Shown here in pieces: positions 1 through 34,271 of a DNA stretch of 34,271 nucleotides (position 1 is its first letter; every line of letters begins with the position of its first letter). The notes below the pieces were generated by a model. That model was not told the DNA's origin. It searched no databases and saw only the letters and a list, made by a program, of their open reading frames with translations. The DNA is from Candidatus Margulisiibacteriota bacterium (GTDB lineage: Bacteria; Margulisbacteria; Marinamargulisbacteria; UBA817): the NCBI GenBank assembly GCA_016779165.1, contig JADHOE010000014.1, positions 1 through 34,271 of the forward strand, read 5' to 3'. The position numbers and the translations under genes are program-made.

Positions 1-187
1 CTTGCCCATGTTATTGTTACTGGACGAACCGTTTTCAGAAATTCACCACCAGTTAAAGGATCCGTTAATTAAATCCATTCCATCTCCTTTTTATGTGCTT
101 TACATGTCGACCCAAAAAGATGAACTTACTCAATTGAAGCATGGGCAGACCTATAGTATATCTAAGGGAACGTTATGCAAAATTTAG
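1..187 (+). CDS. recF: RecF-like protein, C-terminal fragment (cut by window edge)
   Basis: Only the last ~61 residues are visible; the reading frame is open to the left edge, so the start lies outside the window. The fragment begins with a hydrophobic run ending in LLLLDEPFSEI, which fits a Walker B plus D-loop of an SMC/ABC-type ATPase. It then has a strand-rich tail (FYVLYMSTQKDEL) like the region of RecF where the ATPase ends in a threonine/serine strand and a short C-terminus. RecF loads RecA at gaps and is classically followed by a DUF721/DciA gene, which is what follows here with a 13-nt overlap. That context supports RecF over other ABC ATPases. Identification from so short a piece is moderate. 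Confidence 0.6.
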   Translation, partial: LPMLLLLDEPFSEIHHQLKDPLIKSIPSPFYVLYMSTQKDELTQLKHGQTYSISKGTLCKI

Positions 188-639
188 GGCACTTACTAAA
201 AAAAAAATTCAGGGGGCATTTCAGATACACCCAAGCCTTGCAGCTTATTCAAGATCGATGGCCTAGTTTGGTTAAAAATTTGTCGAATTGCTTATACCCA
301 AAGAATATTCATAAAAATGAGTTGGTCATTGAGTGCAATAACCCTGTTTGGATGTCTGAAATTGATTGCTTTAAGCAGGATATTCTTTCGAAGGTTAATC
401 AATTGCTATCCACCCATTCGATTAAGGTTACCCTGGTTGGTATAAAACCCTTGGTTAATGCCAATTTTAGCGCAGCGAATATTATTAAAAAAACACCTCA
501 CGTACCTGGCCCAATGATGGACCGCATATGTTGGAATATTAAAAATAAACAAAAATCAGGCGCTATTTTATGCAAATCATGCAAAAAAGTGTGGGATAAA
601 TATGAGACGTGTCGATTATGTCAATTGACAGGGGATTAA
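175..639 (+). CDS. dciA: DciA/DUF721-family protein with C-terminal Cys4 motif
   Basis: A 154-aa protein. Residues ~5-95 match the DUF721/DciA pattern: an N-terminal helix followed by a KH-like strand-helix fold with a stretch like LVIECNNPVWMSEI. DciA is the common bacterial loader or regulator of the DnaB replicative helicase. The ATG at 175 overlaps the recF-like end and is preceded by AAGGGA at 164-169, a good ribosome site. After a linker, the C-terminus carries C133-x2-C136-x9-C146-x2-C149, a plausible zinc ribbon that the basic DciA domain does not need. The recF-dciA order supports the call. gyrB, often next in this neighbourhood, is not present here. Confidence 0.75.
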   Translation: MQNLGHLLKKKFRGHFRYTQALQLIQDRWPSLVKNLSNCLYPKNIHKNELVIECNNPVWMSEIDCFKQDILSKVNQLLSTHSIKVTLVGIKPLVNANFSAANIIKKTPHVPGPMMDRICWNIKNKQKSGAILCKSCKKVWDKYETCRLCQLTGD

Positions 640-643
640 CAAT

Positions 644-727
644 TTGAAAAACTATATAATACACATTGATCAAAATAGCTATATTACATTCAATGGCACA
701 TTTGGAGGATTCGATTGGGAAGTTTGA
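644..727 (+). CDS. Possible 27-aa leader peptide, TTG start
   Basis: A 28-codon frame from TTG 644 to TGA 725-727, encoding a neutral peptide ending GGFDWEV. It starts five bases after the dciA stop, with GGGG at 631-634 upstream as a possible ribosome site. Its last 13 bases overlap the start of the next small gene, and the GGAGG serving that gene lies inside this frame. The arrangement would suit translational coupling. No family is recognised, and a frame this short could be chance. Confidence 0.25.
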   Translation: MKNYIIHIDQNSYITFNGTFGGFDWEV

Positions 728-804
728 TTAAAAAAAGAAGAAAAAAAATGCGTAAACACAAGTACAAAAAATATGGAAAGCGCATGAAGGCCCGGAAATC
801 CTAA
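715..804 (+). CDS. AURKAIP1/COX24-domain mini ribosomal protein (bS22-like)
   Basis: A 29-aa, extremely basic protein starting at TTG 715, with a strong GGAGG site at 704-708 six bases upstream. The sequence reads MGSLIKKRRKKMRKHKYKK then YGKRMKARKS. It matches the AURKAIP1/COX24 core (Rkk-M-kkHKykK) known from mitochondrial mS38 and from small bacterial ribosome-associated proteins such as actinobacterial bS22. The predicted role is binding the small ribosomal subunit. At 29 residues it is too short for most gene callers, and a TTG start makes it easier still to miss. It sits between dciA and a receiver-domain gene. The motif match is strong; the ribosomal role is inferred from the family. 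Confidence 0.75.
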   Translation: MGSLIKKRRKKMRKHKYKKYGKRMKARKS

Positions 805-807
805 CCA

Positions 808-842
808 ATAACCAGATGATGATTACACTTATGGTTGGTTAT
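808..842 (+). promoter_or_regulatory. Inverted repeat around the response-regulator start
   Basis: ATAACCA at 808-814 is matched by TGGTTAT at 836-842. A second set, AACCA at 803-807, is matched by TGGTT at 832-836. The 21-base interior of the main pair contains TACACT (824-829), a -10 variant seen elsewhere in the window. It could be an operator over the promoter or an RNA hairpin hiding the start. It is only 7 bp long, so chance is possible. Confidence 0.3.
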
Positions 843-1212
843 GAACACAAACAAAAACATACTTGTTATTGATGATGAGCCTTTTATTTGTGATATTTTT
901 TCGCTGCTGTTATCAAACAACGGTTATGATGTCCAAATTTCAAATTCAAACGATAAGGCAAGGGAATTTTTAAAGAAAAATAACTTTGATTTAATTCTTT
1001 TGGATGTTTACATGAAGGGGACAAGCTTTTTTGATTTTGTTATTGAGATGAAAGCCTCATCAGAATATCAACACATTCCAATGATAGCTGTAACTGCGCT
1101 TCCAAAAGAGATACCTCAAAAAATAAAACCTTACCTTGTTGATATTATAGAAAAACCATTTGTACCAGATACACTAATGGCTGCTGTTCAGTCTGTTTTA
1201 CCGCTCAATTGA
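841..1212 (+). CDS. Single-domain response regulator (CheY-like receiver)
   Basis: A 123-aa protein made only of a receiver domain. From ATG 841 it shows the acidic pair D11/D12 (LVIDDEP), phospho-acceptor D55 (LILLDVYM), conserved T85 (AVTA) and K105 (EKPF), so all catalytic and switch residues are present. There is no output domain. It may act as a CheY/Spo0F-type relay or by protein contact. No histidine kinase is in the window. The frame also has TTG at 835; ATG 841 is preferred because the receiver strand begins just after it. No clear ribosome site precedes either start. A TACACT -10-like box lies at 824-829, and inverted-repeat arms surround the start (separate entry). Confidence 0.85.
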   Translation: MNTNKNILVIDDEPFICDIFSLLLSNNGYDVQISNSNDKAREFLKKNNFDLILLDVYMKGTSFFDFVIEMKASSEYQHIPMIAVTALPKEIPQKIKPYLVDIIEKPFVPDTLMAAVQSVLPLN

Positions 1213-1251
1213 GATTGGTAACGAATTTGGCACTAAATTTAGACCTTTATG

Positions 1252-1989
1252 TTATTGGTGCTGAAGGATTCTTTGATTATTAATGCTTACGTTGTGGACC
1301 AATGAAAACTGATTTAACAGTACTTTAAATGCGTGAGGATCACCTGTAATTTTAAAATGAACATCAATATCTTTGTTTTTTGTTTGAGGTGTACCATTAA
1401 CTTTTAAATAAGTTGCAGGGTCAATAAATACATGTTTTGGGCAATGCTTTTTAAGTTCATCCATGATTAATGGGTAATGGGTGCACCCAAGAATAATGGA
1501 TGAATATGAACATTGATCAATCATGGATAACGCCACATTAACGGCATCAGATAATTGGTTGGATTCAATGAGAGATGCCAAATTGGGGCAGGGAATTTCT
1601 TCAACTGTTTTTTGATATAAAAACTGCTTAAATAAGTGATGGTTAAAAGAATTAATGGTGCATAATACGCTGTATTGGGGATCGGTATAAAAATGCGATG
1701 TATCATCCAGTATGGTAGCCACAGGGCAGTGTAATATTTGGCTTAATTTGTCTTTAAATAAACCAAGCGTGGTGTTGCACCCTGGATAAACGGTAGTTAT
1801 TTGGTTTTTTGAAAACCAATCGGCTATGGTATAAAGCGTTTTCTCAAGTTCTTTTTTACTCTTGTTTCCCCAAGGGTTGTTTAACGTGTCCCCATAGTAA
1901 AAAACGGTGCCCCGAAACCCTTGTTTAATCAATTGATTAAGAACTGATAATCCGCCACAACCAGAATCATAAATGCCAATTCTGTCCAT
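1252..1989 (-). CDS. murI: Glutamate racemase
   Basis: A 245-aa protein making D-glutamate for peptidoglycan. Both catalytic cysteine motifs are present: GCNTT near the middle and GCTHYPL in the C-terminal half. The N-terminal IGIYDSGCGGLSVL carries the catalytic Asp-Ser, and PWG replaces the usual PYG. The frame is open upstream to 2064 inside the amidase gene. The start at 1989 is chosen because it aligns with Bacillus MurI (short lead before the DSG motif) and because a -10-like TATATT (2001-1996) lies 6 bases upstream, with ATGACG (2024-2019) 17 bases before that. It follows the amidase gene by 31 bases, giving a wall-metabolism pair. The family is secure; the start is likely. Confidence 0.92.
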   Translation of the reverse strand: MDRIGIYDSGCGGLSVLNQLIKQGFRGTVFYYGDTLNNPWGNKSKKELEKTLYTIADWFSKNQITTVYPGCNTTLGLFKDKLSQILHCPVATILDDTSHFYTDPQYSVLCTINSFNHHLFKQFLYQKTVEEIPCPNLASLIESNQLSDAVNVALSMIDQCSYSSIILGCTHYPLIMDELKKHCPKHVFIDPATYLKVNGTPQTKNKDIDVHFKITGDPHAFKVLLNQFSLVHNVSINNQRILQHQ

Positions 1990-2024
1990 CAATCCAATAT
2001 AAAACATTCCCCTAGATTCGTCAT
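1990..2024 (-). promoter_or_regulatory. Predicted promoter of murI (leaderless type)
   Basis: On the minus strand, ATGACG (2024-2019) and TATATT (2001-1996) are separated by 17 bases, and the ATG follows 6 bases later. It overlaps the end of the amidase gene, so murI may also be read from upstream. Confidence 0.4.
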
Positions 2025-3739
2025 TTATTTTTAAAATATTCATCAAGGCCATTGACAGTTGCAATGGCTATTTTTTCTTTGAATGCAGATGTTCTTAATT
2101 GCCTGTATTCATTTGCGTTTGTCATGAAACAAGGTTCAATAAGGACACCCGGCATTTTTGTGTGTTTAAGTATGTACATCTTGGCATGTTTAATGCCATT
2201 ATTTTTAAGTTTTAATTGCCTTACCATATGCTTTTGAATTAGTTTAGCTGCTCGTTTTTCTGACGGTTTATAGTAGTAGGTTTCAGTGCCGTTGGCAATG
2301 CTATTGATGAATGAGTTTACATGCACACTAACCAGAAAATCACCATTGGTTTGATTGGTTTTTTTTACCCGTTGATACAACGATGGATTGGTATCGTTGG
2401 ACCGTAATAATATTGTTTTTGCGCCTTTTTTATGCAGCAGCCGTTGGATTCGTTTGGATATATCCAATGTGTAATGTTTTTCATAATCCTTATTCTTTGT
2501 AACGGCGCCGGGATCATACCCACCATGACCAGGATCCAATACAATCACTTTTCCGCGAAGGGATGATGAGGATTTTACCCGTGGGTTTCTTTTTGCAATA
2601 GACGGCGGTTTCTGCCTGCCTTTTTGAAAGGTAAATAATGATGTTACTGGTGATGATTGGCTTACATTTACAAGCATTGGCTGATGGAAATGGAAGACCA
2701 TTCGGCATGTGGTTTGATGTTGACCAAATGTAATCTTTTTTATGGTGTCGGTTGTTTGCGATATGGGTGACGTTGGGCAAGCCGTATAAGAGAAATCCCA
2801 AAACATGCGTGGTGGGTCTATCAATGGGGTGCCGTTACCAACACGAATTCGACTGTTTTTATTTAGCAATACAGTGTTATCATCCACAATATCCAATGAG
2901 TTGAGCTTTTTTAGCACCACAATGGTTTGATTATTTATTAAATAATCAAAGCCCAAATCGTTTAGAAATGGTTGCAGGTTTACAAATAAGCGGCCCTCTT
3001 TAATGGTGGGGGTGTAGCGGAGGTTCTTTTTGGTTTCTGTTTGCTTTTGGATAACGTTTACAGCAGTTGACCCATTAAAAAATTCGTATGTCATGCTATT
3101 TTTATAAAGAGTTAATTGTGAACCTGATGCGGTTATTTTATACCCTAAAAAGGACAAAAAATCAGTGATATCATATTTGGTTTGTTGGTTTTGTTTTAGA
3201 GACGAAAGCGGCAAGTTTTTTTTTGAAATTGGCAAATGCATGTGGGTAATCTTGGCATTGTTTTCGTGGCTGATGGTTAATGGAATAGCGGAAGATGCCT
3301 GAGGTTGCTCAACCGCTTGTTGAGAATCGTACGCATAAAAATGATTATTTTTTTTTATGACATCTATATTTAATGACTGAAGTATGGGAATTAAAGGAAC
3401 ATACAGTCGGGTTTTATACATAAAAGGCACATTTGCAAATGCCTTTGGGGACCCATTGATCATATATGCCTTCGCATTTGGTTTAATATTAAGGGTTACG
3501 TCTTTCATTTCTATTAAATACGAATATGTTTTTCTGGATTGATTCATTGACCCATTCAGGTAGGACACCAGAGATCGAATGGGAATAAAATAGTGGTCAT
3601 TCTTTTTTACCATTGGTGGATCGAATATGATCGGGTTTTCAGAAAAGTAAAGGTTCGACGTTTGTTCAATGGCAAAGGCCAATGCCGATAGACATGAAAC
3701 GTAAACAATCACAACTGTGGCGAATAACCGTGAAAGCAT
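2021..3739 (-). CDS. N-acetylmuramoyl-L-alanine amidase with N-terminal copper-amine-oxidase-type repeats
   Basis: A 572-aa exported enzyme. It has a signal peptide (hydrophobic to ~residue 24, ALAFA), then a copper-amine-oxidase N-terminal-like domain (~30-140, with motif YFIPIRSLVSYLNG). A second similar region (~165-280) and an AMIN-like stretch follow before the catalytic Amidase_3 domain from residue ~396. Zinc ligands are H405 (DPGHGG), E420 and H473 (SVHVN), with catalytic E535 (LIEPCFMTN). It cleaves the amide between muramic acid and the stem peptide, probably in cell separation or wall turnover. Two in-frame ATGs exist (3742 and 3739). The second is chosen because it lies 7 bases after an extended -10 box. 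The gene is 45 nt downstream of the giant outer-membrane gene. Confidence 0.9.
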   Translation of the reverse strand: MLSRLFATVVIVYVSCLSALAFAIEQTSNLYFSENPIIFDPPMVKKNDHYFIPIRSLVSYLNGSMNQSRKTYSYLIEMKDVTLNIKPNAKAYMINGSPKAFANVPFMYKTRLYVPLIPILQSLNIDVIKKNNHFYAYDSQQAVEQPQASSAIPLTISHENNAKITHMHLPISKKNLPLSSLKQNQQTKYDITDFLSFLGYKITASGSQLTLYKNSMTYEFFNGSTAVNVIQKQTETKKNLRYTPTIKEGRLFVNLQPFLNDLGFDYLINNQTIVVLKKLNSLDIVDDNTVLLNKNSRIRVGNGTPLIDPPRMFWDFSYTACPTSPISQTTDTIKKITFGQHQTTCRMVFHFHQPMLVNVSQSSPVTSLFTFQKGRQKPPSIAKRNPRVKSSSSLRGKVIVLDPGHGGYDPGAVTKNKDYEKHYTLDISKRIQRLLHKKGAKTILLRSNDTNPSLYQRVKKTNQTNGDFLVSVHVNSFINSIANGTETYYYKPSEKRAAKLIQKHMVRQLKLKNNGIKHAKMYILKHTKMPGVLIEPCFMTNANEYRQLRTSAFKEKIAIATVNGLDEYFKNK

Positions 3740-3775
3740 CATTCATAGTGTGACAACTCAGTTTAATAAATTCAA
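3740..3775 (-). promoter_or_regulatory. Predicted promoter of the amidase (leaderless type)
   Basis: Minus strand: TTGAAT (3775-3770), 17-base spacer, then TGT-CACACT (CACACT at 3752-3747) with the TGn extension. ATG 3739 lies 7 bases downstream. No ribosome site is evident. Confidence 0.45.
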
Positions 3776-3787
3776 GAGAAGCAATGA

Positions 3788-6700
3788 TTATAGTTCAAGA
3801 CGAACATTAAAGAGCAACCCGTTAATCATCATGGTATTTTTTGAATCTACTCGGTCGATGATGCGTTTATAATAGCCTTCACCAGATACAATGAGTCGTT
3901 CCAGATGCTCACTGTTTTGAATAGGAATGGTTACACTTAAGTTGAGTGAGCCAAGATAAACCTCATCGTTTCTGGGCACAATTTGAATGGATAAAGATTC
4001 ATTACTGGTTTGAAAGAGCTGCGCTTTTTGGATGCTATTAAAACCAAATCCCCAGTTTTTTTCACGGCTTAAATCAAATTGAATTTCCATGTTTTCATAT
4101 TTAATGGGGTTATAGGTTATTTTTATTAAATCACTGTTTCCGTTGGTACTGGTTTCATTATTTTTTCTTAATTGTTTAAGGGTATAGTCGTATATAATTT
4201 TTAAACCAGATAATGGCTGAAAAATAAGGCCAGCCGTGCCGCTATTTTGATTTAAAAATTCTTCTTTAATTAACGCATTCGAAGAGGTCACACGTTGATT
4301 AAAATCTTGATATTCAAGTTCTCCTTTCAGTGTAAATAACCGATTTAAACTTAATTTTGACTCATGATTTGCAATTCGTTCAATTAAATTTAGGTGAGTA
4401 TCAGGTGAGATACTTAACGAAGATTCTGGGATATTAATATCATTGGATTTGAATTCATTAATGGTTTCATATTTTAAATATTCTTTGTTTTGTAAGGATC
4501 GAAATAAAGAGTATTCAATGCTTTGGTCAACTGTATCGACCAACCGATACAATGCGCCTGAATTGGCAGCTATCTTATTTCGATTAAAGTATGACGCTTC
4601 ATGTGATACATTATTCATAAATTTAACTTGCTTGAATGCATTGTATTTAAGGGTTCCTTTTTGAAGGGTAATAATGCTGTTATCAATGACGAGGGTGTCA
4701 TTGGTTGGATCGTTTGATGTTGTAGTATTTTCGTCTTTTTTTCTTTTTCTGCTTTGCTCAATACGCAACGTGGGTGATGTGATTTTGGTGAGCCATAACG
4801 GAATGGATGGTCCATTAACGTTAACCCCCATCATTTGGGTTTGATTGTATACTGTCGATTGGGTAATGTTTTCAGTGCCACTGGTTAAACTCAATGTACT
4901 AAATGAGTTGGAATTGGATTCATTAAACGAACTATCAAAACTGAATCGATTCAAATGTGATATGTTTGGTCGATAATTGACCCCTGTATCGTATGAATAA
5001 AATTTGGTTTTTGATTGACTAAACGTTTGATAGTTATTGGACTTACTATCGGTTAATAATGATTGGTAAGTATCAAATTTAACCATTGGAATGCTAAGCC
5101 CATCCACAGGCTTTAATGCATTGATTGCACCAAAATACCGGTCTTCATTGTATAGCTTTAGGCGATTATTTTCTCTTTTTTTTGTTTTTGAAATTCCCAC
5201 ATTTGAATAGCTGCTTTTAAACGGAGAAATTAAAAATGTTGGGGAGCCAAGGGTCTCTAAGAACGCATCATTCGCTATTTGGGTAATGTTATAGCCTTCC
5301 CTATCCTCAACCAGATTTTCTTGGCCTGGGATAGGGCTAATGGTTTCCTCGTGTGAAATGTTGATATTGCCATTCACCCAAGGAGCTGGTGTAAAATTAG
5401 TGAGGTGTGAATAATTGTAATACTCATCTAAAAATTGATCATTTGTGGTCATGGTTGTTTTGTGACTTGCTTTATCAAATGATGTTGAGCTTTGAATTGC
5501 TGAGCTCATATTTGAGTTAGCACTAAACCCAATAGTTTGGATGTTCTTTTGAGAATATGAAAGGGCGCCACTGCTATTATTTTTATCTGTGCTCAGTGAA
5601 ATATAAGGAATGAAAGACCCTGTTTGAATCAAATTATCGATGCTGAAGTTGTTGGTATATGTCAGTTTTGATTGAGTAATAAACGAATTTAATGATTGGT
5701 TGTTATTGGCGGCTTCGTTTTTTTGAGAAACACTGTTAGACAGCGAAATGGTGTCATCAGAAAATAAATAATCGAAAGTGTTATCGTACCGAATGACTTT
5801 GTTGGGTGTTTCTTTATAATTATTGGTTGAGGATACATCATCAAATTGTAGTTCATGTGATGTTTGAAGAAAAAACATATTAAAATTTAATTTGGTTAAA
5901 TAGCTGTTTTTTTTGTACATGGGCACGTAGTTTTTATTTTGGATTTCCTCTTGTTCGATAATGAATGACAGTCGTTCGTTTTTATTCATTTCCCAATTAA
6001 TTTCATGTAAGAATTGGGATGACCCTTGGTTTAAGTTAATGTTTCCAATGGGTAAAAAATTAGGGTCAACAATAGCCACTTTGTTAATGAATGACACGTT
6101 ATTTTTGGGTTTGTAATGGGATTCTAATGAATACGCATTCACATTTTTTTGATTGGGCGTATCATTTTGGTAAACATTGTAAGAGATTTCAACTTTTTGG
6201 TTGTTGGGAATGGTTTTATTAATAAATCGAACTTCAGCTTTTTCATAATTAATGTAGTAGTCCACATCTCGGGTTTGTGAAAAGCCGTTAATAAATATAG
6301 ATTCAGAATCTTTTTCAATGGCAGTATTGGTTTCTAATACATAAATATTATCGGGTTGTTGTTGGGTGAATGTTTGTTTTTTTGGCGTGCTTGTTTTTGA
6401 ATAATTATAATTAGAGTTGGCAATTTCAGTGTAAATATTCCAATGATCATTGACTTTTTTTTGAATTCGCAAATCGGTAACGCTATGATTTGAGTCGCTT
6501 TGGGAGCTGCTAATATCAGGCACATAGTCATAATCAAACTTGATCACATCAGAACTGCTTGGGTATCGATTTAAAACGGAATACCCCCCAACAATAAATG
6601 TGACCCCAACATCCATAAATGTTGAATTATCGTCCATGTAGGAAATTGTATAGTCACGCCCTTCCTCTAGAATAACTTCACTGGGGTTATACACTGTGAT

Positions 6701-8425
6701 TCGTTTGATGCCATTGTATTTTAATGGCAAGGATTTAAACTGAATTTGTTCTTGGTTGTATGTTTGGATACTTAAACCAGTCATGGAATGCTCAGAATTA
6801 AGCGACGTCAAATAATGGTAACTGGTTTTAACATTCGACATGGTGGGAGACACACTTGATAACAATGTAACAATGCCAGTGTAATAATTAATTGTATACT
6901 CAGACGCATCCAATATTCGACCATTTACTTCAATCGTCACTGGTTTATTTTGATCAATCGGGTTGTCTTTTAATGTGATTTTGTTTCCGTCAACCTGAAT
7001 GGGTTGCACGTTGTTTTGGTAGCTTAATAAACTATCTCTAACCACTGTTGATTGGGTTAGATGCGTGAGCTCCAATGAAAATGGCGCTTGTTCAAACCCG
7101 ATGCGTTTCTCGTTTAAATGAATGTATTGGTAGCTGATATTAATGACTCGATTGGATGCAATGGGGTAATAAAACAACACACTATTGGACGATTTTTTGT
7201 AAATATAGTCAATAAACTCCCGAGCTTTTTTTTGGTCTATGCTCACAGAAATGGTGTGGTCAATGGGTTGAGGATGGGTAAGGGCATATGGGCCAGGGGT
7301 TCCTTTGGATACAATTAAGTCATTGGCATTGGATGTTTTAAAGTGCTGATATGTTGCACTAACAGTGTCGTCAAAGGCAAGTTGTTTTGAAATGAATCGT
7401 ACCAAACCGGTGTCGTTTTTTAAATAATAATGCACCGACCGTGTTAACAACTTCGAATTTAAGTAAATGGACTCGGACCCTAACTTAATGGGAGCATTTG
7501 GCAATACAATATGATTATTTAAGACATCGTCTTGTTGTTTTATAACCATGGACATGTTCTTGGTAATGGTTATTGGTTCTTGTACCACAATGTTTTGAGA
7601 CGGGTTATAAGTATACATCGCAGCCGTAAAGTTTTTTCGCGATAACGACGGTATGAAGTCTTGAATGGGGTTGGTAAATTCATAAATCACTTTTATAAAG
7701 TCTAGTTTGTCTTTTTGATCAACAAATATGATTTTCCCCTCATAATAGTCAACGGTGTAATCCACATTTTCATCCAATAGCCGGTTATTTACATAAACAA
7801 TCACACTGCCTTCAAGTAAAAATGATCGCCCTACCTTGTAAATATTGGAGTTGGTGCCATAGGTTTCAAACTTTTGGGGTTCTGATTTTTCTTTTCCAAA
7901 GGTAACTTTTCCCTTCCAGTTGTCTTGTACTGTATTTGCTTCAACCCCATTTAAATATTTTTCAACATTCACAAATTCACCGGATGAATAATTGGTATTA
8001 AAATCACCAAACTGAAGTTCAGATGTTTTTTTTCGAATATAAACGTTGTAAATGCCAGGAAAATCAGGTTCTTTTTGAATGCTGTATTTAATCTCTGTGT
8101 CTTCGTCTAAGTGACCTTCAAGTTCAATATTATAGCGGTTTTCCAACTTTGGGGTTCCCCTCATAATTTCGTTGGGTATTTTTTTATAAACGGGATCTTG
8201 TCGAATGGTGTCCAATTTACTCAAGTCGTCGGTATAGTCTCGGCCACTTAGTTTTAATTCAACAAAACCAGATGAATTAACATCGGGGTACATATTGGCG
8301 GTACTAACGAGGGGAACTGTTATGTTTGATGTTGGTGAATAATCAGGAAACCCTGGGATGTAATCATTGTTTGAAAAAATAGAAATAGACGTAAAGATTA
8401 TAAAATAATAAAGGTATCTAAACAT
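3788..8425 (-). CDS. Giant repeat-containing putative outer-membrane/surface protein (1545 aa)
   Basis: A 1545-aa protein with an N-terminal signal-like hydrophobic segment (~1-18). Residues ~95-250 follow a pattern known from large uncharacterised outer-membrane proteins of diverse diderms: a 'LQFGDFNT' segment, then 'V.VNNRLL..NVDYTVDYYEGKIIF'. That module recurs in diverged form at about 206-250, 315-362, 388-434, 486-538, 570-635 and 703-752, ending in alternating strands such as IKVIYEF or VEISYNVY. From ~770 to the end the protein is Asn/Ser-rich with amphipathic strands, suggesting a large C-terminal beta-barrel ending NVRLEL. The start ATG shares one base with the queA stop (TAATG), so translation is probably coupled. 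The function is unknown; adhesion, transport or surface-layer roles are all possible. It is AT-rich compared with the right half of the window. Confidence 0.8.
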   Translation of the reverse strand: MFRYLYYFIIFTSISIFSNNDYIPGFPDYSPTSNITVPLVSTANMYPDVNSSGFVELKLSGRDYTDDLSKLDTIRQDPVYKKIPNEIMRGTPKLENRYNIELEGHLDEDTEIKYSIQKEPDFPGIYNVYIRKKTSELQFGDFNTNYSSGEFVNVEKYLNGVEANTVQDNWKGKVTFGKEKSEPQKFETYGTNSNIYKVGRSFLLEGSVIVYVNNRLLDENVDYTVDYYEGKIIFVDQKDKLDFIKVIYEFTNPIQDFIPSLSRKNFTAAMYTYNPSQNIVVQEPITITKNMSMVIKQQDDVLNNHIVLPNAPIKLGSESIYLNSKLLTRSVHYYLKNDTGLVRFISKQLAFDDTVSATYQHFKTSNANDLIVSKGTPGPYALTHPQPIDHTISVSIDQKKAREFIDYIYKKSSNSVLFYYPIASNRVINISYQYIHLNEKRIGFEQAPFSLELTHLTQSTVVRDSLLSYQNNVQPIQVDGNKITLKDNPIDQNKPVTIEVNGRILDASEYTINYYTGIVTLLSSVSPTMSNVKTSYHYLTSLNSEHSMTGLSIQTYNQEQIQFKSLPLKYNGIKRITVYNPSEVILEEGRDYTISYMDDNSTFMDVGVTFIVGGYSVLNRYPSSSDVIKFDYDYVPDISSSQSDSNHSVTDLRIQKKVNDHWNIYTEIANSNYNYSKTSTPKKQTFTQQQPDNIYVLETNTAIEKDSESIFINGFSQTRDVDYYINYEKAEVRFINKTIPNNQKVEISYNVYQNDTPNQKNVNAYSLESHYKPKNNVSFINKVAIVDPNFLPIGNINLNQGSSQFLHEINWEMNKNERLSFIIEQEEIQNKNYVPMYKKNSYLTKLNFNMFFLQTSHELQFDDVSSTNNYKETPNKVIRYDNTFDYLFSDDTISLSNSVSQKNEAANNNQSLNSFITQSKLTYTNNFSIDNLIQTGSFIPYISLSTDKNNSSGALSYSQKNIQTIGFSANSNMSSAIQSSTSFDKASHKTTMTTNDQFLDEYYNYSHLTNFTPAPWVNGNINISHEETISPIPGQENLVEDREGYNITQIANDAFLETLGSPTFLISPFKSSYSNVGISKTKKRENNRLKLYNEDRYFGAINALKPVDGLSIPMVKFDTYQSLLTDSKSNNYQTFSQSKTKFYSYDTGVNYRPNISHLNRFSFDSSFNESNSNSFSTLSLTSGTENITQSTVYNQTQMMGVNVNGPSIPLWLTKITSPTLRIEQSRKRKKDENTTTSNDPTNDTLVIDNSIITLQKGTLKYNAFKQVKFMNNVSHEASYFNRNKIAANSGALYRLVDTVDQSIEYSLFRSLQNKEYLKYETINEFKSNDINIPESSLSISPDTHLNLIERIANHESKLSLNRLFTLKGELEYQDFNQRVTSSNALIKEEFLNQNSGTAGLIFQPLSGLKIIYDYTLKQLRKNNETSTNGNSDLIKITYNPIKYENMEIQFDLSREKNWGFGFNSIQKAQLFQTSNESLSIQIVPRNDEVYLGSLNLSVTIPIQNSEHLERLIVSGEGYYKRIIDRVDSKNTMMINGLLFNVRLEL

Positions 8426-9450
8426 TAAGCAATTAGCATTGCGTCGCCATAACTAAAAAACCGATATCGATGGTCAATGGCAGTTTGATAACAGTTAATG
8501 GCTGTTTCGCGCCCAATGAGTGCTGATATTAAAATAAATAACGACGATTTAGGCAGGTGAAAATTTGTTAGTAAGCCATGAATGCTTTTAAATGTATGTC
8601 CTGGGGTGATGTATAAATTGGTGCTGGCTGTTTCAGCATAAAACACATTGTTTTTAATGTTGGATTCCAAGCAACGGGCAACTGTGGTTCCAACGGCAAT
8701 AATAGGCTTGCCATGAGCATTTGCTTCATTCAATTGTTTGGCGGCATCGGGTGTAATAATGTATGTTTCGTAATGCATGGCATGGTCCAATATGTTACAC
8801 GTTTTAATGGGGTTAAATGTTCCCAAACCAACATGAAGCGTTATAAAAATAATATCGATATTTTTTGATTTTAATTGAGCAAAAACATCATCAGTAAAAT
8901 GCAAGCTTGCTGTTGGAGCAGCCACAGCGCCAGGAACAGAGGCAAAAATGGTTTGATAGCGCGATTCGTGGCTGTTTGGGTTGTCTGATTTAATGTATGG
9001 TGGCAGTGGTGTTTGCCCAAATGCATCTAAAAAATCAATGCCTTGCTTGATTCCAATAATTTCTGCAGTGGCGTATTTTCCATTTTTGCTATGTATTTTG
9101 ATTTGATGATCGTGAACTACTAGAGAGTCACCCTCTGACACTTTTCGTCCATTCTTTAGCATAACGGTCCATGTTGTGGCTGATAGTGGGTGCAAGAAAA
9201 AACACTCAATGGTTGCCCCAGTGCTTTTAGTTGCTAACACCCGTGCCTTAATGACTTTGGTATTATTAAATACCAGCACACTATTGGGTGGAATAATGGA
9301 GCAAAACTCTTTAAATTTGTGATGCTTAATTGATGTTGATGATCGATTGTAATGCAATAACCTTGATTCGTCTCGGTTCTCTATCGGGGATTGAGCAATT
9401 AGCTCATCGGGAACAAAAAAGTCAAAATCTGATAATTTTGATTCAATCAA
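8425..9450 (-). CDS. queA: S-adenosylmethionine:tRNA ribosyltransferase-isomerase
   Basis: A 341-aa, full-length QueA. It transfers and isomerises the ribosyl part of SAM onto 7-aminomethyl-7-deazaguanine in tRNA, giving epoxyqueuosine. Family motifs are clear: LPPYI, ESRYQTIFA followed by GAVAAPTASLHFT, ITLHVGLGTFNPI, HAMHYETY, AVGTTVARCLE, and the C-terminal ITPGHTF plus LLTNFHLPKSSLF. The start ATG overlaps the stop of the upstream 172-aa gene by four bases (ATGA), and its stop overlaps the next start by one base. It is therefore the middle cistron of a tight three-gene operon. No other queuosine genes are in the window. Confidence 0.96.
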   Translation of the reverse strand: MIESKLSDFDFFVPDELIAQSPIENRDESRLLHYNRSSTSIKHHKFKEFCSIIPPNSVLVFNNTKVIKARVLATKSTGATIECFFLHPLSATTWTVMLKNGRKVSEGDSLVVHDHQIKIHSKNGKYATAEIIGIKQGIDFLDAFGQTPLPPYIKSDNPNSHESRYQTIFASVPGAVAAPTASLHFTDDVFAQLKSKNIDIIFITLHVGLGTFNPIKTCNILDHAMHYETYIITPDAAKQLNEANAHGKPIIAVGTTVARCLESNIKNNVFYAETASTNLYITPGHTFKSIHGLLTNFHLPKSSLFILISALIGRETAINCYQTAIDHRYRFFSYGDAMLIA

Positions 9451-9965
9451 TTGGTTTCTTTTGAAGAGGTGGTGGCTTTATTCTCTGATGTGTTTGAATC
9501 GTCACTATCATCAGAAGAGTCGTTATCGTTATCGTCATCGGAAGAATCATCATCTGGGGTGTCATCTGTCTCAATAACACGATCCAACACCATTTGCTCA
9601 TTAAATTTGAAATCTGGCGCCAAGCGCTTCATGTCTTTAACAGAAATAAACAGCTCCCCCAAGTTGCTAAAAAATGAATACCGCCGCCAAATTTTATTTA
9701 GAAATTTGGTCATGATTAACCCATTGTTGGACTTTAGCAAGTCAACCATCATTTCAATGCGTTGCAGACGATTCATGAGTGTTTGATCTTGAATATTGGA
9801 CTCAAAGTGGTTGGATGACACCACTTTTTTGAATAGTTTAGATACCTCATCGCCCATAAATAATAAGTCATTGTCTGGAATTCGAAGAGATGCCGGCTCA
9901 AACACTATAAACGATATGTACTCATCGGGATTTTCTTCTTGTTCTTCAAATAAATCAATAAACAT
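9447..9965 (-). CDS. Uncharacterised 172-aa protein with acidic Asp/Ser tail
   Basis: No family is recognised. Residues 1-~130 are mixed alpha/beta without a signal peptide or membrane segment (MFIDLFEEQEENPDEYISF at the start, a helical KFLNKIWRRYSFFSNLGELF in the middle). Residues ~132-172 are a low-complexity Asp/Ser/Glu tail, probably disordered. It is the first gene of the operon with queA (ATGA overlap) and the giant surface protein. The start at 9965 has no Shine-Dalgarno sequence but lies 6 bases after TATGAT, so it may be leaderless. The product is likely cytoplasmic; nothing in it points to a reaction. Confidence 0.8.
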   Translation of the reverse strand: MFIDLFEEQEENPDEYISFIVFEPASLRIPDNDLLFMGDEVSKLFKKVVSSNHFESNIQDQTLMNRLQRIEMMVDLLKSNNGLIMTKFLNKIWRRYSFFSNLGELFISVKDMKRLAPDFKFNEQMVLDRVIETDDTPDDDSSDDDNDNDSSDDSDDSNTSENKATTSSKETN

Positions 9966-10000
9966 TTCATCATCATATTCATTTTGCGTGGGGTTTGCAA
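9966..10000 (-). promoter_or_regulatory. Predicted promoter of the 172-aa gene/queA operon
   Basis: Minus strand: TTGCAA (10000-9995), exactly 17 bases, then TATGAT (9977-9972), with ATG 9965 six bases later. This is one of the best-matched promoters in the window and predicts an almost leaderless mRNA. Confidence 0.55.
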
Positions 10001-10039
10001 TACATCTGCGCGATCACTGCCTTGCACGTTGGTTTTTTA

Positions 10040-10076
10040 TTTAAAGAATTCTTTGCATGGATTATAATTGACATGT
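10040..10076 (+). promoter_or_regulatory. Predicted promoter of the asnC-thrC-tamB operon
   Basis: TTTAAA (10040-10045), 17 bases, then a perfect TATAAT (10063-10068). ATG 10077 is eight bases downstream. There is no ribosome site in between, so the mRNA would start at or just before the ATG. Confidence 0.55.
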
Positions 10077-10568
10077 ATGACGCAATCAGATCAAAATATC
10101 ATTGACCTACTTCAAAAAAATGCTCGCTTTTCTAATGAAGATATCGCAGCTCAGTTGGGCATTGAAGCAATCGAGGTAGACACCCGTATTCAATCGATGC
10201 TAGATGCTGGAATTATTCGTCAGTTCACCACCATCATCAATGAAACTAAGGTGGATAGCCCTACAACAAAAGCGTTGGTTGAGTTAAGCATTCGGCCAGA
10301 GCGAAACACTGGTTATGATGCCATTGCCCATCGAATATGTTCTTATCCTGAAGTTGAATCTCACCACTTGGTATCGGGCACCTATGATTTTTTGTTGGTT
10401 GTTTGTGGAAAAACACACAAAGACATTGCCCATTTTGTTTTTGATAAATTAGCAACCATCGAAAATGTCACATCAACCACTACTCATTTTATTTTTAAAT
10501 CATACAAAGAGCATGGGGTATTGATGGACGATCACAACGAATCGACACGCTTGGCGATTATGCCATGA
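10077..10568 (+). CDS. Lrp/AsnC-family transcriptional regulator
   Basis: A 163-aa protein. An N-terminal winged helix-turn-helix (~6-50: IIDLLQKNARFSNEDIAAQLG, then VDTRIQSMLDAGIIRQF) is followed by a RAM/ligand-binding domain (~65-145) with the usual 'YDFLLVVCGKTHKDIAHFV' strand-helix unit. These proteins bind amino acids and often control the next gene. Here the stop overlaps the aminotransferase start by four bases (ATGA), an AsnC-aminotransferase pairing that is also common in Firmicutes. ATG 10077 is preferred over the upstream in-frame TTG at 10068, which lies partly within the -10 box. Confidence 0.92.
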   Translation: MTQSDQNIIDLLQKNARFSNEDIAAQLGIEAIEVDTRIQSMLDAGIIRQFTTIINETKVDSPTTKALVELSIRPERNTGYDAIAHRICSYPEVESHHLVSGTYDFLLVVCGKTHKDIAHFVFDKLATIENVTSTTTHFIFKSYKEHGVLMDDHNESTRLAIMP

Positions 10569-11710
10569 CATTGTTATCCCATAGGGTTAACCATATTCAA
10601 CCATCCGGTATTCGTGTTTTTTTTGACTTGGTTATGTCGTCAACTGGCATTATTTCATTGGGCGTGGGAGAACCAGACTTTTCAACCCCTTGGTCCATTC
10701 GAAGTGAGGCGATATATCGGTTGGATAAAGGGTATACAACCTATACATCGAATGTGGGGTTAATGGAGCTAAGAGACGCGATTTGCAGCCACCTAGCCAC
10801 CAAATTTTCCATTAATTACACACCCAAGGAAGTGTTAATTACCAATGGGGTGTCTGAAGGGTTGGATATTGTGTTTCGGTCGTTTATTAACCCTGGTGAT
10901 GAAGTTATTTTGCCGGAGCCTGCTTATGTTTGTTATCGCCCGTTAATTGAGTTATGTGATGGTGCAGTGGTTTCCTTGGACACCTCTAGCACCAATTTTA
11001 TTCCAGACCCTGACGCAATTGAAGCCTTAATAACCCCAAAAACAAAGGCGATTGTTTTGTGCTACCCGAATAACCCAACTGGCCAGAGCATTCCGTTTGA
11101 TGTGTTGCAGCGTGTGGCCAAATTGGCCTTGCGCCATGGATGCTTAATTATTACGGACGAAATTTATGCTGACTTGGCCTTTGGTGACTTTACATCAATT
11201 GCCACCATACCAGACTTAAAAAGCCAACTGATATATTTAAATGGGTTTTCAAAGGCGTATTCCATGACAGGGTGGCGAATTGGGTATGTTTGTGCGCCGT
11301 CAGAGTATATCGAATCGATGAATAAAATTCACCAATACAGTGCGCTATGTGCCCCAACAATTTCTCAATACGCGGCCATTGAGGCCTGCAAATCATCGAA
11401 GGACGATATTCCAAAAATGGTTAAATCTTATGAGGAGCGGGCTCGGTATTTTTCAACGTTTATGAATGGCATCGGTCTTGAGACTATCATGCCAAGCGGT
11501 GGTCTTTATTGCTTTACTTCAATCAACCACTTGCCCTTTGATTCATTAACATTTGCAGAGCAATTGCTTAATAACGCCAAAGTTGCAGTGGTGCCCGGAA
11601 ATGTGTTTGGGTGTGGTGGGGAGGGGTATTTTAGATCTTGCATTGCCACCGATTTTAATGACCTAAAAAAAGCAGCATTGGGCATTCAACAATTTGTTGA
11701 CTCTTTATGA
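10565..11710 (+). CDS. Class I/II pyridoxal-phosphate aminotransferase
   Basis: A 381-aa fold-type I aminotransferase. PLP-lysine is K230 in SKAYSMTGWRIGY. Other conserved residues are the NNPTG loop (N170), D198 and Y201 in TDEIYADL, and R238 for the substrate carboxylate. The N-terminal GVGEPDFSTP and GYTTYTSNVGLMELR match the aspartate/aromatic aminotransferase subgroup (PatA/AspC-like). Substrate cannot be fixed from sequence. The ATGA overlaps with the AsnC regulator upstream and the CvpA-like gene downstream show coupled translation. The regulator probably senses an amino acid connected with this enzyme. Confidence 0.93.
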   Translation: MTLLSHRVNHIQPSGIRVFFDLVMSSTGIISLGVGEPDFSTPWSIRSEAIYRLDKGYTTYTSNVGLMELRDAICSHLATKFSINYTPKEVLITNGVSEGLDIVFRSFINPGDEVILPEPAYVCYRPLIELCDGAVVSLDTSSTNFIPDPDAIEALITPKTKAIVLCYPNNPTGQSIPFDVLQRVAKLALRHGCLIITDEIYADLAFGDFTSIATIPDLKSQLIYLNGFSKAYSMTGWRIGYVCAPSEYIESMNKIHQYSALCAPTISQYAAIEACKSSKDDIPKMVKSYEERARYFSTFMNGIGLETIMPSGGLYCFTSINHLPFDSLTFAEQLLNNAKVAVVPGNVFGCGGEGYFRSCIATDFNDLKKAALGIQQFVDSL

Positions 11711-12273
11711 TAAGTGGTGTTTTTTTAGATTCGATTATTATCATTTATGTTGGATATGCCATTGTTGTTGGGTTTAGCCAGGGTTTGTTCAATGTTTTGG
11801 TTGGTGTTTTTGGGGTGTACGGTTCCCTTTTCTTAGCCTGGGCATTTCAAGTTCCAATAATGAATTGGGCGGTAGAACAATTGGGTGTATCCTCTGATAT
11901 TAACAGGGCATTGGGCTTTGTCATTATTTGGGGTGCCTTTTATGTGCTAACACGACTGTTAGCAACAGTATTAACCACTGCGTTTAAGTTAACCGGTATC
12001 AATTTTATTCTTCGAATTTCAGGTGCGGGGCTTAATGCCTTAAAAGCCGTGGTGGTTGTTACAGTGGTTGTTACGTTTTTAACCCACATCAATAAGCAGG
12101 CATTTGAACCCACTGAACTTACAGATCGTTTGGCAATTGTGGGTTCAAAAATCATGCGTTTGGTTAACAATCGTTTGGATGAAGGGCAAACTCAACATCA
12201 AATTGAGGCGGACATTCCCATAGAATCTGCTATAATTGATGATGATTTTAAATACAATTTATTAACGAGGTGA
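11707..12273 (+). CDS. cvpA: CvpA-family inner-membrane protein
   Basis: A 188-aa protein with an N-terminal half of membrane helices (about 7-27, 30-48, 70-90 and 100-125). It has the CvpA-type pattern: VFLDSIIIIYVGYAIVVGFSQG, then a Gly-rich second helix, and RISGAGLNALKAVVVVTVVV in the last helix. The hydrophilic C-terminal tail is ~50 residues. E. coli CvpA is linked to colicin V production and envelope integrity. The start overlaps the aminotransferase stop (ATGA), and the gene's stop lies within the ribosome site of thrC. The family call is good; the role is unclear. Confidence 0.8.
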   Translation: MISGVFLDSIIIIYVGYAIVVGFSQGLFNVLVGVFGVYGSLFLAWAFQVPIMNWAVEQLGVSSDINRALGFVIIWGAFYVLTRLLATVLTTAFKLTGINFILRISGAGLNALKAVVVVTVVVTFLTHINKQAFEPTELTDRLAIVGSKIMRLVNNRLDEGQTQHQIEADIPIESAIIDDDFKYNLLTR

Positions 12274-12278
12274 TTTCC

Positions 12279-13337
12279 ATGAGATGGCGTGGACTTATAA
12301 ATGAATATCGGCAGCACTTGCCAGTAACAGATGATACCCCAATTGTAACCTTAAACGAAGGCAATACGCCGTTAATTTTGGTTGAGAACTTAGCCAAGCA
12401 CTTGGGGGTAAACGCCAAGTGGTATGTCAAATTTGAGGGGCTTAACCCTACCGGGTCATTTAAAGATCGTGGCATGTGCATGGCCGTTACCAAGGCCAAG
12501 GAAGCTGGAATGACCACTGTCATTTGTGCGTCAACAGGCAACACATCGGCATCTGCAGCTGCGTATGCTGCAAAAGCCAACATGGGGTGTGTGGTGTTGA
12601 TTCCCAAGGGAAAAATTGCCCTAGGAAAATTATCTCAAGCCATGATGCATGGGGCCCGAGTCATTCAAATCGACGGCAATTTTGACGTTGCCCTAAATAT
12701 TGTAAAGGGCATTGCTGAAAAAGAGCCCATAGCATTGGTCAATTCATTGAACCCTAATCGCATTGAAGGTCAGAAAACCGGAGCATTTGAAATTGTGGAT
12801 CAGTTGGGCCATGCACCTGACTACCATTTCATGCCTGTTGGTAATGCAGGAAATATAACGGCGTATTGGAAGGGGTACACGGAGTATTTAACGATGGGTA
12901 AAATCGAAAAACGTCCCAAAATGTTTGGGTTTCAGGCAGAGGGGGCTGCACCCATTGTTCGTGGTCACGTTATCGACAACCCCGAAACCATTGCAACGGC
13001 TATTCGAATCGGCAATCCTGCCAGCTGGTCACAAGCAGAAGCAGCTCGGGATGAATCCGGTGGTGATATTGGCATGGTATCTGATGAAGACATTACCAAA
13101 TACCAACAACTTTTGGCACAAAAAGATGGTGTGTTTTGTGAGCCAGCATGTGCGGTTGCTATTGCCGGTGTGGTTCAAAAAATGGCGACCATTGATTTTC
13201 AGCCCAACGATACAATTGTCTCGATTATAACAGGCCACGGACTGAAGGATCCGGACCATGCCATTAGCGTGTCAGTTGCCCCTGAGTTGGTGCCTCCGAC
13301 CATAGATGACGTTTCGCGGGCTATTTTCAACGATTAA
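12279..13337 (+). CDS. thrC: Threonine synthase (352 aa, Bacillus type)
   Basis: Converts O-phosphohomoserine to threonine with PLP. The protein starts at ATG 12279, right after a very strong GAGGTGAT site (12267-12274). An in-frame GTG at 12270 lies inside that site and is rejected. Length and sequence match the short ThrC class of Bacillus: WRGLINEYRQHLPVTD, NEGNTPLI, NPTGSFKDRGM with PLP-lysine K62, ASTGNTSAS, NPNRIEGQKT, PVGNAGNITAYWKG and GNPASW. It is the fourth gene of the operon starting with asnC. The tamB-like gene starts seven bases after its stop. Confidence 0.97.
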   Translation: MRWRGLINEYRQHLPVTDDTPIVTLNEGNTPLILVENLAKHLGVNAKWYVKFEGLNPTGSFKDRGMCMAVTKAKEAGMTTVICASTGNTSASAAAYAAKANMGCVVLIPKGKIALGKLSQAMMHGARVIQIDGNFDVALNIVKGIAEKEPIALVNSLNPNRIEGQKTGAFEIVDQLGHAPDYHFMPVGNAGNITAYWKGYTEYLTMGKIEKRPKMFGFQAEGAAPIVRGHVIDNPETIATAIRIGNPASWSQAEAARDESGGDIGMVSDEDITKYQQLLAQKDGVFCEPACAVAIAGVVQKMATIDFQPNDTIVSIITGHGLKDPDHAISVSVAPELVPPTIDDVSRAIFND

Positions 13338-13343
13338 CAATGA

Positions 13344-16300
13344 ATGAAGCCACTTGTTAAGCCAATAGCCATTGCATTTGGTGCGCTATCCATTGGATAC
13401 GCACTTGTCGTGATTGCATTTTCTTTGCCTGCGGTTAAGCAAGGCGTTTCAGAAGCCATTCAATCCCGGTTATCTGACGCATATGGTATTCGTATCGAAT
13501 GGTCAGGCATCAAAACGGTTGGGTTGACCCGTTTAAAATTGAGTGATGTTCAGCTTGAAAAAAACAATCAATCTTTGGCAACAATACAAACAGTATCCAT
13601 TGGGATTCGCCCACTGTTTATATTCAACGGGTTTGCAGGGGTTCGATCTGTGACAATGGATGGGGTCAAGGTTACGGTTCATCGCAGCAAAGAAGGCCAA
13701 ACGTCATTCAAGAACGTATTCAAAAGCAGCGGCGGTCTAAGCATGCCTGCATTATCCATTCGCATGACCAATGTTTCGGGGGATTATGTGGATGAAACCG
13801 GGTGGGGAAAAGACCCTCAGCCATTTCGGCATGGGTTTAATGGGGGCGCTGTTAGCATTGATACGACAACCAAAGGGGCAACCTTTAAGGGTACCATTAA
13901 ACTCAATGAATCTGACGCTACTGCACGAATGGATGGCCATGTCAGAAATGGCAATTTTTTACTTAATTTTGATGTTCTTCGCCTGCCAACCGATCGATGG
14001 TCACCATATTTGATACCGATTAAAAAAATACAGGTGGGCCAACACAATGTTAATGTGAGTGGTCAATTGAGCAAAACCAAAACAGATAAACCAATGACCT
14101 ATCAAATTGATGTTGCGTTTTCTGATGCTGACGTCATCATTTATACCTACCCATTCACTCATGCATCTGGCCGTGTTCATGTTACCAATCTGGGTGGCCA
14201 CCAGCTGCAACTGCATGATGTTACGGCAACGCAATCCGGCATTCCTTTACGTGGCAGTGGCGGCATCCACTTTCAACAAAAAAATTACCAGTTAAGCATC
14301 AAACCATCGCAAGCCGTGAACTTGCAAGGCATGGCGTGGCCAGATGGCTCAATGTTTTCTAGGCTTAGTGGCCAACTGATGTTTGACGCTCAATTATTGG
14401 GCTCATTTTCAAAACCGTATCTTGATACCAGTATTTCAGCAAAAGGCGCTAAAATTGCTGATATTACCTTGGGGGATGTGCATTTAAATGTAATGTCAAA
14501 AAGCCACATATTTACCGTGACATCCACCCCGTCTTCAGATGTTCAAGTGTCGGGAAACATTATCAACAATCACATGGCGGTGGATTTCTTTCCCATTGAC
14601 ATCCAAGTGCCCGCGATTAAACAATCCATTCCTTTACGCATTGAATTGAATGGCGATATTAAGTCTCCAATGGTAATTGCAACCATGGATAAGAATATCC
14701 CTATTTTCGGATATACCATGTCAAAAGTAAGGCTTGAGTTGGAAAAAAAAGCAGAGGGGTGGGGTGCAAAAGATGCAACCATTGATTTAAAAAATGGCCA
14801 GTCACTCACTGTGGATATTCACTGCGTTGATTTTAATGATTGTCGCATTATTCAACAGGGGCTTTCAAAGGCCAATGCCAATGTTTACCCACGAATCAGC
14901 GCAATGAGCTCGGATATCCAATTAAAGAAAATAGGCAGGCAATGGGAAGTTAATGCATCGACCAACATTCAAGGTGTGGGCGCCAATGCCTTTGGCATCC
15001 GGGCAGATACATACCATGTGTCATTTATTCAACGCGCCAAGGCCCGGGCTTTTCACATTAACCAATGGCAGTTGGGTTCACAAAAAATTACGGGCAAAGT
15101 TATGGCAAAAAACAATGCCATCGACACCATTAACCTGTCGTTTTCAAATGTTGATTTATCGGCGTTGGACCAATCATTGGGTGCTTTACGTTGGTATGGC
15201 TGGAACCTTCATGGCACGGCCACCGGGCAATTATTTACCAAGAATAAACAACGTCAGCAATTGGCCATGCAGATGCAAATTCAGGGATTGCGTTCCACAC
15301 ATGGCCAGTTTGGGGATGTGAATGTTGTTGCAGGTATATCTCCAAATCATATTGATATTCAGTCCCTTCAGTTGACAGGGCTTCATGATGCAGCCATTCA
15401 AGCAACAATTACCAATGAAGATGATTTCACCGTTCGCTTTGGCAAACAGTCACAGATTCAACTTGAGGCATTGGATATATTTTCAAATGAAAAGCTTTTT
15501 GGCCGAGTAGAGTTAAGTGGTACTTTAGGAAAGAAACAATCAAAGTGGGTGCACGACCTTCACGTCAAATCGAGTAACCTACAATTTGATGGGATTCAAT
15601 TTGATCATTTGTTGTCATCATCCAAATCCGAAGAACAAACAATTCAAATCAATGACCTTCAATTGGGAATTGATGGTGGCATATTGCAATTTAAGGGCAG
15701 CGGCCCAAATGTGGTATCCTCAGATCAGTTAACGCCTGGAATAACAGGAGAATTTTCTTTTAAACATGTGGATTTGGGGGCATTGTCAAAACTGTATCAA
15801 TCGTATCAGCGTTCATCATTGATGGGCGGTAATCGTTTGGTTTTGAATGGGTTCAATTTTAATCAACGCTATGCGTTTCATCAATATCAATTGGATAACG
15901 TATCGTTATTTAATGCGATTCAACAGCAAGTGTCAGATGGTTTAGCTAAGCCGTTAATTACCGGGCGCTTAAATGGCGCTGGTTGGCTGGATACGGATGA
16001 CCTTTCTAAAAGTTTTATTTCCATGTCCATTGAACAATTTGGATGGAATAACATTCGAATGAAGGCCATGACAATAAACGCCAATCCAATGCATTCGAAC
16101 CAGATGGGCATTGCGGTTGGTATCGATGATTTGGTGTTAAAAAAGGATACCTTGACCCGATTGGACGTAAGGGTAGCCTATGATTTCAAAAAAAACGAAT
16201 GGTATTCTACAAGCCAACAGTTAAAATACCGGGGCCATACAACCACGAACCCATTAATATTTCAGTATAAAAATCAGCAATTAATGTTAAAAGGAAACTT

Positions 16301-17966
16301 AAAAAATCAAAGCATTAATTTGATTTCTTTTGTATTGCCTGCCATTGAATCCATGCAAAACAATGGGCAGGTATCGTTTGTATTTACCGGCCCAATGGAC
16401 CGTATTGAATTGGTAGATGGCCAGATTGAACTGCGCAATTTTAGGTTAAACTTCAATAAAAATGCATCTGCATTTAATTCGTCATTGGTTGTGAAGCATG
16501 CTGATTTAGTGGTTGATAAGGGGCAACTAAACACCCCGTCTATATTGCTTGAATGGAAAGGCGAGGATACGTATCGGCGGGTCACACGAGATGAAAAAAA
16601 CAATCAAATGAAAGTGCGTGGATGGGTTCAGTTAGATCATCTTGATCTTGTGAATAAACGCACCATGTTTATTGATTACAATTTGCAATTAAGGCAAGGG
16701 TTTTTCTCACTGAATTTTCCACAATTTTATAGTGGGGATGTATTGGTTTCATCGTTGGTTATTTCTGGCAAACAAGCATATCCGTTAACTCGTGCGGGCA
16801 AACTAAACGTCGCAGAAACCCTTGGAACACAAGATGAAGTTGGCCCAACCATTCAAGGTAATGTGGCACTGAGGGATGGGGTATTTAACTTAAAACCGCC
16901 CAGTGGAAAGAAAAAAAAGCCGCGATTCATGCTTGATTTGGGCGTTACCTTGGGGCCGGGAAATTACATACAGGGCAGTTTGTTTGGCAGTGGGCTATAT
17001 AACCTTGCCAATCATGTATCTCTTGAAGTGGATCCTGCGGTAGAATCGACGCCGTTTCGTATGTCAGGCACCTTAAATGCCCCCAATATGTCTGCTCGCA
17101 TTCCTTTTTTTGAAGGTCGCTTGACCATTTTTGATGGCTCATATGAGTTGCTCCGACCCGAACAACAACAGCATTATTTTAAAGAAACACCAGAACTTAT
17201 ATCGGAACAATACATCGAGATTTTTCCTAAAAGCAAGCAAGGGCAGATGTCTTTGGGCGTGGGCATGCACCTTCGTGCCTTTCGAAAAAAAATAGAGCTT
17301 GCACCTACTCAAAATGAACTGCTATCAGATCCCTATTCGTTTCCCGCAGTTGGTTTGGTGATCGATGGGGATTACCGTGATATTTCAACCGAATTTACTG
17401 TGTTGGATTATGCCTTGGATTCTCACATGACCCTTTATCCTCAATATGAATTTCGAGGGGCACATGCCGTACAATTAACAAATCAGCAAGGCAGCCAAGC
17501 CTCAGCCTATGGGCTTAGTTTGATTATGCCAACCATATTCACCAATGTTGAATCGCTTGATTTTAGTCAGTTGGGCCGGCAACAAGTGAACAGCTTGGTT
17601 AGAAGTTCCATACGCCCGTATGAACGTCGCTTAGCGAATCGGCTAGGCATTTATGATTTGCGGTTGGATTATGATTTTGGTCGTCGTTTGTTTAGTAGCC
17701 AGCAAGATGCCTTTTTTGATTCTGATTTGTTGGGCATTCTTGTGGTATCCAATGTGTTTAACCCCTCGTTATTTTTGAATATACGAACCGATGTGAATGT
17801 GTCCTCCGATGAATCATCGCATCAACGCGATTTTAAAGTTACGCAAGCCGAATTAAAGTACTTTGTTAGCCCTAATTTTAGTTTTGGCTTAAAAAATATT
17901 AATGAATATTCGGATGTTGGGTTGTTTGATCCACGATGGACCATAAATTATGGGTATGCTTTCTAA
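13344..17966 (+). CDS. tamB: TamB-like (DUF490) envelope-spanning protein
   Basis: A 1540-aa protein. One N-terminal membrane anchor (~7-30) precedes an AsmA-like start (IRIEWSGIKTVGLTRLKLSDVQL). A very long run of short beta-strands follows, as expected for the lipid-carrying groove of TamB/AsmA-like proteins. The last ~250 residues look like the DUF490 domain, including the ADLV, 'GNVALRDGVFNL' and 'FEGRLTIFDGSYEL' segments, and end in a strand-rich tail with terminal F. It probably moves phospholipids between the membranes. The tamA-like gene follows with a 17-nt overlap, the classic TamA-TamB pairing although in reversed order. It shares an operon with amino-acid genes, which is unusual. 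Confidence 0.88.
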   Translation: MKPLVKPIAIAFGALSIGYALVVIAFSLPAVKQGVSEAIQSRLSDAYGIRIEWSGIKTVGLTRLKLSDVQLEKNNQSLATIQTVSIGIRPLFIFNGFAGVRSVTMDGVKVTVHRSKEGQTSFKNVFKSSGGLSMPALSIRMTNVSGDYVDETGWGKDPQPFRHGFNGGAVSIDTTTKGATFKGTIKLNESDATARMDGHVRNGNFLLNFDVLRLPTDRWSPYLIPIKKIQVGQHNVNVSGQLSKTKTDKPMTYQIDVAFSDADVIIYTYPFTHASGRVHVTNLGGHQLQLHDVTATQSGIPLRGSGGIHFQQKNYQLSIKPSQAVNLQGMAWPDGSMFSRLSGQLMFDAQLLGSFSKPYLDTSISAKGAKIADITLGDVHLNVMSKSHIFTVTSTPSSDVQVSGNIINNHMAVDFFPIDIQVPAIKQSIPLRIELNGDIKSPMVIATMDKNIPIFGYTMSKVRLELEKKAEGWGAKDATIDLKNGQSLTVDIHCVDFNDCRIIQQGLSKANANVYPRISAMSSDIQLKKIGRQWEVNASTNIQGVGANAFGIRADTYHVSFIQRAKARAFHINQWQLGSQKITGKVMAKNNAIDTINLSFSNVDLSALDQSLGALRWYGWNLHGTATGQLFTKNKQRQQLAMQMQIQGLRSTHGQFGDVNVVAGISPNHIDIQSLQLTGLHDAAIQATITNEDDFTVRFGKQSQIQLEALDIFSNEKLFGRVELSGTLGKKQSKWVHDLHVKSSNLQFDGIQFDHLLSSSKSEEQTIQINDLQLGIDGGILQFKGSGPNVVSSDQLTPGITGEFSFKHVDLGALSKLYQSYQRSSLMGGNRLVLNGFNFNQRYAFHQYQLDNVSLFNAIQQQVSDGLAKPLITGRLNGAGWLDTDDLSKSFISMSIEQFGWNNIRMKAMTINANPMHSNQMGIAVGIDDLVLKKDTLTRLDVRVAYDFKKNEWYSTSQQLKYRGHTTTNPLIFQYKNQQLMLKGNLKNQSINLISFVLPAIESMQNNGQVSFVFTGPMDRIELVDGQIELRNFRLNFNKNASAFNSSLVVKHADLVVDKGQLNTPSILLEWKGEDTYRRVTRDEKNNQMKVRGWVQLDHLDLVNKRTMFIDYNLQLRQGFFSLNFPQFYSGDVLVSSLVISGKQAYPLTRAGKLNVAETLGTQDEVGPTIQGNVALRDGVFNLKPPSGKKKKPRFMLDLGVTLGPGNYIQGSLFGSGLYNLANHVSLEVDPAVESTPFRMSGTLNAPNMSARIPFFEGRLTIFDGSYELLRPEQQQHYFKETPELISEQYIEIFPKSKQGQMSLGVGMHLRAFRKKIELAPTQNELLSDPYSFPAVGLVIDGDYRDISTEFTVLDYALDSHMTLYPQYEFRGAHAVQLTNQQGSQASAYGLSLIMPTIFTNVESLDFSQLGRQQVNSLVRSSIRPYERRLANRLGIYDLRLDYDFGRRLFSSQQDAFFDSDLLGILVVSNVFNPSLFLNIRTDVNVSSDESSHQRDFKVTQAELKYFVSPNFSFGLKNINEYSDVGLFDPRWTINYGYAF

Positions 17967-19596
17967 GGTAATTGCAATTTTACTGTTGGTGCTTGGCCCA
18001 ATTCATGCGGCTTTTATTCATAATGTCGATGCAGGCAATGTGTCATCTGAACCACTAAAACACCACATCATTGCCAGATTTAAGGGAAGGTTTGTTCATG
18101 ATCTGCAGTTGGAGCAATTCATGCATCAATTGCGAAGCAAAGGGACGGTTAAAACAGCGAGCCATGCCATTCATACCAAGGCTGGGTTGACTACGTTAGA
18201 GGTTACCGTCGAAGAAACCCAAGTGATTACAGGCATTCAGTTTCGTCATTTGCCCATGTGGGATGGTCGCATTCGACTCGGCCTTAAGCATGCGGTTGGG
18301 CATCGCCTTAACTATCAATGGCTGGTCGAGGACATTGAATACATGAATAATGTATTGGTCGAAGAGGGGTTTCCTTATGCATCAGTGCGGTCCATTCAGG
18401 TGTTGGACGATGGCACCTTGGACATTGATATCGAGTCTCCCACGCTTGCTGGCGTGTCTTTTATTGGGCTTAACCAAACAAAGCCATGGGTGGTCATGCG
18501 TGAGTTGTCATTAAAGAATGCCCAACCCATTGATCAGTTTTCTTTGGATATGGATTTGGAGTCATTAATGGCCATGCCTTATTTTTCTTCGGTGTCACCA
18601 ATCATTTCAAGGGTTAGTTCAGACAACATAACCATTGTTTATCGGGTGAAAGAACGAAAATACAATCGGCTTGATATTGGGTTAGAAGAATTGGAAGATG
18701 ATCAAGGGGTGGCCATTTATTCCATGTTTAAATTTCACCATGCATTTATTTATTCTGATGCCCTTGCCCTGCAAACACAGCTGGGTTATTTGAATGAGTT
18801 TAATATTCGTAACTACCAGCTGCATTATCAACAACCATGGCTATTTAATCGTTATCATATTATTGCTGATGCAAAAGCCTTTATGACATTCCGAAGCGAA
18901 CTCATGCAGAATGATACCCAAAGCTACAATACCTCACGTCAAGGCGGTCGTTTGTTTTTTACCAAACCATTTCGACGCTTTCGATTAAACCTTGGTGCTG
19001 GTGTACGAAGTGAGCGTGTTGTATCAGATATTTCAACCTATCAATTAAACACCGTGAGTGTTGTGGCCGATCATCGTGTTGTGAACGCATTGAATAATCC
19101 GAAACAGGGGCATCAAACCAAGTTGATTTACGATAGAGGCGGCGAATTTTTAGGGGTTGCCATGGGTGGTGTTGATTTTTATCGGCTTAGTTTGGAACAT
19201 GCGCAATTTATTCCTATGTTTCCAAGGCTTACATTGGCCATTCGAGGTTTTGGTGGTATCTATGAAAAGCAGTCAGATGAACGCACGTTCGAGACAGAAA
19301 AGTTTAGCCTGGGTGGTTCGAATTCCTTGAGGGGGTACCGGGAGGGGGCATTTTATGGGAATTACCGATTGTCATTTAATATTGAACCTCGGTTTCATAT
19401 TAGCGATGGCGTAGTGGCTGTTGCCTTCTACGATGTTGGTTTCATTAATGATACCATTCAGGCAATACCCAAGGACTCAATTCACTCTGGCGCTGGTGTT
19501 GGTGTTCGGTTTATAACGGCAGCACTACCGCTGCGATTCGACTTAGGCTTCAGTGATGATGTGATGATTCACTTTAATATTTCTCAAACCTTTTAA
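17950..19596 (+). CDS. tamA: TamA/BamA-like Omp85 outer-membrane protein
   Basis: A 548-aa protein, close to the length of E. coli TamA (577). It has a signal peptide (to ~HAAF) and periplasmic POTRA-like units over ~30-235, with repeats of the 'G.Y.......V...VEE' kind (ITGIQFRHLPM, then VEEGFPYASVRSIQV and VSFIGLNQTKPWVVMREL). The C-terminal beta-barrel contains the diagnostic loop-6 motif LRGY (~460-463, in SLGGSNSLRGYREG) and ends in HFNISQTF with terminal Phe. It should insert or help assemble outer-membrane proteins, with the TamB-like protein just upstream. The start could be 17950 or 17956; both lie within the tamB end. Confidence 0.9.
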   Translation: MGMLSKVIAILLLVLGPIHAAFIHNVDAGNVSSEPLKHHIIARFKGRFVHDLQLEQFMHQLRSKGTVKTASHAIHTKAGLTTLEVTVEETQVITGIQFRHLPMWDGRIRLGLKHAVGHRLNYQWLVEDIEYMNNVLVEEGFPYASVRSIQVLDDGTLDIDIESPTLAGVSFIGLNQTKPWVVMRELSLKNAQPIDQFSLDMDLESLMAMPYFSSVSPIISRVSSDNITIVYRVKERKYNRLDIGLEELEDDQGVAIYSMFKFHHAFIYSDALALQTQLGYLNEFNIRNYQLHYQQPWLFNRYHIIADAKAFMTFRSELMQNDTQSYNTSRQGGRLFFTKPFRRFRLNLGAGVRSERVVSDISTYQLNTVSVVADHRVVNALNNPKQGHQTKLIYDRGGEFLGVAMGGVDFYRLSLEHAQFIPMFPRLTLAIRGFGGIYEKQSDERTFETEKFSLGGSNSLRGYREGAFYGNYRLSFNIEPRFHISDGVVAVAFYDVGFINDTIQAIPKDSIHSGAGVGVRFITAALPLRFDLGFSDDVMIHFNISQTF

Positions 19597-19657
19597 CGAC
19601 AATTATTGGCGCATGCTTTTATAATGCAATCGATATGGGGCATGATTGCCATTGTGT

Positions 19658-19975
19658 CTATGTCTGGTTAATCCCTGACTTCGCTTTGTATGGAATAACA
19701 TCGTTTTTAATGGCTGAGTATTCATCGTTCATCATTCGCACCTGGTACCTGCTTTGAATGTCCAGCCAAAAGCAGGGGTCCATGCCCATAAACACCCCCA
19801 ATCGAATGGCAGTGTCCACACTAATATCGCGTTTGTTTTGAATAATTTGGTACAAACGGTTTGGGGGCACATTCAACGCCCTTGCCAATTCTGGCACCCC
19901 CATATTTAGCCCTTCAATCATATAAAACTGAATCACTTCACCAGGGCTTGCCGTCGCTGAATCAAAGGTGGTCAT
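19658..19975 (-). CDS. HigA/VapI-family antidote-type repressor without toxin partner
   Basis: A 105-aa XRE-family protein of the HigA type. The HTH is at ~27-50 (VPELARALNVPPNRLYQII), then the family signature GVFMGMDPCFWLDIQSRYQVRM and the usual tail 'IKNDVIPYK'. HigA proteins bind and neutralise HigB RNases and repress their own promoter. Here no HigB-sized frame flanks the gene: downstream is the tamA end, and upstream is a 122-bp gap to bioF. It therefore looks like an orphan antitoxin, probably kept as a regulator. The start has no Shine-Dalgarno sequence and lies 6 bases after TACACT. Confidence 0.88.
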   Translation of the reverse strand: MTTFDSATASPGEVIQFYMIEGLNMGVPELARALNVPPNRLYQIIQNKRDISVDTAIRLGVFMGMDPCFWLDIQSRYQVRMMNDEYSAIKNDVIPYKAKSGINQT

Positions 19976-19987
19976 GCGTATAGTGTA
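19976..19987 (-). promoter_or_regulatory. -10 element of the HigA-type gene
   Basis: TACACT on the minus strand (19987-19982) lies six bases before ATG 19975, predicting a leaderless mRNA. The matching -35 position (20010-20005, TGCATA) is weak and overlaps the inverted repeat at 20008-20035. Confidence 0.4.
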
Positions 19988-20007
19988 AAGGTTTTATCTA
20001 TAATTAT

Positions 20008-20035
20008 GCAATACGTTTAACGTGTAACGTATTGC
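20008..20035. promoter_or_regulatory. Perfect 10-bp inverted repeat, probable operator between higA-like and bioF
   Basis: GCAATACGTT (20008-20017) and AACGTATTGC (20026-20035) are perfect complements around an 8-base spacer. A third AACGT lies in the spacer at 20019-20023. The site starts 20 bp upstream of the HigA-type -10 and lies about 60 bp before bioF. Size and position fit an XRE/HigA operator acting on one or both divergent genes. It does not match the BirA box I know. Confidence 0.55.
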
Positions 20036-20062
20036 GTAAAAAACCAATTCTTTGCCTGAGCA

Positions 20063-20097
20063 TTGAGAAAGCCACGGTTTATTGATAATCTGCTGGC
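20063..20097 (+). promoter_or_regulatory. Predicted bioF promoter (leaderless type)
   Basis: TTGAGA (20063-20068), a 15-base spacer, then GATAAT (20084-20089). ATG 20098 follows eight bases later, and there is no ribosome site. The spacer is short, so the -35 is uncertain. Confidence 0.35.
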
Positions 20098-21177
20098 ATG
20101 CCTGACAACCACCATGGTTTAAATCAAATGAGCGTCAACTTAACCTCGAATGACGTGCTAGGAATGGCCCAGCACCCCGCACTTAAATTGGCAATGAAGG
20201 CGGCTGTGGATACCTATGGCATTGGGGCCACGGGATCACGTCGGTTGTCTGGGAACCATGATTTATTCTGCGAGACAGAGGAGAGGGTTGCCCAATGGGT
20301 AGGAAAGCCATCCGCGGTTCTGTTTAATTCTGGGTATCAAATGAACAGTGGCGTGTTTTCGATCTTGGTTCAAAAAAACACCTTGGTTGTGGCGGATAAA
20401 TGGGTGCATGCCAGCATTATCGATGGGTTGTTACGCACACCCGCAACGGTAAAGCGATTCCGACATAATGATGCTGCCCATTGTGAGGCCATATTACAAA
20501 AGATGGCATCTGAATTTGATGCCGTTATTATTGTTTGCGAAAGCGTATATAGCATGGATGGTGACACCCCACCCATTCATGACTTGGTGCGTTTGAAGCA
20601 TGCCTTTGGGGCAATGTTGGTTGTGGATGAGGCCCATGCCATTGGTGTGTTTGGTGCCGGTGGCCGTGGGTGGTTGCATGAGCAAGGGGCACTTGAAGAC
20701 GTGGATGTGCTCCTGATTACCTTTGGCAAAGCCCTGGGGTGTTGTGGTGCCATGGCATTGGGATCCCATGCCTTATCAGATACCATCAAACGCCGGTGCC
20801 GTTCCTACATTTATTCCACAGCATTACCTTTGCCAGTGGTGGCTGTTATTCAATCATCAGTGGCCATTGTTCAGGGTGCTGATGCATTGCGGCACCAATT
20901 GCAGGCCAATATTCAGCAATTTAAGGCATTGGTGCATACCGAATCCAGCACTCATATTCAGCCAATTATTATTGGGGGCAGTGATGATGCCTTGGCATTG
21001 CAGCGCGCATTGAACCGCTTGGGGTATGATGTGCGGGCCGTTCATCACCCCACAGTGCCCAAGGGGCAATCCCGCCTAAGAATCATCATTAGTGCCACCC
21101 ACAGCACTCAGGATATTCAGCAGTTTTCAGCCCACTTAACCACGAAAAGCGCCCCATATTTGGCCCATGTTGGCTAA
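20098..21177 (+). CDS. bioF: 8-amino-7-oxononanoate synthase
   Basis: A 359-aa alpha-oxoamine synthase that condenses pimeloyl-thioester with L-alanine in biotin synthesis. PLP-lysine is K211 (TFGKALG). H104 stacks on PLP, and D177/H180 (VVDEAHAIG) are conserved. GATGSRRLSGNHDL and SMDGDTPPI are typical. It is shorter than E. coli BioF (384 aa) because the usual N-terminal helix before NLTSND is nearly absent. An in-frame stop at 20086-20088 rules out a longer start. The downstream esterase-like gene overlaps it by 11 nt, which supports BioF over related KBL or serine palmitoyltransferase. No other bio genes are in the window. Confidence 0.88.
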   Translation: MPDNHHGLNQMSVNLTSNDVLGMAQHPALKLAMKAAVDTYGIGATGSRRLSGNHDLFCETEERVAQWVGKPSAVLFNSGYQMNSGVFSILVQKNTLVVADKWVHASIIDGLLRTPATVKRFRHNDAAHCEAILQKMASEFDAVIIVCESVYSMDGDTPPIHDLVRLKHAFGAMLVVDEAHAIGVFGAGGRGWLHEQGALEDVDVLLITFGKALGCCGAMALGSHALSDTIKRRCRSYIYSTALPLPVVAVIQSSVAIVQGADALRHQLQANIQQFKALVHTESSTHIQPIIIGGSDDALALQRALNRLGYDVRAVHHPTVPKGQSRLRIIISATHSTQDIQQFSAHLTTKSAPYLAHVG

Positions 21178-21847
21178 TTGGGTGCATGTGAATCGCCATG
21201 CCGCTAGCACCTTGTTGGTGGTGCCGGGATGGGGCTTGTTACCGGGGTACTTTGCAGACAGCCTGCCCCATCATAATTTGTGGGTATTGAATGCGTTTTT
21301 GGACGATGCCGCAACCCCAAGGTATTTGCAGGAATCACTTGGGAATGATGATTATTCTGTGGTGAATCAACCGGTAGCGGCTATCATGTCTAATTGCGAT
21401 GCTCTATTCACATGTTCCATGGGGTTGCAATGGGCCGATGCCCATGTGCCAAATTGGGCAATGCATCCCATGGTATTGGCGTCGCCCTCTAGGAATTACT
21501 GCCCCTTGGAATTGCGGGCCATGAACCGCCGGCTTATTCGATCACCCAAGGCCACACTGAGGGCATTTTACAAGGCGTGCTTCGGGTCGTCCGGTGCATG
21601 GGCGTGGTGGGTGAGCCGCCATTTGGATGCACACCTTGATTGCAATGCACCTGCCGCATTAACGCACTGGTTAACCACGGTTGGCAACCGCGAGGTTCGC
21701 ATTCCAGCCCATGCAACTGGCCGCATTTTAGTCGATCCGAACGATCCCATTGGCAAAAAATATTCACTAGATAATGGCGATCAATGGGTAATTGAGCAAT
21801 TGCCAAGCCATTTGGTTCAGCGCTGGCCAGTGGATGGCAACGGCTGA
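21167..21847 (+). CDS. BioH/BioG-like pimeloyl-ACP methyl ester esterase (putative)
   Basis: A 226-aa small alpha/beta-hydrolase-like protein. VVPGWGL near residue 20 matches the oxyanion-hole strand of BioH/BioG. The likely nucleophile is S84 in TCSMG, where the first Gly of GxSxG is replaced. D193 (PNDPIG) and H215 (LPSHLVQRW) could complete the triad. BioH/BioG hydrolyse pimeloyl-ACP methyl ester to give the BioF substrate, and the 11-nt overlap with bioF strongly favours that role. Sequence similarity alone is weak, and it might be another small esterase. Its last 31 bases overlap the convergent folA gene. Confidence 0.65.
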   Translation: MLANWVHVNRHAASTLLVVPGWGLLPGYFADSLPHHNLWVLNAFLDDAATPRYLQESLGNDDYSVVNQPVAAIMSNCDALFTCSMGLQWADAHVPNWAMHPMVLASPSRNYCPLELRAMNRRLIRSPKATLRAFYKACFGSSGAWAWWVSRHLDAHLDCNAPAALTHWLTTVGNREVRIPAHATGRILVDPNDPIGKKYSLDNGDQWVIEQLPSHLVQRWPVDGNG

Positions 21848-22338
21848 TACCGAAAAAACGCGCAATTGACATTGGGGGTTACCCAAATGTTTGATGCAAA
21901 GGTGCACTTGAACCGTGACGTGTAATCCGGAAAAAACGCATCGCAGTTAAACCGCTTGTACATCATGGTCACATGCAGGGTGCCGCAGTTCGGGTGGGAT
22001 AACGCTTCCTCGTAGAGCATGGCACCGCCAATCACAAAAACAGTGCTGGTTGGGTCTGCCATGGCCAACGCATCGTTAAGCGATAATGCAACCGTGGCGC
22101 CTGGCAACGCATCCACTGTGGTGGACAACACAATGTTGGTTCGATTGGATAATGGCCGAAACGTTTCGGGAATGGACGCCCATGTGTGACGCCCCATGAT
22201 CACGGTGTTTTCTGCGTGGCTTGTTGCTGTGGTTAGTGTTTTAAAGTGTGCCATGTCCGGTGGACAATGCCATGGCAGGGCATTGTTGATGCCAATGCCG
22301 CGGTTTAAATCGTGGGCTACCACCACATCAAACGCCAT
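21817..22338 (-). CDS. folA: Dihydrofolate reductase
   Basis: A 173-aa DHFR that reduces dihydrofolate with NADPH. Diagnostic features are GIGINNALPW, the proton-donor acid D28 in PPDMAHFKTLT, VIMGRHTWASIP, NIVLS and VFVIGGAMLYEEAL. The start overlaps the thyA stop by one base (TAATG), so it is translated after thyA from one message. This is the classic pairing, because ThyA turns methylene-tetrahydrofolate into dihydrofolate, which FolA recycles. Its final 10 codons run antisense through the end of the BioH-like gene, an uncommon convergent overlap of coding sequences. Confidence 0.95.
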   Translation of the reverse strand: MAFDVVVAHDLNRGIGINNALPWHCPPDMAHFKTLTTATSHAENTVIMGRHTWASIPETFRPLSNRTNIVLSTTVDALPGATVALSLNDALAMADPTSTVFVIGGAMLYEEALSHPNCGTLHVTMMYKRFNCDAFFPDYTSRFKCTFASNIWVTPNVNCAFFRYQPLPSTGQR

Positions 22339-23144
22339 TACACGGCCACCTTAAATTTTATAAAGTCATCGTGAATGTAATTCTTCAAGGTAAAATCTTC
22401 AAAGGCTAAGTCAAAAAACCCTTTATTGGCAATGGTTACCGTGGGCTTGGGTTTTGGGGCTCGGGTGAGCTGATCTTTTACCCCATCCAAATGGTTTAAA
22501 TACAAATGCGCATCCCCAATGGTATGAATAAAATACCGGGGGGTTAATTGGCATTCGTTTGCTAGCATCATTAGTAACAAGGCGTAGCTGGCAATGTTGA
22601 AGGGCACGCCAACGGCAACATCGGCGGATCGTTGGTACAATTGCAAATCCAAGCAACCGTTCGATACATAGCACTGAAAAAACGTATGGCAGGGCGGCAA
22701 TGCCATGCGATCAATGTCCGCCACGTTCCATGCACTCACCAAATGCCGGCGGGAATCTGGGTTGTTTTTGATGCCATCAATCAGCTGGCTGAGCTGATCC
22801 ACGTGAGTCTTTTGGGTTGAGCCATCGGGATGTGGTGTGAATTTTTCCCAAAATCGCCATTGGTACCCATAAATAGGGCCCAAGTTTCCATCGGCATCGG
22901 CCCAGGCATCCCAAATTTTGGTGTGCAAATCATCGTTTATATTGGTGGCACCCCTAATGAACCACAGCAGTTCACGAAGCATGGAATCAAAATACACTTT
23001 TTTTGTGGTTACCAAGGGGAACCCATCCCTGCAGTCGTATCGGGTTTGGGTGCCAAACAACGAAAGGGTCCCGGTACCCGTTCGGTCGGATTTTTCTTCC
23101 CCGTGATCTAAAATGGATTGAATTAAATCTAAATACGCTCGCAT
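22338..23144 (-). CDS. thyA: Thymidylate synthase (ThyA type)
   Basis: A 268-aa enzyme making dTMP from dUMP with methylene-tetrahydrofolate. Catalytic C152 is in [76 protein letters not shown] and the C-terminal KVAV are all family features. The frame also offers ATG 23150, but 23144 (MRAYLDLIQ) aligns with the family's MKQYLDLMQ start. It lies nine bases after an extended -10 (TGC-TACACT, 23162-23154), whereas 23150 would leave only three bases. Confidence 0.97.
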
Positions 23145-23162
23145 ACTCATATAAGTGTAGCA
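23145..23162 (-). promoter_or_regulatory. Extended -10 promoter of thyA-folA
   Basis: TGC-TACACT on the minus strand, with TACACT at 23159-23154 and the TGn at 23162-23160. No convincing -35 is present, which is common with extended -10 elements. The expected RNA start lies close to ATG 23144. Confidence 0.45.
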
Positions 23163-23223
23163 AACATGCCCTAAAGTTTACATTAACTGCACATAAAACT
23201 GCCCCATGATTTTGAAAATCGGC

Positions 23224-23235
23224 TATAATTAATGC
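23224..23235 (+). promoter_or_regulatory. -10 element of the aldo-keto reductase gene
   Basis: A perfect TATAAT (23224-23229) lies six bases before ATG 23236. No good -35 and no Shine-Dalgarno sequence are visible. An out-of-frame ATG lies at 23232. Confidence 0.45.
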
Positions 23236-24201
23236 ATGCAGTACCGACGTTTGGGAAGCTCAGGGCTTCAATTGAGTGTGTTATCGTTTGGTTCGTGGGT
23301 AACGTTTTCTAAGCAGGTGGATCAACAATTGGCACAACAGTTAATGACCCATGCCTACGATAATGGGGTTAATTTTTTTGATAATGCGGAAGTGTATGCG
23401 CAAGGCGAAGCGGAAATACTTATGGGCCAGGCATTAAAACATGCCGGGTGGGGGCGCGATACTTACTGTGTGTCTTCGAAGGTGTTTTGGGGTGGCGAAA
23501 AACCAACCCAACGCGGGTTATCTAAAAAACATGTGCACGATGCCTGCCACGCCGCATTAAAACGGCTGCAAGTGGATTATTTGGATTTGTTTTTTTGCCA
23601 TCGCCCAGACCCAAACACGCCGGTGCACGAAACGGTGTTTGCCATGAACGATTTAATTGCTCAAGGAAAAATTTTATACTGGGGCACATCGGAATGGAAA
23701 CCCAACCAGCTGATTGAAGCCTACAAGGTGGCGTCTCGGTACCGGTTGCGGGGGCCAGCCATGGAACAACCGGAATACAATTTGTTTAATCGAAGGAACA
23801 TGGAAGTGGACTTGGTGCCCATCATGCACACCTATGGCTTGGGCACCACAGTGTGGTCCCCCCTGTGTTCAGGCATGCTAACCGGCAAGTATCAATCGGG
23901 CATTCCCAGTGGGTCCCGATTCAGTTTGAACGGCTATGAATGGTTGACGGACCGCTACCACAGTGAGGTGGGCCAGGCGCGCATTGAGCAAGTGGCCAAG
24001 CTGGGGGATATCACCCACGGCATGGGCTGTTCTTTGGCACAAGTGGCCATTGCATGGTGCATTAAAAACCCACATGTGTCGACAGTGCTGCTTGGGGCAT
24101 CCAACGTGGAACAATTAAAAGAAAACATGGCCAGCCTTGCCGTTGTTGATCAACTGGATGATGCCCTTATGGCAGAGTTGAACGGCATATTTCCAGTGTA
24201 A
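23236..24201 (+). CDS. Aldo-keto reductase, Kv-beta/AKR6-like
   Basis: A 321-aa TIM-barrel NADPH oxidoreductase. The catalytic tetrad is D49 (FFDNAEVY), Y54, K82 (SSKVFWGG) and H122 (FFCHRPDPNTPVHETV). The sequence is strikingly like the potassium-channel beta subunit group: YRRLGSSGLQLSVLSFGSWVTF, AYDNGVNFFDNAEVYAQG, GLSKKHV, RPDPNTP, YWGTSEW, TVWSPLCSGMLTGKY and TVLLGASNVEQL. Animal Kv-beta has Asn where this protein keeps the catalytic His. It probably reduces aldehydes; no channel gene is nearby. It is transcribed alone, divergent from thyA. Confidence 0.94.
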   Translation: MQYRRLGSSGLQLSVLSFGSWVTFSKQVDQQLAQQLMTHAYDNGVNFFDNAEVYAQGEAEILMGQALKHAGWGRDTYCVSSKVFWGGEKPTQRGLSKKHVHDACHAALKRLQVDYLDLFFCHRPDPNTPVHETVFAMNDLIAQGKILYWGTSEWKPNQLIEAYKVASRYRLRGPAMEQPEYNLFNRRNMEVDLVPIMHTYGLGTTVWSPLCSGMLTGKYQSGIPSGSRFSLNGYEWLTDRYHSEVGQARIEQVAKLGDITHGMGCSLAQVAIAWCIKNPHVSTVLLGASNVEQLKENMASLAVVDQLDDALMAELNGIFPV

Positions 24202-24503
24202 CAGTTCCAAACTGCCCCCGTAGAATGTGGTGACAATTAACCATTCACCCTGCCTTGCATAAGGATAGTTAACAAACCAAATTTAACCGCGTTTGGTGCT
24301 CTTCTTTTTCAGAATTGAACTCATTTTATGCATTTGTCCACTATCGTTTTCCCACATGTTGCGGGTGCAGGTTGCAACTGGTGTGAAATTTTTTTTTTTG
24401 CGCGTCGATATTCAGTATAAATAAATATTGGGGGTCGCCTATGAACAATTAATCATTCGTGCATGCAACCCATGCGCAATAGTTAAAAAAAAGGAGAACA
24501 ATC
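24202..24503 (+). other. 302-bp intergenic region with outer-membrane-gene leader
   Basis: There is no gene-sized frame. The left part holds a short CAGTT-CCA-AACTG repeat (24204-24216) without a T-run, so it is not a convincing terminator. A run of T's (~24389-24399) and TATAAA (24416-24421) may belong to a promoter of the next gene, but no -35 is clear. The right part (24440-24503) would be its 5' leader: a four-codon mini-frame ATG AAC AAT TAA (24441-24452), a hairpin (24459-24477) and an AAGGAG ribosome site. Confidence 0.4.
24459..24477 (+). promoter_or_regulatory. Hairpin in the 5' leader of the barrel gene
   Basis: GTGCATG (24459-24465) pairs with CATGCGC (24471-24477) around a 5-base CAACC loop: six Watson-Crick pairs and one G-U pair. 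It lies 26 bases before the start codon and just upstream of the purine-rich ribosome site. It could affect mRNA stability or translation. Confidence 0.35.
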
Positions 24504-25124
24504 ATGAAAAAATATTTATTAATTTTAGGAATTTTATCAATGAACGTATTGGCAAGCCCATTGGACAACCTATCGGTTTACGGTGGACTGGGACTTGGTG
24601 GTGAAGCAACTCTAAAAACAGATGGTAATTCGGACTCAGCTGATGCTGATGGCATGAATATAAATGGTGGCGTTCGGTATTTATTTAAAATTAATGATAC
24701 GGTGTCCGTTGGGCCATTTGTTGATTACATGTCAGAAACCAAGTTTGAAGGTGGTATTAAAGGCTCTGCATTGTCTTACGGTGTGAGTGGTAAATATCAG
24801 GACAAATCAGGGGTTTATGGCATTCTATCGTTGGGGTTGAACAGCGTTGATACTAATGTAGGTGAAGTTTTAGCGGAAAATTCTGAATTACTACTTAATT
24901 ATTTAGGATATTCCGGTAGTGTGAGTTCAAAGGTTAAAAATGGCGCCACCATTATGGCAACCGTTGGCTACATGGTAAACGAAAATATCGCTGTAGAGGC
25001 TGGCTACCGAAACATAAGTTTTAATGTTGATTCAATTGTTCAAGTTGATGGTCTCGGTGATTCCAAATTAAAAGAAGATCTTAACTACTCGACCTTCACA
25101 TTGGGTGGCGCGTATCACTTCTAA
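24504..25124 (+). CDS. Small outer-membrane beta-barrel protein (206 aa)
   Basis: A signal peptide (MKKYLLILGILSMNVLAS) is followed by alternating amphipathic strands (GGVRYLFKI, VSVGPFVDYM, YGILSLGLNS, IMATVGYMV, AVEAGYRNISF), ending in FTLGGAYHF. The terminal Phe and length suit an 8-stranded OmpA/OmpW-like barrel, but no precise family is recognised. Unlike many genes here it has a long leader and a strong AAGGAG site, and its own terminator follows. Its base composition is more AT-rich than the genes around it (one row at 24841 has 19 G/C of 60). These signs suggest a highly expressed, separately controlled porin-like protein. Confidence 0.85.
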   Translation: MKKYLLILGILSMNVLASPLDNLSVYGGLGLGGEATLKTDGNSDSADADGMNINGGVRYLFKINDTVSVGPFVDYMSETKFEGGIKGSALSYGVSGKYQDKSGVYGILSLGLNSVDTNVGEVLAENSELLLNYLGYSGSVSSKVKNGATIMATVGYMVNENIAVEAGYRNISFNVDSIVQVDGLGDSKLKEDLNYSTFTLGGAYHF

Positions 25125-25153
25125 CTTTCAATAACAATGGTTAGATAACGCTT

Positions 25154-25185
25154 GTGGGTGCCAATTGGCACCCACTGTTTTTGTT
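25154..25185 (+). terminator. Rho-independent terminator after the barrel gene
   Basis: The 22-base perfect palindrome at 25154-25175 (arms GTGGGTGCCAA and TTGGCACCCAC) is followed by TGTTTTTGTT. It starts 29 bases after the stop codon. Confidence 0.85.
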
Positions 25186-25251
25186 AGGGGTCTTTTTTTT
25201 CTACACTCAATTGTGGTAGTATTTGGGTACAACTAAACACAGGAGAAAAAA

Positions 25252-25443
25252 ATGGCAATTGAATTCTACAACGTAAAAAAAAGAAAAAAAGTACAAATCG
25301 ATGAATCGAGCATTGAGAAAGTAACCTACGATCGGCAACTTAAAGATGGCTCTACCCAAACCCGATACGCATTCAAAGCGGTTGATGACGATGGCACCAA
25401 CCTAACCAAATTCTGTTCAAAATCGGATTTCGATCAATTATAA
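25252..25443 (+). CDS. Conserved-looking 63-aa small protein of unknown function
   Basis: A 63-aa soluble protein starting MAIEFYNVKKRKKVQID and ending TKFCSKSDFDQL, with a central 'TRYAFKAVDDDGTNLTKFCSK' segment. The composition is mixed charge, with no signal peptide or membrane segment. One Cys is present. It has a perfect AGGAGA ribosome site (25241-25246) and sits after a terminator, with TACACT (25202-25207) as a possible -10, so it is probably a real and independently expressed gene. It resembles small bacterial proteins annotated only as hypothetical. A compact single-strand nucleic-acid-binding or beta-barrel fold is possible but unproven. Confidence 0.75.
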   Translation: MAIEFYNVKKRKKVQIDESSIEKVTYDRQLKDGSTQTRYAFKAVDDDGTNLTKFCSKSDFDQL

Positions 25444-25461
25444 TTTCCTGGCATTCTTTAT

Positions 25462-26814
25462 ATGCCCAACACCCCTGGGGCGGCTGATGTTCCGTCACCC
25501 CCCCTGTTTGTTGCTCCCCCAACACCTGATTATCTTCAGGCCTTAAATGAACGCAGGCAATGGTTAATGCATGCTTGCGATGGCCCCATTGTACTTGTTG
25601 CGCCCAAGCATGGCCCCAATCAGCAGTACCCATGGGCCCACTGCTACCAGCCGGTGTACCAAGACAGTTATTTTTTATATTTAACTGGTATTAATCAAAC
25701 CGGCATTGCCATGGTGTTGGATCCAGCCACCAGCACCCAGCACATTTTTTTACCGGAATACAACCCAAAACACGCGTTTTGGGAGGGGGATCGGTTCAGT
25801 GTGAATTGCCCAAGCAGCCATGCATGGTTGGCCGCTTTGGGGTTTGATGCCATTCACCCCATGCAATCATTCAAATCGTTTTTAAATGCAATGGGGCATG
25901 CGAGGCCGTGGCATTTGCAATTGGCGTCTGGCAAAAAAGGGGGACAAAAAAACGAGGCATTTTATTTAAAACAACAATTGTCGCGCATGTTTCGGTCGTC
26001 GTTTGAGTGCGCGAGCATTTCTGAACTGTCATGGCGCCAGCGCCTGTCGCACCACCCCATCGATATTGCCGCCATTACCATGGGGGCAGAAAAAACCGGC
26101 AAGGCGTTTCTAAATGCAATTCGTGCCCCCTTTACCAGTGAAACCGAGCTTTGTGGGCAATTGGTTGGTGAATTGCTCAAACAAACCCCGTATGGCTTGG
26201 CATTTTCACCCATTGTGGCAGCCAATGCTCATGGTGCCATTCTGCATTACACCCAAAACAGTGGGCCCATACAGCCTGGTGAGTTGGTGCTGTTGGATTT
26301 TGGGTTGCGCTGGCAGGGCATGTGCACCGATGTATCTCGCACTATACCTGCGGGTGGGCGTTTTAGCGATCTTCAACAGCGCTTAATGGGCATCGTGTTA
26401 ACAGCTCAGTTGGCCACCATCGCCCAGGTAAAGGCGGGCGTCACCGTTCAGGAACTTAATGAGTTTGCTTGGCGCACCTTAGATGCCGAGTTGCACCAAT
26501 CCTTTTTACGCAAGGGGGGCACCATGAATCGGCCCTACAAGATCCAACCCCACAATATTGGCCATTTGTTGGGCTTTCAGGTGCACGATGGTGACGCTAA
26601 CCGTGGATACAACACCCAACCGTTACCAGAAAATAGCATCATCACCATTGAGCCTGGGCTGTATGGCGAATTTGAATGGCAGGGAGAAGTGATTCATTGT
26701 GGCATTCGCATTGAGGACAACCTGTTGGTTCAACCCCATGGGGCCATTAATTTAACCCAAGCCATTCCAAAATCATGCCAAGCCATAGAAGCTGCAATGG
26801 CAGCAATGGGGTGA
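25462..26814 (+). CDS. Xaa-Pro aminopeptidase (peptidase family M24B)
   Basis: A 450-aa protein. The N-terminal AMP_N-like domain (~22-160) includes the motif FLYLTGINQTGIAMVLDP. The catalytic pita-bread domain (~200-445) carries the five dinuclear-metal ligands: D279 and D290 (LLDFG, then CTDVSRTIP), H368 (PHNIGHLLG), E397 (TIEPGLY) and E418 (RIEDNLL). It removes the first residue from peptides with proline in position two, in peptide recycling. The start follows the 63-aa gene by 18 bases. A TATAAT (25439-25444) overlapping that gene's stop could give a short leader. Family assignment is secure; E. coli PepP is close in length. Confidence 0.93.
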   Translation: MPNTPGAADVPSPPLFVAPPTPDYLQALNERRQWLMHACDGPIVLVAPKHGPNQQYPWAHCYQPVYQDSYFLYLTGINQTGIAMVLDPATSTQHIFLPEYNPKHAFWEGDRFSVNCPSSHAWLAALGFDAIHPMQSFKSFLNAMGHARPWHLQLASGKKGGQKNEAFYLKQQLSRMFRSSFECASISELSWRQRLSHHPIDIAAITMGAEKTGKAFLNAIRAPFTSETELCGQLVGELLKQTPYGLAFSPIVAANAHGAILHYTQNSGPIQPGELVLLDFGLRWQGMCTDVSRTIPAGGRFSDLQQRLMGIVLTAQLATIAQVKAGVTVQELNEFAWRTLDAELHQSFLRKGGTMNRPYKIQPHNIGHLLGFQVHDGDANRGYNTQPLPENSIITIEPGLYGEFEWQGEVIHCGIRIEDNLLVQPHGAINLTQAIPKSCQAIEAAMAAMG

Positions 26815-26845
26815 TGGGCAGGTTCATTTGCAAGGCATTTTTTGG

Positions 26846-26858
26846 TATGATAAAAGGC
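26846..26858 (+). promoter_or_regulatory. Extended -10 promoter of the lipoprotein operon
   Basis: TGG-TATGAT (TATGAT 26846-26851) lies seven bases before ATG 26859. A weak TTCATT lies 17 bases upstream (26823-26828). It supports the lipoprotein start at 26859 rather than earlier in-frame ATGs. Confidence 0.4.
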
Positions 26859-27731
26859 ATGAAGCCCGTTGTATTGTTGTGTTTTATTCTTTGGTTGGTG
26901 GGGTGTGGCAAAGTGGCCCAGGACATCAACACCCAATCGGCCCAAAGCAATTACAAGCAGGCGTCCTTTAAGCAGGAACTTTCCAATGACCCCCCCCATG
27001 CATGGCTGCCCACTGCCAATGCCAGCACAATGGTGTACAGCTATTTAGAGGGCCTTGTGTTTGATAAGGGATTCGAAAAAATTGGCTGGGTACAAGCCGA
27101 CATTCGCATGCCTGCTATCAGTACCAAAAACATCACTGCAACAATCACCAGTTACGATGCAAAAAAGAATTCAGTGACATCGCCTCGGTACCATCAGGGG
27201 GTTATATTGTTAACAAAGACGACCACCGATAACATCACCATCACCACGCGTTTTGATAAAATTCGATCAACATTTGATTATTACGTGTTATGGCATTACA
27301 CCGACAAAGATTCGTATCATGTGCATGTATCCGATACCATTCCCTCGGCATCGGTGACCTTGAGTACGTATGATCATATTGTATCGGCCACATTTTTAAA
27401 CCACATGAAAAAAGAAGCGTATAATACTGATACCATTATTCCGTTATCTATGTTCTATGCCATTGTTCCAACCGAGTCGGCCATGACCACCCAAAACATA
27501 GTGCCCACAAATAATGTGGCAAATTTTAAGGCTAACCAACCCAAGTTTGTGTATGATTTGCCATTGTTTAATCAATTCATTGATACGGTTACTTACGCTC
27601 ATTTGAGCGATGAATACGATACCTTGGAGTATGCAAAAGATGCCTTTAGGGAACCATTACGGTCCGCGATGTTGGCCAGTATTAAGCGGCATTTTGATCG
27701 CACATCAACGCCCAACCAACAAAATGATTAA
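26859..27731 (+). CDS. Predicted lipoprotein of unknown function (290 aa)
   Basis: The open frame extends back to 26775, but the signal peptide MKPVVLLCFILWLVGCGK starts at ATG 26859, with a lipobox LVGC and lipidated C16. The mature part is mixed alpha/beta, rich in Thr/Asn/Asp, with strands such as ATITSYDAKKN and YYVLWHYTD. No enzymatic motif is recognised. Its last 8 bases overlap the GmhB-like gene, which in turn overlaps an LpxB-related gene, so it probably serves the envelope. Sorting to the outer membrane cannot be judged for this lineage. Confidence 0.8.
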   Translation: MKPVVLLCFILWLVGCGKVAQDINTQSAQSNYKQASFKQELSNDPPHAWLPTANASTMVYSYLEGLVFDKGFEKIGWVQADIRMPAISTKNITATITSYDAKKNSVTSPRYHQGVILLTKTTTDNITITTRFDKIRSTFDYYVLWHYTDKDSYHVHVSDTIPSASVTLSTYDHIVSATFLNHMKKEAYNTDTIIPLSMFYAIVPTESAMTTQNIVPTNNVANFKANQPKFVYDLPLFNQFIDTVTYAHLSDEYDTLEYAKDAFREPLRSAMLASIKRHFDRTSTPNQQND

Positions 27732-28269
27732 GGGGGTCATATTTGACCGAGATGGTACCCTGATTCAGCATGTCCCATATTTGCATCACCCAGCGGATGT
27801 TGTGTTTTTTGATGGGGTCATGGATGCGTTAAGCCAATTGCACCAAGCTGGTGTGGCATTGTTTATTGCCACCAATCAATCGGGCATAGGGCGCGGGCTT
27901 TTTACCGACGATGAGTACCATAGGGTGGCCCATCATATTCACCAGGCCCTAGATCAGCATGGCATTCCCATTCAGCAGACCTATTATTGCCCGTATCATC
28001 CCGAACATGGCATTGGGCACTACAAGCAAGACTCACACCTCAGAAAGCCAAATCCAGGCATGTTGCTTCAAGCCATGGCGGACCACAACTTGAATGCGTC
28101 CGATGTGGTGATGGTTGGGGATTCCCATGTGGATATTCAGGCAGCAGCACGTGCTGGGGTAAGATCAGCATTGGTAACCACCGGGGTTTCAGCCGAATTA
28201 ATGGAAATTAATCCCAATTACATTGGCCCCAGTGTATTGGACATTGTTGATAACTTCATTCTGGCATGA
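27724..28269 (+). CDS. gmhB: HAD-family phosphatase, GmhB-like (heptose-bisphosphate phosphatase)
   Basis: A 181-aa HAD hydrolase of the GmhB/histidinol-phosphatase group. Nucleophile D8 and acid D10 are in IFDRDGTLI. ATNQSGIGRG (motif II), K108 (LRKPNPGM) and D133 (MVGDSHVDIQAA) complete the site. GmhB removes the 7-phosphate of manno-heptose-1,7-bisphosphate for LPS core or glycans. The zinc loop is only partly kept: C89 and H92 (CPYH) are present, but the usual CxC before RKP is replaced by DSHL. ATG 27724 (MIKGVIF) is the natural start; the open frame extends to 27610 inside the lipoprotein gene. It overlaps both neighbours. Confidence 0.85.
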   Translation: MIKGVIFDRDGTLIQHVPYLHHPADVVFFDGVMDALSQLHQAGVALFIATNQSGIGRGLFTDDEYHRVAHHIHQALDQHGIPIQQTYYCPYHPEHGIGHYKQDSHLRKPNPGMLLQAMADHNLNASDVVMVGDSHVDIQAAARAGVRSALVTTGVSAELMEINPNYIGPSVLDIVDNFILA

Positions 28270-29369
28270 GCACCCTCGATATCATTTCCAATGGCCACGG
28301 CGAGGACATGATTGCAGCTACTATTGTTGGCGCCCTTGAGGATCAACCCATTGCCAATGTGTTTCCCTTGGTGGGGAATGGGGCGGCATTTACTTCAATG
28401 GGCATCACCCCAACCATTACCCAGCCCCCGTTACCCAGTGGCGGTTTTGTGTTTGGTTTGAACGACTTTTTGAACGATATTCGAGCTGGTTTTTTTGGGC
28501 AATTTTGGCGTCAATCAGCGGCCCTTCGCCAATCAACAGCCAGTGCTCAATTGGTGGTTGGCGATGTGTATGCCTTGTTCATGGCCACTCGGCACACCAA
28601 ACGGCCAACCGTGTTTTTTCCAACCGCTAAGTCGGAGCGTGCCATACCGCATTATGCGATTGAGCGTTTGTTTATTAAGTCCAAGGCGCAATTGGTGTTT
28701 CCCAGAGACATTGAAACCCATCGCATGTTTCAGTCTCATGGCATTCGGTCTCGTTTTTTTGGCAATCCAATGTTTGATCATATGGTATCAAATGCACAAA
28801 AACAATCGGAGCTGTCGGTGGCTTTGTTGCCAGGCTCTCGTAACGAGGGCATAGGGAACATTGGGTTAATGTTGGACGTCATTGATCAACTAAACTTAAA
28901 CAGGCCGGCGGACTTTTGTTTTGCGTTGCCAAAGCACTTTGATGAGCACACATTGGCGGTGGCCATTGCCAATCGCCCGTGGGTGATTCAATCCTCGCCA
29001 CTTCAATTGCAGCATGCCAAGCAATCCATTTGCATTCAAGTATCGCATTCATTTTTTGATGTGCTGCAAGCAGCCAATGTGGTGATTGGTTTGGCTGGCA
29101 CAGCCAACGAACAAGCCATGCATGCCAAGCGACAATTAATTTCTTTTGTTGGCACTGGGCCACAATCCAACAAACAACGATTTCTAGCCCAACATCAATT
29201 AATTGATGGTGTATCCCCGGTATTTATTGATTCATCCCAACCCTCAATAATTGCAAATCAGTTGCGTAATCTATTCAGCACCCAAATGTTTCCTTGGACA
29301 CCGCTATCGGATCATTTCCAATCGGCATCCACCACCATTGCAGGTTGCTTGATGCAAGAGTTTTTATAG
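28266..29369 (+). CDS. Lipid-A-disaccharide synthase-related protein (LpxB-like)
   Basis: A 367-aa GT-B-type glycosyltransferase-like protein of the LpxB-related group also known from Cyanobacteria and Deinococcus. It starts ISNGHGEDMIAATIVGAL, then VFPLVGNGAAF, VVGDVYALFMA and FFGNPMFDH. The second Rossmann half opens with VALLPGSRNEGI and has VVIGLAGTANEQAMHAKRQLISFVGTGPQ near the end. True LpxB joins two acylated glucosamines; the substrate of this relative is unknown. It is translationally coupled (ATGA) to the GmhB-like phosphatase, which suggests cell-surface glycan or glycolipid synthesis. Its 3' end overlaps the convergent small barrel gene by six bases. Confidence 0.87.
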   Translation: MSTLDIISNGHGEDMIAATIVGALEDQPIANVFPLVGNGAAFTSMGITPTITQPPLPSGGFVFGLNDFLNDIRAGFFGQFWRQSAALRQSTASAQLVVGDVYALFMATRHTKRPTVFFPTAKSERAIPHYAIERLFIKSKAQLVFPRDIETHRMFQSHGIRSRFFGNPMFDHMVSNAQKQSELSVALLPGSRNEGIGNIGLMLDVIDQLNLNRPADFCFALPKHFDEHTLAVAIANRPWVIQSSPLQLQHAKQSICIQVSHSFFDVLQAANVVIGLAGTANEQAMHAKRQLISFVGTGPQSNKQRFLAQHQLIDGVSPVFIDSSQPSIIANQLRNLFSTQMFPWTPLSDHFQSASTTIAGCLMQEFL

Positions 29370-29942
29370 AAACGGCAGAATATGGGTGTCAAAGGCAAAT
29401 GTTAAGTTGGCTTTTAAATTCGCCATGGGGTCTTTGAAGTTTGATGCGTAAGATCGGTTAACAGCTAGCGACAAATCAAGAAAAATATTCTTTTTCCATT
29501 TGAACCGTTGCCCCAATTCGACGGACACCATTAAATCCCAATCTGAATAATGGTTAAACCCTGCCAAGCCTTGCAAGAAAATGCTGCTGGTTTGCCCATT
29601 TTGGTCCAAATACATTCGGCCACCAATAGCGACCCCCAAATCCCCAGTGCGTTTGTTAAATTCATCTTGTGGATTTACGTGAATATTGTACATCGTGGAC
29701 CAACCGTTTTTTTGAGGCACTTCATATTGCAACTGAATATCGCCTCGAGCAATCAACGATTCTAAATTGGTGCTAAGGTAGCGTGCAACCGCAGGGGGTG
29801 TTTTATCAGGTACTTTTGGTTGGGTTTGATTGATGGTTATGGTCCCAGTGTTGGGTTTATCTGTACCGTCTTCAAATAAGGTTTGGCCAACACAGTTGGC
29901 AGATATTGCAGCAAATAAAAGTGATGAGATTATAAACTTCAT
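29364..29942 (-). CDS. Small predicted outer-membrane barrel protein (192 aa)
   Basis: A signal peptide (~1-20, MKFIISSLLFAAISANCVG) is followed by a ~50-residue Thr/Pro-rich linker. Beta-strands then alternate: IQLQYEVPQKNGW, DLGVAIGGRMYLDQ, SIFLQGLAGFNHY, DLMVSVELGQRFKW, NIFLDLSLAVNRS and LTFAFDTHILPFL. This resembles small porin-like outer-membrane proteins but matches no family I can name. The start is seven bases after TATAAT with no ribosome site, so it is probably leaderless. The promoter is divergent from holA, 46 bp apart. Confidence 0.78.
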   Translation of the reverse strand: MKFIISSLLFAAISANCVGQTLFEDGTDKPNTGTITINQTQPKVPDKTPPAVARYLSTNLESLIARGDIQLQYEVPQKNGWSTMYNIHVNPQDEFNKRTGDLGVAIGGRMYLDQNGQTSSIFLQGLAGFNHYSDWDLMVSVELGQRFKWKKNIFLDLSLAVNRSYASNFKDPMANLKANLTFAFDTHILPFL

Positions 29943-29955
29943 GAAATGTATTATA
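29943..29955 (-). promoter_or_regulatory. -10 element of the 192-aa barrel gene
   Basis: TATAAT on the minus strand (29955-29950) lies seven bases before ATG 29942. The -35 position (TGTACC) is poor. Confidence 0.4.
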
Positions 29956-29971
29956 ATGTTGAATGAATAAA

Positions 29972-29988
29972 TGGTACACTCATTTTTG
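29972..29988 (+). promoter_or_regulatory. Extended -10 promoter of holA
   Basis: TGG-TACACT, with TACACT at 29975-29980, is eight bases before ATG 29989. The upstream in-frame ATG 29971 overlaps this box, which argues for the later start. Confidence 0.4.
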
Positions 29989-30939
29989 ATGAATCATTTA
30001 ATTGTTGGTGAAAGCATTCCCCTAATCGATGACCAACTGCATGTTATTTTTGAAGAGCACCATGACCGTGAGTTTCATCGATTTGGTGATGCAGTGGCAA
30101 TGAGCGATGCATTGGCGCACTGTCAACAATGCGATATGTTTTCCCCAAAAAAAGGGCTTTTAATCAGGCAGCCAAAATGGCTAAAAACCAGCAATGCAGC
30201 CGACTTGGACATGTTGAATAAACTGCTTGATCTGGCTCAGATGCATGATGTGGTATTGGTGATTGTTGCAAAAAGCATCGATAAGCGAAGTTCAGTTTAC
30301 AAGCGACTCAAGGCATTTTCGCTGTCAGAAACCAATGCGGCACCGTTTAAAGAATGGGAAACCCAAAAAATATTGGATTGGATGATGAGTTATTGCAGAA
30401 ACCATGACGTTACCATTGAGCCTTCGGCCGCCAAGTTATTGGTGAACGCTTATGGCACACAGGTGGGAATTATGAAGCAGGAACTTACCAAATGCATGGC
30501 AACCATTTTTCCAAAAACAGCCATCACAATGGCAGATATGCAGGCCACCTCGAGCCACGCGCTGGGGCATTATACCCAGTTATCTGATGCCGTTAAGGGT
30601 GGGAATGCCCAGGGCATTTGCACAGCCATCCATGCTTTACTCGCCATAAAAGAAGATGCCTATAAAATTGTAAGTCAGTTGGTGTTTCAAGTGAACCAAG
30701 GGTTGCCCCTTATATTGGGGTTGGCCAATAATATGTCGCCAGATACTGTTGCTACTGCTTTAAACAAGCACCCCTATTTTGTGAAGAAACAAATGGCTGC
30801 GTATCGAAATAACCCACTACGGTCAAAATGGACCACACTAGTTGGGTGTCTATGCACCATGGACGAGCGCATAAAAACCGGAAAATTGACAGCCAAACAA
30901 AGTTTGATTTGGTTTTCAAATTGTCTTAAATATCAATGA
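29989..30939 (+). CDS. holA: DNA polymerase III delta subunit
   Basis: A 316-aa protein resembling the clamp-loader delta subunit, which opens the beta clamp. The typical pattern is there: a central 'VVLVIVAKSIDKRSSVYKRLKAFS', then 'FKEWETQKILDWMMSYCRNHDVTIEPSAAKLLVNAYGTQVGIMKQELTKC' in pieces, and a C-terminal helical collar with 'AIHALLAIKEDAYKIVSQL'. The N-terminal third is diverged. ATG 29989 (MNHLIVGES) is chosen because it sits eight bases after an extended -10. It starts a short operon with two small unknown genes. The assignment rests on the mid-region pattern and length. Confidence 0.83.
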   Translation: MNHLIVGESIPLIDDQLHVIFEEHHDREFHRFGDAVAMSDALAHCQQCDMFSPKKGLLIRQPKWLKTSNAADLDMLNKLLDLAQMHDVVLVIVAKSIDKRSSVYKRLKAFSLSETNAAPFKEWETQKILDWMMSYCRNHDVTIEPSAAKLLVNAYGTQVGIMKQELTKCMATIFPKTAITMADMQATSSHALGHYTQLSDAVKGGNAQGICTAIHALLAIKEDAYKIVSQLVFQVNQGLPLILGLANNMSPDTVATALNKHPYFVKKQMAAYRNNPLRSKWTTLVGCLCTMDERIKTGKLTAKQSLIWFSNCLKYQ

Positions 30940-30996
30940 TAATCCATGCATTAATCCCCTTCCTTTTGCCGATACCTTAAATAAGAGAGAGCAATT

Positions 30997-31329
30997 ATGT
31001 CAGAATTTAAAATTAACAAGCATTCAGATACGTTTGAAAACAACAAGCAGAAGGATCTGTCTGAAAAAGAACGCAATCAATTTAAAGATGAATTTGATGA
31101 AATTAATGATTTAATCAACGCAACGTTGGATGTCCCTGAAGACGCTGATATTCGGTCATCCACAGTGGCAGAGGTCAATGAACCTGAGATCGGCGTGAAG
31201 AACGACCCACTGGCAATCAATGATAATGCTGCCAAGCAAGCCGATCAGTTGCGGCAAAAACTGATAGAATTGGGCATTAAGAAAAGTGACCGAACGGGCA
31301 AGCAGCTCAAGGCATCTGGAGACGATTAA
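30997..31329 (+). CDS. Uncharacterised 110-aa hydrophilic protein
   Basis: No family is recognised. The protein is highly charged, with two helical or coiled regions: about 15-45 (KQKDLSEKERNQFKDEFDEI) and 75-100 (DNAAKQADQLRQKLIELGIKK). The middle and end look disordered. There is no signal peptide or membrane segment. A purine-rich AGAGAGAG site precedes the ATG. It lies 57 bp after holA and four bases before the next small gene. It might be an adaptor or chaperone-like protein. Confidence 0.75.
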   Translation: MSEFKINKHSDTFENNKQKDLSEKERNQFKDEFDEINDLINATLDVPEDADIRSSTVAEVNEPEIGVKNDPLAINDNAAKQADQLRQKLIELGIKKSDRTGKQLKASGDD

Positions 31330-31333
31330 CCCC

Positions 31334-31591
31334 ATGGGTGATGTGTCGTCCATTGGCCCTAATTTACCGTCCTTGGTTGAAGAGATTATGAAAAACTGTG
31401 AAAACGATGGCATGCTTTCAGGTATTGTGAATTCATCCACCAATACCAACGAGTTGTTGGATAAATTAAGCATTCTGGAAACGGCCACTCAAAATGCCGG
31501 CATTGTGTCTGCCATTACCAATATTCGACAGGCTGTTGACAGTGGGGTGTCGCTTACAGACCTTAAAACCAGCGGGCCATCGGCTTTGTGA
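31334..31591 (+). CDS. Uncharacterised 85-aa helical protein
   Basis: The open frame begins earlier (31286), but ATG 31334, just after the stop of the 110-aa gene, gives the more natural start, with GGAGA at 31319-31323 as a distant ribosome site. The protein is predicted to be mostly helical (LVEEIMKNCENDG, TNELLDKLSILETATQNAG, ITNIRQAVDSG). No family is recognised. It probably works with the upstream 110-aa product. It converges on the YbjT-like gene 17 bp away. Confidence 0.65.
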   Translation: MGDVSSIGPNLPSLVEEIMKNCENDGMLSGIVNSSTNTNELLDKLSILETATQNAGIVSAITNIRQAVDSGVSLTDLKTSGPSAL

Positions 31592-31608
31592 ATCTCTAAA
31601 TGGCCCAA

Positions 31609-33063
31609 TTAGGGGTTGGCAATGCGTTTTGCAAGCCCTTTGAACATGAAAAAGTGCACCACGTAAAAGGCGTACCAATACAGCCGCCCAAAAATTCCGT
31701 TTGGCCGAAATGTGGCAGTTTGAACCAATCTTGGTGGATTTTCACCTTGGATTTTCCATTCCAACCAAGCGTCACCTGGTAATTTCATTTCGGCAAATAA
31801 TAGCAATCGGCCTTCGCTTTTATTGGCATAGATCACCCGCCAAAAATCAAGGGCATCGCCGGTATGAATGTTGGTTTGATGGGTTCGCCCTCGGCTGAGC
31901 CCAACCCCACCAACGCACTTGTCGATAAACCCCCGTACCTGCCACAGCCAATGGCAAAAATACCAGCCATTTTGGCCCCCTATGGCCCAACATTTATCGA
32001 TGACAGCCGTGGGGTTGGTAATGGGCACTTCATATTGGTCGATAAAGCAACCATGAGTTGGCACATGAATGAAATTTGATAGCCCCTTGCGTTGTTTTGC
32101 AATGTGCCACGAATCGCGCCAACTTGATAACACGGAATGGTCCTCGATTTCAGAAAATGTTTGTTTTAAGGCCGCACCAAAGCCAATGGGTGATATTGGA
32201 ACTATGCCTGTAATGGCATTATTATTGCACACGCTATCTTCTTTCATGCTTTCCACCAAATATTGCGATAATGAAAAGTTGGTGCTGGTAATAAAATACA
32301 ACCACAGCGATGACATTCGCAGTGAAAGCAAGGGAATGCACACAATCCAACGCCTAAGCCCCCTAAACTTGGCCAATTTTAGTAGCATTGACCGAAATGT
32401 TAGCACATCTGGCCCACCAATATCGAAGCATTGCCCATAGCATTTGGGGTGATGAATGACCCCCAACAGGTATTCAATCACATTGACAATGGAAATGGGT
32501 TGGCAACGGTTTCGAATCCATTTTGGGGGCAACATAATGGGGAGTTTTTCTACCAAATCCCGAATGATTTCAAAGGATGCCGACCCTGACCCAATGATAA
32601 TGCTGGATCGCAGTGTGGTGGTTGGAATGCCAGATTCGTTTAAAATGGTTTCAACAGCCAGCCTGGACTTTAAATGTGGGGATACATTGTCATGATTGGC
32701 CAACCCACTCAAGTAAATGATTTGCTCAATGGCGGTTTGTTGCAGCATGGCAATAAAATGGTGCGCAATGGTGCTTTCTTCTTCGATTAGATTTTTTGGG
32801 GCATCGTTCATGGCATGCACAAGAAAATAGGCCACATCAATGTCCGTAGGGACGCGGCCAATGCCGGCACCGGTGGCCAAATCTGCAATCATAATGTCGC
32901 AGCCAAGCTTGGCAATGTCTGCGCCGCGTTCGGGGTGACGGATCAGGCAGGTCACCCGAATGCCCTGTTTTAGCAATGCTGGGATCAGGCGCTTTCCAAT
33001 GTAACCGGTGGCGCCAGTTAACAACACATGTTGGGGTATTTTATACGGAGAAATCGGGGTCAC
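31609..33063 (-). CDS. YbjT-like NAD(P)-binding protein with C-terminal DUF2867-like domain
   Basis: A 484-aa protein. The N-terminal atypical short-chain dehydrogenase has the Rossmann motif GATGYIG (17-23), then YFLVHAM and YLSGLAN strands and FDIGGPDVLTF. The C-terminal ~150 residues, with GWYFCHWLWQVRGFIDKCVGG, GRTHQTNIHTGDALDFWRV and LPGDAWLEWKIQ, match the DUF2867 part of E. coli YbjT (476 aa). The substrate is unknown. Its start overlaps the upstream dehydrogenase stop by four bases (ATGA), so the two are coupled. Confidence 0.88.
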   Translation of the reverse strand: MTPISPYKIPQHVLLTGATGYIGKRLIPALLKQGIRVTCLIRHPERGADIAKLGCDIMIADLATGAGIGRVPTDIDVAYFLVHAMNDAPKNLIEEESTIAHHFIAMLQQTAIEQIIYLSGLANHDNVSPHLKSRLAVETILNESGIPTTTLRSSIIIGSGSASFEIIRDLVEKLPIMLPPKWIRNRCQPISIVNVIEYLLGVIHHPKCYGQCFDIGGPDVLTFRSMLLKLAKFRGLRRWIVCIPLLSLRMSSLWLYFITSTNFSLSQYLVESMKEDSVCNNNAITGIVPISPIGFGAALKQTFSEIEDHSVLSSWRDSWHIAKQRKGLSNFIHVPTHGCFIDQYEVPITNPTAVIDKCWAIGGQNGWYFCHWLWQVRGFIDKCVGGVGLSRGRTHQTNIHTGDALDFWRVIYANKSEGRLLLFAEMKLPGDAWLEWKIQGENPPRLVQTATFRPNGIFGRLYWYAFYVVHFFMFKGLAKRIANP

Positions 33064-33788
33064 TCAGGCACCCGTTGGCCATCCCAGGCAAACACCTGGC
33101 CGCTTTGTTCAGGGCCAACGCTGTGAACAATATTATTGAGGATGTAAGTGGCGCTTTGTTGCGGTGTAAATAATGTTTCTGGTTTAACGTGTGACTGAAA
33201 GGGGGCCGATAAGGCCGTGGCCACTGTGCCGGGGTGAATGCCCACAATGCTCAGGTTCTTATTGTAGCGTTTCATTTCGATGGCCGCGGATTTAATGATC
33301 ATATTCAATGCCGCTTTGGCCGCCCGATACGAGTACCACCCACCCAATTGGTTATCGCCAATGCTGCCAACCCGGGCCGACAAAATGCCCATTACAGATG
33401 GGGTTTGTTTTGCCATCAGGTGGGCACAGTGTTTAATGACCATGGCTGGCAATACCGTATTGCAATGGGTGGCCCATTGAAAATACTCTGGTGTAATATG
33501 GGCCAACTTTTTTTCTGGCCCTTGGCCGTTTTGGTGCAAGCCACCAATGGCGCACAAACACATGTCAAATGGCGCGGTGGCTTCGGGTGCCAAACAGTCA
33601 CCCAGGGCATCGGGGCTGTCCCAATGAATGGTGCGAATGGTTTGGGTGTTGCTCAATGTTACGGGGGGTAAGGTGGCTGTGGGGCGAATGGGTGCCACCA
33701 CGTGTACATTTGGGTAGTGGGCCACCAGGGCAGCCATTAGTGCCTGGCCAATGCCCCCGGTTCCCCCAAAAAGCAAAATGCGTGCCAT
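33060..33788 (-). CDS. Short-chain dehydrogenase/reductase (242 aa)
   Basis: A classical SDR. GGTGGIG (8-14) binds the nucleotide. A catalytic Ser lies in ILSARVGSIGD, and the YxxxK motif is in WYSYRAAKAALN. HPGTVATALSAPF is the usual PG motif. The length and C-terminal 'FTPQQSATYILNNIV' resemble the CsgA/C-factor group, but the substrate is unknown. ATG 33788 lies seven bases after TATAAC on the minus strand. It also has AAAGG nearly touching the ATG, too close to be a normal ribosome site. It leads the operon with the YbjT-like gene. Confidence 0.9.
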   Translation of the reverse strand: MARILLFGGTGGIGQALMAALVAHYPNVHVVAPIRPTATLPPVTLSNTQTIRTIHWDSPDALGDCLAPEATAPFDMCLCAIGGLHQNGQGPEKKLAHITPEYFQWATHCNTVLPAMVIKHCAHLMAKQTPSVMGILSARVGSIGDNQLGGWYSYRAAKAALNMIIKSAAIEMKRYNKNLSIVGIHPGTVATALSAPFQSHVKPETLFTPQQSATYILNNIVHSVGPEQSGQVFAWDGQRVPE

Positions 33789-33801
33789 ACCTTTAGTTAT
33801 A
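33789..33801 (-). promoter_or_regulatory. -10 element of the SDR operon
   Basis: TATAAC on the minus strand (33801-33796) is seven bases before ATG 33788. No good -35 is visible. Confidence 0.35.
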
Positions 33802-33878
33802 CCCTAAACATGGGCGAATGCACATAAGAATCTTCATTTACAATGCACGTGGGTGCGGCATGGGGGTGTGCATTGGGC

Positions 33879-33909
33879 AAAAAAAAGGGCCGATCAACGG
33901 CCCTTTCGT
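33879..33909 (-). terminator. Rho-independent terminator of the edge barrel gene
   Basis: On the minus strand, GGGCCG-TTGAT-CGGCCC is followed by eight T's. Flanking A/T pairs extend the stem to 9 bp. It starts about 20 bases after the stop codon of the edge gene. Confidence 0.88.
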
Positions 33910-33929
33910 GCATTTAAGTAACGCGAAAC

Positions 33930-34271
33930 TTAGAATAAGTAAGCAATACCGAATGATGTGGTGTTGAACAAGTTGGTTGTTTTAACTTCAGTCTCGCTAG
34001 CACCTTTATATTTTAGTGTATTCTGAGAATACAAATCAATGTCAGCCGTTAACACAATGTTGGATGACAATGCGCGCTCAAAACCAGCAACGATGGCCAA
34101 GGTATTGTTTGTATCGATATCTTTGCTAAATTCTTTACCAGAAACCATGGTGTAGCTTACACCTGCTGTTAATGCAGTCATTGAATCCAACGCAATTTTG
34201 TAATTACCACCAAACTTGATAGAAGTGTTTTCTCTTTTTGGTGTTGCATCGTTAGAATTGCTATTAAATGT
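33930..34271 (-). CDS. Outer-membrane barrel-like protein, C-terminal part (cut by window edge)
   Basis: The frame is open to the right edge, so the N-terminus lies outside; 113 codons are visible. An internal TTG at 34190 is not the start. The visible part has alternating amphipathic strands (SIKFGGNYKIAL, TALTAGVSYTMV, LAIVAGFERAL, IVLTADIDLYS) and ends in SFGIAYLF with terminal Phe. This is like OmpA/porin-type outer-membrane barrels. A strong terminator follows, as expected for a well-expressed envelope protein. No specific family is recognised. Confidence 0.75.
   Translation of the reverse strand, partial: TFNSNSNDATPKRENTSIKFGGNYKIALDSMTALTAGVSYTMVSGKEFSKDIDTNNTLAIVAGFERALSSNIVLTADIDLYSQNTLKYKGASETEVKTTNLFNTTSFGIAYLF

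What the first reader, a model, noticed from the sequence alone, without database searches (positions are those of the whole stretch)
3788..8425. 1545-aa surface/outer-membrane protein with at least six diverged 'DYxIxYxxGxIxF' modules
Modules near residues 206, 315, 388, 486, 570 and 703 share the pattern of a short named strand, a turn, a DY-type motif and a closing strand. A barrel-like Asn/Ser-rich C-terminal half follows. Related proteins occur in several diderm phyla without a known job. Here it is coupled to queA by TAATG and sits next to a wall amidase. It is the best candidate in the window for an undescribed envelope machine or adhesin.
Basis: partly seen in the sequence, partly recalled or inferred. 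Interest (0 to 1): 0.55.

Follow-up and report, generated by a model that had tools for sequence, protein, structure and literature searches.

The report
SprA-like protein exporter in Margulisbacteria
This large outer-membrane protein looks like a distant relative of the export pore of the Bacteroidota 'type 9' secretion system, in a little-known bacterial phylum whose genomes also carry type-9 export tags and carrier proteins but none of the type-9 motor parts that were looked for.

Summary
In detail: one 1545-aa gene (minus strand), coupled to queA by TAATG, next to an amidase, with repeated DY modules (five of six supported by sequence) and a long-stranded barrel. It belongs to Ca. Marinamargulisbacteria (Margulisbacteria) and is a phylum core gene (32 of 36 genomes; 15 of 15 near-complete). 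It is not an unknown adhesin. The best structural matches of the predicted 24-1200 segment are the four SprA structures of the Bacteroidota type 9 translocon (Foldseek 3.7e-16 to 8.7e-11; VIA Z up to 20.3). By sequence the link is weak: relatives match the SprA model TIGR04189 only below its cut-off. Context supports export: type-9 C-terminal sorting domains are over cut-off in 35 of 36 genomes, PorV-family shuttles (E <= 0.01) in 36 of 36, and 51 of 150 listed sorting-domain genes have a shuttle within 500 bp downstream (0.12 expected), as in Flavobacterium cargo-shuttle pairs. GldL, GldM, GldN and PorU models gave no genome over cut-off. Best reading: the outer-membrane translocon of a type-9-like export route without the known motor or sortase, in a phylum for which my searches found no such report. 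New variant of a known kind; function inferred, not shown.

The parts
3788..8425 (-). SprA-like outer-membrane translocon candidate, 1545 aa, single copy in this genome
   Evidence: ORF and translation; single copy; 32 of 36 phylum genomes
8369..8425 (-). hydrophobic N-terminus, probable Sec signal (residues 1-19)
   Evidence: read from the sequence; no signal-peptide program was run
7859..8149 (-). N-terminal strand block, residues 93-189, six long strands; inside the best conserved region of the family
   Evidence: AF2 model; alignment A1
7667..7813 (-). DY module 1 (205-253), overlapping the stretch that matches TIGR04189 SprA (window 7712-7840, 1.6e-5)
7337..7483 (-). DY module 2 (315-363)
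7118..7261 (-). DY module 3 (389-436)
6806..6949 (-). DY module 4 (493-540)
6518..6715 (-). diverged module 5 (571-636), repeat relation not significant by sequence
6167..6313 (-). DY module 6 (705-753)
3791..6154 (-). C-terminal barrel region (758-1545), 35 predicted strands of 10 or more residues
   Evidence: AF2 model pLDDT 80.9, pTM 0.54
8425..9450 (-). queA, coupled upstream gene (TAATG)
2021..3742 (-). N-acetylmuramoyl-L-alanine amidase, neighbour
   Evidence: Amidase_3 178.9 bits; amidase hit in 12 of 21 in-class loci

Best explanation
The protein is a distant relative of SprA/Sov and forms the outer-membrane translocon of a type-9-like export route of Margulisbacteria. Proposed mechanism, by analogy with Flavobacterium SprA: cargo with a Sec signal and a C-terminal Ig-like sorting domain (CTD) reaches the periplasm; the CTD enters the large pore; a PorV/PorP-family barrel, often encoded directly downstream of its cargo, docks on a side opening, binds the CTD and carries the cargo to the cell surface. 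The DY modules would be the cap and inner or periplasmic domains of the pore. Shown here: gene, conservation, repeats, predicted fold similarity to SprA, CTDs and shuttle-family genes in the genomes, and their gene order. Inferred: pore function, side opening, cargo binding. Unknown: what powers it, since none of the motor models tried (GldL, GldM, GldN) gave a genome over cut-off.
For: Model of residues 24-1200 (pLDDT 78.9): the four best PDB matches are all SprA (8gl6, 8gl8, 6h3i, 6h3j; E 3.7e-16 to 8.7e-11); after one phage tail chain (2.3e-7) other barrels start at 2.3e-5. VIA-align ranks SprA chains 1, 2, 3 and 6 (Z 20.3, 18.8, 18.6, 14.6; 520-583 residues; best non-SprA chain 16.0), spanning model 23-1177 and SprA 132-2358. 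Homologues match TIGR04189 'T9SS translocon Sov/SprA' (3e-12 to 4.8e-11 for three long ones, 5e-14 for a short paralogue); in whole-genome scans 29 of 36 genomes at E <= 1, 15 of 15 near-complete, own protein 1.6e-5. The only PDB hits of the short paralogue are SprA (E 0.036). Por_Secre_tail CTDs are over cut-off in 35 of 36 genomes, against 1 of 14 control genomes; in 19 of 19 hit-bearing ORFs that I read, the hit ends 0-15 residues before the end of the ORF. PorV_fam in 36 of 36 (15 over cut-off); PorP_SprF over cut-off in 9 of 36 including this genome. 51 of 150 listed CTD rows have a listed PorV row within 500 bp downstream on the same strand, 0 upstream, 0 on the other strand, 0.12 expected, the order shown to be functional in F. 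johnsoniae (PMC12618676, passages). Outside the class 6 of 9 loci of this gene have a CTD gene in their flank, 0.49 expected.
Against: No member passes the TIGR04189 cut-off of 200 bits (0 of 36), and the match is mostly one DY-module region that phage distal-tail models (TIGR02217, DUF2460) also match below cut-off. Profiles of the family did not find SprA in the PDB by sequence. The C-terminal model alone is a generic barrel: SprA is its first Foldseek hit (1.2e-8) but tied with TonB-dependent receptors (2.2e-8) and absent from the 50 VIA rows. TM-scores are low (0.23-0.26) and rmsd large (8.9-10.4 A over 520-583 residues). The gene itself is not next to CTD or PorV genes in this window or in the in-class loci. 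GldL, GldM, GldN and PorU: 0 of 36 over cut-off. CTD-like domains resemble FlgD_ig (PF13860 hits), so some CTD calls may be something else.
Confidence: 0.7

Rival explanations
1. It is an outer-membrane barrel that tethers or builds the envelope (like the Deinococcus SlpA/SDBC protein, or an LPS-type exporter such as LptD), and only its DY modules resemble SprA. The CTD cargo would leave by another pore.
For: 7zgx (SDBC) aligns over 450 residues at lower rmsd (5.5 A, Z 13.0); LptD structures are among the Foldseek hits; queA and amidase neighbours are envelope or housekeeping genes, not secretion genes.
Against: All four SprA chains have Foldseek E-values at least five orders of magnitude better than these, and Z of up to 20.3 against 13.0. 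No SLH or LptD-type domain was found by Pfam in this protein at E <= 1. No second full-length SprA-like protein was found in this genome.
Confidence: 0.17
2. It is a surface adhesin or structural surface protein with Ig-like repeats.
For: Repeats, Asn/Ser richness and size.
Against: The long strands before and after the modules are those of a membrane barrel; single copy and phylum-wide conservation, best at residues 44-290, is unusual for an adhesin.
Confidence: 0.08
3. It is an outer-membrane receptor or porin for a large substrate (TonB-dependent-like), with the DY modules as a plug.
For: The C-terminal model matches TonB-dependent receptors and porins.
Against: 35 strands after the last module against 22 in TonB-dependent receptors (recalled); no plug domain in Pfam at E <= 1.
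Confidence: 0.05

Closest known systems
SprA/Sov, translocon of the Bacteroidota type 9 secretion system (TIGR04189; PDB 6h3i, 6h3j, 8gl6, 8gl8)
   Same: Best structural match across the N-terminal strands, DY modules and first part of the barrel; DY-module sequence motif; genomes with CTD cargo and shuttle genes
   Different: 1545 aa against 2403 in the F. johnsoniae PDB record; below the TIGR04189 cut-off; GldL, GldM, GldN and PorU models with no genome over cut-off; different phylum
Type B CTD plus PorP/SprF cognate shuttle pairs of F. johnsoniae (PMC12618676)
   Same: Shuttle-family gene directly downstream of the CTD cargo gene (51 of 150 listed rows); own-genome PorP_SprF hit over cut-off
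   Different: The CTDs here were found with TIGR04183 (type A as I recall its naming, not tested); PF11751 passes in only 9 of 36 genomes, so many shuttles belong to the broader PorV family
Deinococcus SlpA / S-layer deinoxanthin-binding complex (7zgx, 8agd)
   Same: Very large single-chain outer-membrane barrel; structural match Z 13.0
   Different: No SLH domain found here; weaker match than SprA

Membership tests
SprA/Sov (TIGR04189 equivalog) | score over the curated cut-off of 200 bits | tested here: not met
   0 of 36 genomes over cut-off; best relative 51.3 bits
SprA/Sov (TIGR04189 equivalog) | SprA fold: very large barrel with DY-module domains | tested here: met
   top four Foldseek hits and VIA ranks 1-3 and 6 for the model of residues 24-1200; the C-terminal model alone does not discriminate
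SprA/Sov (TIGR04189 equivalog) | SprA_N domain (PF14349) | tested here: inconclusive
   0 of 36 genomes at E <= 1, but no control genome rang either
SprA/Sov (TIGR04189 equivalog) | extracellular cap, side opening, Plug or PorV docking | not testable with these tools
   no full-length or complex model could be made (limit 1200 aa, two jobs)
Type 9 secretion system | cargo with C-terminal sorting domain | tested here: met
   TIGR04183 over cut-off in 35 of 36 genomes; domain at the C-terminal end in 19 of 19 ORFs read
Type 9 secretion system | PorV / PorP-SprF shuttle family | tested here: met
   NF033709 in 36 of 36 at E <= 0.01 (15 over cut-off); PF11751 over cut-off in 9 of 36
Type 9 secretion system | proton-driven motor and ring: GldL, GldM, GldN (PorL, PorM, PorN) | tested here: not met
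   0 of 36 over cut-off for TIGR03513, TIGR03517, TIGR03523; no control genome over cut-off, so distant forms cannot be excluded
Type 9 secretion system | GldK/PorK, SprE/PorW, PPI, Plug | not tested
   no search was run
Type 9 secretion system | PorU sortase | tested here: not met
   NF033707 0 of 36 over cut-off; nearly all listed matches lie in its C-terminal part
Phage distal tail protein (TIGR02217/DUF2460) | score over cut-off and whole-domain match | tested here: not met
   27.9 bits against 136.65 and 21 against 30.4; only part of the profile matches
SlpA/S-layer tether | SLH peptidoglycan-binding domain | tested here: not met
   no SLH in the Pfam scan at E <= 1

The most novel reading that the evidence does not exclude
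A type-9 export route made of translocon, cargo-specific shuttles and CTD cargo, without the Gld motor and the PorU sortase, runs throughout Margulisbacteria. The SprA-PorV-CTD core would then be older and wider than Bacteroidota, with the rotary motor and the sortase added later in that phylum, and these bacteria would power the pore differently or not at all.
Probability: 0.4. Interest if true: 0.82.

Novelty: new variant of a known kind. Interest (0 to 1): 0.66.

Why it matters
Several papers in the library call the T9SS specific to or confined to Bacteroidota (abstracts of PMC7463736 and PMC7906972, seen in listings), one widens it to the Fibrobacteres-Bacteroidetes-Chlorobi superphylum (abstract of PMC11205867, listing). 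A phylum-wide SprA-like pore with sorting-domain cargo and paired shuttles in Margulisbacteria would separate the secretion core from the motor, give a natural minimal T9SS to study, and predict a surface proteome for an almost uncultured phylum that includes an animal symbiont (PMC6784892, passages).

Tried and rejected
Searches that led nowhere: single-protein scan of genome contigs (4 pattern matches, no relative); SprA_N PF14349; family profiles against the PDB by sequence (no SprA hit); literature for Margulisbacteria together with type 9 secretion (0 papers with both terms; none among the listed rows); on T9SS outside Bacteroidota listed none for this phylum. The library holds only part of the literature and no preprints. 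Rejected: adhesin, phage tail protein, TonB-dependent receptor, LptD, SlpA tether (see rivals and membership test). In the VIA list for the C-terminal model SprA is absent; this says nothing for or against. Rows dropped: alignment A1 leaves out L040 and L061 (partial genes) and the short paralogues; A2 and A3 use 17 of the 19 loci (L072 is truncated, L085 holds unknown bases). The pairing count uses the 150 listed rows of each search; further rows were not listed by the tool, so 51 is a lower bound; the listed shuttle rows cover 30 of the 36 genomes.

Full report
What is there. The reported ORF is real; it lies on the minus strand, 8425 down to 3788, 1545 aa. Its ATG overlaps the queA stop as TAATG, and the next gene is an Amidase_3 protein. 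The own genome (1.15 Mb, 71% complete) holds one copy.

Who has it. A protein search of 36 genomes of the phylum finds it in 32, and in 15 of 15 that are at least 90% complete. The four without it are 55, 66, 77 and 89% complete. A scan of named genomes returned 19 loci; the informative record titles are Ca. Marinamargulisbacteria, Margulisiibacteriota and UBP8, while four MAG records carry other labels (Actinomycetota, Rickettsiales) that are probably deposit errors. In 21 loci of the same class a QueA-like ORF is directly upstream in 14 (in two more the contig ends there) and an amidase hit is in the fetched flank in 12; outside the class neither is found in nine loci.

Repeats and fold. Profiles of the six modules show that five are related to each other beyond 2000 shuffles; module 5 is diverged. 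AlphaFold2 with 17 relatives gave models of residues 24-1200 (pLDDT 78.9, pTM 0.47) and 420-1545 (80.9, 0.54). Six long strands come before module 1, a pair lies between modules 5 and 6, and 35 strands follow module 6. Whether all sit in one barrel is not shown, as no full-length model could be made.

The match. Rmsd is large (8.9-10.4 A). The second model is a large barrel without a clear preference: SprA 1.2e-8, TonB-dependent receptors from 2.2e-8, and no SprA in the VIA table. By sequence the link is weaker. Three long relatives reach TIGR04189 at 3e-12 to 4.8e-11 and a short paralogue at 5e-14; in genome scans the hit is mostly at profile positions 587-716, the DY region, and none passes the cut-off. 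A short paralogue finds only SprA in the PDB, at E 0.036. The DY motif alone also gives sub-threshold hits to phage distal-tail families, so it cannot carry the claim by itself.

The pathway around it. The type 9 sorting domain TIGR04183 is over cut-off in 35 of 36 genomes and in one of 14 control genomes. I fetched 20 regions and read the 19 ORFs in them that hold a sorting-domain hit: in all 19 the hit ends 0-15 residues before the end of the ORF; four of these ORFs run off the region at their N-terminal side. In this genome the CTD proteins include a subtilase (1501 aa), a cadherin-like protein (1238 aa) and two small proteins of 193 and 215 aa. PorV-family genes are found in 36 of 36 genomes at E <= 0.01, 15 over cut-off; the one on G000 contig 27 passes the PorP_SprF cut-off. 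Of 150 listed CTD rows, 51 in 21 genomes have a listed PorV row within 500 bp downstream on the same strand, none upstream and none on the other strand; 0.12 were expected. In this genome the pair on contig 13 is a CTD protein followed by a 753-aa ORF with a PorV-like match of 2e-17 to my own profile. In F. johnsoniae the shuttle gene directly downstream of the CTD cargo gene is needed for its secretion (PMC12618676, passages). A profile of CTDs from these genomes finds CTD genes in the flanks of this gene in 6 of 9 loci outside the class, three of them directly beside it and convergent, of which the one I scanned is a subtilase; 0.49 were expected. Inside the class there is none.

What is missing. 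GldL, GldM, GldN and the PorU sortase give no genome over cut-off in 36. No control genome was over cut-off in these searches, so there was no positive control and distant forms cannot be excluded; GldK, SprE, Plug and PPI were not searched.

Reading. In Flavobacterium, SprA is a 36-strand barrel, capped outside, with a side opening where PorV binds and receives the cargo CTD, and the GldLM motor is the energy source (PMC10994853, passages). These genomes have CTD cargo, paired shuttles and this one conserved SprA-like barrel, so the simplest account is that it is the pore they use. I put 0.7 on this. It works like SprA; it is not filed as a TIGR04189 member, because the cut-off test failed. 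The pore function, side opening and partners are inferred.

Literature. No paper with both Margulisbacteria and type 9 secretion was found by the searches. Abstracts in listings describe the T9SS as specific to or confined to Bacteroidota (PMC7463736, PMC7906972), one as present in the Fibrobacteres-Bacteroidetes-Chlorobi superphylum (PMC11205867). The Marinamargulisbacteria symbiont of Trichoplax was screened for secretion systems with EffectiveDB (PMC6784892, passages); the title of the cited tool paper names types III, IV and VI.

Noticed in passing
L062:6253-8934, L063:7614-10163, L064:7321-10410, L066:7610-10600: Shorter SprA-like paralogues of about 850-1030 aa occur beside the long one in some genomes; in L062 and L064 an NHL beta-propeller gene sits directly upstream. 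The one in L062 matches TIGR04189 best of all (5e-14).
   Followed up: partly
L055:3921-6056, L056:5350-7560, L060:3877-6192: A gene with a CTD lies convergent and directly beside the SprA-like gene outside the class; the one in L055 is a subtilase. It could be a cargo or a stand-in for the PorU sortase.
   Followed up: partly
G028:C3:61403-61645, G034:C52:54268-54507, G008:C40:100020-100271: Type 9 sorting-domain hits lie in giant open frames of 16,989, 16,438 and 10,112 aa; the last contig also carries a SprA-like ORF of 1033 aa about 4 kb on.
   Followed up: no
control genome Thermus composti: Rings below cut-off for TIGR04189 and also rings for the sorting-domain model, so a type-9-like set may be wider still.
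   Followed up: no
13344-19596: A 1540-aa TamB-like protein (name by recall; weak DUF748 hit) directly followed by an Omp85 (TamA/BamA-like) protein.
   Followed up: partly
24504-25124: Small outer-membrane barrel protein (OMP_b-brl, 41.3 bits), not part of the finding.
   Followed up: no
L078, L079, L084, L085: Named MAG records labelled Actinomycetota or Rickettsiales carry this Margulisbacterial gene; probably wrong labels.
   Followed up: no
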